A DNA stretch of 64,000 bases from Facklamia hominis CCUG 36813 (GCF_000301035.1 NZ_JH932292.1:1813103-1877102); one strand, 5' to 3'; positions 1 to 64,000 are shown, numbered from the stretch's first letter. Program-made: numbers and translations. Notes: generated by a model not told the origin, from the sequence alone.

Positions 1-132
1 AAACCAGGTAAAGAAGATCCAAAAGATCCAAGTAAACCAGGTGAAGAAGATCCAAAAGATCCAAGTAAACCAGGTGAAGAAGATCCGAAAGATTCAGAAA
101 AACCAGGTGAGGAAGATCCAAAAGCTCCAACG
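1..132 (+). repeat. 33-bp coding tandem repeat, four units
   Basis: Four in-frame 33-bp units (1-33, 34-66, 67-99, 100-132) each encode a variant of KPGEEDPKDPS. Units 1 and 2 differ by a single base. Units 3 and 4 have drifted at their 3' ends. The array continues out of the window to the left, so the copy number is unknown. Such wall-spanning repeats often vary in length between strains. Confidence 0.9.
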
Positions 133-291
133 AAACCTGCTAATGATCCATCAACAGGAGAAGTTGAAAAAGCAACGACATTGCCTCAAACTGGTGAGGT
201 ATCTGGTCATCTCTTTGGAGCGGCTGCCCTATCCATTCTTTCTGGACTAGGACTTATCGCAACTCAACGTCGTAAAAAAGAAGAAGAATAA
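1..291 (+). CDS. LPXTG cell-wall protein, C-terminal end (partial)
   Basis: This is the last 96 codons of a surface protein whose start lies before the window. Reading frame 1 is open from base 1 to the TAA at 289-291. It begins with acidic, Pro-rich 11-residue repeats (KPGEEDPKDPS type), which usually act as a wall-spanning stalk. An LPQTGE sortase motif, a hydrophobic segment and an RRKKEEE tail follow, so it is a classic class A sortase substrate. The N-terminal functional domain is not visible, so the role cannot be stated. A strong terminator follows directly. No sortase gene is in the window. Confidence 0.93.
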   Translation, partial: KPGKEDPKDPSKPGEEDPKDPSKPGEEDPKDSEKPGEEDPKAPTKPANDPSTGEVEKATTLPQTGEVSGHLFGAAALSILSGLGLIATQRRKKEEE

Positions 292-326
292 TTGTTAGAT
301 TAAAATGGACTAACAATAGTTCTAGG

Positions 327-366
327 AATGAGCTAAGCAACAATGGTTGCTTGGCTCATTTTTTTG
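327..366 (+). terminator. Rho-independent terminator after LPXTG protein
   Basis: A 15-bp stem (327-341 with 346-360, one G-T wobble) with an AATG loop is followed by a run of T residues. It ends the transcript of the truncated surface protein. Confidence 0.92.
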
Positions 367-509
367 TTCAAATTAAGTCGATGATTTGCAAGGAGATTAT
401 CAGAATGTTTGATAAGTTGAGATATTTTATATCAATCCCTAATACTCATAGTCATAAGATCAAGTGAATGTTAGACTAATTATATATATTATTATTAAAG
501 GAGCGGACT

Positions 510-1628
510 ATGAAGAAAAAATTAATGACCTCGATCTTAATTGCTAGCTTATTGATGACGGGAGTATCGAATCCCCTAATCTATGGGCAAGAAGAATCAT
601 CTAATGAAGCAGAATCCAGCCAAGAGATATCGAATGAATCGACAGATTCGGATACAGCTTCCTTAGTGGATTTCCCTGAAGAGCATTCAGGACACTTTGT
701 GCAAGAATTTGATTTATCTCATCATGAAGCCAAGGATAAGGTACGTCTTTGGATTCCTTATGCAGAATCGAATGATTATCAAGAAATCTCTAATGTGAAG
801 ATTGAAGTATCGGATGAATCAGTTGAATATCAAGTGACGGAAGATGAATTAGGTAATAAGATGATCTATGTTGAATGGCCAGCCGATCAAAAAGATCGCA
901 AGTTGACTTATTCATTTGATGTAACTCGCAAACGTGTGGATAAACCAGAATTTAAGGAAGAAGAAGAAGCGATTGATAAGGAAGAATTTGCTCAGTATTT
1001 AACAGGGTCTAAATTAGTACCGATTGGCGATGAAATGAAAGAATTATCAGACGAAATCTCCAAAGACGATGCAACGGTAGAAGATAAAGTAAGAGCTATC
1101 TACAAATGGATCTTTGACAATATGGTCCGTAATGATGATGTTATCGGTTGTGGTACAGGAGATGCTCTTGATTCGATTGCTAGTTTGGATGGTAAATGTA
1201 CCGATATTCACTCTGTCTTTATTGGCTTGGCAAGGGCTCAAGGAATCCCTTCGCGCGAAGTCTTTGGTGTTCGGATGAAGGATGAGGATGGTGATGTAAC
1301 TGGTAGCCAACACTGTTGGGCAGAATACTATCAACCAGGCACAGGTTGGGTAGCGATTGATGTTGCTGATGTGCTTAAGATGGTCTTAAATAAAGAATTA
1401 GATAAGTCGAGTCCAGAAGCCAAGACTTATTATGATTATTACTATGGTAACTTAGATCCAATGCGGGTTGCCTTTTCAACAGGGCGTGACTTAACCTTGA
1501 ATCCAGAACAAGAAGCTGGTCCGGTTAACCAATTTGGTTATCCCTATGCCGAAGTGGATGGACAAGCACTTGATTGCTATCAAGCAGAAGACTTTGGTTA
1601 TCATTTTGACTATCAATTAGCTGAATAA
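510..1628 (+). CDS. Secreted transglutaminase-like protein
   Basis: This 372-residue protein has an N-terminal signal peptide (about residues 1-26) and then a Ser/Glu-rich linker to about residue 50. The C-terminal part has a transglutaminase-like core: Cys230 in DGKCTDIHS, His268 in SQHCWAEYY and Asp284 in WVAIDVADV, spaced as in the papain-like Cys-His-Asp triad. The family includes crosslinking enzymes, proteases and deamidases, so the chemistry is not fixed by sequence alone. It has no LPXTG motif or lipobox, so it is probably released or held non-covalently. The start is supported by AAAGGAG at 497-503. It is monocistronic and sits between two LPXTG protein genes, which suggests, without proving, a substrate on the cell surface. 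Confidence 0.85.
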   Translation: MKKKLMTSILIASLLMTGVSNPLIYGQEESSNEAESSQEISNESTDSDTASLVDFPEEHSGHFVQEFDLSHHEAKDKVRLWIPYAESNDYQEISNVKIEVSDESVEYQVTEDELGNKMIYVEWPADQKDRKLTYSFDVTRKRVDKPEFKEEEEAIDKEEFAQYLTGSKLVPIGDEMKELSDEISKDDATVEDKVRAIYKWIFDNMVRNDDVIGCGTGDALDSIASLDGKCTDIHSVFIGLARAQGIPSREVFGVRMKDEDGDVTGSQHCWAEYYQPGTGWVAIDVADVLKMVLNKELDKSSPEAKTYYDYYYGNLDPMRVAFSTGRDLTLNPEQEAGPVNQFGYPYAEVDGQALDCYQAEDFGYHFDYQLAE

Positions 1629-1637
1629 TGAATGACC

Positions 1638-1662
1638 AGCCAGCCTTTCGGCTGGCTTTTTT
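1638..1662 (+). terminator. Terminator after transglutaminase-like gene
   Basis: GCCAGCC (1639-1645) pairs with GGCTGGC (1650-1656) around a TTTC loop, followed by a T run. It begins 10 bases after the stop codon. Confidence 0.93.
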
Positions 1663-1702
1663 ATATGCTATTTTGGGACTTTTCTAAAGGAGCCTTTTGT
1701 TA

Positions 1703-1823
1703 TAGAATGGTAGGAGTGCATTGATGGTCTATTGAGCAATATGTTTAATGGCTAAACCTTTGATATGATTGATAGTGATTAAGAGATCGAGTCTGAAGCG
1801 AATTGACTGAGGGCTCGATTTTG
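1703..1823 (+). promoter_or_regulatory. Leader with terminator-like hairpin before DUF819 gene
   Basis: A possible -10 box TAGAAT (1703-1708, weak -35) would start a leader of about 130 nt. Near its end, 1786-1794 can pair with 1811-1819 (ATCGAG/CTCGAT core plus G-T pairs), followed by TTTT at 1819-1822, just before the ribosome site. This is the layout of an attenuator, but I recognise no known riboswitch class and see no clear anti-terminator. Confidence 0.35.
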
Positions 1824-1845
1824 TTAATTGAAGGAGAGGATAGTA

Positions 1846-3057
1846 TTGAATTCGTTGATTCATGCCGATAATATATGGTTTTTGTGGGCAATTATTGCAG
1901 GTTGTGCCACGATCGCGATTATTTTGGAGCAAAAATATGACTGGGCTAGCAAGGTGACTGGAGCCATCATCGCCTTATTAATGATGTTAGTACTATCGAA
2001 TGTGGGGGTGATTCCAGCTAGCTCACCGGTCTATGATGCGGTATGGGATTATATTGTCCCCTTGGCCTTACCCATGTTATTATTCACCGCTGACCTGAAG
2101 TCTATTAAACAAGGAGCGGGGCGCTTAATGTTGATTTTCCTCTTGTCAAGTCTGGGGACGATTGTAGGTGGCTTGTTGGCTTATTTTATGCTTCGAGATC
2201 TGATCCCACAATTAAACGATATTGTGCCCATGTTTATTGGAACTTATATTGGGGGTGGGGTGAACTTTGTGGCTTTATCAACGGCCTATAAAGTTCCGGC
2301 TGCCACTACCTCAGCTGCCATGGTGGCGGATAATCTCTTGATGGCTCTATATTTCTTTGTACTTATTACCTTACCAGGATTGAATTGGATTCAGCATCAT
2401 TATGCTCATCCACATATCGATAAGATCCGGGATATGACCGCCCAAGACCAGTCAGCGAAGGAGACTATGGCCGCTAAATATTGGAGCCCCAAGGATATTT
2501 CCCTGAAGGATATTGCCTTAACAGTCAGTTTGTCCTTAGTGATTGTGGCACTATCTTCGACTTTAGCTAACTATATTGGGCGATGTTTTATCGGTCAAGA
2601 TTTTTGGTCAGTAGTGCTTAAGAGTTTCTTTGGGAATAAGTACCTATTAATAACGACCTTTACTATCTTATTAGCTTCTCTTTGTCCCAAGTGGATGCAG
2701 TCCATTCATGGTAGTCAAGAATTAGGAACCTTTTTAATCTACCTCTTTTTTGCGGTGATTGGAGCTCCTGCATCGGTATCTTTGATTCTCTCGGAGTCGC
2801 CACTATTGCTCTTATTTGCAGCGATCATGGTCTTTACCAATCTTTTATGGACGTTGCTTTGTGGTAAGCTGTTTAAGTTCAGTATTGAAGAGATTATGCT
2901 TTCTTCCAATGCTAATATTGGTGGACCGACCACAGCGGCAGCCATGGCCGTTTCTAAGGGCTGGGGAGATCTAATTGTACCTGCTCTTTTGGTTGGGACA
3001 CTTGGTTATGTGGTAGGTAATTATTTAGGGGTTTTGATTGGGATTCTATTGCATTAG
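1846..3057 (+). CDS. DUF819 family membrane protein
   Basis: This 403-residue, highly hydrophobic protein matches the DUF819 (YjcL-like) family of multi-span membrane proteins. Recognisable stretches are the ALPMLLFTADLKSI segment, the GTYIGGGVNFVAL loop and the C-terminal ANIGGPTTAAAMA loop; paired GG-rich loops like these recall re-entrant regions of transporters. Its substrate is unknown. An upstream TTG (1828) overlaps the AAGGAGAGG ribosome site, so the TTG at 1846, six bases after it, is taken as the start. It is a single-gene unit with its own terminator. A solute carrier role is inferred from topology only. Confidence 0.85.
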   Translation: MNSLIHADNIWFLWAIIAGCATIAIILEQKYDWASKVTGAIIALLMMLVLSNVGVIPASSPVYDAVWDYIVPLALPMLLFTADLKSIKQGAGRLMLIFLLSSLGTIVGGLLAYFMLRDLIPQLNDIVPMFIGTYIGGGVNFVALSTAYKVPAATTSAAMVADNLLMALYFFVLITLPGLNWIQHHYAHPHIDKIRDMTAQDQSAKETMAAKYWSPKDISLKDIALTVSLSLVIVALSSTLANYIGRCFIGQDFWSVVLKSFFGNKYLLITTFTILLASLCPKWMQSIHGSQELGTFLIYLFFAVIGAPASVSLILSESPLLLLFAAIMVFTNLLWTLLCGKLFKFSIEEIMLSSNANIGGPTTAAAMAVSKGWGDLIVPALLVGTLGYVVGNYLGVLIGILLH

Positions 3058-3059
3058 GT

Positions 3060-3100
3060 ATCAAAAAAATTGGCGATTGCTTAGCAATCGTTTTTTTGAT
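3060..3100 (+). terminator. Terminator after DUF819 gene
   Basis: CGATTGC (3074-3080) pairs with GCAATCG (3084-3090) and is followed by seven T residues. The A run on the other flank extends the pairing and may make it work in both directions. Confidence 0.9.
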
Positions 3101-3107
3101 GGCTATT

Positions 3108-3137
3108 ATGACAATTAGTTTAAACTAGTATTATATA
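3108..3137 (+). promoter_or_regulatory. Candidate promoter with palindromic operator for adhesin gene
   Basis: ATGACA (3108-3113) and TATATA (3132-3137) could be -35 and -10 boxes 18 bp apart. A perfect 12-bp palindrome, TAGTTTAAACTA (3116-3127), fills the spacer, as an operator would. The boxes are imperfect, so this is tentative. Confidence 0.4.
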
Positions 3138-3201
3138 TTTTTTAGGAGTATACTTGGGATATAGCTTATTGGTAGGAATGAAAGAGTTATAGGAGGTTAT
3201 T

Positions 3202-6200
3202 ATGAATATTAAGACAATGGGGCGTTGGCTATTGGCCACCCTATTATTAGCAGGATCCAGTGGAGCGAGTTCGCTTGATCCCGGACAGGCTGTAACAGAA
3301 ATCACACCCCCTCATGGGATCTCAAGGGTTTATGCAGCTGAGACGACATCTGAATTATCTTCTTGGGGAGATTTAGTCAAGCGAGTTAGTGAGAGTACTG
3401 AAGGTTCAGAATTAACATTAACTGTTGGATCACAAGGCATCGATGGCTCACAAGCCAGTAATAAATTGGTGGTTCGAAAGGGTCAAACTCTTCACTTAGT
3501 GGGATCAGGAATTTTAAAAGGAAAAGGTCTTGATTCGATTGTAGTAGAAGAAGGAGGGACTTTGACGATTGATGGACCTACTGTCAGCAATGCACAAGTT
3601 CAAGTTAAAGGACAATTGAACATTGTTAATGGTGGGATTAAGGATACTAAGTTACCGGGATCGATTATTTCTGTGGAGGGCGGAAACTTGCATTTATCTG
3701 GAGGAGAGATCTCTGGAAATGAAGCGCAGGCTTTAGCCGATAGTGATAATACCGAATATTCGGTAGTGACCATCAAAAAAGGGTCCATGGTGATGGATGG
3801 TGGGAAAGTCAGTCAGAATAAGAGTCTGCAATTTGGTGGAGCGATTAGCTCTTGGGATAAGGATTCAATAATTACCATCAATGATGGCGAGATTAGTAAT
3901 AATCAAGCCCTTCATCCCACAAGGTATGCCTATGGTGGTGCCGTTTACACTAGAGGTGGAACCATTTCGATGAACAAAGGGATCGTCAAGGCTAACTCGG
4001 CTGAACGTGGCGGAGCAGTGGCGATTGATAACGGAGTATTCCAAATGAAAGATGGAAGCTTTGAGGATAATACGAATGGTGAATATAGTGGCCAAGGTGG
4101 TGCACTCTACGCTTTAAGTCGGTCTAAACTAACCATCGATGGTGGTCAATTTAATCATAATAAGGCCAATGGAGCAGGTGGTGCTCTCTTTATTGCAGAT
4201 AGTTATACTAAGATCAATGGCGGTAGCTATACCAATAATGAATCATCAAAATCTGGTGGAGCTCTAGCGCTAATTAAGAGTAAAGATGCTGCAGAAGACG
4301 TTGGAATTACGGAAATTCATGCCGGAGAATTTAAGGGCAATGAAGCAACGGGATTCTGGGGCGGTGGAGCAATCTATAATGATACTTTTTCGACGCTAAG
4401 AATGTATAATACCTTAATTAAGGATAACCGAGTTGAAAAACCTTTCTTAATTGGAATCGGCGTTGGTGGTAAATCAAAACCAGCGAGTATGCAAGGTGGG
4501 GGTGTTTGGAATTGCCCAACGGGACAGACAATCACCCACATTGATAAAGGAGTTGCCATCTATGATAATGAGGCTGGTAATGCTAACCAAGGCAAATACT
4601 TAGGGGCTGGAGATGACTTTGTTAATATTCAAAAAGATATTAAAAATCCCAGTCTTGAGATTACTTCTAGACTCTTAGGTGGCGGTCATCGTTTATGGTA
4701 TAAGGATGGTTCGATCCAAGGTATCCATGTGAATTATGAAGTTGGTCAACAAGATCCTCGATTTGATCCGGATAATCCTGGAGAACCGCTTGAATATAAT
4801 AAGGCCATGGGAGGATTTCTTGGTTATAAGTCAGTACCATCAGAAGACTCGAAGTTTCTAGCAGAGAGATTGGCTAAAGTATTTATTATGGGTAATAAGG
4901 CGAGTCATCTAGGAATTTCAGGTGGCGGAATTACCAATAATGGAAAGTTAATCTTCGGTCAAGAAGGAAACTTCCAATTGAAATTGGCTAAAAAGTGGGT
5001 AGATCAAGATGGCAACCCTCTCGATCCAAATCAACTTCCTGAAGGAGTCACGATCCCTGAGCAAATTACGATTAAAGTGTTAATTAATGGTCGACATACG
5101 GATACTGTTGTTCTTAAGAAATCAGAAGGTTGGACGGCCACAATTGATGATTTTCCAAATCCAGAATATTTGGAAAACTCTGAAATTTCATTTGTTGAAG
5201 ACGAGGTTCCTGGATTTAAATTAGAAGTGCGTGAGGCGAATCTAACAGAAGCTAGTTTAGAATATGAACTAGTGAATAAGATCAAGTCCGCGGATTATAC
5301 GCCGGTAGTGTCTAAGGTGTTGACTGGTAGAGAATTGAAGGATAACGAGTTTATTTTCCAATTATTACAGGAAGGTCAAGTCATTGACACAGTCACTAAT
5401 ACGGCTTCAGGTCAGGTATCCTTTAAGACGCTTAAGTTTACGAAACCTGGGACTTACAGCTATCAGATTAAAGAAGTAAAGCCCGAAGAATCGACAGAGC
5501 TGGGCTTGACCTATGACGAACGTATTTATACTTTAACGGTGGAAGTAACGGATAATTTTGATTTGCAAGCTAGTTACATGGTGGATAATGAAGCAGCTGA
5601 CCAGGCTACTTTTGAGAATAAATTTGAGCAAGTGAAGGCTAATTTTGTTCCTCAAGCCATGAAGACCTTAAGTGGTCGCGAGTTAAAAGAGAGCGAGTTT
5701 ACTTTCCAATTATTGGAAGATGACAAAGTTATTGATACCGCAACAAATACGGCGGCTGGTCAAGTGACCTTCAAGGAATTAGAATATACCCAACCAGGAA
5801 CTTATCACTATACAATTCGTGAGCGTTCAGGTAGGGAAATAGGTATGTCTTATGATCAATCGGTTTATCAATTGACAGTGACGGTCGATGATAAGATGGA
5901 ACTAACCGCTATTTATTCTAAAGAAGGACAAACAGTAGAAGAACCTAATTTTGTCAATACGGTAGGAGACTCACCTAAAGGCTTAGTAACCTTATATAAG
6001 GTAGATGCGGACACCAATGCAGCCTTAAAAGGGGCTCAGTTTAAGTTGGTTCAAGATAAAGCAGCGATCCCATTCTATTTAGATGATCCTACTGGACAGG
6101 TTCAATCAGTTTCGGGTATTCAAGTGATCGGATCCGAAAGTCAAACAGTGGATCCTATTTTAAATGATGGTCAGATTGCTTTTGATGAATCCATGCGGAC

Positions 6201-7476
6201 TAAAGTGTATTTAGGAGCGGGTTCGTATCAGTTGGATCTTACGAATGCCAAGGTAGAATCGACTATTGAAGAATCAAAAGATTTTGAATTAATCGCTCAT
6301 TATCTTAAAGATGAAGCAGGAAATGTTTCGGGTATTATGATTGAAGTTAAAATGACTGATTCAAAAGAAACGAGTGAAGAAACAACAAGTTCAAGCACAG
6401 GTTCAACTACTACAACGACCACCTCGGCCGAAGTGGATTCAGAGACTAATGCAGCACTTGTTCAGCTTGAACAAGAAATCAAAGAATTAGAAGCTCAAAT
6501 GGAAGCGGCAAAACAGGTTCAACCAATTATTGAACAACGACTGATATCGACAACGAGTCAAGAACCAACGGGAGAAATGGAAGTTAATGCAGGTGATCAA
6601 GCAACCTCTCCAGCCTATGAAGAGATTATTGTTAATCAGGCTGAGTTGGATCAAAGTCAGGCTCGAGTGAAGGAATTAGAAGCACAAATCTCTGAGTTGA
6701 AAGTTCAATTAGCCCAACTTCAAGTCGCTTCAACCACAAGTACAACGAGCGTCACTACGGTAACATCCAGTACAACAAGCGTGACGTCTGTAGAAGAAGA
6801 ATCGATGACTGAGACTTCAATGGAACAGAGCAACTTATCTAGTTCCTTTACCGTGACTTTAATGGAACCTGTTATTCGTACAACAGGTGATCAAGGTGAA
6901 ATTATTTTTGATCGTTTACCTCTAGGAATCTATCATTTTGAAGAAATTCAAGCTCCTTCAGGTTATCAAATGAATGATCAACCAATTCCTCCATTTGAGA
7001 TTATGCTAGCAGCAAATCAAAGTGTAGGAGTTAAGTATAAACCAGTCGATCCAATTACTGTTAAAAATGTAAAGGTTCCAGAAGAAACAACCACAGAAAC
7101 AACAGTTACGACGGAGTCAACTTCGACAACCGAGTCAACTTCGACAACCGAGTCAACGACGACAAGTGAGTCAACTTCGACAACCGAGTCAACAACGACA
7201 AGTGAATCGACTTCGACGACGGAGTCAACCTCGACGACCGAATCAACAACGACAAGTGAATCGACCACTAGTACAGAAGAAAGGACGACAACACCCACGA
7301 CGCTTGAATCGACTCAATCAACGCCGACACCGCCTAAACCGGGTCAGCCTAAACAAGGGTTACCTGGAACTGGGGAAGATGTTTCACGAACTTTATCAGC
7401 GATTGCTGGTATGATCTTCTTGGTAGGTCTTGTCTTATTGATTCGTTCCAAGGATTCATCCGATGAAAAAGATTAA
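3202..7476 (+). CDS. Large LPXTG adhesin: beta-helix, isopeptide and split SpaA domains
   Basis: This is a 1424-residue surface protein. Rough domain order: signal peptide (1-48); right-handed beta-helix region with repeated GGA/GGG turns (about 60-585); Cna_B-like domain starting KKWVDQDG (590-695); two Spy0128-type pilin isopeptide domains (about 700-806 and 815-919) with likely bond pairs K705/N806 and K821/N919; first half of a SpaA-like domain (about 927-960, K933); Thr/Ser linker, two coiled-coil stretches (about 1084-1113 and 1146-1177) and another Thr/Ser linker; second half of the SpaA domain (about 1212-1282, E1248 in EEIQAPSGY); Thr/Ser/Glu repeats (1295-1372); LPGTG at 1387-1391, membrane segment and charged tail. 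It probably binds a host or partner surface via the beta-helix head. It has no linked sortase and no pilin-motif gene cluster, so single adhesin is favoured over pilus subunit. The start is supported by AGGAGG. Confidence 0.9.
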   Translation: MNIKTMGRWLLATLLLAGSSGASSLDPGQAVTEITPPHGISRVYAAETTSELSSWGDLVKRVSESTEGSELTLTVGSQGIDGSQASNKLVVRKGQTLHLVGSGILKGKGLDSIVVEEGGTLTIDGPTVSNAQVQVKGQLNIVNGGIKDTKLPGSIISVEGGNLHLSGGEISGNEAQALADSDNTEYSVVTIKKGSMVMDGGKVSQNKSLQFGGAISSWDKDSIITINDGEISNNQALHPTRYAYGGAVYTRGGTISMNKGIVKANSAERGGAVAIDNGVFQMKDGSFEDNTNGEYSGQGGALYALSRSKLTIDGGQFNHNKANGAGGALFIADSYTKINGGSYTNNESSKSGGALALIKSKDAAEDVGITEIHAGEFKGNEATGFWGGGAIYNDTFSTLRMYNTLIKDNRVEKPFLIGIGVGGKSKPASMQGGGVWNCPTGQTITHIDKGVAIYDNEAGNANQGKYLGAGDDFVNIQKDIKNPSLEITSRLLGGGHRLWYKDGSIQGIHVNYEVGQQDPRFDPDNPGEPLEYNKAMGGFLGYKSVPSEDSKFLAERLAKVFIMGNKASHLGISGGGITNNGKLIFGQEGNFQLKLAKKWVDQDGNPLDPNQLPEGVTIPEQITIKVLINGRHTDTVVLKKSEGWTATIDDFPNPEYLENSEISFVEDEVPGFKLEVREANLTEASLEYELVNKIKSADYTPVVSKVLTGRELKDNEFIFQLLQEGQVIDTVTNTASGQVSFKTLKFTKPGTYSYQIKEVKPEESTELGLTYDERIYTLTVEVTDNFDLQASYMVDNEAADQATFENKFEQVKANFVPQAMKTLSGRELKESEFTFQLLEDDKVIDTATNTAAGQVTFKELEYTQPGTYHYTIRERSGREIGMSYDQSVYQLTVTVDDKMELTAIYSKEGQTVEEPNFVNTVGDSPKGLVTLYKVDADTNAALKGAQFKLVQDKAAIPFYLDDPTGQVQSVSGIQVIGSESQTVDPILNDGQIAFDESMRTKVYLGAGSYQLDLTNAKVESTIEESKDFELIAHYLKDEAGNVSGIMIEVKMTDSKETSEETTSSSTGSTTTTTTSAEVDSETNAALVQLEQEIKELEAQMEAAKQVQPIIEQRLISTTSQEPTGEMEVNAGDQATSPAYEEIIVNQAELDQSQARVKELEAQISELKVQLAQLQVASTTSTTSVTTVTSSTTSVTSVEEESMTETSMEQSNLSSSFTVTLMEPVIRTTGDQGEIIFDRLPLGIYHFEEIQAPSGYQMNDQPIPPFEIMLAANQSVGVKYKPVDPITVKNVKVPEETTTETTVTTESTSTTESTSTTESTTTSESTSTTESTTTSESTSTTESTSTTESTTTSESTTSTEERTTTPTTLESTQSTPTPPKPGQPKQGLPGTGEDVSRTLSAIAGMIFLVGLVLLIRSKDSSDEKD
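7111..7272 (+). repeat. Thr/Ser/Glu-coding tandem repeat in adhesin
   Basis: Degenerate 18-bp units (GAGTCAACTTCGACAACC type) encode TESTST/TESTTTSES repeats just before the LPGTG motif. They form an extended, probably glycosylated wall-spanning stalk. The near-identical DNA units make copy-number change by slippage likely. Confidence 0.85.
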
Positions 7477-7478
7477 TT

Positions 7479-7502
7479 AATAATCATCAATTGATGATTA
7501 TT
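7479..7502 (+). repeat. 24-bp perfect palindrome after adhesin stop codon
   Basis: The 24 bases at 7479-7502 equal their own reverse complement (centre CAATTG), three bases after the TAA. It lies directly before a separate terminator hairpin and has no T run of its own. It may stabilise the mRNA 3' end or bind a protein; function unknown. Confidence 0.75.
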
Positions 7503-7503
7503 T

Positions 7504-7548
7504 CCCCCAAAAGATTTGCCCATTAAGGACATCATTTGGGGGCTTTTT
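7504..7548 (+). terminator. Terminator after adhesin gene
   Basis: CCCCCAAA (7504-7511) pairs with TTTGGGGG (7535-7542) over a 23-nt loop and is followed by CTTTTT. Confidence 0.85.
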
Positions 7549-7558
7549 CATTTATAAC

Positions 7559-7587
7559 TTGCTTGTTAAGATTGTAAAAAATATAAT
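7559..7587 (+). promoter_or_regulatory. gdhA promoter
   Basis: TTGCTT (7559-7564), 17-bp spacer, TATAAT (7582-7587). The transcript would start about 33 bases before the gdhA start codon. Confidence 0.65.
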
Positions 7588-7627
7588 AATAGTAGATTGA
7601 GTGAATCTGGAGAGAAAGAGGATTTTA

Positions 7628-8968
7628 ATGAAAAATACCTATCTTAATAAATCTTATCGAGACTTAAGTCAAAAATACCCCCATGAAAGGGAATTTCTTC
7701 AAGCGGTACACTTGTTTTTTAATGAAATTGAACCGGTGATTGATCTCCATCCTGAGTATCAAGACCAAGCAGTTTTGGAGCGTCTAGTGGAACCAGAGCG
7801 AGCAATTAGTTTTCGGGTGCCTTGGGTTAATGACCAAGGAAAGGTTAAGGTGAACACCGGTTATCGGGTCCAATTTTCTTCGGTTTTAGGACCTTATAAA
7901 GGAGGAATCCGCTTTGATCCTTCGGTAAATCTATCGATATTGAAGTTTCTAGGGTTTGAACAGACCTTTAAGAATGCCTTGACAGGTCTTCCTATGGGAG
8001 GCGGTAAAGGTGGGGCTGATTTTGATCCGCGAGGCAAGTCAGATCAGGAGATTATGCGCTTTTGTCAAAGCTTTATGACGGAATTATACCGTCATATTGG
8101 TCCAGATCTTGATGTTCCTGCTGGGGACATTGGCGTGGCAGGTCGTGAGATCGGCTACCTTTATGGTCAGTACAAACGGCTACAGGGACCTAAACCAGGA
8201 GTGTTAACCGGTAAGCCAGTGATCTTAGGAGGAAATGAATCGCGTCCGCCTGCGACTGGCTATGGCTTAATCTATTTCTTAAAACAGATGTTAGCTGAAA
8301 CAGGACAAGATCTAGCCGGAAAGACGGTAATGATTTCAGGTGCAGGAAATGTCGCCTCTCATGCGTGCCGTAAGGCTCAAGAATTAGGGGCACATGTGGT
8401 CACCCTATCGGATATTGATTATGCCATCTATGATCCTAAGGGGATTGATTTAGAGCTTGTAATTCAGCTGCGGGATGATCCGCAGGCAAACTTGGCTGAT
8501 TATTCTAAGCGACACCCTCAAGCTCAGGTACGAGCACAATCAGTCTGGGACTTGGCGATTGAAGCGGATATAGCCCTTCCATGTGCGACTCAAAATGAGA
8601 TGAATCATAAACAAGTTAAGCGATTATTGAATAAGGGGCTTGGCTTTATAGCTGAAGGAGCGAATATGCCTTTAACGGCAGAAGCTTGTCGAGTGGTTAA
8701 AGAAGCAGAGATTCCTTATGCTCCAGGTAAGGCAAGTAATGCAGGAGGGGTAGCTGTTTCAGGATTGGAGATGTGCCAAAATGCGGCTCGACTGCCTATG
8801 AAGCCGGACCAGGTAGATCAACGACTTCAAGAAATTATGACTCATATCTTCAGTCAATGTAAAGAAGCAAGTTTGCGTTATGGTGGCGGACTGAATTATG
8901 CCTTTGGCGCTGATATTGCCTCTTTTGAGAAGGTAGTGGAAGGTTTGTTACAATTAGGCGTGGTATAG
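7628..8968 (+). CDS. gdhA: NADP-type glutamate dehydrogenase
   Basis: GdhA interconverts 2-oxoglutarate plus ammonia and glutamate in the cytoplasm, linking carbon and nitrogen metabolism. The 446-residue length and the motifs are those of the hexameric bacterial enzyme: PMGGGKGGADFDP with catalytic Lys127, VPAGDIGVAGREIG, and the nucleotide-binding SGAGNVA. NADP preference is inferred from family resemblance. A GTG at 7601 is in frame, but it lies upstream of the GGAGAGAAAGAGG ribosome site, so the ATG at 7628 is chosen. The FMN-binding lipoprotein gene follows after 16 bases with no terminator between, so the two are probably co-transcribed. Confidence 0.95.
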   Translation: MKNTYLNKSYRDLSQKYPHEREFLQAVHLFFNEIEPVIDLHPEYQDQAVLERLVEPERAISFRVPWVNDQGKVKVNTGYRVQFSSVLGPYKGGIRFDPSVNLSILKFLGFEQTFKNALTGLPMGGGKGGADFDPRGKSDQEIMRFCQSFMTELYRHIGPDLDVPAGDIGVAGREIGYLYGQYKRLQGPKPGVLTGKPVILGGNESRPPATGYGLIYFLKQMLAETGQDLAGKTVMISGAGNVASHACRKAQELGAHVVTLSDIDYAIYDPKGIDLELVIQLRDDPQANLADYSKRHPQAQVRAQSVWDLAIEADIALPCATQNEMNHKQVKRLLNKGLGFIAEGANMPLTAEACRVVKEAEIPYAPGKASNAGGVAVSGLEMCQNAARLPMKPDQVDQRLQEIMTHIFSQCKEASLRYGGGLNYAFGADIASFEKVVEGLLQLGVV

Positions 8969-8984
8969 AAGGGAGAATGATTCA

Positions 8985-9620
8985 ATGCAAAGCAAGCGTC
9001 ATTGGTTAAAGCATACCTTGTTATTTACTTCTATGTGGGTCTTAGCTGCTTGTTCCCAAGAGGCTAAGTCGGATCAGTCGCCTAAGTCTCCGAAAGCTTC
9101 TACAGAGCTGACTAGTTCGATTGAGACATCTAAAGATACTCAAGCTCAATCACTCGAAGCAACAACTACCAGTCAGTCTGACTTTCCAAGGATCGAAGAG
9201 GCCGTGGAAACGACCCAAAGTCCGATAAAATTCCTAGATAAAGATACCCCCTTGAAGGATGGACGTTATCAGGCCTTATCGCCAGAAAATGAGCAAGGCA
9301 ATCAGCTTTATCATGTGATTGTTGTCCAGGACGGCAGAGTTCAAGCATCTGACTTTGATTATTTTAATCAAAAGCACAATAAAATCAGTAAGAGTGAAGA
9401 ATATAATCTTCAAATGAAGCAGGCGACGGGGATAGATCTCGAGGAAGTGATTGAGGCTTTGGATAGTGACTTTTTAGCTAATCCTTATCAGGAAGTGGAT
9501 GCCATTGCAGGGGCTAGCCAAACCGTTAAGGATTATAAGGAGTCGGCTCAAGCTTTAATGGCTGCTGCTTCACGAGGAGATCAAGCTGTTCAAAAAGTAT
9601 CGATCAGTTCCCAAAAATAA
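8985..9620 (+). CDS. FMN-binding-domain lipoprotein
   Basis: This is a 211-residue lipoprotein: a signal peptide with lipobox LAAC (Cys23), a Ser/Thr/Gln-rich linker to about residue 70, then a domain beginning DGRYQA and ending DAIAGASQTVKDY. That layout matches FMN-binding domains, where a Ser/Thr in a D-A-(V/I)-x-G-A-(S/T) motif can carry covalent FMN. Related proteins such as PplA work in extracellular electron transfer. No ApbE flavin transferase or other electron-transfer gene lies in the window, so flavinylation is only possible, not shown. It is downstream of gdhA in the same apparent operon and ends at a strong terminator. Confidence 0.75.
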   Translation: MQSKRHWLKHTLLFTSMWVLAACSQEAKSDQSPKSPKASTELTSSIETSKDTQAQSLEATTTSQSDFPRIEEAVETTQSPIKFLDKDTPLKDGRYQALSPENEQGNQLYHVIVVQDGRVQASDFDYFNQKHNKISKSEEYNLQMKQATGIDLEEVIEALDSDFLANPYQEVDAIAGASQTVKDYKESAQALMAAASRGDQAVQKVSISSQK

Positions 9621-9635
9621 GCTTTTTATCAGAGG

Positions 9636-9672
9636 TAACCTTTCAAGTTAATAGACTTGAAGGGTTATTTTT
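9636..9672 (+). terminator. Terminator of gdhA operon
   Basis: A 13-bp stem, TAACCTTTCAAGT (9636-9648) with ACTTGAAGGGTTA (9655-9667), one wobble pair, followed by T residues. Confidence 0.93.
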
Positions 9673-9763
9673 AAACAAGCAACTAGATGATTAGACTTTT
9701 TTCTAGCACCTGGGATTAATTTCCAGTAAAATAAAGATAGCTTAAAACATGAGGAGGAATTGT

Positions 9764-10309
9764 ATGATAGCATTATTTGTTGTTTTAGGAATTATTGTAT
9801 TGATCGCTTTGTGGGGTGTGGGTGTTTATAATGGCTTTATCAAGCAACATGAGATGGTCGATAATGCCATGGCTCAAATTGCAGCCCAAGTTGAATCGCG
9901 TTGGGATGCCTTATCCAACTTGATGCAAGCCACTAAAAATTACCAAAGTCACGAAGCAGAAACGCTAACTCAAATTGTAAAGGCAAGATCAGGAATTGAT
10001 CGTCATTCCTCAGTACAAGATGTAGTCAAGGATGATTATGCATTCCAAAAGGCTTTACGGTCGATTGATGTCGTCGTTGAACAATACCCTGATTTGAAGG
10101 CGTCTCAAGTCTATCAAACGACCATGGATTCGGTAAATCAATATGAGAATAATGTTCGACAATCACGGATGATCTTCAATGATACGGTCACTCGTTTTAA
10201 TCGGATGATTAAGGTCTTTCCTCAATCTATTATTGCGGGGATGACGGGCTTCCAAGCAGAAGAATATTTCAAGGCAAGCCCAGAAAAAACGGAGATGCCT
10301 CAATGGTAG
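9764..10309 (+). CDS. LemA family membrane protein
   Basis: This 181-residue protein has one N-terminal membrane helix (about residues 1-23) and then the LemA pattern YNGFIKQHEMVDNAMAQI, with long helices rich in Gln and a PQSIIAGM-type motif near the C-terminus. LemA proteins form helical bundles facing out of the membrane; their molecular role is not settled. An upstream ATG at 9749 overlaps the GAGGAGG ribosome site (9751-9757), so the ATG at 9764 is the start. Its last seven bases overlap the DUF2207 gene, a common pairing that suggests a joint function. Confidence 0.9.
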   Translation: MIALFVVLGIIVLIALWGVGVYNGFIKQHEMVDNAMAQIAAQVESRWDALSNLMQATKNYQSHEAETLTQIVKARSGIDRHSSVQDVVKDDYAFQKALRSIDVVVEQYPDLKASQVYQTTMDSVNQYENNVRQSRMIFNDTVTRFNRMIKVFPQSIIAGMTGFQAEEYFKASPEKTEMPQW

Positions 10310-12117
10310 GCCGGCCCAGACCTTCGTTGTCAGTTCGTTCTAAGTTAGTTTGGCCACTGGTGTTACTGACGTGTTTTTGTCTGTGGGCGGTTCAGACTGC
10401 TTATGCTGCTGATTTGGATATTAAACGGATTGAAGTTCAAGTCGAACTCCAAGCGGACGGGTCGGCTGACATTCAAGAGACTTGGCAAGTTCGAACGGAG
10501 GGCTATACAGAGCTGTATAAGGCCATTGAATTAGCTTCCAATCAGTCTGTAGAAGATTTTCAGGTGAGTCTCAATGGACGGACTTTTGACTCCCTCGGTA
10601 ACGATTGGGATCTGGATGCTTCCTTTGAAGAGAAAGCTTTTAAGAGCGGTCAAAATGGGCAAGAGCTCAACTGGGGGATTAGCCAGGAAGGCAATCAGAC
10701 TTATCAGTTAAGCTACCGCATTAAGAATTTTGTGATGCAGACTCAGACGGATCAGATGATCTACTGGCAGTTTGTAAGTCCAGATCTAGCAGATTCTCCG
10801 GAGAATTTTTCGGTGACGATTTCCAGTGCCGATCACCCCTTGAGTTTGGAGACTAACCGAATCTGGGCCTTTGGCTATTCGGGTCGGGTTGACTTTAAAG
10901 AAGGCAGAGTTGAAGCTAGGAATGATCAGCCCTTGCAGCAAGGCGATGCTTGCATCTTACTGGTGAGAATCCCTAGTGAGACTTATGCCACTCAACAAGC
11001 TCTAGATGAGACTTTTGATGATTATGTTCAACAGGCTTTCCAAGGGTCGGATTACAATTATCAGGACTATGATCCGAATGCAACTTATGATGACATTAAA
11101 AGTATGCAGGCCTCAGAGGAAGATTCCTCAGCTTCTTGGATGATTGGCGGAGTGGTCTTGTTGGCAGGGGTCACGGCTATTTATACGATTATTAATACTA
11201 TTAATAATCGTCGTGCCCTGAGGAAGTACTATCCAGATCTAGAGACGCGCTCAAGAGAACTTGAAGGACAATATGAACGTCAAGCTCCGGGAGAAGATGT
11301 CTTTATGGGTTATGAATTATTGGATAATCTTTCAGTTGCTGACTTGGAGGAGAATTACGCAACAGCCTGTATTTTAACCTTAGTGAAGGCTGGAGCTTTA
11401 AGCCTGGAAGAAGTCGAAGAGGGCTTGTTTAATAAGAAGCAATTGGCCTTTGTCTTGGATCCCAATCAGACGAATTTTACCGCGAAGCCTTTAATAGCGT
11501 TCTGGAATTTATTAATATCTGCCAGTGATGATCAAGGCCGTCTCAGACAGAAAGACTTAAAGAATTACATCCGCAAAAATTACCAAGACTATGAATCTTT
11601 CTTAAAGTTATGCCAGACGGATTCAAAAGCCAGGCTTCAAGTTGATGGCTATCTCGAGGGACTGCGCTTAAAGGCAGATAAGTCAGCTGATTTCCAACGA
11701 GCCAGTCAACAAGTGGGCTATCAACTCACTGAGTCTGGTTTTGAGATGCGGGATCAATGGGTGAAATTCTACAACTATCTGAAGGACTTCTCCTTGATTA
11801 ATGAACGACATGCTTTAGATGTCGGATTATGGGATCAGCTTTTAATCTATGCCAGCGCTTTAGGAATTGCTGACCAAGTGGAGCAGGAATTTGTTAAGTT
11901 GAACCCTGATTATATGAAGGAATCAACCTATAGTTATAACGGGCGTCAATTTACTTATGCAGACTATTATTTAATGAGTCGTTTAATGAACAATTCTTAC
12001 CATCAAGCAACCAGTAGCCATACCATTACTCAGTCCATGTCATCAGGGGGCGGTGGATTTTCCAGTATGGGCGGTGGTGGTGGTTCTTTTGGAGGCGGTG
12101 GCGGAGGTGCCAGATAG
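10303..12117 (+). CDS. DUF2207 family membrane protein
   Basis: This is a 604-residue protein: signal peptide (about 1-35), an extracytoplasmic DUF2207 domain (about 36-235) with the opening D-I-K-R-I-E-V-Q-V and the ADIQETW motif, a membrane helix near 278-297, a long cytoplasmic region (about 300-575) and a Gly-rich tail with long GGGGG runs. DUF2207 proteins are often encoded next to LemA and are thought to act in envelope maintenance, without a defined activity. Translation is coupled to lemA through the ATGGTAG overlap at 10303-10309. No convincing terminator follows. Confidence 0.88.
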   Translation: MVGRPRPSLSVRSKLVWPLVLLTCFCLWAVQTAYAADLDIKRIEVQVELQADGSADIQETWQVRTEGYTELYKAIELASNQSVEDFQVSLNGRTFDSLGNDWDLDASFEEKAFKSGQNGQELNWGISQEGNQTYQLSYRIKNFVMQTQTDQMIYWQFVSPDLADSPENFSVTISSADHPLSLETNRIWAFGYSGRVDFKEGRVEARNDQPLQQGDACILLVRIPSETYATQQALDETFDDYVQQAFQGSDYNYQDYDPNATYDDIKSMQASEEDSSASWMIGGVVLLAGVTAIYTIINTINNRRALRKYYPDLETRSRELEGQYERQAPGEDVFMGYELLDNLSVADLEENYATACILTLVKAGALSLEEVEEGLFNKKQLAFVLDPNQTNFTAKPLIAFWNLLISASDDQGRLRQKDLKNYIRKNYQDYESFLKLCQTDSKARLQVDGYLEGLRLKADKSADFQRASQQVGYQLTESGFEMRDQWVKFYNYLKDFSLINERHALDVGLWDQLLIYASALGIADQVEQEFVKLNPDYMKESTYSYNGRQFTYADYYLMSRLMNNSYHQATSSHTITQSMSSGGGGFSSMGGGGGSFGGGGGGAR

Positions 12118-12270
12118 CTTCAGAGCCGGCCATTTGCCCTTTTATACAAGAAAAAAGGCTTTATTTTCATTATAGACTAGCATTCTTCAGTGATTTTTGG
12201 TAGAATAGCTGGTGTGCAAAAAATTAAGAATTAGCATTCTACTAGACTAAGAGACAAAGGAGTTTTATAT

Positions 12271-12879
12271 ATGTCAATTAAAGCAGAATTAAGAACAAAA
12301 ACAGGTACAGGTGCATCCAAGCAAGCACGTCGTGAAGGTAAGATTCCGGCAACGCTTTATGGTAAAGAAGTAGAAGCCACTTCTCTATTAGTATCTGCAC
12401 GTGAATTTGAAGCTTTATTAAAAGCTGAAGGATCTAATGCCGTGTTTGATGTGGAATTTGATGGCAAAACTCAACAAGTAATCTTAAAAGACTTTGAAAA
12501 AGCAAGTCTTAAAGATCATTTCTACTCAATCGACTTAGAAGCCATCTCAGCGAATCAAAAATTACAAGTTGAAGTGCCATTGGTTCTTCTTAACGAAGAA
12601 ACGGTTAAGGTGGGTATTGTAGCTCAAGTCTTCAATACGATCGAAATTGAAACAACACCAGCAAATATTCCAAATGCGTTTGAAATTGATGTTAAAGGCA
12701 TGGAAATTGGTGATACTAAGTCAATCTCTGATTTAGAACTACCTGCCGGAGTTGAAATCTTAGAAGATGCTGAAGAAACTATTGTTTCTGTCATTGCACC
12801 AACGGAAGAACCAGCTGAAGATGAAGAATCAGAAGCAGCTGAACCAGAAGTAATTGGTGAAAAAGAAGACGAAGAATAA
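12271..12879 (+). CDS. rplY: 50S ribosomal protein L25/general stress protein Ctc
   Basis: This is the long (Ctc/TL5) form of L25, 202 residues. The N-terminal half has the 5S-rRNA-binding L25 domain, starting with the ASKQARREGKIPATLYG motif. The second half is the beta-rich TL5 domain, followed by an acidic tail (residues about 175-202). It binds 5S rRNA in the central protuberance, and in Bacillus the homologue is stress-induced. The ribosome site is AAGGAG 8 bases upstream, and a terminator follows, so it is a single-gene unit. The tail is more acidic than in most homologues. Confidence 0.95.
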   Translation: MSIKAELRTKTGTGASKQARREGKIPATLYGKEVEATSLLVSAREFEALLKAEGSNAVFDVEFDGKTQQVILKDFEKASLKDHFYSIDLEAISANQKLQVEVPLVLLNEETVKVGIVAQVFNTIEIETTPANIPNAFEIDVKGMEIGDTKSISDLELPAGVEILEDAEETIVSVIAPTEEPAEDEESEAAEPEVIGEKEDEE

Positions 12880-12901
12880 GCATCATCAAAATGTAAATTA
12901 A

Positions 12902-12928
12902 AGCTGTGACTTGTGTCACGGCTTTTTT
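12902..12928 (+). terminator. Terminator after L25 gene
   Basis: AGCTGTGAC (12902-12910) pairs with GTCACGGCT (12915-12923) around TTGT, followed by a T run. Confidence 0.93.
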
Positions 12929-12963
12929 GTTAAGTAAGAAGATTTAAAGGAAGGGGCAAAAGG

Positions 12964-14121
12964 ATGGAGTCAAAGCAATTGAAGCAAGCCATTAAAGCCA
13001 AGGCTCAGGCTATTGGTATCGATAAGATCGGCTTTACAGATGCCGCTCCTTTTTTGTCGATTGAGGCTAAATATCAAGAGCAGATAGATCGAGGATATTC
13101 GACCGGCTTCGAGCACCCTATCTTAGAGGAGCGAATATATCCTGATCGGATTTTTGACAAACCAAGATCGATTATTGCGATTTGTTTAGCCTATCCTTCT
13201 GCTGTACCGGTGATTGAAGAAGATCGAAAAGGGCCAAGACGAGGTTTATTTGCGAGAGCTTCCTGGGGGATTGACTATCACACAATCCTAAGAGATAAGA
13301 TGTCGCAGTTAATTGCTTATCTGGAAGAATTAGTGCCCGATGCGCGCTTTAAAGCCATGGTGGATACCGGTGAATTGTCAGATGTGGCGGTGGCTGAACG
13401 AGCAGGGATCGGTTTTGTGGGGCGTAATACGCTCTTAATTACGCCAGAATTTGGTTCTTATGTTTATCTGGGAGAGATAGTGACAGACTTGGTGATCGAG
13501 CCGGATGATCCGATACCTAACGGTTGTGGGGATTGTTATCGCTGTATTAAGGCTTGTCCAACTCAAGCTCTCCTAGGGGAGGGGCAAATTAATGGTCGGC
13601 GGTGTTTGTCTTACCAGACCCAGACTAAGGACTTAATGCCTTTAGAATTTCGCCGTAAAATGACCCATGTCATCTATGGCTGTGATATCTGTCAGATGGC
13701 CTGTCCCTATAATCGGGGAGTGGATAGTCATTTGCATCCAGAGATGGAGCCAGATGCTGAAGTGGTTCGGCCAGTGCTCCAGGATCTCTTGTTTTTGACG
13801 AATAAGGAATTTAAGGCGAAGTATGGTCATCTCTCGGGGGCTTGGCGGGGTAAGAAGCCGATTCAACGAAATGCCATTATTGCTTTAGCTAATTATCGTG
13901 ACCGTACCAGTATGCCCTTGTTGATGCGAGTATTAGAAGAGGATCCGCGTCCTGTCATTCGGGCAACGGCAGCCTATGCATTAAGTCTTATCGAAGGTCA
14001 GCAAAACCCTGCTTTGTTACAATTAATTGAAGATCAACGAGCTAAAGAAGATCAACCAGCGATTATCGATGAGATGACTCAAGCGATTCAACGTTTACAA
14101 GACAAGCGTCCTGCAAGATAA
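12964..14121 (+). CDS. queG: Epoxyqueuosine reductase
   Basis: QueG reduces epoxyqueuosine to queuosine at position 34 of GUN-anticodon tRNAs, the last step of Q synthesis, using cobalamin and two [4Fe-4S] clusters. The 385-residue sequence has both ferredoxin-like motifs: Cys188-x2-Cys191-x2-Cys194-x3-Cys198-Pro, and Cys240-x2-Cys243-x3-Cys247-Pro. Before these comes the DTGELSDVAVAERAGIGFVG block with the catalytic Asp/Glu region. The C-terminus (about 295-385) has HEAT-like repeats that bind tRNA. No other queuosine genes are in the window. It is followed after 18 bases by trmL, another position-34 tRNA modifier, probably in the same operon. Confidence 0.95.
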   Translation: MESKQLKQAIKAKAQAIGIDKIGFTDAAPFLSIEAKYQEQIDRGYSTGFEHPILEERIYPDRIFDKPRSIIAICLAYPSAVPVIEEDRKGPRRGLFARASWGIDYHTILRDKMSQLIAYLEELVPDARFKAMVDTGELSDVAVAERAGIGFVGRNTLLITPEFGSYVYLGEIVTDLVIEPDDPIPNGCGDCYRCIKACPTQALLGEGQINGRRCLSYQTQTKDLMPLEFRRKMTHVIYGCDICQMACPYNRGVDSHLHPEMEPDAEVVRPVLQDLLFLTNKEFKAKYGHLSGAWRGKKPIQRNAIIALANYRDRTSMPLLMRVLEEDPRPVIRATAAYALSLIEGQQNPALLQLIEDQRAKEDQPAIIDEMTQAIQRLQDKRPAR

Positions 14122-14139
14122 AGAAAAAGGAGATGGATC

Positions 14140-14667
14140 ATGAAGAATCATATCGCATTATTTGAACCCTTGATGCCAGCCAATACGGGGAATATTGCTC
14201 GGACTTGTGCGGCAACTAATACCAGTCTGCATTTGATTGAACCCCTTGGTTTTTCCACGTCCGACAAAATGTTAAAAAGGGCAGGTCTAGACTACTGGGA
14301 TAAGGTGGATATTATTTATCATGAGAGCTTACCTGCCTTTATGGATTATGTGGGTTCACACCCCTTGTTTTTAATTTCTAAGTTTGCTAGGCAGGTCTAT
14401 TCTCAAGCAAATTTAGCGGACCCCTCAGTGTCTGAACAATTTTTCCTTTTTGGTAAGGAAACGACGGGTCTACCGGAAGAGTTTATGGAACCCCATAAGG
14501 ATCAATGCCTAAGGATACCCATGAACGATGAGCATGTTCGGTCCTTGAATCTTTCCAATACGGCCAATATCATTATTTATGAAGCCTTGCGCCAACAGGA
14601 TTTTCAAGGCTTGGATTCCTTGCATCATTACCGTGATACGGAAAAATCACGTCGCATGGCTTGGTAG
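14140..14667 (+). CDS. trmL: tRNA (cytidine/uridine-34-2'-O)-methyltransferase
   Basis: TrmL is a small SPOUT methyltransferase (175 residues; usual length about 155-170) that puts a 2'-O-methyl group on the wobble base of tRNA-Leu isoacceptors. The knot motifs are present: N-terminal [26 protein letters not shown], and C-terminal [17 protein letters not shown]. In E. coli the enzyme needs i6A37, made by MiaA, which is also encoded in this window. The ribosome site AAAGGAG precedes the ATG. It is the last gene before the serS promoter and T-box. Confidence 0.93.
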
Positions 14668-14691
14668 CTTGATAAATGAGTGGGTCAGGGC

Positions 14692-14720
14692 TTGATTTTT
14701 TCATCAAACTCTAATATAAT
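14692..14720 (+). promoter_or_regulatory. serS promoter
   Basis: TTGATT (14692-14697), 17-bp spacer, consensus TATAAT (14715-14720). Transcription would start near 14727, at the head of the T-box leader. Confidence 0.85.
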
Positions 14721-14726
14721 GTCGGT

Positions 14727-16259
<1,533 letters not shown>

Positions 16260-16347
16260 TTCATAGTACGGGAGGATTACTTACACATGTTGTAATCGAT
16301 CAATAAAGTATGCTACTTAGGGGCTAGACCTCAAGAGGAAGAGTTAT

Positions 16348-16382
16348 AGGGGCATGACCAATCGGTCATTGCCTCTTTTTAA
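16348..16382 (+). terminator. Terminator after serS
   Basis: AGGGGCATGACC (16348-16359) pairs with GGTCATTGCCTCT (16364-16376), with one bulged T and one wobble pair, followed by a T run. The 88 bases between serS and this hairpin hold no gene that I can see. Confidence 0.85.
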
Positions 16383-16410
16383 ATTTTATCTGTAATTTAA
16401 GATCTTTTAT

Positions 16411-16471
16411 TTGACCCATGGATGGATTCTATGTACAATAAAACCACTGCTTGAATGATTGATTATTCAAG
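16411..16471 (+). promoter_or_regulatory. Promoter and leader hairpin of peptide ABC operon
   Basis: TTGACC (16411-16416), 17-bp spacer, TACAAT (16434-16439) form a near-consensus promoter. The short leader begins with a 7-bp hairpin, CTTGAAT (16450-16456) with ATTCAAG (16465-16471), at the predicted 5' end of the mRNA, where it could protect the transcript. Confidence 0.75.
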
Positions 16472-16498
16472 TGTATAGAAAAGTATAAGGAGGCTATT

Positions 16499-18028
16499 AT
16501 GAAGAAAAATAAATTAATACTTTTATTGGGACTATTGTTAATGGTATTGGCACCTTTGATGCCGATAAGTGCTCAGGAAGACACTTTTACATATGCCATT
16601 GATGGAGATCCGATGTCACTCAATCCGGTTACCGTCTCAGATCGTTGGGGTTTAACAACGGTTAATATGATCTATTCACCCTTAATCCGCGTCGAAGGGG
16701 ATGGGAGTCAAAAATATGAGTTAGCCAAGGATTTAGAAGTGTCTGAAGATGGCAAGACGATTACGGTTAGCTTGAGAGATGATGTTAAGTGGTCAGATGG
16801 CCAAGCATTTACAGCTGAGGATGTTGTCTTCACCTATGAGAAAAAGGCAGATAAAGCTAATGGAAATGCCGATTCACTCTGGATTGGTGATCAAGCCATA
16901 GAAGTTGAAGCCAAGGACGATCATACAGTGGTCTTCCACTTACCAGAAGCTAATGCGGCAGCGGTTAATAGTATCGCCACAGAGACTTACATCATGCCTA
17001 AGCATGTTTTTGAGCAGGAAGCAGATTTTTCAGTGAATGAATTAAAGGCTGCACCGGTGGGAACAGGCCCTTATCAATTAAAAGAATATCGTCGTGGCGA
17101 ATACCTTTCTTTTGAAGCCAACGAATCTTATTACGGAGGACCTGTTAACATCAAGAACATTGTTTTCCGAATTATTGCTAATGCAGACACTAAGAAAGTT
17201 GCCTTGCAAAAAGGGGAAGTTGATGCAGCGATTATTATGCCAAAGGAAATCGCAGATTTTGACGCTGGCCAAATTGCTACTTATCCCTATTCAGAAAACC
17301 GAGTAGGTTACATTGGGGTCAACGCAAACACCGTTAAGGATCAAAAATTACGTCAAGCTATTTTCTTCGCGTTGAACCGTGATGAATTAAATCAAGCGAT
17401 CTATTTAGATTCTAAATACTACAATAATGTATATTCTTTCCTACCTCCTCATAATCCTTATTACACGGATGAGGTAGAGCAGTATCAACAAGATCTTGAA
17501 AAAGCCAAGAGCTTGTTAAACGAATCGGATGCCGGTCAAGTTAATCTTACTCTCGGTTATACCGCAGATGATCCTAATCAAACCATTCAAGCTACTTTGA
17601 TCCAACAATATCTGCAACAAGCAGGGATTCCGGTAGAATTGAAGGGTGTGGATGGAGCCAGTCTTTATTCAACCTTGGCTAAAGATGATCAAACAGATTA
17701 TGATCTCTTTATCGGAGGCTATATTATGGGGACCGATCCAGACTTCTATGCCGCTTTATATAAGTCAGATGGTTCTTATAACACCTTTAATCTAGCCAAT
17801 GAGAAGGTAGACCAACTCTTCGAACAAGGGGCAAAAGAATTAGACGATAACAAGCGTCAAGAGATCTATCACCAATTGCAAGAAGAGGTGGCTGATTCTG
17901 CAGTTATCTTCCCAATGGTTGATAATCAACGGATTTTTGCGGTCAATAAGCGCATTGGTAATGTAGAAGCAGCGAAGTTTGTTCCGATTTATACCATGGA
18001 AGATATGTCTAAGTTAACCCTCAATTAA
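16499..18028 (+). CDS. Peptide-type ABC transporter substrate-binding protein (no lipobox)
   Basis: This is a family 5 (SBP_bac_5) extracellular binding protein of 509 residues, like OppA/DppA/NikA. The N-terminus has a signal peptide ending near residue 25 (PISAQED), then YAIDGDPMSLNPV, and later VGTGPYQLKEY and the SLLNESDAG region, all typical of the family. Most Gram-positive homologues are lipoproteins, but there is no Cys in the first 60 residues, so this one appears to be cleaved by signal peptidase I. Ligand class (oligopeptide, dipeptide or metal chelate) cannot be told. It is the first gene of an A-B-C-D-F operon. Start supported by AAGGAGG. Confidence 0.9.
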   Translation: MKKNKLILLLGLLLMVLAPLMPISAQEDTFTYAIDGDPMSLNPVTVSDRWGLTTVNMIYSPLIRVEGDGSQKYELAKDLEVSEDGKTITVSLRDDVKWSDGQAFTAEDVVFTYEKKADKANGNADSLWIGDQAIEVEAKDDHTVVFHLPEANAAAVNSIATETYIMPKHVFEQEADFSVNELKAAPVGTGPYQLKEYRRGEYLSFEANESYYGGPVNIKNIVFRIIANADTKKVALQKGEVDAAIIMPKEIADFDAGQIATYPYSENRVGYIGVNANTVKDQKLRQAIFFALNRDELNQAIYLDSKYYNNVYSFLPPHNPYYTDEVEQYQQDLEKAKSLLNESDAGQVNLTLGYTADDPNQTIQATLIQQYLQQAGIPVELKGVDGASLYSTLAKDDQTDYDLFIGGYIMGTDPDFYAALYKSDGSYNTFNLANEKVDQLFEQGAKELDDNKRQEIYHQLQEEVADSAVIFPMVDNQRIFAVNKRIGNVEAAKFVPIYTMEDMSKLTLN

Positions 18029-18042
18029 TGATAATCAGTGAT

Positions 18043-18073
18043 AAGCGCATGTGGCTCTATTCCTCATGCGCTT
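18043..18073 (+). promoter_or_regulatory. Intercistronic hairpin between binding protein and permease
   Basis: AAGCGCATG (18043-18051) pairs perfectly with CATGCGCTT (18065-18073) over a 13-nt loop, without a T run. Hairpins at this place in opp-type operons usually protect the upstream mRNA so that the binding protein is made in excess over the membrane parts. Confidence 0.7.
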
Positions 18074-18095
18074 GTCCATTTCAAAGGAGTATCTT

Positions 18096-19058
18096 ATGTT
18101 TCGATATATTCTAAAGCGGATTTTACAGATCATCCCTTTATTGATTGTAATTTCCTTTATTGTTTTTTCGTTGATTTATTTAGCACCTTTTGACGCCATT
18201 GATGCGATAACGACGCCAAATATGTCACCTCATCAGGTGGAGTTGCTTAAAGCCAAACATGGATTAGATAAGCCATTTTTGATGCAGTATCTGTATTGGG
18301 TTAAGAATATTTTACAAGGGGATTTTGGTGTGTCAATTATTAGTCAAAAGCCCATTGCTCAGGAATTAGCCCAGCGTATTCCAAATACAATTTCACTGGT
18401 TTTGCCGGCCTATGTGACAGCTTTTATTCTGGCAATTATATTAGGTTTATGGGCAGCAAGTCATCGAGGAACTTGGTTGGATCATCTGTTAGATAATATT
18501 AATACTTTAGGAATTTCCATGCCGCCTTTCTGGTTTGCCATGTTGATGATTTACTTCTTGGGTTATCGTTTAGACTTATTTCCGATTGTGGGAATGCACT
18601 CGGTAGGCCAGGAGGATTCTTGGGTTGATTTTTTGCAACACTTTACTATGCCATACTTGGTTTTAGTGGTGGCTATTTTCCCAGATTTAGCTCGGTATAT
18701 CCGGTCGTCGGCCTTAGGCCAATTGGATGAAGATTATGTTCAAGTGCAAAAGTCCCTTGGTGCTTCAAAGTCGGGTATTTTTCGGCGACATATTAGTCGA
18801 AATGTCCTCTTGCCTTTAGTGACTCAAATTGGCTTTGCGCTGCCGATGTTAGTAACCGGGGCGATCATTTCCGAAACGATCTTTCAATGGCCAGGCGTGG
18901 GACCTTATTTCATGAGTGCGACTAAGCAGTTGGATTATCCTGTCATCATGGCTGTGATGCTCTTATCGGCAAGCTTGGTGATTATCGGAAATCTATTGGC
19001 AGATATTCTTTATACGATTGTGGATCCGCGTATTCGGCAAGGAGGTCAGTCTGCATGA
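18096..19058 (+). CDS. Peptide-type ABC transporter permease (OppB/DppB-like)
   Basis: This 320-residue inner-membrane permease has the OppB/DppB N-terminal signature MFRYILKRILQIIPLLIVIS, then about six helices and the EAA-like loop with DYVQVQKSLGASKSGIFRRHISRN that docks the ATPases. It forms the channel with the next gene product. A longer frame begins at 18051, but AAAGGAG at 18083-18089 points to the ATG at 18096. The stop codon overlaps the start of the next gene (ATGA), so translation is coupled. Confidence 0.93.
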   Translation: MFRYILKRILQIIPLLIVISFIVFSLIYLAPFDAIDAITTPNMSPHQVELLKAKHGLDKPFLMQYLYWVKNILQGDFGVSIISQKPIAQELAQRIPNTISLVLPAYVTAFILAIILGLWAASHRGTWLDHLLDNINTLGISMPPFWFAMLMIYFLGYRLDLFPIVGMHSVGQEDSWVDFLQHFTMPYLVLVVAIFPDLARYIRSSALGQLDEDYVQVQKSLGASKSGIFRRHISRNVLLPLVTQIGFALPMLVTGAIISETIFQWPGVGPYFMSATKQLDYPVIMAVMLLSASLVIIGNLLADILYTIVDPRIRQGGQSA

Positions 19059-19897
19059 TGAGAAAAATTAAACGAGCGATTCGTTTGAATCCAAGATATG
19101 GCTTGGCTCTAGTGTTATTAACTGTGCTTATTTTATTGGCGGTCTTGGCTCCCTTTCTGGGGATCGATCCGAATCAAACAGATGTTAGCTCAATGATGCA
19201 AGGGCCTTCGGCAGATCATTGGTTTGGAACGGATGAGTTAGGGCGCGATTATTTTATTCGGGTGCTCTATGGTGGTCGTGTGTCCTTATTTGTAGGATTT
19301 GTGTCGATGATCGCGACGAGTTTAATTGGTTTGATTGTAGGTTTAGTCTCGGGTTATTATGGAGGCTGGATTGATTCGTTCCTGATGCGACTGGTTGATA
19401 TTCTGTCATCGATTCCATGGTTAGTGTTGGTTATCGTATTAAGTGTATTTATGAAGCCAGGGCTAACTTCCATCATTATTGTGATTGGGGGATTTTCTTG
19501 GATGGGCATTGCCCGTTTGATGCGGGCAGAGACGCTGGCCATGCGGGAACGTGATTATGTGATCTATGCTCAATTTATTAAGGTGCCAGCATGGAAGATT
19601 ATGATGAAGCATATCGTGCCGGGAATTTTTCCAACGCTTTTGGTGGCAGCAACTGCAAGTATTGCATCGGCTATTATGACAGAATCTTCTTTAAGCTTTC
19701 TAGGCGTTGGGTTACAACCTCCGCACGCATCTTGGGGTTCTTTGCTGCAAAATGCTCAGAGTTCTCTGCAAAGTGCCCCTCATATGGCCATTATTCCGGG
19801 TCTACTGATTATGTTGACGATCTATGCCTTTAATCAGTTAGGCCAATTGATTCAAACAGTCTATGAAATGGAGGAAATCCATGACGAAGATTATTGA
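19055..19897 (+). CDS. Peptide-type ABC transporter permease (OppC/DppC-like)
   Basis: This is the second permease, 280 residues, with the OppC/DppC N-terminal region (LAPFLGIDPNQTDV), the HWFGTDELGRDYFIRVLYGGR motif that is diagnostic of the family, and an EAA loop (RERDYVIYAQFIKVPAWKIM). It begins with ATGATG overlapping the previous stop and overlaps the next gene by 17 bases, so the membrane and ATPase genes form one tight unit. Confidence 0.93.
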   Translation: MMRKIKRAIRLNPRYGLALVLLTVLILLAVLAPFLGIDPNQTDVSSMMQGPSADHWFGTDELGRDYFIRVLYGGRVSLFVGFVSMIATSLIGLIVGLVSGYYGGWIDSFLMRLVDILSSIPWLVLVIVLSVFMKPGLTSIIIVIGGFSWMGIARLMRAETLAMRERDYVIYAQFIKVPAWKIMMKHIVPGIFPTLLVAATASIASAIMTESSLSFLGVGLQPPHASWGSLLQNAQSSLQSAPHMAIIPGLLIMLTIYAFNQLGQLIQTVYEMEEIHDEDY

Positions 19898-20756
19898 TAT
19901 TGAAAATTTAACCATTCATTTAAATAAGAAAGCTATGGCTAAGCGTGAGTTGGTCCATGGTATTTCGACGCATTTTTCAAAAAATAAGATCACTGGAGTG
20001 GTGGGTGAATCTGGCTCGGGCAAGAGTATTACCATGCGGTCTCTAATGGGATTGTTACCTGAATCTTTGCAGGCTCATTATTCGAGTTACCAGTTTGATA
20101 GTCAAGCGGTGACGGGAAATTTATTGAAGTTGCCAATCTCGATGATTTTTCAGGATTCGATGACTTCACTTAATCCACTTCGTAAGATTGATTATCATTT
20201 ATTAGAAGTGATTGATCGCTATCATCCCATGGAAAAAGATCAAGCTTATCATCGTGTTATTGAGGAATTAGCGTCGGTAGGTATTAACCATCCTGAACAG
20301 GTGGCTAAGCAGTTTCCTTTTGAATTATCAGGTGGGATGCGTCAACGGGTTATGATCGCCTTAGCCCTGTTAAAAGATCCGCAGCTCTTAATTGCTGATG
20401 AGCCAACAACTGCCTTAGATGTAACGATTCAAAAGCAGATTTTGGATTTAATTCAAAAGAAACAAGTGACACAAGATCTAAGTGTCATTTTAGTCACTCA
20501 CGACTTGGCGGTGGTGGCGGAAGTTTGTGATGAGGTCAAAGTTCTATTCGATGGGGTCATTGTTGAAGAAGGTAGTGTGGAAGATCTCTTCTATCGGCCA
20601 GCGCATGCTTACACTCAGGAACTGATTAAGGCGATTCCTCGCGGTGTGAATGGCGAAGAATTATATAGTATGACTTCTTTTAGTCTGTCAGAAGCAGAAA
20701 AAGCCGGTCGTCTGATCGAGATTGAGCCCGGTCATCGGGTATTGAAGGAGGGGTAA
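19881..20756 (+). CDS. Peptide-type ABC transporter ATPase (OppD/DppD-like)
   Basis: This 291-residue ATPase powers uptake through the two permeases. Walker A is GESGSGKS (about 42-49), the signature is LSGGMRQRV, Walker B is LLIADEPTTALD, and the H-loop is VTHD. The start at 19881 is supported by GGAGG at 19870-19874; the longer frame (19863) has no ribosome site. The C-terminal extension after the core is short but keeps an IEIEPGH motif, as in Dpp/Opp ATPases. Confidence 0.93.
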   Translation: MTKIIDIENLTIHLNKKAMAKRELVHGISTHFSKNKITGVVGESGSGKSITMRSLMGLLPESLQAHYSSYQFDSQAVTGNLLKLPISMIFQDSMTSLNPLRKIDYHLLEVIDRYHPMEKDQAYHRVIEELASVGINHPEQVAKQFPFELSGGMRQRVMIALALLKDPQLLIADEPTTALDVTIQKQILDLIQKKQVTQDLSVILVTHDLAVVAEVCDEVKVLFDGVIVEEGSVEDLFYRPAHAYTQELIKAIPRGVNGEELYSMTSFSLSEAEKAGRLIEIEPGHRVLKEG

Positions 20757-20757
20757 G

Positions 20758-21633
20758 ATGTTAAGATTAGAGAAGATTTCAAAGACTTATCAAAAAAAGA
20801 ATCTTTTTGGTCAGCTACAAGCCCAAGTTCATGCCCTAAAAGATGTTAATTTAACCATTCAAACTGGGGAATGTCTAGGTCTAGTGGGCGAGTCGGGATC
20901 GGGTAAGTCGACTTTGGGGAAGGTTATTCTAGGCTTGGAGCAAGCAACTGACGGTAAGCTTTATTATAAAGAGCAAGAAGTAAATGATAAGTTGCGTGAA
21001 GAATTGAGTCGGCGTCGAGCCTTTCAAATAATATTTCAAGATCCTTCGTCAGCCATGAATCCCCATTTGTCTGCTCTTTCGATTGTGGCTGAGCCGTTGT
21101 TGTTAGTCTATCCTAAAGCGGAGGCTTTAAAGCGCGCAAGAGCCATCTTACAAGAAATGGGCTTTCGATCTGCTGATCTTTCCAAAAAGCCTAATGAATT
21201 CTCTGGAGGTCAAAAACAACGAATTGTGATTGCCCGAGCGATTGCCTTGGATCCCGAGTTTGTGGTCTGTGATGAACCTGTTTCAGCGCTAGATGTATCA
21301 ATTCAAGCTCAGATTATTAATTTATTAATGCGATTGCAAAAAGACAAACATTTAACCTATTTATTTATTTCTCATGATTTAGCCATGGTACGGTCAATCT
21401 CTCAGCGAGTGGCTGTTATGTATCAGGGGCAACTCGTTGAAGTAGCACCTACTGAAGCTATTTTCTCGAATCCGCAACACGCTTATACCAAGCGACTTTT
21501 GAGTGCGATTCCGATTGCTGATCCTAGACGAGCTAAAGAACGGCGTATGAATGAGGATGACGGTGAATTAGCCCCAATTCAACTTGGAACCAAGTGGCTA
21601 GAAATTGAGCCGGGGCATGGCGTCTTAGTCTAA
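20758..21633 (+). CDS. Peptide-type ABC transporter ATPase (OppF/DppF-like)
   Basis: This is the partner ATPase, 291 residues, with Walker A GESGSGKST, signature FSGGQKQRI, Walker B FVVCDEPVSALD and H-loop ISHD. It begins one base after the previous stop codon. The last gene of the operon; I see no clear hairpin terminator after it, and the next promoter starts only 26 bases on. Like its partner it ends with an EIEPGH motif. Confidence 0.93.
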   Translation: MLRLEKISKTYQKKNLFGQLQAQVHALKDVNLTIQTGECLGLVGESGSGKSTLGKVILGLEQATDGKLYYKEQEVNDKLREELSRRRAFQIIFQDPSSAMNPHLSALSIVAEPLLLVYPKAEALKRARAILQEMGFRSADLSKKPNEFSGGQKQRIVIARAIALDPEFVVCDEPVSALDVSIQAQIINLLMRLQKDKHLTYLFISHDLAMVRSISQRVAVMYQGQLVEVAPTEAIFSNPQHAYTKRLLSAIPIADPRRAKERRMNEDDGELAPIQLGTKWLEIEPGHGVLV

Positions 21634-21658
21634 TATAGGTCGACGTCGTGAAGAAGGT

Positions 21659-21687
21659 TTTGCATATCAATGCGGTCATGATATAAT
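21659..21687 (+). promoter_or_regulatory. Promoter of U32 gene pair
   Basis: TATAAT (21682-21687) is preceded by TG (21679-21680), an extended -10 box. A weak -35, TTTGCA, lies at 21659-21664 with a 17-bp spacer. Confidence 0.7.
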
Positions 21688-21741
21688 GTCTTTGTTTTGT
21701 CTTAGTGGATGAAGAATCACAATGAAAGAAAGAAGAGTCTA

Positions 21742-22662
21742 ATGATTGAATTAATTACCAGTGCCGAGTCGCTAGAACAAGCCTATGCCCTAGTGGATTT
21801 GGGTGTTTCACAAGTGATTATCGGTGAAGCTGAATTTGGCCTTCGGATTCCTGGCCATTTTACCTTTGAAGAGATGAAGCAAGTGTGTGACTATGCCCAT
21901 CAAAAAGGGACGCAAGTAGTGGTTGCTGCGAATGCGATTCTCCATAATGAAAAAATTAAAAAGGCCCGTCCTTTCTTGGCTGCTGTTAAAAAAACGGGAG
22001 CTGACAAGTTGTTAGTGGGAGATACCGGCTTAATTCAGATTTTAAAAGAAGACGCCTATCGTATGCCTTATATTTATGATGCAGCGGTCTTGGTGACTTC
22101 CTCTGGGCAGGTTAATTTTTGGGCTAAGTATGGGGCGGTTGCTTCCATGGTAGCCCACGAAGTTCCTTTGTTTGAATTGCAAGAAATGGTCCAAGGGGCT
22201 GAGATTCCATTGATTTATCAAGTCTATGGATCCGCCTGTATTCACCAAAGTCGTCGTGAATTACTAACCAATTATTTTTCCTATGTGGGTCATGATGCTG
22301 CGACCTATGAAGGGCGACATCTATTCCTTTCGGAACCGAATAAGCCAGAAACCCATTATTCCATCTATCAGGATGATCATGGAACACATATTTTTGCCAA
22401 TGATGACCTGAACTTACTGGAGTATTTACCAAAATTGCAGCAAGCTTCGGTTGATCACTGGTTTTTAGACGGTTTGTATTGTCCAGGATCGGATTTTGTG
22501 GCGATTGTTGAAGTCTATCAAGAGGCTGCTCAAGCACTTGAATCCGGTGAATGGGATCAAGCATTGCTAGATCAATGGCAAGCAAGTATCCAAGCGCATC
22601 ACCCAACTAACCGTAGTTTAGGGACAGGCTTTTTCTTGCATGAGCCTGGCCTAGTGAAATAA
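21742..22662 (+). CDS. Peptidase U32 family protein, TrhP1/YrrN-like
   Basis: This 306-residue U32 protein matches in length and order the first of the YrrN/YrrO pair of Bacillus, named TrhP1 and TrhP2 for their role in making 5-hydroxyuridine at tRNA position 34. The N-terminal ELITSAESLEQAYALVDLG and GEAEFGLRIPGHFTFEEM match the TIM-barrel start of the family. Unlike its partner it lacks the Cys cluster, having only isolated Cys residues. An ATG at 21709 is in frame; the one at 21742 gives the usual family length, but both have weak ribosome sites. Collagenase annotations seen for U32 proteins are probably misleading here. Confidence 0.85.
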   Translation: MIELITSAESLEQAYALVDLGVSQVIIGEAEFGLRIPGHFTFEEMKQVCDYAHQKGTQVVVAANAILHNEKIKKARPFLAAVKKTGADKLLVGDTGLIQILKEDAYRMPYIYDAAVLVTSSGQVNFWAKYGAVASMVAHEVPLFELQEMVQGAEIPLIYQVYGSACIHQSRRELLTNYFSYVGHDAATYEGRHLFLSEPNKPETHYSIYQDDHGTHIFANDDLNLLEYLPKLQQASVDHWFLDGLYCPGSDFVAIVEVYQEAAQALESGEWDQALLDQWQASIQAHHPTNRSLGTGFFLHEPGLVK

Positions 22663-22685
22663 TCATTTGAAAGGAAGTGAGTCGA

Positions 22686-23921
22686 ATGAAAGGTCAAAAA
22701 CCTGAACTTTTAGCGCCAGCAGGCACGCTAGAAAAATTAAAAATTGCGATTCATTATGGAGCGGATGCTTGCTACATTGGAGGCGAAGCATATGGCTTGC
22801 GTAGTCGCGCAGGGAACTTCACTTATGAAGAAATGGAAGAGGCCGTAGCTTTTGCTCATGAACGTGGTCGTAAAGTCTATGTAGCAGCGAATATGGTGAC
22901 CCATGAGGGGAATGAACAAGGGGCTGGCGATTTCTTTAAACGCTTGAGAGACATTGGTATCGATGCTGTTATTATTTCAGATCCAGCCTTGATGCAGATT
23001 TGTGCGAGTCAAGCACCAGGCTTAGAGATGCATTTGTCAACGCAACAGTCAGCCGTCAATTATGAGACCTTAAACTTCTGGCAGGATGCTGGCTTAACAC
23101 GCTGTGTATTGGGGCGGGAAGTCTCGATGGATGAAGTGAAAGAAATCCGAGCCAATACGGATGTTGAGATTGAAGCGTTTATTCATGGTGCTATGTGTAT
23201 CTCTTATTCGGGTCGCTGTACATTATCTAATCATATGGCTCATCGGGACGCTAACCGAGGGGGCTGTTGTCAATCTTGCCGTTGGAAGTATGGGCTTTAT
23301 GATTTGCCGATTTATGGGGATAAAGAAATGCTAGATTCCGATAGTCAAGGTCAAGAAGTACCTTTTGCTATGTCAGCGGTGGATCTATCGATGATTAATT
23401 TTATCCCAGATATTATTGATGCCGGGATTGACTCCTTAAAGATTGAAGGTCGAATGAAGTCCATTCATTATGTTTCAACAGTTGTCAATGTCTATCGTAA
23501 GGCGATCGATACCTATTTTGAGGATCCAGATAATTATCAAGTAGATCCTGAATGGATTGAGGAATTATGGAAGACGGCTCAACGAGAGTTGGCGACAGGA
23601 TTTTACTATGGTCGTCCTACGGAGAATGAACAAATTTTTGGTCCTCCTCGTCAGATTGCTCAGTATCGGTTTGTTGCCGAGGTGTTGGATTATGATCCTA
23701 CGACGCAATTAGCTAAAATTCAACAACGGTATAAGTTTGCGACGGGCGATGAGATCGAATTTTATGGTCCGGGATTTCGTCATCATTATAGTCAAGTGGG
23801 ACCCTTGTGGAATGATCAAGGAGAGTCAGTACCTGATGCGCCTCATCCTATGGAGATTTTAACCATGAAGGTGGACTTCCCGGTTAAGCCTCATGATATG
23901 ATTCGCAAAGCGGTTGACTGA
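22686..23921 (+). CDS. Peptidase U32 family protein, TrhP2/YrrO-like tRNA hydroxylation protein
   Basis: This 411-residue U32 protein resembles YrrO/TrhP2 (and E. coli YegQ/TrhP). It has the family core GAMCISYSGRCTLSNH and GGCCQSCRWKY with the conserved Cys residues thought to hold an iron-sulfur cluster, and the KIEGRMKSIHYV motif. The family makes 5-hydroxyuridine at tRNA position 34 by a route known to depend on prephenate. The start is the ATG at 22686 after AAAGGAAG; the in-frame GTG at 22677 overlaps that site. It forms an operon with the gene before it, 23 bases apart. No TrmR-like methyltransferase gene is nearby. Confidence 0.88.
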   Translation: MKGQKPELLAPAGTLEKLKIAIHYGADACYIGGEAYGLRSRAGNFTYEEMEEAVAFAHERGRKVYVAANMVTHEGNEQGAGDFFKRLRDIGIDAVIISDPALMQICASQAPGLEMHLSTQQSAVNYETLNFWQDAGLTRCVLGREVSMDEVKEIRANTDVEIEAFIHGAMCISYSGRCTLSNHMAHRDANRGGCCQSCRWKYGLYDLPIYGDKEMLDSDSQGQEVPFAMSAVDLSMINFIPDIIDAGIDSLKIEGRMKSIHYVSTVVNVYRKAIDTYFEDPDNYQVDPEWIEELWKTAQRELATGFYYGRPTENEQIFGPPRQIAQYRFVAEVLDYDPTTQLAKIQQRYKFATGDEIEFYGPGFRHHYSQVGPLWNDQGESVPDAPHPMEILTMKVDFPVKPHDMIRKAVD

Positions 23922-23993
23922 TGAATAATAGAAGATTTGTTTAAATGAGCTAGAATACGATTATTGTGTGAAAGGTTATCGGTCAATAAATGC

Positions 23994-24041
23994 AAAAGAG
24001 TGCGATGAGAGTGGTTACTGCCACTTTTGTCGCACTCTTTT
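23994..24041. terminator. Bidirectional terminator between convergent operons
   Basis: A 12-bp perfect stem, AAAAGAGTGCGA (23994-24005) with TCGCACTCTTTT (24030-24041), contains an inner AGTGG/CCACT stem. The A and T runs at its ends let it serve both the U32 operon and the opposing chorismate mutase operon. Confidence 0.92.
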
Positions 24042-24047
24042 GTGTCC

Positions 24048-24320
24048 TTATTTTTGATGCTTGATCCAGTCTGCTTGATGGCGACGGGATAGACGCATGA
24101 GTTCTAGGTATAATTCAGCCAGGTCTTCTTTGAGTGAAGGATCTGTTAAGTAAGACTGGACTTTTTTGATGACTTGGTCTTCACGAGAGGCATCAAGAAT
24201 TGGTAATTGATTGGCGAATTTAATCGCCGCTACTTTTTCGACAGTTCGGGTTCGTTGTTCGAAGAGAGCGACGATTTGACGGTCGATGTGATCAATGGTT
24301 TTTCTTTCTTGGTCGAACAT
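24048..24320 (-). CDS. Chorismate mutase (AroQ class)
   Basis: This is a 90-residue single-domain chorismate mutase that turns chorismate into prephenate. All active-site residues of the E. coli AroQ domain can be aligned: Arg6, Arg23, Lys34, Asp43, Arg46, Glu47, Ser78 and Gln82. It has no fused prephenate dehydratase, dehydrogenase or DAHP synthase domain. The start ATG has AAAGGAA upstream. It lies 15 bases after the SLC13-type permease gene and shares its promoter. Its product feeds Phe/Tyr synthesis and is also needed by TrhP-type tRNA hydroxylation, which the convergent U32 genes may perform. Confidence 0.93.
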   Translation of the reverse strand: MFDQERKTIDHIDRQIVALFEQRTRTVEKVAAIKFANQLPILDASREDQVIKKVQSYLTDPSLKEDLAELYLELMRLSRRHQADWIKHQK

Positions 24321-24335
24321 AAAAATTTCCTTTCA

Positions 24336-25814
24336 TTAAGGGATTTGACTGAGAATTTGGCTTCCAAGCGGGTAGGCGATGAAGCAACTTGTTAAGATGC
24401 TGAGGATCAAGATCCATCCTCCGTATTTAAGGGTGTCGGCACTGCTGGTCCATCCGGATCCAATAGAGATGGCGACATAGGGCATGGCGGGAGGAGTCAT
24501 CAATGCTAAGGAAGCCATAAAGCCGATCAAGCAAGCGATGACAGCAGCGTTAATGGTTAGATCGGGGTTGGCCGTTACCAAGGTCGTTAAGAGCGTGGTA
24601 ACCATGGTGGTAGTCACTAAATTGGACGAAAAATTCGTTTGAAGCCCTGCCCAAATAATGAAGACACCAACCACCATCCAAGGACTTAATTGAGATAGTA
24701 CTGGACCTAGGGCATCTTGGATCAGTTGAGTGACGGCAAATTGCGGATTAGTCAGCAAGGAACCTAGGCTTAGGGTTGCGGCAACGATTAAAAGGCTCGG
24801 CCAATAGACCCCTTTTGCAATGGCTGTTTGTAGGGAAATTAAGGATTTTCCTTTTGGTCGCAGGGTTGCTAATAGGAACACGCCTAGCATTGGTGGAAAG
24901 GCAATCCCAGCATTTTTGAAGAAGGTACCGATACTTGGGAATAGTGGTGCTAGCAATTCAGGTAGGAGCCATAGTGCCACGACTAAGCTAAAAATAGCCA
25001 TGACCCACTTTTCATGGGAATCACTATCAGGAAGTGCCTGCAAACTCTTGATTTTTTGAATTTGCCAATCGGAGACATCTAGCCGCCAGATAAAGACTAA
25101 GGATAACCAAAGTAAAGCATATAGGATCAGCCCACTCGGAATAGCAAAAGTCATATATTGAGCATTTGTAATAGCTTGACCAAAGGCGGATTGATAAATT
25201 CCCATAGCAGTGATGGCAAAGACATGATTGATGGGTGTCATTGCTGTTCCAATAGCAATTGTGCTAAAGAGGGCTACTAGAAGTTTGGATGCTTGAGGGT
25301 CCCCTTTTTTAACTTGGAATTGTTCAACCATTTCTTCATAGAGCGAAAAGGCGATCATAAAAAGGATTGTCGGAGAGATAAAGCAAGCTAACAAGAGTAA
25401 AGATGTTAGAAAAGCAAAAATAAAACGAAAGGTAGAAGCCTGTGCCCAATGACTATTGAGGGCTTTAGCTAAAACCCGCTTTAAACAAGGGGTATCCTGG
25501 AGGGCAAAAGTCAGAATAAAGGTAAAGAATAAAAAGACGAAGGTGGTATTGCCAAAGGATAGTTGGAAGATTTCAGCAAAAGAGCTTCCTGGTAATAGTC
25601 CTAAACAAATTAAACAGAGTAATGAAGGCCAGTCAATAGCCACGAAGAGCCAAAGAATGAGACTGGCCAAAAAAATAGTAATCAGAGAAAAAGTGGGACT
25701 GCTTAAGCCTAATAATTGCCAATGCAGGCTGTTGTTTAGCAGGCTGATCACTAATAAGACAGCTGCTATAAGGCATGCAGATTTTTTGATCCAGTTAGAG
25801 GAAGAATCAGTCAC
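24336..25814 (-). CDS. SLC13/DASS-family anion permease
   Basis: This 492-residue protein has about 12 hydrophobic segments and resembles the divalent anion:Na+ symporter (DASS, SLC13) branch of the ion transporter superfamily. Conserved features include the two half-repeats with re-entrant loops: AIGTAMTPINHVFAI in the first half and LMTPPAMPYVAISIGSG in the second. Possible substrates are di- or tricarboxylates; the exact one is unknown. It starts with GTG at 25814, preceded by AAAGGAG; an overlapping ATG at 25816 would stop at once. It is the first gene of an operon with chorismate mutase, which hints at an aromatic or precursor anion, but this is a guess. Confidence 0.85.
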   Translation of the reverse strand: MTDSSSNWIKKSACLIAAVLLVISLLNNSLHWQLLGLSSPTFSLITIFLASLILWLFVAIDWPSLLCLICLGLLPGSSFAEIFQLSFGNTTFVFLFFTFILTFALQDTPCLKRVLAKALNSHWAQASTFRFIFAFLTSLLLLACFISPTILFMIAFSLYEEMVEQFQVKKGDPQASKLLVALFSTIAIGTAMTPINHVFAITAMGIYQSAFGQAITNAQYMTFAIPSGLILYALLWLSLVFIWRLDVSDWQIQKIKSLQALPDSDSHEKWVMAIFSLVVALWLLPELLAPLFPSIGTFFKNAGIAFPPMLGVFLLATLRPKGKSLISLQTAIAKGVYWPSLLIVAATLSLGSLLTNPQFAVTQLIQDALGPVLSQLSPWMVVGVFIIWAGLQTNFSSNLVTTTMVTTLLTTLVTANPDLTINAAVIACLIGFMASLALMTPPAMPYVAISIGSGWTSSADTLKYGGWILILSILTSCFIAYPLGSQILSQIP

Positions 25815-25878
25815 ATGAATCGCTCCTTTATGGTAAAATTAGTCGGTTTTATGATAACGTATTTTCAGTAAATTATCC

Positions 25879-25908
25879 ATTATAGAGATATTTGGGGTAT
25901 CCTGACAA
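25879..25908 (-). promoter_or_regulatory. Promoter of SLC13/chorismate mutase operon
   Basis: On the minus strand, TTGTCA (25903-25908), 18-bp spacer, TATAAT (25879-25884), about 65 bases upstream of the permease start. Confidence 0.78.
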
Positions 25909-25965
25909 TTAAAGCTGTTGCTTTGAAAGATATCGTATTAAAAGATAAACATCTGACTTTTTTTA

Positions 25966-25974
25966 TGTTATAAT
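25966..25974 (+). promoter_or_regulatory. Extended -10 promoter of secG
   Basis: TGTTATAAT, an extended -10 box (TG-N-TATAAT), with no good -35. It lies about 37 bases before the secG start, back to back with the SLC13 promoter. Confidence 0.65.
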
Positions 25975-26010
25975 TAGACAGATAGCCAAACTGTGTGAGG
26001 AGGACTAAAA

Positions 26011-26244
26011 GTGATCAAGGCTTTAACAATCGCCCTAGTGGTGGTGTCTATTTTAATTATACTATTTGTTATTATGCAACCGTCAAAAAGTAATGCCGCT
26101 TCAACCTTAACCGGAGGTGGCGATGACGGGACCGTTAAACAAAAAGCGCGCGGTTTCGAGGCATTCTTGATTCGTTCAACAACGGTTTTAGGAATCGCCT
26201 TTTTTGTAATTGCGATTGCGCTGGCTTATTTCTCAGCCAAATAG
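26011..26244 (+). CDS. secG: Preprotein translocase subunit SecG
   Basis: SecG is a small subunit of the SecYEG channel. The 77-residue sequence has two membrane helices (about residues 3-22 and 55-74) joined by a Gly/Ser-rich cytoplasmic loop with LTGGGDD, the family hallmark. The start is GTG at 26011, seven bases after GAGGAGG. It heads the secG-esterase-rnr-smpB arrangement common in Bacillota, but here a strong terminator separates it from the rest. Confidence 0.95.
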   Translation: MIKALTIALVVVSILIILFVIMQPSKSNAASTLTGGGDDGTVKQKARGFEAFLIRSTTVLGIAFFVIAIALAYFSAK

Positions 26245-26256
26245 TTGGAATCATAG

Positions 26257-26294
26257 ACGTACAAGCCCTATAATTGGCGACTTGTACGTTTTTT
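26257..26294 (+). terminator. Terminator after secG
   Basis: ACGTACAAG (26257-26265) pairs perfectly with CTTGTACGT (26281-26289), followed by a T run. Confidence 0.93.
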
Positions 26295-26343
26295 CATTAT
26301 AATAATTGGAGTGCATTAGTTAGTTTAAGCAGGAGGGTTTTTC

Positions 26344-27111
26344 TTGGTTCAAGACAATCAACAGGAGCTCCCATTTAAGGGGGCAAAATATTTTGCAGGT
26401 CCTGATCATCAAGTGGGGGTCTTATTGTTACATGCTTATACCGGATCTACTAGGGATATGAATCTACTGGGACGTTTATTAAATCGCCAAGGTTATTCTG
26501 TATTGATCCCTCTTTTTTCAGGTCATGACACTCAAGACATTCGTAACGTTTTAAACTATTCTCCAAGAATCTGGCAACAAGAAGCCCACAGTGCCCTGGA
26601 GTGGCTATTGCAACAGGGTTTTAAACAGGTGTTTGTTTTTGGCTTATCAATGGGTGGTGTTTTAGCGGGGGATCTTTTGAGCCTGCACCGTTATCCTTTG
26701 GCAGGAGGCGGGGTGTTTAATGCCCCCTTAGTGACTAAGGAGCCCATTGATATTTCACAGGCTTTTATGAACTTAGGTGAAAAATTAGCACGAATTCGTG
26801 GAGAGCAAGCAGATTATATGGAAGAGTATGATCATATTCTTGCAGGTCATTGGCAACAAATGGCTGAGTTAGAACAGATCAAGCAGGAGATTCAACCTCG
26901 CTTGCCCCAAGTAAACTTGCCTTTTTATATTGGACAATCGGGTCAGGATGAATTGATCGATCCGCAGGATTCTTATTTATTAAAGGCTCATTTAAGTCAG
27001 GCTGAGGTGGATTTCCACTATTTCCCTTATAATACGCATAGCATACCCACTAATCCCAAACGGCATGATTTTGATCAATCGGTTTTGGCATTTCTTCAAG
27101 CTCTGACTTAG
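26344..27111 (+). CDS. Carboxylesterase (Est30-like alpha/beta hydrolase)
   Basis: This 255-residue alpha/beta hydrolase has the nucleophile elbow G-L-S-M-G with Ser102, an oxyanion-side HAYTGS motif, and probable Asp202 and His232 completing the triad (GQSGQDELIDP and PYNTHSI). It belongs to the Est30 group of small carboxylesterases that act on short acyl esters. The start is TTG at 26344, preceded by AGGAGGG. Homologues lie between secG and rnr in many Bacillota, yet no physiological role is established. It is 29 bases from rnr and is probably co-transcribed with it. Confidence 0.88.
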   Translation: MVQDNQQELPFKGAKYFAGPDHQVGVLLLHAYTGSTRDMNLLGRLLNRQGYSVLIPLFSGHDTQDIRNVLNYSPRIWQQEAHSALEWLLQQGFKQVFVFGLSMGGVLAGDLLSLHRYPLAGGGVFNAPLVTKEPIDISQAFMNLGEKLARIRGEQADYMEEYDHILAGHWQQMAELEQIKQEIQPRLPQVNLPFYIGQSGQDELIDPQDSYLLKAHLSQAEVDFHYFPYNTHSIPTNPKRHDFDQSVLAFLQALT

Positions 27112-27140
27112 AAATATTCCTAAAGAAAGGAGGTTTTTAG

Positions 27141-29528
27141 ATGAATTTATCAAAAATTGAATTACGGATATTGGATTTTTTACAAAAGAGTCCTGAAAAA
27201 GCCTATTCTAGTCAAGAATTAGCTCAGGCTCTGAATTATCAAGGAACCAAAAATTATAAAAAGTTGATTAAAGCCCTAGCTTTTTTGGAAAGAATTAATC
27301 AGCTACAACTAACTAAACAGGGCCATTTTAAGTTAGTTAATAATAAATCCACGGTGGAAGGTCTATATCGAGCCAATGATAAGGGTTATGGTTTTATCTC
27401 TTATGATGAGCAAGAGAGCGATCTTTTTGTACCCAAGGGGAAAAATGGTGGTGCTATGGATGGAGACCGGGTTATTGCCCGTATTCTTCGAACGGTGGAT
27501 CCTACTACGGGTAAGGGGTCGGAAGCGGAAATTATTGAAATCCTTGAACGAAAAGCCAATCAAGTAGTAGGCGAGTTTTTTGCCTATGATCAAGACCAGC
27601 GTAAAAGAACTGGGTATTTAGGTTATGTTAAACCCCAAGGAGCTTTTAATGAGCATGTTCAAGTATTCATTGATGATCAAGGAATTCGACCTATCGATCA
27701 TATGATCTGTATTGTTAAGATAAGTGAGTATCCTAGCCCAAACCAACCAAATCGGATGGTTGGTTTGGTAGCTAAGGAGATTGGTCACCGTGATGAACCG
27801 GGAGTTGATATCCTATCCATATTGTTCCAATTTAATATTCCTCACGTATTCCCTGAATCAGTGTTGGAGGAGGCCGCTGCAGTCTCTCAAGAAATTGATC
27901 AAAAGGATCTTAAAGGACGGGAAGATCTTCGGTCAGAATTGATTATGACCATCGATGGAGCAGATGCTAAGGATTTAGATGATGCGATTTCATTGACTAA
28001 ATTAAGTAATGGTCACTATTTACTAGGGGTGCATATTGCGGATGTCTCGCACTATGTAAGGGAAAATTCTCCACTAGATCGAGAAGCTTACGAGCGCGGG
28101 ACCTCGGTCTACCTAACCGATCGGGTCGTCCCAATGCTGCCTCAACGTTTATCAAATGGAATTTGTTCCTTGCATCCACATGAAGACCGCTTGTGCCTTT
28201 CTTGTCAGATGGAAATTGATCAAAAGGGACACGTTGTTAAACATCGTCTGTTTAAGTCAGTCATCAATTCTTCTTATCGGATGACTTATGATGCGGTTAA
28301 CCAGATCTTAACAGGGGATACTCATTTACGGACCCAGTACGAGGAAATTGTTCCTATGCTAGAGGAAATGACAGACTTGCATCATATTTTAGTTAAGATG
28401 CGTCAAGAGCGGGGTGCTTTGGATTTTGATGCACCAGAAGCGCAGGTTATTGTGGATGAATCAGGTCATCCGCTTGATATCGAGCTGCGCCAAAGACAAA
28501 CAGGCGAGCGCTTGATTGAATCCTTTATGCTAGCAGCTAACGAAACGGTTGCTCGTCATTATTTATCGAAACAATTTCCATTTATTTATCGAATTCACGA
28601 ACAACCGGACGCGAGTAAAATGGACCGTTTTGCGGAATTTTTGACAACCTTTGGATTAGTTTTAAGAGGAGATACGGCTAAGATTCGACCTAAAGCGTTA
28701 CAAACGGCTCTTAATAAGATTAAGGATCAACCTTATGAACAAGCCGTTTCAACGATGATGCTGCGTTCGATGCAGCAAGCTAAGTACTCTGAACAGCCTT
28801 TGGGGCATTATGGTTTGGCAGCGGAAGATTACACGCATTTCACTTCTCCAATTCGTCGCTATCCTGATTTAATTGTTCATCGTTTGGTATCTAATTACTT
28901 AGATCATCAGCCAAGCCAAAAGGAGCGGGATCGGTGGGAAGATAAGTTGCCAGGAATTGCGATTCATTCTTCGCAGATGGAGCGGCGAGCCGTTGAGGCG
29001 GAGCGGGAGACCGACGCCCTGAAAAAAGCGGAATTCATGGTGGACAAGGTGGGTGAGACCTACTGGGGAACTGTTTCATCTGTGACTTCTTTTGGTATCT
29101 TTGTCGCCTTAGAAAATACGGTGGAAGGCCTTGTAAAGTTGACCAGTTTAACGGATGATTATTATCAGTATAACCCTCAACATCTTTTATTGATTGGTGA
29201 GCGGACCCATAAGATCTATCGGATTGGTCAAAAAGTTCAAGTAGAGGTAGCGTCGGTTAGTGTTGAAGACCGAGAGATTGATTTTATCCTACTTGATGCT
29301 CAACCTGTTGAAGGTCTTGATCCAACTGCTTTGATTAAAGCAAGTCGCAAAAAAGGAAAACCAAAGGGGAAAGCTGATGCTTCTTCGACCTCTAAAATGA
29401 CAGGATCCAAGGCGAGACGGTCTAGACATTCAGAAAGAAAAGGTCATAAAAATAAGCAAAATAAATCTTTTGTAATCAAGCAAGGTCGCAAACATAAAAA
29501 ATCATCGAAGCGACACCGATCATCATAA
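27141..29528 (+). CDS. rnr: Ribonuclease R
   Basis: RNase R is a 3'-5' exoribonuclease that degrades structured RNA, including defective mRNA released by trans-translation. The 795-residue sequence has an N-terminal winged helix (about 1-65), cold-shock domains (about 70-220), the RNB catalytic domain with [13 protein letters not shown] (near residue 272-284) and the [12 protein letters not shown] motif, an S1 domain (about 630-710) and a very basic Lys/Arg/Ser-rich tail (about 730-795). The order esterase-rnr-smpB is conserved and matches its work with SmpB-tmRNA. Ribosome site AAAGGAGG is clear. Confidence 0.96.
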
Positions 29529-29545
29529 AAAAGAAGGAGGATTTG

Positions 29546-30016
29546 ATGGCGAAAGAAAATAAAGCGATGACTAAGCCATTGGCTCAAAACCGTAAGGCAC
29601 GGCATGACTATGAAATTATCGACACTTATGAAGCCGGTATGGTCTTAAAAGGAACGGAGATTAAGTCGATCCGCCGTGGGAAAATGAATATCCAAGATGG
29701 TTTTATTTCGATTTATGGTGGACAGGCTTGGTTAAAAAATGTTCATATCAGTCCTTATGATCATGGTAATTTATTTAATCATGATCCTTTAAGAGAGCGT
29801 AAACTATTACTTCATAAAAAACAAATTAATGATTTGCAACAAGCAATAAAGGAGCGAGGAATGACCCTAGTTCCTTTAAAAGTCTATCTTGTAAGAGGCC
29901 GGGCTAAGATTCTGATTGGTTTGGCTCGAGGGAAAAATCTGTACGATAAACGGCATGCTTTAAAAGAAAAGCAAGCTAACCGAGATATTGAACGAGCCTT
30001 GAAAAATTATCGTTAA
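29546..30016 (+). CDS. smpB: SsrA-binding protein SmpB
   Basis: SmpB binds tmRNA and brings it to stalled ribosomes. The 156-residue sequence shows the family core: [36 protein letters not shown], and the basic C-terminal tail KGKNLYDKR-type ([16 protein letters not shown]) that enters the decoding site. An in-frame TTG lies just three bases upstream; the ATG at 29546 is better placed relative to AAGGAGG (29534-29540). It follows rnr by 17 bases. The tmRNA gene is not in this window. Confidence 0.96.
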
Positions 30017-30048
30017 TCACTGTTGACCACTAAATGTCATCCTATTAA

Positions 30049-30080
30049 AAACCGTCCATCATTGAATTGATGGACGGTTT
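30049..30080. terminator. Terminator after smpB
   Basis: A perfect 13-bp stem, AAACCGTCCATCA (30049-30061) with TGATGGACGGTTT (30068-30080). The T run is short, and A residues flank it on the other side, so it may also serve the convergent comG transcript. The 120 bases up to the comG operon hold no gene I can see. Confidence 0.75.
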
Positions 30081-30200
30081 AATGTTTGTTGGTCTGAATC
30101 AAGTATGATATACCCTCTGTTTGTATCGTGATCGATGCGTTTGTAAATAGTCTGTTATTATTGCCAAGCCATATTCGTTTGACATAGAAAAAGGAGGCGT

Positions 30201-30962
30201 TCATTCTTTGATAGAAATGTCGTCTAGTCTCATTTTTTCTGCTCGCCAATAGAGAATATAGGAGTTCGTTCTTAAAGGATATTCTTCTTTTCGAGTCAAG
30301 TGAGGATGGTTAACTTGAAAGTAGATGATTTGACGCTTGTTGGTTGGATTCGTTTCTAAGAGACATTGGCCAGTATTAAAGCTAAAATATCCCTGCAATC
30401 CACTTTCTTGGTATTGATAGCGTCGTCTTAAGCCATATTCTTGAACACTTTGGTAGCCTGCTTCTTGTAAGCTGTGTTTTAGGGATTGATAATCACTTTC
30501 TTCTTCAAGCGGTTTTTCATCAATAAATCCTTTGTTTGAGACTATACCTGTAAAGTTATAAGGGAATTCGGGATTGAGTGTATCAGGCAACCATTCTGGG
30601 TAGATTTGGATACAATAGATAAGAACCTGATCAGGCTCTGTCAAAGAGAGAAAGCCAATTTGTACAGAAGGGGACTTAGCCAGAGTAGAGATCTGGTAGC
30701 GTCTTAGACTGGTTTGATGTATATTCTGGATGTTTTTTGTGAGGTCTTGAATAAAACCTTGTTGAAATGATTGGTCTTGTTCTTGGATAAGTTTTTCACT
30801 CAAGAGTTCATTTTGGAGTTGACTTTGATAATAGGCTTTAAATTGTGTGATTCGCTGGTGCTGCAATTGATTAAGTTGGCAGAGACTGAGGTATATTAAA
30901 TGGCTGATAACCATAAAAACCAGTACACAAGGTAAAACCATGCCTTTTTGATGAGATTTCAT
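30201..30962 (-). CDS. comGG: Competence pseudopilus minor subunit, ComGG-like
   Basis: This is the last gene of the comG operon and is placed as comGG by position. The N-terminus is a pilin-like leader and helix, KSHQKG-MVLPCVLVFM, which resembles the G-F-I-Y-P start of Bacillus ComGG rather than the G/A-F-T-L-x-E of other pseudopilins. It lacks Glu at position 5 of the mature form. At 253 residues it is about twice the usual ComGG length. The ATG at 30962 is preceded by AAGGAG and overlaps comGF by four bases; an upstream start (30998) has no site. The C-terminal part has no domain I recognise. Confidence 0.75.
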   Translation of the reverse strand: MKSHQKGMVLPCVLVFMVISHLIYLSLCQLNQLQHQRITQFKAYYQSQLQNELLSEKLIQEQDQSFQQGFIQDLTKNIQNIHQTSLRRYQISTLAKSPSVQIGFLSLTEPDQVLIYCIQIYPEWLPDTLNPEFPYNFTGIVSNKGFIDEKPLEEESDYQSLKHSLQEAGYQSVQEYGLRRRYQYQESGLQGYFSFNTGQCLLETNPTNKRQIIYFQVNHPHLTRKEEYPLRTNSYILYWRAEKMRLDDISIKE

Positions 30963-31420
30963 AGGGTCTCCTTGAAAGGGTGAATCTTGAAGATACAAGT
31001 ATACGATTCACCGCTAACTAGCTGTAAGTTGATTAATAATTGTTGTTCATTTAATGGAATTAACTGCCAGGCATTGACCTGATAAAGATAAGGTTGGTGG
31101 CCGGGAGTTTGATAAATTTTTTGGTGATGAAGAATGATTTGTGAGCGTTGAAAGTTTTTTTCTGGATTCGCTAAAATTAATCGCTGATCATGTACTTGGA
31201 CAACTTGGTAGTGCTTCAGCTCTTCTTCAAACAATAATTCAAAATGATGGAGGTCGTTTTGGCGATTTTGTCGCATTCGCTGATCACTGGCTTTATAATA
31301 GTCCACCGCTGTTAGTAGACCATGTAGCACCAGTGAAAAGATCATTAGGCTAATCAAGCACTCTAGCAAGGTAAAAGCCTGTTTAAGGGGATAATTCCCA
31401 GTCTTCCAAAATAACTTCAT
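30959..31420 (-). CDS. comGF: Competence pseudopilus minor subunit ComGF
   Basis: This 153-residue protein has a prepilin peptidase site KQA-FTLLECLISLMIF, followed by a hydrophobic helix and a soluble domain with the ComGF pattern of basic and aromatic residues (NDLHHFELLFEEEL). It forms part of the short pseudopilus for DNA uptake. It overlaps comGE by 38 bases and has a good site, AAGGAGG, before the ATG. A Cys follows in the C-terminal strand (YTCIFK). Confidence 0.87.
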   Translation of the reverse strand: MKLFWKTGNYPLKQAFTLLECLISLMIFSLVLHGLLTAVDYYKASDQRMRQNRQNDLHHFELLFEEELKHYQVVQVHDQRLILANPEKNFQRSQIILHHQKIYQTPGHQPYLYQVNAWQLIPLNEQQLLINLQLVSGESYTCIFKIHPFKETL

Positions 31421-31742
31421 AATGCTGACCTCCTTGAAATGTGATTTGGTAGAAATCAGATTCTAGCGATATAGATTGGATTGGGCAATTGGCGTTTCTT
31501 TCAATAAGTTGTTTGATTAATTGAGCGTCGCTCATATCTAGGCTTTGCTCGTGAGAATGTAACTTACTTAAATTATAAAAAACTTGCCAATATTGTAGCT
31601 GACGGCGGGCTTGTTCTAGGCGTTGCCATTCTTTGCTTAATGCCGGAACGTAAAGAGCAAGCATCGCTGAAAAGAGCAGGAGCCCAATTAAAGCTTCCAT
31701 GAATGAAAATCCTTTTTTATGGTTGAAATTCAAATTGACCAC
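31383..31742 (-). CDS. comGE: Competence pseudopilus minor subunit ComGE
   Basis: This 119-residue pseudopilin has a short basic leader and the cleavage site KKG-FSFMEALIGLLLF, with Glu at position 5. It is assigned as comGE by place between comGD and comGF. The GTG start at 31742 has a ribosome-like AGGAA only a few bases away; a TTG three codons on would be better spaced, so the exact start is unsure. It overlaps comGD by 26 bases. Confidence 0.82.
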   Translation of the reverse strand: MVNLNFNHKKGFSFMEALIGLLLFSAMLALYVPALSKEWQRLEQARRQLQYWQVFYNLSKLHSHEQSLDMSDAQLIKQLIERNANCPIQSISLESDFYQITFQGGQHYEVILEDWELSP

Positions 31743-32148
31743 TTCCTAATTGAAAAACAAGATAAAAATTTTCTCCGGATTGGTCCTGGAAAGTAATGGA
31801 TTTAAAACCGGAGACATGTCCATTATCTAGAAAGTAAAATTGATAAGGGGTTAAAAGATCTAAATGATCGGGTAGGTTTATTTGATGGATGATTTGATGG
31901 TTATTATAGTAATAGAAGCTAACGGGCCCTCCTACTTGAAAATTGACAAAGATCGATTTTTTCTCGATAACAGCCTGTTCTTGAGCGAGATGAAGTTGAT
32001 TTTTTATCTGATCTTTAAAGCTTTTACTGTGATATCGAGAGATTAACTGCTGATTGAATAGTCGACTTGATAGAATAAAGAGTAAGCTGACCACCATTAA
32101 GGTGATCAGCATTTCAATTAGAGTGAAGGCGTTAGACTTATTGACCAT
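31717..32148 (-). CDS. comGD: Competence pseudopilus minor subunit ComGD
   Basis: This 143-residue pseudopilin has the processing site SNA-FTLIEMLITLMVV and a beta-rich C-terminal domain like the GspH/ComGD group. The open frame can be extended to a GTG at 32187, but this would overlap comGC by 50 bases. The ATG at 32148 gives the short basic leader expected of prepilins and an 11-base overlap, so it is preferred although its ribosome site is weak. Confidence 0.87.
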   Translation of the reverse strand: MVNKSNAFTLIEMLITLMVVSLLFILSSRLFNQQLISRYHSKSFKDQIKNQLHLAQEQAVIEKKSIFVNFQVGGPVSFYYYNNHQIIHQINLPDHLDLLTPYQFYFLDNGHVSGFKSITFQDQSGENFYLVFQLGSGQFEFQP

Positions 32149-32509
32149 TATCTGGACCTGATGCGGGTTGGTTATTGGCAATGGCACTTAAGTTGGTTGT
32201 ATTAAATAGCTCTTCTGCCTTTTTACTTTGTTTTTGTGTAATGTAGCCTTTGGTTAGTAAATCATCTAAGGTGGTTGGAGCAGCTCCTTCGGCTAATTCA
32301 TAGGTGGTCATCTGAGTTTGGATGACTTCAGACATGTTTGACATGGCCTGTTGATTAATTCGGTCTCTCTGCCCAGAGATGTTTGGAATAATGATGGCCA
32401 TTAATAGCGCCACAACTACTAGAACAACAAGCATTTCGATGAGGGTGAAAGCTTTCTTGTGCTCTTTATTCATCAGCGCTTGTTTAATCATTTGTAATTT
32501 TTTCTTCAT
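32138..32509 (-). CDS. comGC: Major competence pseudopilin ComGC
   Basis: ComGC is the main subunit of the transformation pilus. The 123-residue sequence has a basic leader, the cleavage site KKA-FTLIEMLVVLVVV with Glu5, and a short soluble domain with the NQQAMSNMSEVIQTQ helix. TAGGAGGA precedes the ATG. It needs a prepilin peptidase (ComC), which is not in the window. The C-terminal end is Asn/Gln/Gly-rich, and its final codons overlap comGD. Confidence 0.93.
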   Translation of the reverse strand: MKKKLQMIKQALMNKEHKKAFTLIEMLVVLVVVALLMAIIIPNISGQRDRINQQAMSNMSEVIQTQMTTYELAEGAAPTTLDDLLTKGYITQKQSKKAEELFNTTNLSAIANNQPASGPDNGQ

Positions 32510-32519
32510 AGTTATCCTC

Positions 32520-33590
32520 CTAAATTTCCATACTTAACATAGGTAACATTAAAATTAAATAGACTGCCATTACAACTAAAGCAATTAAGATAAATAAAAA
32601 GGGTTGAATTAATTGAATCTTTTGATTGAAATTTTCTAAAAGATCGTTAAAGGTCTTTTTTGCATAGAGTTGGCATTTTAATCCTGTTTGACTGGTGATT
32701 TCTCCTTGGTAGATAACGAGAGGTAAGGAAGGATTGAATAAACCGATGGCTTCCAAAGATTCTGGAAGAGGAATGCCTTGAATATAGTTTTTTTGGAGTA
32801 ATTTAGCGATTTCGCTTAGAAAAGGATCGATTGGAAAATGGATTAATAGTTCTAAGATCTGTTGAATGGAAAAACCTGCACTGAGAAAATAACCTAATTC
32901 CTCTGCAATGCGATAGGAATAGTAGTTTTTGATTAATTTCTTTAGAAGAGGTATTTTTATTAAACGCTGTAACCGATCCATTAGTTCAAGTTTCAAAAGA
33001 TAAAAATCAAAACATAGATAGATTAATAACAGAAGCCCTACCCCACCTAAAAAGATTTGGGGTAAATAAGTAAAAAATAGAATCAATAAACGAGCAAATA
33101 CTTGTTTTTCAAAGGTTTCTGCTGAGATAAAACTTAAAATTTGCGGCAACATGAAAGCTCGAATACCAAAAAGTAGTGCTATCAAAAAGATAAAAAGGAT
33201 AATTGGATAGATGAGGGCTTTAATTAATTTATTGCGGTAGTCGTTAAGCAGTTTAAGATAGTTTGCAATCGACCAAAGTGCAGTTTGAAAACGTCCTTGT
33301 TTTTGGGAAAAAAATAACTGAGCAACCACTTTGCTGGAGTAACCTAGTTGCTTAAGGGCATATTCAAAAGGCCTACCCTGATTTAGTTCTTCTAGGATGT
33401 AGTCCAGACTGAGATGATAATTTGGCATAAGAATTTTCAAAAATTGTAAACTTTGATGGATGGAGAAGCCTTGTTCATACATTTCCGCAAGTATTTTTAT
33501 TAAAAAATAACGTTGCTTGGCGGGTAGTTTCAGCGGATTCCTGTTAAAGGACTTCAAATTGATGGTAGCTTTCTTGATGAATATAGCCAT
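32520..33590 (-). CDS. comGB: Competence pilus membrane platform ComGB
   Basis: ComGB is the polytopic assembly protein (GspF/PilC family) of the transformation pilus. The 356 residues contain the two cytoplasmic helical repeats typical of the family (LAEMYEQGFSIHQSLQFL near the start and ELGYFLSAGFSIQQILELL in the second half) and three membrane segments (near 125-150, 170-195 and at the C-terminus). It overlaps comGA by 47 bases if the ATG at 33590 is used; the ribosome site is poor, so the start is uncertain. Confidence 0.9.
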   Translation of the reverse strand: MAIFIKKATINLKSFNRNPLKLPAKQRYFLIKILAEMYEQGFSIHQSLQFLKILMPNYHLSLDYILEELNQGRPFEYALKQLGYSSKVVAQLFFSQKQGRFQTALWSIANYLKLLNDYRNKLIKALIYPIILFIFLIALLFGIRAFMLPQILSFISAETFEKQVFARLLILFFTYLPQIFLGGVGLLLLIYLCFDFYLLKLELMDRLQRLIKIPLLKKLIKNYYSYRIAEELGYFLSAGFSIQQILELLIHFPIDPFLSEIAKLLQKNYIQGIPLPESLEAIGLFNPSLPLVIYQGEITSQTGLKCQLYAKKTFNDLLENFNQKIQLIQPFLFILIALVVMAVYLILMLPMLSMEI

Positions 33591-34617
33591 ATGCCCATGC
33601 CTTTCTTAATTGATGGTTCAATGTTAATTTTGGCCCGACTGGTTGATCGATTACTTGTTTTTGGCCTTGTAAAATCACCTCCTTTAAGGTGGGTCCAGTT
33701 AAAAGTTCAAAGAGTGCGGCTCTTTTTTGAGTAGCTGGGATATGAGGACAATGGTTAGTACTTATCTTGTGACAACATAGACAGTAGCGGGGGACTAGTC
33801 GTTGTGAAACGACACCGATTAATGTTTGACTAAGTTGCTGTGGGGATATTTGAAGTTCCATGAGTCGACCGATGACTCCTAAGGTGTTTGTGGCGTGTAG
33901 GGTAGCGATCATTAAGTGACCGGTTAAGGCTCCTCGGATGGTCATTCGAGCTGTTTCTTCATCTCGAATTTCACCAATAAATAAAATATCAGGGTGGTGT
34001 CTAAGGGCGGATTTAATTAATAGGTCATAGGAAATCGCTGCTTTTTCATTAATTTGAGTTTGAAGGAAGCTTTCTTCGCGTATTTCAACGGGGTCTTCCA
34101 TAGTAATGATTTGTAATTTCTCATGGACCATTCGCTCACGTAATAATTGATAAATGGTGGTTGTTTTGCCAGAGCCTACTGGTCCAGAGATAAGAATAAG
34201 GCCACTTTTGCGTTGAACGAGGCTTTTTAATAGTTGTAAATCGGAAGGAAAGTAACAATTAACCGCTTGAGCTTGATGGATTCTAGAATAAATGACTCGA
34301 ATGACTAATGATTCTTTGAGATTGACATCGGTAATCGTGGAAAGACGGAGTTCGATGGGAGGCATCTCTTTCTCAATCTCAAATTCACAAGCGCCCGATT
34401 GTGGGCGTCTTTTTTCTCCGACATCAAGATCGGCTAAGAATTTAAGTTGGGCGATCATACGTTTAGCATCTTTGTCTGTTAATTCTTTTAAAAAATTTAG
34501 TTGACCATGAACACTTAATAAGAGTTCATAGTGACTACTCTTTGGCATCAAATGAATATCGGAGGCTTGTTGTTGAATGGCTATTTGTAATATGTTCTTG
34601 ACTTCCTCTTCAATCAT
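33544..34617 (-). CDS. comGA: Competence pilus ATPase ComGA
   Basis: ComGA is the secretion-type ATPase driving assembly of the DNA-uptake pilus. The 357-residue sequence has Walker A GPVGSGKTT, an Asp box and Walker B DILFIGEIRDEETA, the His box (HLMIATLHATN) and a zinc-type Cys cluster (CLCCHK, then NHC). It heads the seven-gene comG operon. AAAGGAGG precedes the ATG. I see no streptococcal TACGAATA com-box upstream; a TTTAGG-N6-CCTAAA palindrome lies in the divergent promoter region instead. Confidence 0.95.
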   Translation of the reverse strand: MIEEEVKNILQIAIQQQASDIHLMPKSSHYELLLSVHGQLNFLKELTDKDAKRMIAQLKFLADLDVGEKRRPQSGACEFEIEKEMPPIELRLSTITDVNLKESLVIRVIYSRIHQAQAVNCYFPSDLQLLKSLVQRKSGLILISGPVGSGKTTTIYQLLRERMVHEKLQIITMEDPVEIREESFLQTQINEKAAISYDLLIKSALRHHPDILFIGEIRDEETARMTIRGALTGHLMIATLHATNTLGVIGRLMELQISPQQLSQTLIGVVSQRLVPRYCLCCHKISTNHCPHIPATQKRAALFELLTGPTLKEVILQGQKQVIDQPVGPKLTLNHQLRKAWAYGYIHQESYHQFEVL

Positions 34618-34686
34618 GGATAAACCTCCTTTTGGTCGTTTGTATAATTAAATAGTCCGTGAATAGATAGATGCGCTTTAAAAGTT

Positions 34687-34704
34687 TTTAGGTCAAGTCC
34701 TAAA
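34687..34704. promoter_or_regulatory. Hyphenated palindrome in comGA/rpoY divergent region
   Basis: TTTAGG (34687-34692), six bases, CCTAAA (34699-34704). It lies between the divergent comGA and rpoY genes, covering a TTGACC that could be a comGA -35 box. It may be an operator; no regulator is known to me for it. Confidence 0.4.
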
Positions 34705-34725
34705 CTATACTTGCTTTTGAAAGTA

Positions 34726-34734
34726 TGCTAGAAT
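34726..34734 (+). promoter_or_regulatory. Extended -10 promoter of rpoY-rnjA
   Basis: TGCTAGAAT is an extended -10 box (TG-N-TAGAAT) 60 bases before rpoY, with no good -35. A small GGCCT/AGGCC hairpin lies in the leader near 34747-34762. Confidence 0.55.
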
Positions 34735-34794
34735 AAGAAAGAAAAGGGCCTATTATAAGGCCACAACAGTTTTTAAAAATAAGGAGATGGAACG

Positions 34795-35010
34795 ATGATT
34801 TTTAAGGTTATTTACCAAGAAACAAAAGACCAAGTTCCTCAAAGAGAGCTTTCTAAATCGTTATATATCGAAGGAGAAAGTCGTAATGAGGTTATTGAAA
34901 AGTTGACTCAAAAAACACCATACAATGTTGAGTTCATTCAAGAGTTAGATGGCGAACATCTGGCTTATGAGCAAGAACATAATCCTGACTATCAAGTGGT
35001 GGAACTTTAA
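34795..35010 (+). CDS. rpoY: RNA polymerase epsilon subunit
   Basis: This 71-residue protein is RpoY (DUF1447), a small accessory subunit of RNA polymerase found in Bacillota. The YQETKDQVPQRELSKSLYIEG start and the YNVEFIQELDGEHLAYEQ centre match the family. It is directly followed (two bases) by RNase J1, the order found in Bacillus and relatives, which couples expression of an RNA polymerase part and an RNA decay enzyme. AAGGAGATGG precedes the ATG. Confidence 0.95.
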   Translation: MIFKVIYQETKDQVPQRELSKSLYIEGESRNEVIEKLTQKTPYNVEFIQELDGEHLAYEQEHNPDYQVVEL

Positions 35011-35012
35011 AG

Positions 35013-36728
35013 ATGTCGATTAATTTAAAGAATAATGAGGTCGGCGTTTTTGCACTGGGTGGTCTCAATGAAGTTGGAAAGAATATGTATGGTGTCCAAT
35101 TTCAGGATGAAATTATTATTTTAGACTCTGGTGTGATGTTTCCAGAGGATGAACTATTGGGAATTGATTATGTGATTCCGGATTATCAATATTTAATTCA
35201 AAATCAAAGTAAAATTAAAGGTCTCTTCATTTCACATGGTCACGAAGACCACATTGGAGGCATTCCTTTTTTACTTAAGCAAATCAATGTGCCGATTTAT
35301 GCTAGTCCTTTGGCAGCAGCACTTATTCGGCGAAAATTACAAGAACATGGGCTTTTGCGTGATGCAGTGATTCATGAAATTAATGAAGATTCGGTCATTC
35401 GTTTCCGTAAGACCAGTGTATCTTACTATTTAACCTCTCACTCAATTCCAGAGGCATTTGGAATCGTGGTTAAGACACCCCCTGGCAACATTGTTTTCAC
35501 TGGTGACTATAAATTTGATTTTACACCGGTTGGTAAACCAGCCAACATTCAGCGTATGGCTCAGATTGGAGCCGAAGGTGTTCTATTAATGTTAGGGGAT
35601 TCAACTAATGCGGAGGTGCCTACTTTTACTGATTCAGAGCGTCTAGTAGGACGGTCGATTCGTAATATTATTCAACGTGAAGAAGGTCGGGTTATATTTG
35701 CGACTTTTGCTTCCAATGTCTATCGTCTGCAGCAAGTTGTCTTAACGGCTAAAGAAACCGGCCGTAAAGTAGCGGTTTTTGGACGGTCCATGGAGTCGGC
35801 GATTAAAGTAGGTATTGAATTGGGTTATATTGATGACCATGGCGGTGATGTGTTTATTGATGGTCGGGATGTGGATAAATATCCTGCCAATAAAGTGATC
35901 ATTTTATGTACAGGGTCTCAAGGTGAGCCGCTGGCGGCATTAAGCCGAATTGCTAATGGGACTCACCGTCAAATCAGTCTACACCCAGACGATACTGTCA
36001 TTTTTTCTTCTTCGGCCATCCCTGGAAACACGACTTCGATTAATCATTTGATTAATCAGTTGAGTGAACAAGGAGCTAAGGTTATTCATGGAAAGGTTAA
36101 TAATGTTCATACTTCAGGACACGGGGGCCAACAAGAACAATTATTAATGCATCGATTGATGCAACCAAAGTACTTGATGCCTGTTCACGGAGAGTACCGG
36201 ATGTTATCGATCCAAGCCAAGTTAGCTCAAATGACAGGAATTCCAAAAGATCATTGTTTTGTTCTTTCAAATGGCGATATGTTAGCTTTAACGAGTGACT
36301 CAGCTAGACTAGCGGGTCATTTCCCAGCTTCAGATGTTTATGTTGATGGAAATGGGATTGGCGACATTGGAAATATTGTTCTTAAGGATCGACGTGTCCT
36401 TTCGGAAGATGGATTGATTGTGATAGCAGCTAGTATTGACTATAAGAATCAAGCCATTGTTTCTGGTCCAGATATTATGTCGCGAGGTTTTATTTATATG
36501 CGTGAATCGGGGGATCTAATCGCCGAGATTCAAAGTCAGACTCGTGCTATTATTAATCGGACTTTGAATCAAAATGGTAAGAATATCAATGAACGTGCGG
36601 TTAGAGATGCTCTATTCGATGAGTTGCAGCCCATTATTTATAAAAAAACACAAAGAAGTCCGATGTTAATGCCGGTGTTGTTAGACATTAATAAAGGAGT
36701 ACGTAAACGCCAAAACAAGAAAAGCTAA
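35013..36728 (+). CDS. rnjA: Ribonuclease J1
   Basis: RNase J1 is a 5'-3' exo- and endoribonuclease of the metallo-beta-lactamase/beta-CASP family and the main 5' decay enzyme of Bacillota. The 571-residue protein has the metal motif His75-x-His77-x-Asp79-His80, the beta-CASP region (about 210-370) with FASNVYRLQQV, and HTSGHGGQQEQ followed by MPVHGEYRM. It is slightly longer than the Bacillus enzyme (555). J1 rather than J2 is inferred from the rpoY linkage and full active site. It is followed 11 bases on by aminopeptidase P. Confidence 0.94.
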   Translation: MSINLKNNEVGVFALGGLNEVGKNMYGVQFQDEIIILDSGVMFPEDELLGIDYVIPDYQYLIQNQSKIKGLFISHGHEDHIGGIPFLLKQINVPIYASPLAAALIRRKLQEHGLLRDAVIHEINEDSVIRFRKTSVSYYLTSHSIPEAFGIVVKTPPGNIVFTGDYKFDFTPVGKPANIQRMAQIGAEGVLLMLGDSTNAEVPTFTDSERLVGRSIRNIIQREEGRVIFATFASNVYRLQQVVLTAKETGRKVAVFGRSMESAIKVGIELGYIDDHGGDVFIDGRDVDKYPANKVIILCTGSQGEPLAALSRIANGTHRQISLHPDDTVIFSSSAIPGNTTSINHLINQLSEQGAKVIHGKVNNVHTSGHGGQQEQLLMHRLMQPKYLMPVHGEYRMLSIQAKLAQMTGIPKDHCFVLSNGDMLALTSDSARLAGHFPASDVYVDGNGIGDIGNIVLKDRRVLSEDGLIVIAASIDYKNQAIVSGPDIMSRGFIYMRESGDLIAEIQSQTRAIINRTLNQNGKNINERAVRDALFDELQPIIYKKTQRSPMLMPVLLDINKGVRKRQNKKS

Positions 36729-36739
36729 GGAGTGGTCTC

Positions 36740-37801
36740 ATGAACCGTATTCAACGTCTACAAGATGTTCTTATTGAATCGAATTTAGCGGCACTTTTAG
36801 TAACTGATTTATTGAATGTTCGTTACCTGGTTGGCTTTACTGGGACAGCGGGAGCAGTGCTAGTGACTCAAGATGAAGCTTTTTTTATCACTGACTTCCG
36901 TTATCAAGATCAAGCTGCTAACCAAGTGCAAGATGCCCAAATCCGAATTCATCAATCCGGTGTTTATCAAGAAGTTCAAGCGATTATTGCTGATCGTAAT
37001 ATAAAGCAAGTCGGGATCGAGGCAGACAATCTAACGGTCGCTCAATTCCAAATGGTCCAAGAGACCCTATCAGCTTTAGTAAAGACGACAAGTCAAATTG
37101 TAGAAGAGCTACGCCAAGTAAAAGATCAATCCGAGTTGGATCTGATTCAAAAGGCGTGTGAGATCACTGATGAAGCTTATCAACATATTTTAGGTTTTGC
37201 TAAGCCTGGTCTCACTGAGATTCAAATTGCGAATGAATTAGAAGCCTTTCTAAAAAACAAGGGCGCTTCAAGCATGTCCTTTACAACAATTGTTGCTTCA
37301 GGAGCTCGTGGTGCATTACCGCATGGCGTGGCGAGTGAAAAACAATTAGCTAAAGGAGAGTTAGTCACGTTGGATTTTGGCTGTTTTTATCAAGGCTACG
37401 CATCAGATATGACTCGAACTTTTGCGATTGGAAGCGTCGACGACCAGTTGCGGAAGATTTATGATATTGTTCTAGAGGCTCAATTACGAGTAATTGAGCA
37501 TACTAAGGCTGGAATGACTGGACGCGAGATTGATGCACTGGCTAGAGATTATATTAGCGAAAAGGGTTATGGTGATTATTTTGGTCATTCTAATGGTCAT
37601 GGTGTGGGATTAGCCATTCATGAAGCACCGGCTATTTCAACCAGGTCTAATGATGTGATGGTTGAAAATATGGTGATTACCGATGAACCAGGTATCTATT
37701 TACCGGGAATCGGCGGTGTGCGAATTGAGGATGATTTAGTCATTCAAAAAGAGGGCGTGCATGTCATTAATCAAAGTCCTAAAGAATTTATTACTATCTA
37801 G
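36740..37801 (+). CDS. Aminopeptidase P family protein (M24B, YqhT-like)
   Basis: This 353-residue cytoplasmic peptidase removes N-terminal residues before proline. It has the creatinase-type N-terminal domain (1-125) and the pita-bread fold with all five metal ligands visible: two Asp in LDFGCFYQGYASDMTRTF, His in HGVGLAIHEAP, Glu in ITDEPGIY and Glu in GGVRIEDDLV. Its size matches Bacillus YqhT, which precedes efp there; in this genome the neighbour is instead the Asp23 gene, and efp lies 12 kb away. Confidence 0.93.
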   Translation: MNRIQRLQDVLIESNLAALLVTDLLNVRYLVGFTGTAGAVLVTQDEAFFITDFRYQDQAANQVQDAQIRIHQSGVYQEVQAIIADRNIKQVGIEADNLTVAQFQMVQETLSALVKTTSQIVEELRQVKDQSELDLIQKACEITDEAYQHILGFAKPGLTEIQIANELEAFLKNKGASSMSFTTIVASGARGALPHGVASEKQLAKGELVTLDFGCFYQGYASDMTRTFAIGSVDDQLRKIYDIVLEAQLRVIEHTKAGMTGREIDALARDYISEKGYGDYFGHSNGHGVGLAIHEAPAISTRSNDVMVENMVITDEPGIYLPGIGGVRIEDDLVIQKEGVHVINQSPKEFITI

Positions 37802-37815
37802 GAGGAAAACCAAGT

Positions 37816-38253
37816 ATGCCAAAGAAATCAAAGAATCAAGCTGTTGCTTTTGAACGTCAAGAAGGTTTTGACTTGGGAGAAATCAACATTACAACAGGTG
37901 TTTTAGAAGATATTGCCGCTAAGGCTGCTTCTGAGGTGGAAGGGGTTATTCGTCCAACCGCTAAAGGAGAAGGAAATAACTTTTTCCGTTTTGAGACATC
38001 GAGTTTGAATGCCAAGTTAAAACAAGAAGCTGATAAAATGCGGATTGATGTTTATATAAAACTCCATTATGGTTATTCGGTCCCTCGGGTTGCCATGCAG
38101 GTTCAAGATCGAATTAAAGAACAAATTTTGTTTATGACCGACTTAGTGATTGATCAAGTGAATGTTCATGTCACAGCGATTGAGACCGATTCAAGTAGTG
38201 AAGCTAGCTTTTTCCAGTTAGATGATGAGATGATTGAGGAAGTTGAGGGTTAA
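37816..38253 (+). CDS. Asp23/Gls24 family protein (YqhY-like)
   Basis: This is a 145-residue Asp23/Gls24 domain protein with LGEINITTGVLEDIAAKAASEVEGV at the start and VYIKLHYGYSVPRVAMQVQDRIKEQ in the middle, both typical. In Bacillus the homologue YqhY sits beside accBC and is linked to control of fatty acid synthesis; here accBC are absent. The stop codon is directly before nusB (one base between), so translation is probably coupled. The ribosome site is AGGAGG. Confidence 0.92.
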   Translation: MPKKSKNQAVAFERQEGFDLGEINITTGVLEDIAAKAASEVEGVIRPTAKGEGNNFFRFETSSLNAKLKQEADKMRIDVYIKLHYGYSVPRVAMQVQDRIKEQILFMTDLVIDQVNVHVTAIETDSSSEASFFQLDDEMIEEVEG

Positions 38254-38254
38254 G

Positions 38255-38704
38255 ATGGCTAGATTAAGTAGACGAATTATTCGTGAAAAAGCCATTCAGA
38301 CTTTGTATCCTTTAAGTGATTCTCAAGTAAATTTTGATTTAGACCAATCGCTTCGGTTTGCTCTTGAAGCGGGTAATGATCCTGAAGAGGGATGGAGTAC
38401 CGAGAAAGTTGATCCCTATTTAAGCCGGTTAGTAGCAGGAGTAACTGAACATTATCAGGAATTGGATTCTGAGATTGCCCATTACCTTAGTGGTGAGTGG
38501 ACGTTAGAACGTATTGCTCGGATTGATCTAACAATTCTGCGTTTGGCTTTTTATGAATTAATCGATGTTTGCCCGAAAGATCCAGACTTAGTGCCTTCTG
38601 TTGTGGCGGATGAAGCGATCGAACTTGCTAAGACCTTCTCAGATGATCGTTCGCGTAAGTTTATTTCTGGTGTGTTGGCTCATTATATTCAGAATAATTG
38701 TTAA
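38255..38704 (+). CDS. nusB: Transcription antitermination factor NusB
   Basis: NusB binds boxA RNA with S10 and supports rRNA antitermination. The 149-residue all-helical sequence carries the family blocks REKAIQTLYP, RIARIDLTILRLAFYEL and VADEAIELAKTFSDDRSRKFISGVL. The longer frame (38234) has no ribosome site; the ATG at 38255 is preceded by GAGGG within the yqhY end. A middle insertion makes it a little longer than usual. A terminator ends this operon, where folD would follow in Bacillus. Confidence 0.94.
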   Translation: MARLSRRIIREKAIQTLYPLSDSQVNFDLDQSLRFALEAGNDPEEGWSTEKVDPYLSRLVAGVTEHYQELDSEIAHYLSGEWTLERIARIDLTILRLAFYELIDVCPKDPDLVPSVVADEAIELAKTFSDDRSRKFISGVLAHYIQNNC

Positions 38705-38719
38705 TTATAATAAAAGATA

Positions 38720-38769
38720 AGTCCTAGTTAAGAAAGTTTGAAGAAACTATTTCTTTTCTGGGGCTTTTT
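38720..38769 (+). terminator. Terminator after nusB
   Basis: AGTCCTAG (38720-38727) pairs with CTGGGGCT (38758-38765) using two wobble pairs, with an inner AAGAAAGTTT/AAACTATTTCTT stem, followed by a T run. Confidence 0.85.
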
Positions 38770-38800
38770 AGCTAAATGATTTGAAAATCTGGTCATTTGC

Positions 38801-38830
38801 TTGAGGGTGTTTATCGGATTGATATATAAT
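38801..38830 (+). promoter_or_regulatory. Promoter of DUF1002 gene
   Basis: TTGAGG (38801-38806), 18-bp spacer, TATAAT (38825-38830), followed by a leader of about 60 bases. Confidence 0.75.
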
Positions 38831-38899
38831 AGAAGTAGTTGGAGGAGTTTTATCTTAAGGGTAGGAACTCGTTCAACGGATAAATAGGAGTGATAAAGA

Positions 38900-40567
38900 A
38901 TGAAAAAATCAAAAATTTTATTTGCGGCTTTGGCTGCTTTAACCGTATCGCCAAATGTGATGCCACTCGTTTTAAATTCAAATCAAGTCTTGCATGCTGT
39001 GGGACAAGAACAAGGTCAATCCTTAATGGCTTTGGGTGCCAGTCTTAACCAACAACAAATGCAAGAAACGATTCAATTATTAGGTGCCAGTCAGGTTGCA
39101 GCTAATAATACGATCACAGTTGATGGTAATATGATTAATAAATACCTTCAAATTGGAGCTGATAGTTCTGTCGATGTCTATTCTTCGGTTTATGTGGAGC
39201 CCCAAGCTCCAGGTTCAGGGGTTCAAGTTCAAATAGTAACTCCTCAAAATATTACCTTGGTTTCGAACACCACCTATCAAAATGCGGCGATTACCGCTGG
39301 AGCCAAGGATGCCCTAGTGCGGGTTGCTTCAACGATTTCGGTAACAGGTGAAGGAGCCTTGACTGGTCTATACGCTCTCTTAGAAAAACAAGGAGTTAAA
39401 GTAAACCAAAATGATGTGAAGGTTGCTCAAGCTGAGATAACTATTGTAGATAAGATCAAGCAAAATAGTGGATTAACTGATGATCAGGTTAACAAAATCA
39501 TGGCTGAAATTAAAAAAGCCGTTGCTAAAAAAGTTCAAGCGGGTGAAACTGTCGATGGGCAAGCTATTGTTAAAGCGGTGTTAGAATCAATGAATCTTCA
39601 GGTCAGTGATGATGCCTTTAAGATCTTAGTTCAATTTGCTAATGATTTTGCGAAAACGCAAGCAGCTGCGAATAAAGAGACTGAAAATCAAATTGATCAA
39701 TCTATTAATGATCCGGACTGGGCTTCAGTATTAGCTAATGCGAAAGCAACCATGTCCGTAGAAGATATCAAGAGTATTGGTAAACCTGATTTTTCAGATA
39801 CACAAAAATATCATGCCATTTTGCCAGCTATGTATGATAAATTCTTTGAATATGTCGCAGAAGGTAAACGCATCGACGATCTTTATTCACATACCTTTAT
39901 TTTAGAAGCGATGGATTCAAATCTTTCAGTAGAAACAAAAGCGGCGCTCGACCAATTGCGTGAGTTGATGTATCAATATACGGCAGCTATTTTTGAAGCT
40001 GATGTAAAGGATGAGTGGATGAATAAACTGCAAGCAATTGATTCAATTCGTAAGGATAACCCAGCCTTAGCTGAAATAATTCAAGAAACAGCGATTAAAA
40101 CAGGTTATGCACCTGAAGCCTATGCTTACCAAAACTTCCAACAAGTTGATAATATAATTAGTTTTGATGTTGCAGATAGTACACCTGATAAAAACACCGT
40201 CTTGGCTCACTTCCAATATGATGTATCAAATGGGGAACTATCTATTATGGATGTTACTAGTGGAGAGTATGTTCCATTAAGTCAATTTGATTTAGGCGCT
40301 TTATATAATGTCCAAGTTGATAATAATTATGCGCCAAAAGTGATTGTTCCTGCCGACTTTAAGCTAGCTAATGCAACAGAGTCTGATGAAAGCTTCCAAG
40401 AAGAGAGCAGTCAAGAAGCTGAAAGTGCAGCTGGTGATGAGAGTCAAGCTGGAAGTAATGAAGGACAAATGAGTGAAGAATCAGCGGTTGAAAACTCCTT
40501 GGACCAGCCAACGGCTAACCAAACGCCTGAAGAAGCTGGAAATACGAACAACGAAGTCAGTGAATAA
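38900..40567 (+). CDS. Secreted DUF1002 (YpuA-like) protein
   Basis: This 555-residue exported protein has a signal peptide (about 1-35) and a DUF1002 domain (about 36-260), with the ALGASLNQQQMQETIQLLG, SSVDVYSSVYVE and ITAGAKDALVRVASTISVTG blocks. Segments with helical character follow (about 270-400), then a region with strand-like pattern, and an acidic Ser/Glu/Asn-rich tail (about 495-555). It has no LPXTG or membrane anchor. DUF1002 has no known function. It has its own promoter and a perfect terminator, so it is an independent unit set between nusB and xseA, which are adjacent or nearly so in related genomes. Confidence 0.88.
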   Translation: MKKSKILFAALAALTVSPNVMPLVLNSNQVLHAVGQEQGQSLMALGASLNQQQMQETIQLLGASQVAANNTITVDGNMINKYLQIGADSSVDVYSSVYVEPQAPGSGVQVQIVTPQNITLVSNTTYQNAAITAGAKDALVRVASTISVTGEGALTGLYALLEKQGVKVNQNDVKVAQAEITIVDKIKQNSGLTDDQVNKIMAEIKKAVAKKVQAGETVDGQAIVKAVLESMNLQVSDDAFKILVQFANDFAKTQAAANKETENQIDQSINDPDWASVLANAKATMSVEDIKSIGKPDFSDTQKYHAILPAMYDKFFEYVAEGKRIDDLYSHTFILEAMDSNLSVETKAALDQLRELMYQYTAAIFEADVKDEWMNKLQAIDSIRKDNPALAEIIQETAIKTGYAPEAYAYQNFQQVDNIISFDVADSTPDKNTVLAHFQYDVSNGELSIMDVTSGEYVPLSQFDLGALYNVQVDNNYAPKVIVPADFKLANATESDESFQEESSQEAESAAGDESQAGSNEGQMSEESAVENSLDQPTANQTPEEAGNTNNEVSE

Positions 40568-40589
40568 ACGCTAACTATTGAGAGCTTCC

Positions 40590-40628
40590 CGTAAAAAAGC
40601 TGCAGCTTCTAGCTGCAGCTTTTTTACG
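40590..40628. terminator. Terminator after DUF1002 gene
   Basis: A perfect 18-bp stem (40590-40607 with 40611-40628), core AGCTGCAGCT, loop TCT, with A and T runs inside the stem. The symmetry suggests it works in both directions. Confidence 0.95.
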
Positions 40629-40688
40629 TATAGAAAGAAGTTTAGACCACTAAATACGCGATCAAAAATAGTTTAAGTTGTTAACTTA

Positions 40689-40697
40689 TGCTAAAAT
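40689..40697 (+). promoter_or_regulatory. Extended -10 promoter of xseA operon
   Basis: TGCTAAAAT (TG-N-TAAAAT) 33 bases before xseA; no convincing -35. Confidence 0.5.
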
Positions 40698-40729
40698 ATA
40701 TGCTAGAAGTGGATTAAGGGGGTGACTCA

Positions 40730-42082
40730 ATGGCAAATGAGAATGTACTGACTGTCAGTGCACTTTCCCAATATATTAATCAAAAGTTTGAAAGGGATCC
40801 GCATTTACAAAAAATAAGGGTTGTGGGGGAAGTATCTAATTACCGCTATCGCGCGAATAGTCATCAATATTTTGCTTTAAAAGAAGATAAATATGTGATT
40901 AATGCGATTGTTTTTAAACAGAAATTTGCCCAAATAAAATTTCAACTTGAAGAGGGCATGCGAGTGATCGTCAGCGCACGTGTTGGTGTATATCCTGGTG
41001 CAGGACGTTATCAACTCTATGTAGATGCTATTGAGCCAGATGGAATCGGCTCTTTATATTTAGCTTTGGAACAATTAAAGGAAAAAATGCGTAAAGCGGG
41101 TTATTTTGATCGGCCTAAAAAAGCAATACCCGCTTTTCCCAAAAAAATTGCGGTAATTACAAGTCCGAGTGGAGCAGTGATTCGAGATATAATGACGACA
41201 GTTAAACGGCGCTTTCCACTTGCTCAAATTATTGTCTTCCCAGCTCGGGTACAAGGGCAAGAAGCTATTAAGGATCTGATGGAAGCTTTTGATCAAGTGA
41301 AGGCCCATCAAAATGAAATAGATGTTGTGATTCTAGCTAGAGGTGGAGGATCGATTGAGGATTTATGGTGTTTCAATGATGAGGAGCTTGCTCATCGAAT
41401 TTTAGACTGTTCATTACCGGTTATCTCATCCATTGGGCATGAAACGGATACAACGATTGCAGACTTAGTAGCGGACCTGAGAGCAGCTACACCCACTGCA
41501 GCTGCTGAATTAGCAGTCCCAGTTTTAACGGATTTATATACTAAGGTTGATCAGGCAAGGCAGCGCCTTCTATATGCTTTTAGTCAGACTTTGAAAGCTA
41601 AGCGGGATTATTTACAGCGTTTATCGTCTTCCTATACATTGTCGCAACCCCAACGGATTTATCAGGCTTACGATCAGACTTTAGACTATCTAAAAGCTAA
41701 ACTGGCGTCACAAGCTAACGCTTATTTTAAAGAAAAACATTATTTACAAGCAGGCATGACTGCACGACTCATTCAAATGCAGCCAAGTCACCGTATCGAA
41801 TTAGCCAAAGAACAACTTAGCAGTTACAAATGGCAATTGAATAAAGCGATTAATTCAGTCCAGGGCGACAAAGAAAAATTGCTTCAAAACTTAATGGGGC
41901 TATTGGATGCGTATAGCCCATTGAAGATAATGGATCGAGGTTACGCAATTGTAAGTCGCGATGATCAAATAATTAATGATGCTCGTCTACTTAAGATGGA
42001 AGATCCGTTAAAAATTCGAATGCGACATGGTGTGGTATATAGTCGAGTTGAATCGGTCGATTCGAAAATTGAGGAGGAATAG
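40730..42082 (+). CDS. xseA: Exodeoxyribonuclease VII large subunit
   Basis: XseA is the catalytic subunit of exonuclease VII, which degrades single-stranded DNA from both ends. The 450-residue sequence has an N-terminal OB fold (about 5-100; VVGEVSNYRYRANSHQYFALK), the catalytic domain with ITSPSGAVIRDI, ARGGGSIEDLWCFNDE and SSIGHETDTTIADLVADLRAATPTAAAE (residues given in pieces), and a C-terminal coiled coil that binds XseB. The final block MDRGYAIV is typical. xseB follows after two bases. Confidence 0.96.
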   Translation: MANENVLTVSALSQYINQKFERDPHLQKIRVVGEVSNYRYRANSHQYFALKEDKYVINAIVFKQKFAQIKFQLEEGMRVIVSARVGVYPGAGRYQLYVDAIEPDGIGSLYLALEQLKEKMRKAGYFDRPKKAIPAFPKKIAVITSPSGAVIRDIMTTVKRRFPLAQIIVFPARVQGQEAIKDLMEAFDQVKAHQNEIDVVILARGGGSIEDLWCFNDEELAHRILDCSLPVISSIGHETDTTIADLVADLRAATPTAAAELAVPVLTDLYTKVDQARQRLLYAFSQTLKAKRDYLQRLSSSYTLSQPQRIYQAYDQTLDYLKAKLASQANAYFKEKHYLQAGMTARLIQMQPSHRIELAKEQLSSYKWQLNKAINSVQGDKEKLLQNLMGLLDAYSPLKIMDRGYAIVSRDDQIINDARLLKMEDPLKIRMRHGVVYSRVESVDSKIEEE

Positions 42083-42084
42083 TT

Positions 42085-42321
42085 ATGACCCAAGTGGAAA
42101 AAGATGATAATTTAACATTTGAAACCGGGATTCAAGAATTGGAACAAATTGTGCAACAACTGGAAAAGGGCTCACTTCCTTTACAGGAAGCTTTGACGGC
42201 ATTTAAGCGAGGGGTTGAGCTTAGTCAATTTTGTCAAGCAGAACTAACTCAAGCAGAAGAAACTGTTACTTTAATGATGACTCAATCCGGTCTAAAAGAA
42301 TTGGATGGGGATCAGGCTTAA
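42085..42321 (+). CDS. xseB: Exodeoxyribonuclease VII small subunit
   Basis: XseB (78 residues) wraps the coiled-coil arm of XseA. The pattern TFETGIQELEQIVQQLEKG followed by LPLQEALTAFKRGVELSQFC is the family signature. AGGAGG before the ATG overlaps the xseA end. Its stop TAA shares a base with the ispA start ATG (TAATG), so the two are coupled. Confidence 0.95.
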   Translation: MTQVEKDDNLTFETGIQELEQIVQQLEKGSLPLQEALTAFKRGVELSQFCQAELTQAEETVTLMMTQSGLKELDGDQA

Positions 42322-43208
42322 TGAACGTGGATGGATCTTTAAAGGAGTATTTTGAGCATGCCCTGTCTTCTTTAATGAAGAACTATGAAACTGAGAGTAG
42401 CTTAAGTGACGCCATGAGGTATGCATTAGAATCGGGCGGCAAGAGGATTCGCCCCTTATTGTTATTATCTATCCTCAAGGCGTTAGATAGCGTAAGCTTA
42501 GATCGAGGACTTCGAACGGCTATGGCACTAGAGTTTATACATACTTATTCTTTGATCCATGACGATTTACCGGCTATGGATGACGATGCGGTCCGAAGAG
42601 GAAGAGCGAGCTCTCATGTTAAATTTGGTGAAGCATTAGCGATTCTTTCTGGAGATGCTTTGTTGACGGAAGCCTTTGGGCTAATTGCTGATGATCCCAA
42701 ACTGCCAGCAACTGTCAGATTAGATTTGATTGCTGATTTAAGCAGGGCTAGTGGTGCTTTTGGAATGGTCGAAGGGCAAGCACTTGATATTGAAGGGGAA
42801 AATCGGGCCTTAACTTTGAACCAATTGCAAGATATTCATTCTCGCAAAACAGGGGCTCTATTTTTATTTGCGGGCCGGGCTGCTGGGATGATTGCTAATG
42901 CTGATTCTAAAGTTCGAGAAAATTTAGAAGTCTTTGCTCAGTTTTTCGGTTTGGCCTTTCAAATTCATAATGATTTAAAAAATAGATTGCAGATTGGACA
43001 AGAAGATCAAGCACGTTTTCAGTCAGATATAGAGCATCATAAAGCGACTTATCCTGCTATTTTAGGATTAGAAGCAGCCGTTGATGAATTATACCAAGTT
43101 TTAGATAGCGCTCAAGCTAGTCTGAATCAACTCAAGCAGTCCAGTCAGGATCCAAGATCTTTGGATCAAATATCCGTCTGGATTGATCAACTTCGAATTA
43201 AGCTGTAA
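42321..43208 (+). CDS. ispA: Polyprenyl (farnesyl/geranyl) diphosphate synthase
   Basis: IspA joins isopentenyl units into short prenyl diphosphates for cell wall carrier lipid. The 295-residue protein has the GGKRIRPLL block and the first Asp-rich motif DDLPAMDDDAVRRG. The second motif, DDxxD in most members, reads HNDLKN here, so two of three metal-binding Asp are replaced by Asn. The following KATYP motif is kept. A longer frame (42231) overlaps xseB; the ATG at 42321 is right. The dxs gene, next to ispA in Bacillus, is absent, so precursors may come from the mevalonate route. Confidence 0.9.
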   Translation: MNVDGSLKEYFEHALSSLMKNYETESSLSDAMRYALESGGKRIRPLLLLSILKALDSVSLDRGLRTAMALEFIHTYSLIHDDLPAMDDDAVRRGRASSHVKFGEALAILSGDALLTEAFGLIADDPKLPATVRLDLIADLSRASGAFGMVEGQALDIEGENRALTLNQLQDIHSRKTGALFLFAGRAAGMIANADSKVRENLEVFAQFFGLAFQIHNDLKNRLQIGQEDQARFQSDIEHHKATYPAILGLEAAVDELYQVLDSAQASLNQLKQSSQDPRSLDQISVWIDQLRIKL

Positions 43209-43218
43209 GGAGAAGACT

Positions 43219-44040
43219 ATGAAAAAAGAACGCTTAGATAAATTAATAGTTCAACGGGGTATTGCAAAATCACGTGAAGAAGCCAAACGACTCATTATGG
43301 CTGGGCAAATTTATGACCAAAATAATCAACGTTATGATAAATCAGGAGAAAAAGTTGGTCTTGATTTGGAATTTCATTCCAAGGGCAAACCCTTGCCCTA
43401 TGTGAGTCGCGGGGGGTTAAAATTAAAGAAAGCCATCGATGCCTTTAACTTGGATTTATCGGATCGAATTGCGTTAGATATTGGGGCGTCAACTGGGGGA
43501 TTTACGGATGTGGCTCTTCAAGAGGGGGCTAAACGTGTTTATGCTCTAGATGTGGGTTATAATCAATTGGATTATCGTCTACGGACTCATCCTCAAGTAG
43601 AGGTAATGGAAAGACAGAATTTTCGTTATTCTAAGTTGGAAGATTTTACCAAGGGGCAGCCGAATTTTGCGACAACCGATGTTTCCTTTATTTCTCTATC
43701 GCTCATACTTCCTCCTTTACAGTCTATCCTTGTGGATCATGGACCAGTGGTGGCCCTTATCAAACCTCAGTTTGAGGCCGGGCCCGAACGTCTCGGTAAA
43801 AAAGGTGTGATTAAAGATCCAAAAGTTCATCTTCAAGTGTTAGAGGAAGTCTTGGGCTTTATTTGTGAGATTGGTTATCAAATAGAAGGGCTGACCTATT
43901 CTCCGATTACTGGTGGCGAAGGGAATATTGAATATTTAGTATATTTAACGAATGCCAAACAGATGAATAATGATAGTGGCTTAGCTTTTGATCTTGAGAA
44001 AATAGTCGATCAAAGTCATCAACAATTTGAATCAATCTAA
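43219..44040 (+). CDS. TlyA family RNA methyltransferase
   Basis: This 273-residue protein has an S4 RNA-binding domain (about 1-60; ERLDKLIVQRGIAKSREEAKR) and an FtsJ-like Rossmann domain with LDIGASTGGFTDVAL. TlyA proteins add 2'-O-methyl groups to rRNA cytidines; the Bacillus homologue YqxC has the same gene position. The old name hemolysin A is not supported by mechanism. The ATG at 43219 follows AAGGAGAAG. In Bacillus ahrC/argR lies between this gene and recN; here there is none. Confidence 0.92.
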   Translation: MKKERLDKLIVQRGIAKSREEAKRLIMAGQIYDQNNQRYDKSGEKVGLDLEFHSKGKPLPYVSRGGLKLKKAIDAFNLDLSDRIALDIGASTGGFTDVALQEGAKRVYALDVGYNQLDYRLRTHPQVEVMERQNFRYSKLEDFTKGQPNFATTDVSFISLSLILPPLQSILVDHGPVVALIKPQFEAGPERLGKKGVIKDPKVHLQVLEEVLGFICEIGYQIEGLTYSPITGGEGNIEYLVYLTNAKQMNNDSGLAFDLEKIVDQSHQQFESI

Positions 44041-44050
44041 GGAGGGTGCC

Positions 44051-45778
44051 ATGTTAGAATCACTGAGTATTGAGAATTTTGCGATTATTGATTGGGTATC
44101 GATTGATTTTTCATCGGGGATGACGGTTTTATCTGGAGAAACAGGGGCCGGTAAATCAATTATTATCGACGCCTTAGCTTTATTATGTGGGGGTAGAGGG
44201 TCGGTTGATTTTATTCGAAAAGGAGCTGACCGCTTGCGCTTACGGGGCTTGTTTTCGCTCGATGATCAGCAGGCTTTAAGAGAGTTCTTGAAGACGATTC
44301 CTATCGAGATTACAAACGAGGAAGATCTGCTTCTGATTGAACGGGAATTACAAAGCACGGGTAAGAATATTGTTCGAATTAATCGACAGCTGGTTAATGT
44401 ATCAACTTTGAAGCAATTAGGTCAGTATTTAGTAGATATCCATGGGCAAAATGAACATCAAGCTTTACTCGATTCTAATAGTCATTTAAAGTTGCTTGAT
44501 CGCTATGCTAAGGATACGCAGTCTGATTTATTGTTAGAATATCAAGCAGCTTTCGAGCGTTACCATGTTCATCGAAAAAGCTTATTGGAAAGTCACCAAG
44601 ATGAAAGTCAACAGCAGCAACGGTTACAATTTTTAGAATTTCAGTTGCAAGAAATTGAGGAGCTAGATTTACACGGTGGGGAATATGAATACTTGTTCCA
44701 GCAAACTCGCCGTCTAGCTGCAGCTCAAGAAATAAGTCAATTGGTCGGTGGTATCAATTTATTGATGACGGACCAAGAAGGAGCTGTGGATCAACTATTA
44801 GAACAAGTCTATCAATCATTAAAATCATTAGAAAAATATACACCAGAATTCAAAGGATTGAGTGATCAATTGCGCTCCACCCAATTGGATCTACAAGAGA
44901 TGGCAAGAACGATTGCTTTAAAAGGAGACTTCCCGGATTATGATAGTCAAGAAATTGATCGCCTGCAAGAACGATTAAGTCAATTGGAGCAGGTTCAGAA
45001 GAAATACGCATTATCGATCGATGAACTGATTACTTATCGTGATCAAATTGCTGAAGAAATATATCAGATTAAACATCGTGAGGCTTATCTCGTGCGGATT
45101 CAGGCTGAGTTTGAAGCTGCTTATAAAGAAGCTTTAAAATTGGCCCAAGAACTTTCGAACCAGCGTCATCAGATTAGTCATTTACTTGAAGCAGCGATTG
45201 AGCAAGAATTAAAAGAGCTATATATGCCGCAAGCTCGTTTTGAAGTGAAGTTTAAACTGCTTGACAGTGATGAAACCTTGGCTAAAGCAGGGTATCCGTC
45301 TTCTTATCAGCTTTTAAATAATACAGGTATGGACCAGGTGGAATTTTATGTTGTAACAAATGTAGGCGAAGAAAGTAAGCCCTTGATTAAAGTTGCAAGT
45401 GGGGGAGAGCTTTCTCGGTTGATGTTGGCTTTAAAGGCAATATTCGCTAGGGGACAAGAAGTTGAGAGCTTGGTATTTGACGAAATTGATACTGGTGTAT
45501 CGGGTCGAGTGGCCGCAGCGATTGCTCATAAAATGAAAGAAATTGCGCGTTATAAACAAGTGCTATGTATTAGTCATTTGGCTCAGGTTACAGCAGCTGG
45601 TGATCAGCAATTGATGATAAGAAAGTTGGTTGCTTCAGAACGTACCATTACCCAAGTAGAGCCTTTGTCGTTGGATCAACGGGTAGAAGTGATTAGTCAT
45701 ATGATTGCTGGAAATAAAGAGACTCCTGCTGCTCTTGATCTGGCTCAGGAAATGCTTCAATCATATCAAAATGAATAG
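44051..45778 (+). CDS. recN: DNA repair protein RecN
   Basis: RecN is an SMC-like ATPase acting early at DNA double-strand breaks. The 575-residue sequence has Walker A SGETGAGKS (28-36), a long coiled coil (about 155-390) and the C-terminal half with VASGGELSRLMLALK and VFDEIDTGVSGRVA (signature and Walker B). The ATG at 44051 follows AAGGAGGG; a frame from 44027 has no ribosome site. It is 10 bases after the TlyA gene. Confidence 0.96.
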   Translation: MLESLSIENFAIIDWVSIDFSSGMTVLSGETGAGKSIIIDALALLCGGRGSVDFIRKGADRLRLRGLFSLDDQQALREFLKTIPIEITNEEDLLLIERELQSTGKNIVRINRQLVNVSTLKQLGQYLVDIHGQNEHQALLDSNSHLKLLDRYAKDTQSDLLLEYQAAFERYHVHRKSLLESHQDESQQQQRLQFLEFQLQEIEELDLHGGEYEYLFQQTRRLAAAQEISQLVGGINLLMTDQEGAVDQLLEQVYQSLKSLEKYTPEFKGLSDQLRSTQLDLQEMARTIALKGDFPDYDSQEIDRLQERLSQLEQVQKKYALSIDELITYRDQIAEEIYQIKHREAYLVRIQAEFEAAYKEALKLAQELSNQRHQISHLLEAAIEQELKELYMPQARFEVKFKLLDSDETLAKAGYPSSYQLLNNTGMDQVEFYVVTNVGEESKPLIKVASGGELSRLMLALKAIFARGQEVESLVFDEIDTGVSGRVAAAIAHKMKEIARYKQVLCISHLAQVTAAGDQQLMIRKLVASERTITQVEPLSLDQRVEVISHMIAGNKETPAALDLAQEMLQSYQNE

Positions 45779-45786
45779 GAGGGATC

Positions 45787-46731
45787 ATGATCGATCGAGC
45801 GATTAATTTAGTGGTTTTAGCCGGTCCAACCGGGGTGGGGAAAACAGATCTATCAATCGAATTAGCAAAGACTTTTAATGGTGAGGTGGTTTCAGCCGAC
45901 TCGATGCAAGTCTATCGAAACTTAGATATTGGAACCGGAAAGATTCTTCCTCATGAAATGCAAGGCGTACCCCATTATTTGATTGATATTCAAGACCCTG
46001 ATCAGACCTACGATGCTGCTCGTTTTAAGGAAGCTGGCCAGGAGGCTATCCGAAAAATTCATCGATCAGGACATTTGCCCATCCTTGTTGGAGGAACAGG
46101 GCTTTATTTAGAAGGATTGTTGTATGATTTAGAGTTTGGTGGTAAAAACTCTACCGATTCCCTTGTTCAACAAAAATTAAAAGCAGAGTTAGAGGAAAGC
46201 GGGATCGAAGCTTTGTGGCAACGCTTGAACCAGTTGGATCCATTCGCAGCTGATAAGATTAGCTTGCAGAATCCGAGACGAATTTTACGTGCATTAGAAG
46301 TAATTGAAACAACGGGTCAGCGTTTTTCTGATCAAATGAGCCATCAAGAAAAGCAATCGCGCTTCCGAGAATACCTCTTTGTATTGAATCGACCCCGCCA
46401 ACAACTTTATGATCGTATCAACCAACGAGTCCTACAGATGATTGATCAGGGCCTGGAGGATGAGGTGCGATCCCTTTATCAAAGAAATATGGACCCGAAC
46501 TTACCTGCTATGAAGGGGATTGGCTACAAGGAGTGGCGCCCTTACTTTGAAGGAAAGGAGTCCTTGCAAACGGTCATTGAACAAATTCAACAAAATTCTA
46601 GGCGCTATGCTAAAAGACAGTTGACTTGGTATCGGAACCGAATGAAGAATGTGCATTGGTTGGATGTGAGTCAGCCAGATTACATTGACAATGCGATTCG
46701 ACAAGTTGCTCAATTTATTGAGGAAGGTTAG
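45787..46731 (+). CDS. miaA: tRNA dimethylallyltransferase
   Basis: MiaA adds a dimethylallyl group to A37 of tRNAs reading U-starting codons, using dimethylallyl diphosphate. The 314-residue protein has the P-loop GPTGVGKT (13-20), SADSMQVYRNLDIGT, DIQDPDQTYDAARF and PAMKGIGYKEW. It follows recN by eight bases with TAGGAGG upstream, and is ten bases before hflX, as in many genomes. The substrate lipid precursor is from the same pathway as IspA. Confidence 0.96.
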   Translation: MIDRAINLVVLAGPTGVGKTDLSIELAKTFNGEVVSADSMQVYRNLDIGTGKILPHEMQGVPHYLIDIQDPDQTYDAARFKEAGQEAIRKIHRSGHLPILVGGTGLYLEGLLYDLEFGGKNSTDSLVQQKLKAELEESGIEALWQRLNQLDPFAADKISLQNPRRILRALEVIETTGQRFSDQMSHQEKQSRFREYLFVLNRPRQQLYDRINQRVLQMIDQGLEDEVRSLYQRNMDPNLPAMKGIGYKEWRPYFEGKESLQTVIEQIQQNSRRYAKRQLTWYRNRMKNVHWLDVSQPDYIDNAIRQVAQFIEEG

Positions 46732-46740
46732 GGTGAGCGA

Positions 46741-47979
46741 ATGATTGAAATAGAAACTGGACCTGAACGGGTTTTAATCGTGGGGGTAGAAACAGGTGAT
46801 TACACTGCTGAAAAGTTTGATGAGTTGATGCAAGAAATGCAATCTCTCACCCAGACTGCTAAGGGACAGGTTGTTCAAGTGATTCGGCAAAAATTGGATC
46901 ACCTGGATCATCGTACAGCGGTTGGTACTGGTAAATTGGAAGAGATTAAGGCTTGCCTTGAACTGGAAGAGATTGATCTAGTGATTTTCTTCAATGCGCT
47001 TAGTCCGAGTATGAATCGTAATCTAGAAGAAGCATTGTCGGTGAGGGTGATCGATCGGATTCAACTGATTTTAGCAATTTTTGCTATGCGAGCAAAAAGT
47101 CGTGAAGGGAAGTTACAGGTTTCCTTAGCTCAATATGAGTATCTACTACCTAGGATGACCGGGTCCAATAAGCACTTATCTCGACTAGCAGGAGGTATTG
47201 GGACTCGTGGTCCCGGCGAAAGTAAGTTGGAGTCGGATCGGCGTCATATTCGCGCGCGCATTAATCAAATTAAAGAATCCCTCAAAGAGGTGACTCAGCA
47301 CCGGGAGCGGACCCGGTCACGTCGTCAATCAGGACGTGATTTTAATATTGGTTTAATTGGGTATACCAATGCAGGTAAGTCAACACTGTTACAAGCGTTA
47401 ACTCACCAGGAGACATATATACAGGATCAGCTTTTTGCGACCTTGGATCCTTTAACACGTAAATTAACGATCAAAGGATATCCTGTATTTACTATAACGG
47501 ATACAGTGGGTTTTATTGAGGCTCTACCGACAGAATTGATTGAAGCCTTTAAATCAACTTTGGAGGAAATTCGTTATATGGATCTGTTACTTCATGTGGT
47601 GGATGCTTCGAGTCCGGCCCGGCACATGCATGAAGAATCTGTTATGAACTTGATGAAACAGTTGGATTTGGATCATTTACCGATGCTAACGGTATACAAT
47701 AAGTCAGATCAAGCTAAATCTAGTTTTCAACCGATTTTGAGCCCTCATATAACGCTCTCTGCTAAAAATCCTGACGATATTGAACGTTTGAAGGAAGCAA
47801 TTTGGGATCAATGCATTCAACACGCTGAGTCATATTCGGTTCAAGTTTTTCCAGGAGAAGCTGATTTATTGGCACTTTACCAACAAAATACATTGGTAGA
47901 AGCGATCGACTTTGATGATGAGAAGCAAGTTTATCAAGTAAGAGGCTATCGACGTCATTTAAATTCACAACAAAATTAA
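46741..47979 (+). CDS. hflX: GTPase HflX
   Basis: HflX is a ribosome-splitting GTPase that rescues stalled or hibernating ribosomes under stress. The 412-residue sequence has the N-terminal HflX domain with the glycine-rich RLAGGIGTRGPGESKLE block, then the G domain (G1 GYTNAGKS, G3 DTVGFI, G4 YNKSD) and a short C-terminal domain. The ribosome site is modest (AGGGTGAG). Miaa-hflX order is widely kept. Confidence 0.95.
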   Translation: MIEIETGPERVLIVGVETGDYTAEKFDELMQEMQSLTQTAKGQVVQVIRQKLDHLDHRTAVGTGKLEEIKACLELEEIDLVIFFNALSPSMNRNLEEALSVRVIDRIQLILAIFAMRAKSREGKLQVSLAQYEYLLPRMTGSNKHLSRLAGGIGTRGPGESKLESDRRHIRARINQIKESLKEVTQHRERTRSRRQSGRDFNIGLIGYTNAGKSTLLQALTHQETYIQDQLFATLDPLTRKLTIKGYPVFTITDTVGFIEALPTELIEAFKSTLEEIRYMDLLLHVVDASSPARHMHEESVMNLMKQLDLDHLPMLTVYNKSDQAKSSFQPILSPHITLSAKNPDDIERLKEAIWDQCIQHAESYSVQVFPGEADLLALYQQNTLVEAIDFDDEKQVYQVRGYRRHLNSQQN

Positions 47980-47991
47980 GGAGGATGATCT

Positions 47992-48558
47992 ATGTTAACC
48001 ATGAAAGATATTATTTTAGAGGGACACCCAACATTGAGAATGAAAGCGGAACGGGTTGAATTTCCAATGGATTCCAAATTAAAGGAAACAGCCCTAGCTA
48101 TGATGGAGTTCCTAAGAAATAGTCAAGATGAAGAGTTAGCCGAAAAGTATGGATTAAGAGCTGGAGTAGGGATAGCTGCACCTCAAATTAATATATCAAA
48201 ACAGATTTTTGCTATGTTATTGTATCGATATAATGATGAAGGGGAAGTGATTGGAGAAGAGTTCAGTGAAATCTTTATCAATCCAAAAATTAGGCGTCAT
48301 TCCATCGTGCAAGCAGCTTTAAAAACTGGGGAAGGTTGTTTGTCAGTGGATAGGGAGGTCCCTGGATTTGTTCCCCGCCCTAAGACATGTACCATCGATT
48401 ATCAAGATCTTGATGGTCAAGCCAAATCTGTCAAATTAAGAGATTATCCAGCAATAGTAGCTCAACATGAAATTGATCATCTAAATGGGATCATGTTCTA
48501 TGATCATATTGATGCCGACCATCCTTGGAAACAAGTCGACGGGTTAGTATTAATTTAA
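47992..48558 (+). CDS. def: Peptide deformylase (type 2)
   Basis: Def removes the formyl group from nascent proteins. The 188-residue enzyme has the three motifs: GVGIAAPQI (59-67), EGCLS with metal ligand Cys116, and QHEIDH with His159, Glu160 and His163. The longer loop between motifs 1 and 2 ([16 protein letters not shown]) marks the Gram-positive type 2 form. AAGGAGGATG precedes the ATG. Confidence 0.96.
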
Positions 48559-48565
48559 TGAAGCT

Positions 48566-49387
48566 ATGAAAAATATTCTCGTTATTCAAGATATTTCGTG
48601 TTTTGGCAAATGTTCGTCAACGGTAGCTCTTCCTATACTAAGCCAGTTTAAATTAACCGCAACTTTACTACCGACTGCTATCTTGTCTACCCATACGGGG
48701 TCTCAATTTCCAGGTTATGTCATGACTGATTTAAGAGAGCATATGAAAAAAACAATGGCCCATTGGCAGCAATTGGCCATTCGATTTGATGCCTTGTATA
48801 TTGGTTATTTGGGAATGGTGGAACATGTTGCTATTGTTGAGCAAGCGATCGATTCTTTACTTAAGCCAGGAGCCAAGGTTATTTTGGATCCTGCTTTTGC
48901 AGATCATGGACAGTTTTATAGTGGCTTGGACTTTTCTTATGTGAATGCTTTGAAGCGATTGGTCAGGCGGTCAGATTATTTGTTGCCGAATTATTCGGAA
49001 GCCTGTTTTTTATTAGGCAAGTCTTATATGGATTTAGAATATAATCGACATGAGACTCAAGTATTATTAAAAGAACTTCAGGGATTGGGAACCAAGAATA
49101 GCTTGCTTACGGGCTATCATAAAAAGAATAAGATTGGTGCTGGTCTTCTGCTTGAGGATGGGCAATTTTTTCTAGAGAAGTCGACCTTTTATCGTCAACA
49201 TTTCGCAGGCACTGGAGATGTTTTTGCTTCGGTATTCGTGGGTGACTTGTTACTTTCCAAACGACCGGACCAAGCTTTAAAGAAGGCAGTTGACTTTGTT
49301 GCAGCAGCCATTCAAGCAACCTTGGAAGATGAAGACCCGATTGACTATGCGGTGCATTTTGAAAAGGTATTAGACCAACTTCATTAA
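48566..49387 (+). CDS. Pyridoxamine/pyridoxal kinase
   Basis: This 273-residue ribokinase-like protein matches the PdxK/PdxY group that phosphorylates vitamin B6 vitamers: IQDISCFGKCSSTVALPILS at the start, ILDPAFADHG in the middle, LLPNYSEACFLLG, and the anion-hole motif GTGDVFASV near the C-terminus. It begins only seven bases after def with a poor ribosome site (GAAG), so translation probably depends on coupling to def. It might favour pyridoxamine, as in other Lactobacillales. Confidence 0.88.
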   Translation: MKNILVIQDISCFGKCSSTVALPILSQFKLTATLLPTAILSTHTGSQFPGYVMTDLREHMKKTMAHWQQLAIRFDALYIGYLGMVEHVAIVEQAIDSLLKPGAKVILDPAFADHGQFYSGLDFSYVNALKRLVRRSDYLLPNYSEACFLLGKSYMDLEYNRHETQVLLKELQGLGTKNSLLTGYHKKNKIGAGLLLEDGQFFLEKSTFYRQHFAGTGDVFASVFVGDLLLSKRPDQALKKAVDFVAAAIQATLEDEDPIDYAVHFEKVLDQLH

Positions 49388-49411
49388 AAATAAGTCAAAA
49401 TAAAAAAAATA

Positions 49412-49420
49412 TGCTATACT
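49412..49420 (+). promoter_or_regulatory. Extended -10 promoter of efp
   Basis: TGCTATACT (TG-N-TATACT) 36 bases before the efp start, preceded by A-rich sequence and no good -35. Confidence 0.6.
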
Positions 49421-49455
49421 AATTGGGTAATGCCAAAAAAGAAGGAGTAGATAAG

Positions 49456-50019
49456 ATGATTTCGGCAACTGATTTAAGAGCAGGAATGACTTTCTTGCAA
49501 AATGACGATTTAATCCGTGTCCTTGAAGCAAGCCACCACAAACCTGGTAAGGGTAATACGGTTATGCGGATGAAGTTACGTAATGTGCGTACTGGGTCTA
49601 CTTACGATACAACTTTTAGACCTGATGAAAAATTTGAGCAAGCTTACCTTGAAACAAAGGAAGTACAATATCTCTATCAAATGGATGCAACCGCAGTTTT
49701 TATGGACTTAGAAACCTATGAACAATATGAGATTCCAGTTGATTCGATTACCAACGAGTTGCTTTATTTATTGAATAATATGAATTGTAAAATTCAATTC
49801 TTCGGTAGTGAAGTTATTGGAGTTGAATTACCATCAACCGTTGTATTGACCGTAGAAGAGACACAGCCTTCGATTAAGGGTGCAACGGTAACTGGATCTG
49901 GAAAACCAGCTACAATGGAAACAGGACTGGTTGTTAACGTACCAGATTTTATTGAAGCAGGAGAAAAATTAGAAATTGGAACAGCGGATGGTTCATATAA
50001 AGGACGCGCTAGTAAATAA
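49456..50019 (+). CDS. efp: Translation elongation factor P
   Basis: EF-P relieves ribosome stalling at proline runs. The 187-residue sequence has the three-domain layout; the domain I tip reads KPGKG with Lys32, the residue that is modified in many bacteria. No epmA-like or ymfI gene is near to tell which modification is used. The frame opens at 49423, but AAGGAG (49442-49447) fixes the ATG at 49456. In Bacillus efp lies beside yqhT; here it stands alone downstream of the kinase gene with its own promoter and terminator. Confidence 0.97.
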
Positions 50020-50045
50020 TATGCGATAAGTATAGGATTAATAAA

Positions 50046-50087
50046 ACCGGCAGGTTCGTTGAAATTTCAATGAGCCTGCCAGTTTTT
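50046..50087 (+). terminator. Terminator after efp
   Basis: A long hairpin, outer CCGGCAGGTTC with GAGCCTGCCAG (one mismatch, one wobble) and inner GTTGAAATTTCAAT, followed by a T run. The 90 bases from here to the IS element hold nothing I can identify. Confidence 0.92.
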
Positions 50088-50179
50088 ATAGCTTAAAAAT
50101 AGAGAGTTTAATATATGTACTTTTAGGTTTGTTAAATTATGATATCTGGATGATTAGTCTGGAAAAGTTTATCGTATAT

Positions 50180-50204
50180 CTAAAAAGAGGCTGTGACACA
50201 AGTC
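50180..50204. repeat. IS left terminal inverted repeat
   Basis: The 25 bases match the reverse complement of 51944-51968 at 24 positions. This repeat codes for the last residues (TCVTASF) and the TAG stop of the transposase. Confidence 0.93.
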
Positions 50205-51811
50205 TCAAAAATACCCAGAAATTTTATCCAATAGGAGTAAAATTTCTGGGTTCTTTCTTTTTCTGTCTTTCTTAATCGCAATTTTCTTAGGTTAGCTGCC
50301 ATTAGAGCTAATCCCATCTCATTATTCACGGCCTGTTTCCCTCGAACATGAAATCGAGTGAATCCCAAACAAGCCTTCAGATGACCAAATGTTGGTTCAA
50401 CATCGATCTTCCGCTGGCTATAAATTGGACGATATTTCGGATCTTTTAAGAGCCCCCTTTGCTTGGCTTTGAAGTAGTCATACGAAGGATTAACCGTAAT
50501 TTTTCGGACATATCCTTTCTGAGTAAGGGCTGCTTCAATTTCTTGTTGATTCTCATCGATCCGTTCTGCTTGATACTCTTTAAAATTTCTTTCAAAACCA
50601 TACTTATCCGTTCGGGTGCGATAAGCGACGAAATTAAATCGTACCCCTTGAGGATCGACGTAACAGTCTTCTTTTTCATCATAGTCCCAATTCATGACTT
50701 TTGAGTCGTCACTTCGCCATTTTCGACTCTGTTCTTTAAGATACGTGCCATAAGGAATTAATGCGGTGATTTCGGGAAAGCTTTCTTCAAGATAAGTATA
50801 GTTACTTTCAGAGCCATATCCTGCATCCATACTCACCACTGAAAAGGAGCGAAACAGTGATTGATGACTCTCAAAGAAAGGCCTTAATGTCCGCGTATCT
50901 GTCGGGTTTGAAAAAAGTTCATAAGCTAAAACAAACTGATGAGAGGTGGCAATCTGTAAATTATAGCCCGGTTTCAACTGACCATTCTTCATGGGATCTT
51001 CTTTCATTCGCATAAAGGTCGCATCGGGGTCCGTTTTTGAATACGAATGACGTTCACCTAAGATGGCTCGTTGCGTTTGATAGTGTTGATGCTTGGAATG
51101 ACAATGTTTCATGCGCCTCAATTGACTCTTGACTTTTCGCCGCTCCTTTTTGTGAGGATTCGGTGACAACCGAGGAGACTCTTCGATGGTTTCCTCTAAG
51201 TCTTCTAAGCGAACTTCAAGCTGGGTAATGGTTTCTTCAAGCCCTTCAAGCGTTAGTGGGGTCTCTTCTGGAATCAACCCCATTTGATAATACTGACGCA
51301 TTTCATTGACGAGTTCGGTCATCTTTTGTCGATTCATTGCTTCAAAGCGGATCGTGTTCTTTTTCCAGACAAAGCTGTACTTATTGGCATCCGCTAAGAT
51401 TTTTGTCCCATCAATAAAGAGATGATCATCGATAAGTCGTTGTTGTCTTAAATACCGCACAAATTCATCATAACTTTGTTTAAGAATGTCAGCTAATTCA
51501 TCGGACTGTCTAAATCGACAAATTGTACGGTAAGAAGGTACTTCATTTTGACACAACCAGATAGCGGGCAGATTTTCGCGAGCCAATTGTTCCATCGAGC
51601 GACTGGTGAAGACACCGCGAGAATAAGCATATAATAATAACTTGAGTAACATCGAGAAGTCATATTTACGAGGACGACCAAAGAGATAGGGATAATGAAT
51701 CTCTAGAGAGTCCACAAATTGATGAATATAGTAGCTGATGTGATCTTCTTGAGGGCGGTATTGATAAGAGACTTCCAAATAAAGTTGATTTAGGTTATAA
51801 TGAGTATGCAT
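50180..51811 (-). CDS. IS1182-family transposase
   Basis: This 543-residue DDE transposase has the N-terminal DUF772 region (FGRPRKYDFSMLLKLLLYAYSRG type, about 43-105), a Gln/Glu/Lys-rich insert (about 160-255) and the catalytic core with Asp134 (FIDGTKI), Asp329 (SMDAGYGSESNY) and Glu472 (DVEPTFGHLK). All three catalytic residues are present and the frame is unbroken. AAAGGA precedes the ATG; an extended -10 box lies upstream within the element. Confidence 0.95.
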   Translation of the reverse strand: MHTHYNLNQLYLEVSYQYRPQEDHISYYIHQFVDSLEIHYPYLFGRPRKYDFSMLLKLLLYAYSRGVFTSRSMEQLARENLPAIWLCQNEVPSYRTICRFRQSDELADILKQSYDEFVRYLRQQRLIDDHLFIDGTKILADANKYSFVWKKNTIRFEAMNRQKMTELVNEMRQYYQMGLIPEETPLTLEGLEETITQLEVRLEDLEETIEESPRLSPNPHKKERRKVKSQLRRMKHCHSKHQHYQTQRAILGERHSYSKTDPDATFMRMKEDPMKNGQLKPGYNLQIATSHQFVLAYELFSNPTDTRTLRPFFESHQSLFRSFSVVSMDAGYGSESNYTYLEESFPEITALIPYGTYLKEQSRKWRSDDSKVMNWDYDEKEDCYVDPQGVRFNFVAYRTRTDKYGFERNFKEYQAERIDENQQEIEAALTQKGYVRKITVNPSYDYFKAKQRGLLKDPKYRPIYSQRKIDVEPTFGHLKACLGFTRFHVRGKQAVNNEMGLALMAANLRKLRLRKTEKERTQKFYSYWIKFLGIFETCVTASF

Positions 51812-51840
51812 TTTTTGGTCCTTTCTAGGATTGAAATGGA

Positions 51841-51869
51841 AACAGAGGGGTGAGGTCCTCTGTTTTTTT
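51841..51869 (+). terminator. IS-internal hairpin with T run
   Basis: AACAGAGG (51841-51848) pairs with CCTCTGTT (51857-51864), followed by T residues on the + strand. It would stop + strand transcription coming through the transposase gene; on the minus strand it lies in the transposase leader. Confidence 0.75.
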
Positions 51870-51882
51870 ATTGATTAACTTA

Positions 51883-51891
51883 ATTATAACA
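51883..51891 (-). promoter_or_regulatory. Transposase extended -10 promoter
   Basis: On the minus strand the sequence reads TGTTATAAT, an extended -10 box about 70 bases before the transposase start. Its -35 region would fall in the adjacent terminator stem. Confidence 0.6.
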
Positions 51892-51893
51892 TA

Positions 51894-51939
51894 AAAACCG
51901 GCTGAATCGTTGATATTACAACGATTCAGCCGGTTTTTT
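51894..51939. terminator. IS bidirectional terminator
   Basis: A perfect 19-bp stem (51894-51912 with 51919-51937), core CCGGCTGAATCGTTG, with an A run before and a T run after. It lies between the right end of the IS and the transposase promoter, so it blocks outside transcription from entering the transposase gene. Confidence 0.92.
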
Positions 51940-51943
51940 GGTG

Positions 51944-51968
51944 GACTTATGTCACAGCCTCTTTTTAG
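51944..51968. repeat. IS right terminal inverted repeat
   Basis: The 25 bases are the inverted copy of 50180-50204 with one mismatch. It ends 26 bases from the tRNA-Arg 3' end. Confidence 0.93.
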
Positions 51969-51994
51969 GTCTTTTTCACCACTGAGGTTTTAAA

Positions 51995-52068
51995 TATGCC
52001 AGGTAGGATTCGAACCTACGACCTACGGTTTAGAAGACCGTTGCTCTATCCAGCTGAGCTACTGGCAC
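51995..52068 (-). tRNA. tRNA-Arg (anticodon TCT)
   Basis: The minus strand folds into a full cloverleaf: acceptor GTGCCAG/CTGGCAT (one G-T), D arm with AGCTGGATA, anticodon stem ACGGT/ACCGT around CTTCTAA (anticodon TCT, reads AGA/AGG), a 5-nt variable loop, and T arm GTAGG/CCTAC around TTCGAAT. The discriminator base is A. The CCA end is not encoded. It appears to be a single tRNA gene. Confidence 0.97.
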
Positions 52069-52086
52069 ATGAAACATAACTCCTAC

Positions 52087-52115
52087 ATTGTAAACCCTAG
52101 TTAGATAAAAGTCAA
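52087..52115 (-). promoter_or_regulatory. tRNA-Arg promoter
   Basis: On the minus strand, TTGACT (52110-52115), 17-bp spacer, TACAAT (52087-52092), ending about 19 bases before the tRNA. Confidence 0.85.
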
Positions 52116-53510
<1,395 letters not shown>

Positions 53511-53511
53511 T

Positions 53512-54489
53512 ATGGCTCAAATGACAATGATTAAGGCAATCACTGATGCCTTAGCCCATGAATTAAGAAATGATGACCGGACACTCGTTTTTGGTGAAGA
53601 TGTTGGTAAGAATGGTGGGGTCTTCCGTGCAACGGAAGGGCTTCAAGAAGAGTTTGGTGAAGAGCGTGTCATTGATACTCCTTTAGCTGAGTCAGGAATT
53701 GCTGGTTTGGCCATTGGGTTAGCCTTAGAGGGTTTCCGTCCTATCCCAGAAATTCAATTTAATGGATTTGTGTTTGAAGCAATGGACTCAGTGGCCGGGC
53801 AAGCTGCTCGGACGCGCTATCGTATGGGCGGAACACGTCATTTACCTATCACCTTTAGAGCGCCTTTTGGTGGTGGAGTGCACACTCCAGAATTACATGC
53901 GGATTCTTTAGAGGGAATTTTAGCACAAAACCCAGGTCTTAAAGTTGTAATTCCCTCTAATCCTTATGATGCAAAGGGGCTTTTGATCTCTGCTATTCGG
54001 GATAATGATCCTGTTTATTTCTTGGAGCACATGAAGCTTTATCGTTCGTTCAGAGAAGAAGTCCCTGAAGAAGCCTATACCGTTGAAATTGGTAAAGCTA
54101 AAATTGTCGAAGAAGGAACAGACGTTACTTTAATTGCTTATGGTGCAATGGTTCAAGAGGCACAAAAAGCAGCTAAACAACTTGCTAGTGAGGGTGTGTC
54201 AGCAGAAGTTCTTGATCTACGTACGATCCAACCTCTAGATATCGAAACTATTATTGCATCTGTTGAAAAAACAGGTAAAGTGGTGATGATTCAAGAGGCT
54301 CAACGTCAAGCAGGTATTGGCAATAAAGTCATTGCTGAAATTTCTGAACGAGCAATCTTATCATTGAAAGCACCGATTGGTTTTGTGGCAGCACCAGATA
54401 CAGTTTTTCCATTTGGTTTAGCTGAAAAAGACTGGATTCCTGATGCAAAGGATATCGTAGCGAAAGTAAAAGAACTCAATGAATTTTAG
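53512..54489 (+). CDS. pdhB: Pyruvate dehydrogenase E1 beta subunit
   Basis: PdhB (325 residues) completes the E1 heterotetramer. Typical blocks are [59 protein letters not shown] and [12 protein letters not shown]. The frame reaches back to 53479 inside pdhA; the ATG at 53512, after AAAGGAG (53496-53502), is the start. Confidence 0.95.
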
Positions 54490-54525
54490 TCACATAGGTC
54501 AAGATGAATAAAGGAGACAAAGAGA

Positions 54526-56205
54526 ATGGCATTCCAATTTAAGTTACCTGCTCTCGGAGAGGGCATTATGGAAGGTGAAATTGTTGCCTGGGACGTAAAA
54601 GAAGGCGATACAATTAATGAAGACGATACTCTTGTAGAGGTTCAAAATGATAAATCAGTTGAAGAATTACCTTCACCTGTTTCTGGTAAAGTAACTAAAA
54701 TTTTAGTGCCTGCTGGTCAAGTAGCCAAGCTGGGACAAGTTATTGTAGAAATTGATGCTCCAGGGCATGAGTCAGATGATAATGAAGATGAAAGTACGGC
54801 GTCAACGGATCAAGAAACAAGCCAAGCATCGGCATCCACTGCCTACTTCCAATTTAAATTACCTGCCTTAGGTGAAGGGATTATGGAAGGTGAAATTGTT
54901 GCTTGGGATGTTAAAGAAGGTGATCAAATCAAAGAAGATGACACCTTAGTTGAAGTTCAAAATGATAAATCAGTTGAAGAATTACCATCGCCAGTATCAG
55001 GAACCGTTAAAAAAATACATGTACCAGCTGGTCAAGTTGCCAAATTGGGTCAAGTAATCGTTGAGATTGACTCACCTGAACATAACGGACCTGCTCAAGC
55101 TCAAGCACATGAGTTAGTTGCTAGTTTCGACGATGCGGATGCACCGGTTAACCATGTACCTGAAGACCCTCGTCCAGCGGGACAAACTACCGGATCTACA
55201 TCACAAGTTAGTCTATCTGAGGAAGAATTAAGTCAAAGACGTGTCTTGGCCATGCCTTCTGTACGTAAATTAGCGCGTGACAAAGGAATTGATATTCGCT
55301 TGATTAATGGTAGTGGTAAAAATGGTCGAATTACAGCCGAAGATGTTGAGAATTTCAATCCATCAGCTAGTCCAGCCAATTCCACAGTTGAGGAAGTCAG
55401 CAATAATGAATTCCGTCAAACAATGTCGATGGATACAAGTCGGGGATCGTCAGCTTCTTCGACAAGCAAATCGACGAGTGCTTATCAATCCACTCAAGCA
55501 GATCGTCAAGAGCGTGTGGCTCTATCAGGTAACCGTGTGGCAATTGCCCAAGCAATGGTTCAATCTAAACATACAGCACCCCATGTAACCTTGTTTGACG
55601 AAGTTGAAGTGTCAAAACTTTGGGAACATCGTAAGAAATATAAGGCTATAGCTGCAGAATCCAACATAAAATTAACCTTCCTTCCATATGTTGTTAAGGC
55701 TTTAATAGCAGCTTGCAAAAAATATCCAATAATAAATGCATCAATTGATGATGAAACTAATGAAATAGTTTACAAAAACTACTATAATATAGGTATTGCA
55801 ACGGATACAGAACGTGGATTATATGTACCAAATATTAAAGATGCCAATACTAAGAATATGTTCCAAATTGCTCAAGAGATCGTTGATCTTTCTGCTAAAG
55901 CCCATGAAGGAAGTTTAGTCATGTCAGAAATGACAGAAGGAAGTATTACGATTTCAAATATTGGTTCAGCGGGTGGCAAATGGTTCAGCCCAATCATTAA
56001 TCATCCAGAAGTGGCCATTCTTGGGTTTGGAGCGATTGTTCAACAACCAATCGTTAATGAAGAAGGTGAATTAGCGGTAGGTCGGGTATGTAAGTTATCT
56101 TTAAGTTTTGACCATCGAATTGTAGACGGTGCAACAGCGCAACGGGCACTGAATGAAGTGAAACGTTTCTTAGCTGACCCAGAATTATTATTAATGGAAG
56201 GATAG
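54526..56205 (+). CDS. pdhC: Pyruvate dehydrogenase E2 with two lipoyl domains
   Basis: The 559-residue dihydrolipoamide acetyltransferase has two nearly identical lipoyl domains (about 2-78 and 107-183) with lipoyl Lys43 and Lys148, each in [14 protein letters not shown], joined by an acidic Ser/Thr linker. An E3/E1-binding domain follows (about 240-278; [14 protein letters not shown]), then a Ser/Thr linker and the catalytic domain (about 325-559) with SFDHRIVDG near the end. It forms the core of the complex. Codon use between 55648 and 55791 changes sharply to many ATA codons. Confidence 0.95.
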
Positions 56206-56212
56206 TGATTAA

Positions 56213-57619
56213 ATGGTAGTCGGAGATTTCGCGGTAGAATTAGATACAGTTGTTATTGGAGCTGGTCCTGGTGGATATGTTGCAGCAATTCGTGCAGCAC
56301 AATTAGGTCAAAAGGTAGCAATTGTTGAGAAAGAATATTTTGGAGGTGTGTGCTTAAATGTAGGATGTATTCCTTCAAAAGCATTGATTCAAGCAGCTCA
56401 CACTTATCAATTAGCAAAACATCCAGAAACCTTTGGGATTACAACGAAAGATGTTGAAGTTGACTGGGAAAAGACTCAGGACTGGAAGCAAAATTCAGTT
56501 GTACAAAAAATGACTTCTGGTGTTGAAATGTTATTGAAAAAGAATAAGGTTGAAATCATCCGTGGTGAGGCTTTCTTCTCTGATAAAGATACAATTCGTG
56601 TTGTTAATGGCGAAGAAGCTCAAACCTATACTTTCAATAATGCAATTTTAGCGACTGGTTCACGTCCTATTGAAATTAAGGGATTCCCATTCGGAGAACG
56701 CATTATCGATTCTACCGGTGGATTGAATCTTCCTCAAATTCCTAAAGATTTAGTAATTATTGGTGGAGGAATTATCGGGTCTGAATTAGGAGCTGTTTAT
56801 GCTAGCTTTGGAACTAAAGTAACGATTCTTGAAGGTTCTAAACAATTTATTCCATCCTTTGAAAAGGATATGGCACGTTTAGTTGAGAAAGACTTCAAGA
56901 AAAAGGGTGCTGAAATCATCACTAAGGCTATGGCTAAAGGTGCTGAGGTTAAAGGCGACCGTGTCATTGTTACTTATGAGCATAAGGGCGAAGAAAAAAC
57001 AGTTGAAGCTGACTACTGCATGGTTACAGTAGGTCGTCGCCCTAATACTGATCAAGCAAATCTTGACCTTGCAGGTATTGAATTAGATGAACATGGTAAA
57101 GTAAAAGTTGATAAACAAGGCCGGACATCCAATCCGCATATCTTTGCTATTGGGGATATTGTTCCTGGTGCGATGTTAGCTCATAAGGCTTCCTTTGAAG
57201 GAAAGGTTGCTGCTGCAGCTATCTCTGGTCGTAAAGATGAAGTTGACTATAAAGCAATGCCATCGGTATGCTATACAGATCCTGAATTAGCAGAAGCTGG
57301 ATATACTAAGGATTCAGCTAAAGAAGCTGGCTTAGATGTTAAAGTTACTAAATTCCCATTTGGTGGAAATGGTCGGGCTGTAGCAATGGATTCTTATGAA
57401 GGATTTGTGAGAATTGTTTCAACGAAGGAAGACAATGTAATCGTTGGTGCGCAAATTGCTGGACCAGGTGCGTCTGACTTATTAGCAGAATTAACGATGG
57501 CCATCGAAGCGGGTATGAATGCTGAAGATATTGCTTTAACCGTTCACCCACATCCAACCTTAACAGAAGCAATTATGGATTGTGCGGAAGCTGTTTTGGG
57601 CGAACCGATTCATATGTAA
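56213..57619 (+). CDS. pdhD: Dihydrolipoamide dehydrogenase (E3)
   Basis: PdhD re-oxidises dihydrolipoamide and passes electrons to NAD+. The 468-residue flavoprotein has the FAD motif GAGPGGY (16-22), the redox disulfide Cys47/Cys52 in [13 protein letters not shown], the NAD motif [19 protein letters not shown], and the catalytic HPHPTLTE near the C-terminus. It starts seven bases after pdhC with a weak ribosome site, so it may be coupled to it. A terminator ends the operon. Confidence 0.96.
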
Positions 57620-57651
57620 TTTTTAATACATAGACCTCAATTTTAATTTAC

Positions 57652-57702
57652 TTCCCTGATAGTGGTAACCTCGTTTGAGGAAGCTACTATTGGGGGATTT
57701 TT
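57652..57702 (+). terminator. Terminator of pdh operon
   Basis: Nested stems TCCC/GGGGA, ATAGTGG/CTACTAT and CCTC/GAGG, followed by TTTTTT. The 180 bases after it hold no gene; a possible TAAGAT -10 box lies at 57842-57847. Confidence 0.82.
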
Positions 57703-57885
57703 TAATGTTTATTGGCTGTTTAAAAGGCTTCTAAAAGCGATGTTCTAGTAAATCAGATATATTGATAAGATAAAACGATTAAATTTCAATGAGGTAAGCG
57801 ATTTTATTAAAAAAAGTTATCTATTATGACTTTAAATGCGTTAAGATAGTAAGTGACTGTACAAGTATAGAAAGAAGGTCTAAAT

Positions 57886-58158
57886 ATGTCTTATGCTTAT
57901 CCTTTAGATTCAGACTGGACTAAAGATGAAATTATAGCTGTTGTGGAACTTTATGCAGCAGTCGAACAAGCTTATGAGCAAGGAATTAAAGTGAAGCAAT
58001 TTAAAGATAAGTACGCTGCTTTTAAGCGGGTAGTATCGACTATTTCCTTGGAAAAGACCTATGATCGGGCTTTTGAGAAGCTAACCCACTATTCGATCTA
58101 TGCTTGTCGCAAGAAAGCACAGGATCTAACGGATCAATCCTTATTAAAGATGCGTTAG
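57886..58158 (+). CDS. UPF0223 family protein (YktA-like)
   Basis: This 90-residue protein belongs to UPF0223 (Bacillus YktA). YPLDSDWTKDEIIAVVELYAAVEQAYEQG at the start (given in pieces of the family pattern) and the FKRVVSTISLEK centre are typical. It is all-helical and of unknown function. It is followed after 11 bases by the inositol monophosphatase gene and then typA, an order kept in many Bacillota. Confidence 0.9.
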   Translation: MSYAYPLDSDWTKDEIIAVVELYAAVEQAYEQGIKVKQFKDKYAAFKRVVSTISLEKTYDRAFEKLTHYSIYACRKKAQDLTDQSLLKMR

Positions 58159-58169
58159 GGGGCTAATTA

Positions 58170-58937
58170 GTGAATAATGAATTGCATCAAAAAGTATTAA
58201 CCTGGTTAAAGACCGCCGGGAATTCATTGCTAGCTTCCCTAGAATCGGATTTAGAGGTGGAAGAAAAGACTTCCGCCAGTGATCTGGTGACTAGGATGGA
58301 CAAAGAAGTAGAAGCGTATTTTTTTCGGGAAATAAAAGCCGCTTATCCGAATCATCAAGTGATTGGTGAAGAAGGTATAACTGAAGAAGTTAAGTCTACT
58401 CAAGGGACACTGTGGATCATCGATCCCATCGATGGGACACTTAATTATGTGAAACAGCATCGGTGCTTTGCAATTATGCTTGGCCTATATCATGATGGAC
58501 AACCTATAGCAGGTTATATCTATGATGTTGCACAGGGTGAAATCTATCATGCCTGGGTCGGTCAGGGCGTTTATATAAATGGACAGGCCTTAACACCTTT
58601 GCCGATTAATTCTTTATCGGAATCCTTAATTATTGGCAACCTAGTTAGTTTTATGACAAACTGGTCAAATAGCCAAGCGGTCTTTGAAAAAGCCCTGGGA
58701 TTACGTTATTATGGATGTTCGGCTTATGGAATTATGGCAGTGATTCGAGGGGAAGCTGGACTTTATCTTTCAAGAGAGCTTAAACCCTGGGATTTTGCAG
58801 CTGGACTCGCTATTATGACAGCGATGGGTTATCCAGTGAGTCGACCTGATGGGAGATCATTAAATATTTTAGAAGCTAGTCCGGTTATTTTTGCTCATCC
58901 AAATATCTACCAAGAAGCTCTGCAGTTAATGAACTAA
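58170..58937 (+). CDS. Inositol monophosphatase family protein
   Basis: This is a 255-residue Mg-dependent phosphatase of the IMPase/SuhB family (Bacillus YktC). The metal motifs are VIGEEG, WIIDPIDGTLNYV and, near the C-terminus, KPWDFAAGLAI. The in vivo substrate is uncertain; family members act on inositol phosphates, NADP or PAP. The start is GTG at 58170 preceded by AGGGGGC. It lies 20 bases before typA. Confidence 0.92.
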   Translation: MNNELHQKVLTWLKTAGNSLLASLESDLEVEEKTSASDLVTRMDKEVEAYFFREIKAAYPNHQVIGEEGITEEVKSTQGTLWIIDPIDGTLNYVKQHRCFAIMLGLYHDGQPIAGYIYDVAQGEIYHAWVGQGVYINGQALTPLPINSLSESLIIGNLVSFMTNWSNSQAVFEKALGLRYYGCSAYGIMAVIRGEAGLYLSRELKPWDFAAGLAIMTAMGYPVSRPDGRSLNILEASPVIFAHPNIYQEALQLMN

Positions 58938-58957
58938 TAGAAATCGAGGAAATAGAA

Positions 58958-60784
58958 ATGAATTATAGAGAAGATATACGTAATATTGCTATCATCGCCC
59001 ACGTTGACCATGGTAAAACAACTTTGGTGAACGAATTATTAAAACAATCGGATACCTTGGATGAACGTGCTCAAATTGCTGACCGTGCAATGGATTCGAA
59101 TGCCATTGAACGGGAGAGAGGTATTACTATTCTAGCCAAAAACACGGCCGTTCAATATAAGGGAAAACGAATTAATATTTTAGATACACCCGGACACGCG
59201 GACTTTGGTGGTGAAGTTGAGCGTATCATGAAGATGGTAGATGGGGTTATTTTAGTGGTAGATGCTTATGAAGGAACAATGCCTCAAACCCGTTTTGTAT
59301 TGAAAAAAGCACTAGAAGCTGGTAAACGTCCGATGGTAGTGGTTAATAAAATTGACAAACCAGCAGCTCGCCCTGAAGAGGTTGTGGATGAGGTTTTAGA
59401 ATTATTAATCGAGTTGGGAGCAGATGATGATCAGTTAGAGTTTCCGGTAGTCTATGCTTCTGCAGTGAATGGAACATCGTCGAATTCATCCAATCCTGAG
59501 GATCAAGAACCGACGATGGATTATATTTTTGATGCGGTGTTGGATTATATTCCAGCTCCGGTCGATAATTCTGATGAACCACTTCAATGTCAAGTGACCA
59601 TGTTAGATTATAATGAATTTGTAGGTCGTATTGGAATTGGTCGTGTATTCCGCGGTAAGATGAAAGTGGGCGATTCGGTAACGGTTATGAAGGTTGACGG
59701 ATCGAAGAAAAACTTCCGTATTACGAAGTTATACGGCTTTCTAGGATTAAATCGTGTCGAAATCTCTGAAGCGTCTGCTGGCGATTTAATTGCGGTATCT
59801 GGGATGGATGATATCTATGTAGGTGAAACCATTGCAGCGGTGGATAGTCCAGAGGCTTTACCTCTTTTACATATTGATGAACCGACACTTGAAATGAACT
59901 TTTTAACCAATAACTCACCATTTGCTGGTCGAGAAGGCAAGTATGTAACGGCCCGTAATCTGGAAGATCGATTGATGCGTGAGTTGCATACGGATGTTTC
60001 ATTAAAAGTTATACCGACCGATTCACCAGATACATTTAAAGTTGCCGGTCGGGGAGAATTGCATCTATCAATTCTAATTGAAAATATGCGTCGGGAAGGT
60101 TATGAATTCCAAGTATCAAGACCACAAGTGATTGTTCGAGATATTGACGGTGTTAAGTGTGAACCTTTTGAACGGGTGCAAATTGATACACCTGAAGAGT
60201 ATATGGGAAGTGTTATCGAGGCGATGGGGCATCGTCGTGGAGAAATGGCTGATATGGTTAACACGGGTAATCAACAAATGCGTCTTGTCTTTTCAGTCCC
60301 TTCTCGCGGTTTGATTGGATTTTCGACCGAATTTATGTCTTTAACTAGAGGTTACGGGATCTTAAATCATAGTTTCGATGAATACAAACCTTTTATTAAC
60401 GCAGAAATTGGTCAACGTCGTAACGGAACACTAGTATCCATCGATAATGGTACAGCTACAACTTACTCCATTATGAATTTGGAGGACCGTGGAACAATTT
60501 TTGTTGAACCAGGGACGGAGGTTTATGCTGGAATGATCGTTGGTGAAAATAGCCGTGAAAATGATCTGACAGTTAATATCACTAAGGCTAAGAACTTAAC
60601 CAATGTTCGCTCAGCAACAAAGGATCAAACAGCAGTGATTAAAACACCTCGCAAAATGACGCTTGAAGAATCCATTCAATTTATGGCAGATGATGAATAT
60701 TGTGAAATCACTCCAGAAAACGTTCGTTTGCGTAAACGGATTTTAGATAAATCAATGCGGGCAAAAGCTAACAAAAATAAATAA
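58958..60784 (+). CDS. typA: Ribosome-associated GTPase TypA/BipA
   Basis: TypA is a translational GTPase involved in ribosome assembly and stress adaptation. The 608-residue protein has the G1 motif [18 protein letters not shown] (switch I), [21 protein letters not shown]-like domains and the C-terminal BipA domain with [17 protein letters not shown]. Ribosome site GAGGAAATAG is moderate. The last gene of its operon, with a terminator 14 bases on. Confidence 0.96.
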
Positions 60785-60797
60785 CTCAACTATTATG

Positions 60798-60831
60798 AAG
60801 CAGGTGAGCAAGTATGTTGACCTGCTTTTTT
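60798..60831 (+). terminator. Terminator after typA
   Basis: AAGCAGGT (60798-60805) pairs with ACCTGCTT (60820-60827), loop 14 nt, followed by a T run. Confidence 0.9.
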
Positions 60832-60846
60832 ATTTGAGCAGATTTT

Positions 60847-60875
60847 TTGGTGCTATGGTCTAGTCATGATAAGAT
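60847..60875 (+). promoter_or_regulatory. sodA promoter
   Basis: TTGGTG (60847-60852), 17-bp spacer, TAAGAT (60870-60875), with TG two bases before the -10 box (extended -10). Confidence 0.75.
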
Positions 60876-60904
60876 GTAAAAAAGGACCTAAAGGAGGAAT
60901 TTAT

Positions 60905-61510
60905 ATGTCATTTAAATTACCAGAATTACCCTATGCTTATGATGCTTTAGAACCTGTGATTGATCAGGCAACCATGGAGTTTCACCATGATAAGCACCAT
61001 CAAACATATGTGACAAATTTAAATAAAGCGATTGAAGGAACTAATCTTGAAAATCAATCGATCAAATCCATCATTGAGGATCTAGAGGCGGTTCCTGAAT
61101 CAATTCGCATGGCTGTAAGAAATAATGGTGGTGGACATTTGAATCACACTTTATTCTGGGGAAGTCTTCAAGCACCTAAGGAAGATAATCAACCAACAGG
61201 TGACTTGGCTGAATCGATTAAGCGTGACTTTGGATCCTTTGATGCATTTAAAGATGCGTTTGCAACAGCTGCGAAAGGTCAATTTGGTTCTGGTTGGGCA
61301 TGGTTAGTCAAAGACGGCGATCAACTAAGTGTTCTAGCAACCCCTAACCAAGACAATCCATTGAGCCAAGGCAAGGCTCCTTTATTAGGAATTGATGTGT
61401 GGGAACATGCTTATTATTTGAATTATCAAAATAGACGAGCTGATTATGTTCAAGCCTTCTTTGAAATTATCAATTGGGATAAAATCGCTGAACGTTTTCA
61501 CGAGGCCTAG
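60905..61510 (+). CDS. sodA: Superoxide dismutase, Mn type
   Basis: SodA removes superoxide. The 201-residue sequence has the four metal ligands His27, His81, Asp164 and His168, and Gln149 in TPNQDNP, whose place is typical of Mn-specific enzymes. The [11 protein letters not shown] and [13 protein letters not shown] blocks are clear. Iron use or mixed metal use cannot be ruled out. The frame opens at 60866, but AAAGGAGG (60890-60897) fixes the ATG at 60905. Single-gene unit. Confidence 0.96.
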
Positions 61511-61567
61511 TTTTTACCAATGAATGAGATCGAGGGCTTATAAGTTTATTCATAACTATTAACCTTT

Positions 61568-61600
61568 AGGGCTGTGGCATTCAATTGTCACAGCCCTTTA
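61568..61600. terminator. Probable terminator after sodA
   Basis: AGGGCTGTGGC (61568-61578) pairs with GTCACAGCCCT (61587-61597), one wobble. The T run is short. The stem resembles the GGCTGTGAC end of the IS in this window, probably by chance. Confidence 0.65.
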
Positions 61601-61760
61601 ATGATGTCTATTTTAAATGGGATTTATTTATGTTAGTTTTTTAATAGAGGATTTGAAGGGCGTAATTATTAGTTAGTGCTTGGAGATTTACCCCAATTGT
61701 GTATACTTCTTGTATTAATATTTATTCGTTTGTGCTTTCTTTTTTTCTTACTTTCTCATA

Positions 61761-61769
61761 TGCTATAAT
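61761..61769 (+). promoter_or_regulatory. Extended -10 promoter of ftsW
   Basis: TGCTATAAT, an extended -10 box 31 bases before the ftsW start; the -35 is a T-rich stretch only. Confidence 0.7.
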
Positions 61770-61799
61770 GAGTAGGAATATAGAAGGAGGGATCTGTGA

Positions 61800-63077
61800 T
61801 TGAATCAACCTTTCCCCAACAAAATCGGTAGTACACATACACAGGATAAGACGACTAAGTCTCGTTTTCTTCAGAGATGGCATGAATATCGGCAGATGCT
61901 TGTTTTAATGGATCCGTGGATATTAGGAACGGTCTTAATATTACTTATCATTTCTTGTTTTTTAATTTTTTCTGCTAGCTTTAATTCAAGTCCCTTAACA
62001 GTATTGTTCAAGCAGCTTATGGCGATTATCGTAGGAATATTAATGAGTGTTTGCTTAATGTTTTTTCCTCAAAAGCTTTATCGTTCTGTTTTTTGGCAAA
62101 ATGTCGCCCTAACTTTATTGGTCATTATGATTTTTTATGCGACTTATTTTGGTCATGAAGCGGGTGGCGCTTCATCCTGGATTGATCTTGGCTTCTTTAA
62201 TTTACAGCCTTCAGAGCTTTTGAAAATTATGACTTTATTGCTGCTAGCTCGTCTAAGTGTTGAATTTAAGCGGACGTATTTATTGAAATATGAAAAATCT
62301 GTTTTTTGGCGTGGTTATTATTCTATATTGCTTTGGGGTTTATCTATTTTTCTTATTACAAGACAACCTGATTTTGGGACAGCTTTAATTATTTTTTTAG
62401 TTTTTATTGGCGTTTTAGCGATATATCATGCTCCCTATCAAAAGAATATCAAATGGGCACTGGTCTTTTTAGGTTTCTATTTGTTCGCCTACTGGTTTTT
62501 AGATCATTTTTCAGATCAATTGATTAAATTGAACGGTCATATTTTTCAACGGTTAGGTAGTTTTACGAATCCTTTCCGGTATCAATTAGAAGATGGCTTC
62601 CAGGTGGTTAAGTCTTATCAGGCTTTTGCTAATGGAGGGCTATTTGGTAAGGGTCTAGGGCAAGGAACAGTGAAGTTAGTCTTGCCAGCTGCACATACAG
62701 ACTTTATTCTCGCTGTTGCTGCGGAAGAATTTGGTTTCGTCGGAGTAAGTGTGATTACCGGATTACTTTTCTTTTTAATGGCTTATTTACTTCGCTTATC
62801 GGCGACTTTAACGATAAGATTTAACCGGGTTTTTGTTTCAGGAGTAGCTTTATTAATTTTTATTCAGTCAATGATCAATATTGGTGGACTTACGGGATTA
62901 ATTCCATTGACCGGTGTGACCCTGCCTTTTATCTCATCAGGTGGGACATCCATTATTACTAATTTATTATTAGTTGCTTTAGTACAGAAATTTTATGTTG
63001 AAGAGAGATACCAGCGTTTAAAAGCGCGACAAGGAGATAATCGGTTTTATATAGGAGGGATTAAACGTGACCTTTAA
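61800..63077 (+). CDS. ftsW: FtsW/RodA family peptidoglycan polymerase, probably FtsW
   Basis: This 425-residue SEDS protein polymerises peptidoglycan together with a class B penicillin-binding protein. About ten membrane segments begin near residue 40. Conserved blocks are WIDLGFFNLQPSELLKI, RQPDFGTALIIF, VVKSYQAFANGGLFGKGLGQG and the end motif IPLTGVTLPFISSGGTSII. FtsW (septum) rather than RodA (side wall) is inferred from closeness to typA and ylbG-rsmD. The start is TTG at 61800, nine bases after AGGAGG; an overlapping GTG is out of frame. Confidence 0.9.
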   Translation: MNQPFPNKIGSTHTQDKTTKSRFLQRWHEYRQMLVLMDPWILGTVLILLIISCFLIFSASFNSSPLTVLFKQLMAIIVGILMSVCLMFFPQKLYRSVFWQNVALTLLVIMIFYATYFGHEAGGASSWIDLGFFNLQPSELLKIMTLLLLARLSVEFKRTYLLKYEKSVFWRGYYSILLWGLSIFLITRQPDFGTALIIFLVFIGVLAIYHAPYQKNIKWALVFLGFYLFAYWFLDHFSDQLIKLNGHIFQRLGSFTNPFRYQLEDGFQVVKSYQAFANGGLFGKGLGQGTVKLVLPAAHTDFILAVAAEEFGFVGVSVITGLLFFLMAYLLRLSATLTIRFNRVFVSGVALLIFIQSMINIGGLTGLIPLTGVTLPFISSGGTSIITNLLLVALVQKFYVEERYQRLKARQGDNRFYIGGIKRDL

Positions 63078-63447
63078 GAAGATAGAACGCCAGTCACTGA
63101 TCGTCAGTTGCTATAGCTTACGTCAGTGGAAACAATTAAGGAAATTTGGAATCGTCCATTATGTTTCTCAACGATTAAAATATGTTGTATTGTATATTAA
63201 TAAAGATCAAACAGATAAGATTTTACCCGCTATTGAACGGCTCAATTTTGTCAGAGAAGTTGAACTTTCTTATCGTGATGATATTGATATGACGTTTAAA
63301 AATGCCATTGCTAATCGGGTTGATCCCGATGCTCAAGAAAGAGTGGTAGAGGATCCTGAACGGACAGATTATCAAGAATTCTTTAAGGAAATCGCTGAGT
63401 CTATTGATCCAAAAAAATCTGATTCAAGAAAAACAAGCAAGGAATAG
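63067..63447 (+). CDS. DUF2129 family protein YlbG
   Basis: This 126-residue protein is YlbG (DUF2129), a small cytoplasmic protein of unknown function. RQSLIVSCYSLRQWKQLRKFG and ILPAIERLNFVREVELSYRDDIDM match the family; the C-terminal 40 residues are a polar extension. The GTG start follows AGGAGGG and overlaps ftsW by 11 bases. rsmD comes 14 bases later, the usual order. Confidence 0.9.
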   Translation: MTFKKIERQSLIVSCYSLRQWKQLRKFGIVHYVSQRLKYVVLYINKDQTDKILPAIERLNFVREVELSYRDDIDMTFKNAIANRVDPDAQERVVEDPERTDYQEFFKEIAESIDPKKSDSRKTSKE

Positions 63448-63461
63448 AAGTGGGGGATTTG

Positions 63462-64000
63462 ATGCGCGTCGTAGGAGGTAACTATCGGTCTAGACCCTTA
63501 AAGGCGGTACCGGGGATGAATACTCGACCAACGACCGATAAGGTGAAGGAATCGATGTTCAATGTGTTAAGTCCTTATTTATCGAGTTGTCATCTTTGCT
63601 TGGATTTTTATGCCGGTTCTGGGGCTTTGGCGATTGAAGCTGTTTCTCGTGGAGTCGATCAAGCGGTTTTGTGTGAACAAAACCATATTGCGCTTAAAAC
63701 TATAGAGGAAAATTTACTCATGACTCAAGAACTTAGTAAATTTCATTTGTTAAAAGGAAATAATCGTCAGGCTTTGAATCGGTGGTTTAATGATACATCA
63801 AAAGTTTTTGATCTTGTTTTTCTAGATCCACCTTATAAGAAGGGCCGATATTTAGAAGACTTAAGATGGTTAAAGAAAGAATCGATGCTAGCTGATCAAG
63901 CCGTTATTCTTTGTGAATCGGATCAAGAACATCAATGGGATTCGGAAGTCGATGATTTTGAATGGGTAAAATCTAAAAAGTATGGGCAAAGCTATTTGAG
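63462..64000 (+). CDS. rsmD: 16S rRNA (guanine-966-N2)-methyltransferase, partial
   Basis: The frame runs from ATG 63462 to the window end without a stop (179 codons). It starts MRVVGGNYRSRPL, with TRPTTDKVKESMFNVL, the SAM motif LDFYAGSGALAIEAVSRG and the N6/N2-type catalytic motif DPPY. RsmD methylates G966 of 16S rRNA. The full family length is about 185, so only a few residues are missing. The ribosome site is GGGGGAT. coaD would be expected next outside the window. Confidence 0.93.
   Translation, partial: MRVVGGNYRSRPLKAVPGMNTRPTTDKVKESMFNVLSPYLSSCHLCLDFYAGSGALAIEAVSRGVDQAVLCEQNHIALKTIEENLLMTQELSKFHLLKGNNRQALNRWFNDTSKVFDLVFLDPPYKKGRYLEDLRWLKKESMLADQAVILCESDQEHQWDSEVDDFEWVKSKKYGQSYL

Follow-up and report, generated by a model that had tools for sequence, protein, structure and literature searches.

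The 64,000-nucleotide stretch of the Facklamia hominis CCUG 36813 genome that was analysed here (GCF_000301035.1, NZ_JH932292.1:1813103-1877102; hereafter the window) carries an unbroken open reading frame, preceded by an AGGAGG ribosome site at 3191–3196, that encodes a large fibrillar adhesin (Table 1). The FctA profile PF12892 matches this protein in two stretches, the second of which adjoins the domain of interest. Downstream lies a Ser/Thr/Glu stalk, whose DNA contains 18-bp and 54-bp tandem arrays (7108–7265), and then the sorting motif. The LPXTG-anchor profile PF00746 matches aa 1384–1418 with 14.9 bits, which is below its cut-off of 20; the motif, the hydrophobic stretch and charged tail that follow it and the presence of a sortase in the genome fit a sortase-anchored surface protein. 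The genome, 1.9 Mb in size, has one sortase gene (2.3e-24), located far from the window, and no pilin or sortase genes were found among the neighbours of the adhesin. The pilus-type sortase and nearby pilin genes expected of a sortase-assembled pilin do not accompany it.

Table 1. Features of the adhesin gene and of its split SpaA/CnaB module; nucleotide positions are counted from the first letter of the window.
Feature	Residues	Position	Strand	Basis
Sortase-anchored fibrillar adhesin, 1424 aa		3202..7476	+	ORF; two FctA, split SpaA, LPGTG
Second FctA domain, adjoining the split domain N-terminally	818-921	5653..5964	+	Pfam PF12892, E 1.5e-34
SpaA/CnaB N-terminal half, strands A and B, contains Lys933	927-950	5980..6051	+	PF17802 profile 3-27; block pLDDT 87-94
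Predicted isopeptide lysine	Lys933	5998..6000	+	Invariant in four aligned modules; aligns with SpaA KVD lysine
Beta-rich part of insert (optional)	951-1052	6052..6357	+	Eight strands in whole-module model
Thr/Ser/Glu linker 1	1053-1074	6358..6423	+	Sequence; pLDDT <50 over most
Coiled-coil arm 1	1075-1118	6424..6555	+	Model helix 160-203; heptads
Hairpin tip loop, length varies among relatives	1119-1143	6556..6630	+	
Coiled-coil arm 2	1144-1182	6631..6747	+	Model helix 229-267; heptads
Thr/Ser linker 2	1183-1213	6748..6840	+	pLDDT <50 at model residues 266-293
SpaA/CnaB C-terminal half, with Glu1248 and candidate acceptor region	1214-1290	6841..7071	+	PF17802 profile 37-76
Predicted catalytic Glu, E-box FEEIQAPSGY	Glu1248	6943..6945	+	Invariant in four aligned modules
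Candidate acceptor, ITVKNVK context	Asn1289	7066..7068	+	
Ser/Thr/Glu repeat stalk	1295-1375	7084..7326	+	Tandem arrays
LPGTG sorting motif; hydrophobic stretch and charged tail after	1387-1391	7360..7374	+	

The last folded domain before the stalk is interrupted. The Pfam SpaA profile PF17802, which scores 66.7 bits on the adhesin in total (cut-off 23.1, the score being spread over separate stretches), matches here twice, with profile positions 3–27 at about aa 927–961 and positions 37–76 at aa 1227–1267. The positions absent between the matches correspond to the B–C loop only, while the protein has about 264 residues there, and the insert as a whole amounts to some 265–275 residues between strands B and C. 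It begins with a small beta-rich part; a Thr/Ser linker then leads to a helix, a short tip and a second helix, and a second linker closes it. A foreign segment is thus present within the CnaB sandwich, between Lys933 and Glu1248. The initial annotation had described just such a SpaA domain in two halves with a long insert; all the strings that it quoted are present in the reading frame and the halves match PF17802 separately.

The same split was found in six genomes, the window's included, among the 76 searched in Aerococcaceae, which is more than would be expected by chance; in every case the profile is interrupted at about positions 26–40. These genomes belong to three genera, as the split SpaA occurs in the window's genome, in three others of its genus and in two further genera. 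The relatives are L037 of Facklamia lactis (also L008), whose module is that of genome G002 from the same GTDB genus as the window's genome, L041 (G003), L046 (G001), L099 (G011) and L101 (G049), and in all of them a coiled-coil insert splits the SpaA domain at the same point near the LPXTG motif. In five of the six proteins the module directly precedes the Ser/Thr stalk and LPXTG; in L046, where it sits inside a 7109-aa frame, two Cna_B-like repeats intervene, and the insert is longer, with at least three helical stretches. The regions N-terminal to the module are unrelated (beta-helix-like with FctA, DUF7507, or FctA with Cna_B). The genus has a fifth genome, G004, in which the profile search reveals no split SpaA; the partial match that was read from it (L121) is an ordinary pilin-like protein. 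No spanning match was obtained outside Aerococcaceae among 395 genomes order-wide and 398 phylum-wide, a search that unrelated coiled-coil inserts would escape; the single matches in G180 and L112 turned out to be SpaA domains of the ordinary type, and one in G254 that overlaps only in part was left out of the sequence reading. A protein search of viral contigs returned no relatives, and a DNA motif search of these contigs yielded ordinary SpaA domains only, which deepened our alignment. As far as sequence comparison goes, it is established that the domain is split, that this recurs at one site and that the module precedes the stalk, and the split module is a real, reused design.

In CnaB domains the isopeptide bond joins a Lys of the first strand to an Asn or Asp of the last one, with a Glu acting as the catalyst (PMC12617251). 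The lock between K933 and E1248 proposed by the initial annotation must be abandoned on these grounds, the pair being the lysine and the catalytic Glu rather than two partners of a cross-link. The position of the acceptor in the window protein is ambiguous from its sequence: the usual spacing, 33 residues past the Glu as for the Asn of F. lactis, leads to Pro1281, and the other candidates nearby are D1283 and N1289, the latter eight residues further on in a low-confidence stretch. A complete Lys-Glu-Asn triad could not be upheld for this protein, since the Asn can be matched only by opening a gap of 8 residues, and a profile from which the window protein had been left out does not extend as far as this position. 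Lys, Glu and Asn all occur in the five relatives, and an isopeptide bond is likely in the module family, judging by these residues.

An AlphaFold2 model was built for aa 916–1294 from an alignment of 11 rows (the window protein, F. lactis and nine ordinary SpaA domains). The mean pLDDT of the module is 71.5 and the pTM 0.54; the SpaA halves reach 85–95, the helices mostly 77–90 with lower ends, and the linkers remain below 50. Within the C-terminal half the values of 85–95 apply to model residues 301–350, and beyond these they are 67 or lower. In the model the two halves together make a single CnaB fold, accompanied by two helices, as the initial annotation had anticipated, and by this prediction the rejoined halves constitute a transthyretin-like (CnaB) beta sandwich. 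Comparison with crystal structures by VIA-align 2 gave 90 aligned residues at 1.1 A (Z 15.3) for residues 257–346 of 6fwv_B, a Bacillus anthracis TIE protein, and 93 of 97 residues at 1.9 A (Z 14.7, 39% identity) for 8bdw_H, the CnaB2 of Lactobacillus plantarum. Both of these domains have the fold of the rejoined halves and are continuous, without an insert, and both alignments span the model from residue 9/10 to 368/370, i.e., they use both ends of the module. The C-terminal half can provide at most about 72 aligned residues, so the N-terminal half completes the same CnaB fold. The alignment underlying the model is, however, shallow: the insert is present in two of its 11 rows, and the ordinary SpaA rows, being aligned across both halves, favour joining them. 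The one-fold model is therefore support and not proof, and with an overall pTM of 0.54 it does not fix the placement of the arm on the domain.

If the N-terminal half and the beta-rich part completed one domain and the C-terminal half formed another, there would be no split at all. The model does continue strand B into the beta-rich part as a single strand (residues 31–46), and that part has strands enough for a domain of its own. The C-terminal half by itself, however, would be left without profile positions 1–30, the CnaB crystal structure of 97 residues can be matched to the module over 93 of them, with both module ends taking part, and L041, L046 and L101 retain both SpaA halves while having no beta-rich part. 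We regard two complete domains, an arrangement that the initial annotation had named as fatal to its own proposal, as highly improbable.

The eight strands of the beta-rich part extend from model residues 31–46 through 127–137, and this part was found at E ~1e-36 in only three genomes, those of the window, F. lactis and G011. Searches of Pfam and the PDB gave no significant match to it, the weak ones being inconsistent, and when it is modelled by itself the pLDDT falls to 41.5. A nested SpaA domain, suggested by a GAGxYxL pattern seen by eye, received no support from profile comparison with SpaA; the part may be a very divergent CnaB.

The coiled-coil part of the insert is helical by prediction and in this respect differs from CnaB, vWA and thioester inserts. 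With a Lupas-type residue table that gives approximate scores, both coiled-coil stretches score P > 0.99 and the maximum over the insert is 2.01 against 1.61 for the top of 200 shuffles. Arm 2 is the stronger, none of 500 shuffles reaching it; arm 1 scores modestly, being reached by 3.6% of shuffles (same approximate table). The presence of coiled coils, which the initial annotation had placed at about 1084–1113 and 1146–1177, holds, and their extent needs correction, as the predicted helices are slightly longer (1075–1118 and 1144–1182). They also superpose on the two-helix segment of 8to0_BM (95 aligned residues, 1.5 A, Z 10.7), though helical matches at such Z are common. The possibility that these stretches are disordered is not borne out by the model, in which their block means are mostly 77–90 pLDDT. 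This bears on a further reading, which would make the insert a spacer or decoy whose only task is to shield the region next to the wall; it would then be a Thr-rich loop, probably glycosylated, with little structure and helical segments that are incidental. Such a role would suit the low-complexity linkers, which are predicted to be disordered, and the fast divergence of the module, whose identity between species is 32%; it is difficult to reconcile with arms that are confidently helical in the model and keep their length among the relatives while the linkers and tip do not, or with a beta-rich part that is conserved wherever it occurs. We consider it improbable.

How the two arms are arranged is best judged from the relatives. 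In L041 the two coiled coils, each about 30 residues long, are joined by a spacer of about 10 residues, which is too short for a parallel pair, and the geometry thus argues for an antiparallel hairpin. At 59% identity, the alignment of L041 with L101 leaves the SpaA halves and the arms free of indels and places 35 gap columns in the tip loop and 15 in the linkers, which is the pattern expected for a hairpin with a free tip and free tethers; tips also differ among the relatives. Hairpin topology in the relatives is to that extent established by their sequences. Closed ligand-binding hairpins are nevertheless not the only use to which such arms could be put, and the main rival to our reading is that the coiled coils oligomerise, so that arms of neighbouring adhesins pair and cluster the molecules. 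Both arms of the window protein are amphipathic, with similar LxxqIxxL heptads, the flexible tethers would make swapping possible, and the module is located near the wall, where neighbours meet. The short tip of L041 and the confinement of the indels to the tip and linkers fit an intramolecular hairpin best, but they are compatible with domain-swapped dimers, and we hold intermolecular pairing to be rather unlikely. One split CnaB domain holding out an antiparallel helical hairpin, the arrangement foreseen by the initial annotation, agrees with the profile matches, the AlphaFold2 model and the five relatives, and we consider this architecture very probable.

Large insertions into isopeptide-bonded domains are not new in themselves. 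Inserts can be accommodated in the CnaA as well as the CnaB fold, and CnaB, vWA and thioester domains have been depicted in this role (PMC12617251). The closest known case is Spy0125/Cpa of Streptococcus pyogenes (2XID, 4BUG), in which, as in our module, a large domain is inserted between the isopeptide residues of a PF17802 SpaA/CnaB domain; this domain comprises residues 291–384 and 588–598, with Lys297, Glu347 and Asp595, and the insert follows Glu347 (PMC12617251). The model of the window module matches Cpa with Z 11.2–11.6 over 85–88 residues spread across about 310 chain residues. The insert of Cpa, however, is a thioester domain placed after the catalytic Glu, whereas that of the window protein is a predicted coiled-coil hairpin on flexible linkers, placed between the Lys and the Glu in the loop joining strands B and C. 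RrgA of Streptococcus pneumoniae and the GBS104-type tip pilins likewise have an isopeptide beta sandwich with an inserted functional domain, but theirs is a vWA domain, the host is CnaA-like (PMC12617251) and the proteins reside at pilus tips, in contrast to the predicted helical insert of our adhesin and the one sortase gene of its genome. The unfamiliarity claimed for the architecture by the initial annotation accordingly does not extend to large CnaB inserts as such, which Cpa and RrgA exemplify, and the novelty here lies in what has been inserted and in where it is placed. No description of a coiled coil within a CnaB/SpaA domain was found in the freely accessible literature searched.

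We propose that the split SpaA/CnaB domain, being the last folded domain of the adhesin just outside the wall-spanning stalk, would act as a clasp, the B–C loop of which holds out a side arm. In the subtype found in the window this arm would consist of the beta-rich part followed by the antiparallel coiled-coil hairpin, tethered at each end by flexible Thr/Ser linkers. The insert is enclosed by the lysine strand and the acceptor strand, which are the first and the last of the domain and neighbours in the CnaB sheet, so that tension would run through the clasp and the hairpin would bear no load. Stapling of these two strands would cause the chain between them to be bypassed by tension, making the insert a lateral arm near the wall. 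We infer the bond, the force bypass and the function of the module, and we advance the bypass through the clasp tentatively. The hairpin and its variable tip would most likely touch a ligand or neighbouring molecules laterally, near the wall; this function, suggested by the exposure of the hairpin, the variability of the tip and its position, appears plausible, if somewhat short of an even chance. Similarly tentative is the complete scheme, in which the clasp is covalently closed and its staple shields a side arm of about 350 residues from force, so that an arm used for lateral binding or clustering stays folded under pull.

If the isopeptide bond forms, the module would represent a naturally occurring solution for keeping a side arm outside the load path, and, should this be true, the strand B–C loop of CnaB scaffolds may suggest itself as a display site for helical modules. 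A helical hairpin at another loop thereby joins the known CnaB inserts, in a module reused before the wall stalk behind unrelated N-terminal regions.

In three Aerococcaceae relatives that carry the split SpaA/CnaB module, L101, L037 (Facklamia lactis) and L099, the longer hairpin tips have in common an acidic-xG-x-I pattern (AEDGTII, NELGEVI and DEAGNQI), which perhaps forms a small beta element at the end of the hairpin. The tips of a further relative, L041, and of the adhesin in the window lack this pattern. The module of the relative L046/L123 (G001:C1) sits within an open frame of 7109 aa with numerous SpaA matches; helical stretches number three or more in its insert, which may represent a longer hairpin interrupted by an LPEP break.

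The N-terminal region of the adhesin, in which GGA(I/V/L)-type repeats are abundant and which gave weak matches to Chlamydia PMP-repeat and G8, is probably a beta-helix adhesive part. Downstream of the adhesin, the membrane protein following the LemA-like gene has a Gly/Ser-rich C-terminal tail and appears DUF2207-like by reading only.

Features in and around the adhesin gene (window positions)
Feature	Position	Remarks
Transglutaminase-like protein	510-1628	secreted; gene upstream of adhesin; assigned by reading, not family search
Permease-like gene	1828-3057	upstream of adhesin
Terminator-like stem-loop	3072-3092	T runs on both strands; between permease-like gene and adhesin
Adhesin N-terminal region	3202-5001	aa 1-600
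Stalk repeats	7108-7265	18-bp/54-bp tandem DNA repeats
LemA-like gene, then membrane-protein gene	9749-12117	membrane protein DUF2207-like by reading only

The ESTSTT-type stalk of the adhesin is encoded by tandem DNA repeats, and slippage at these repeats could change the stalk length from strain to strain.
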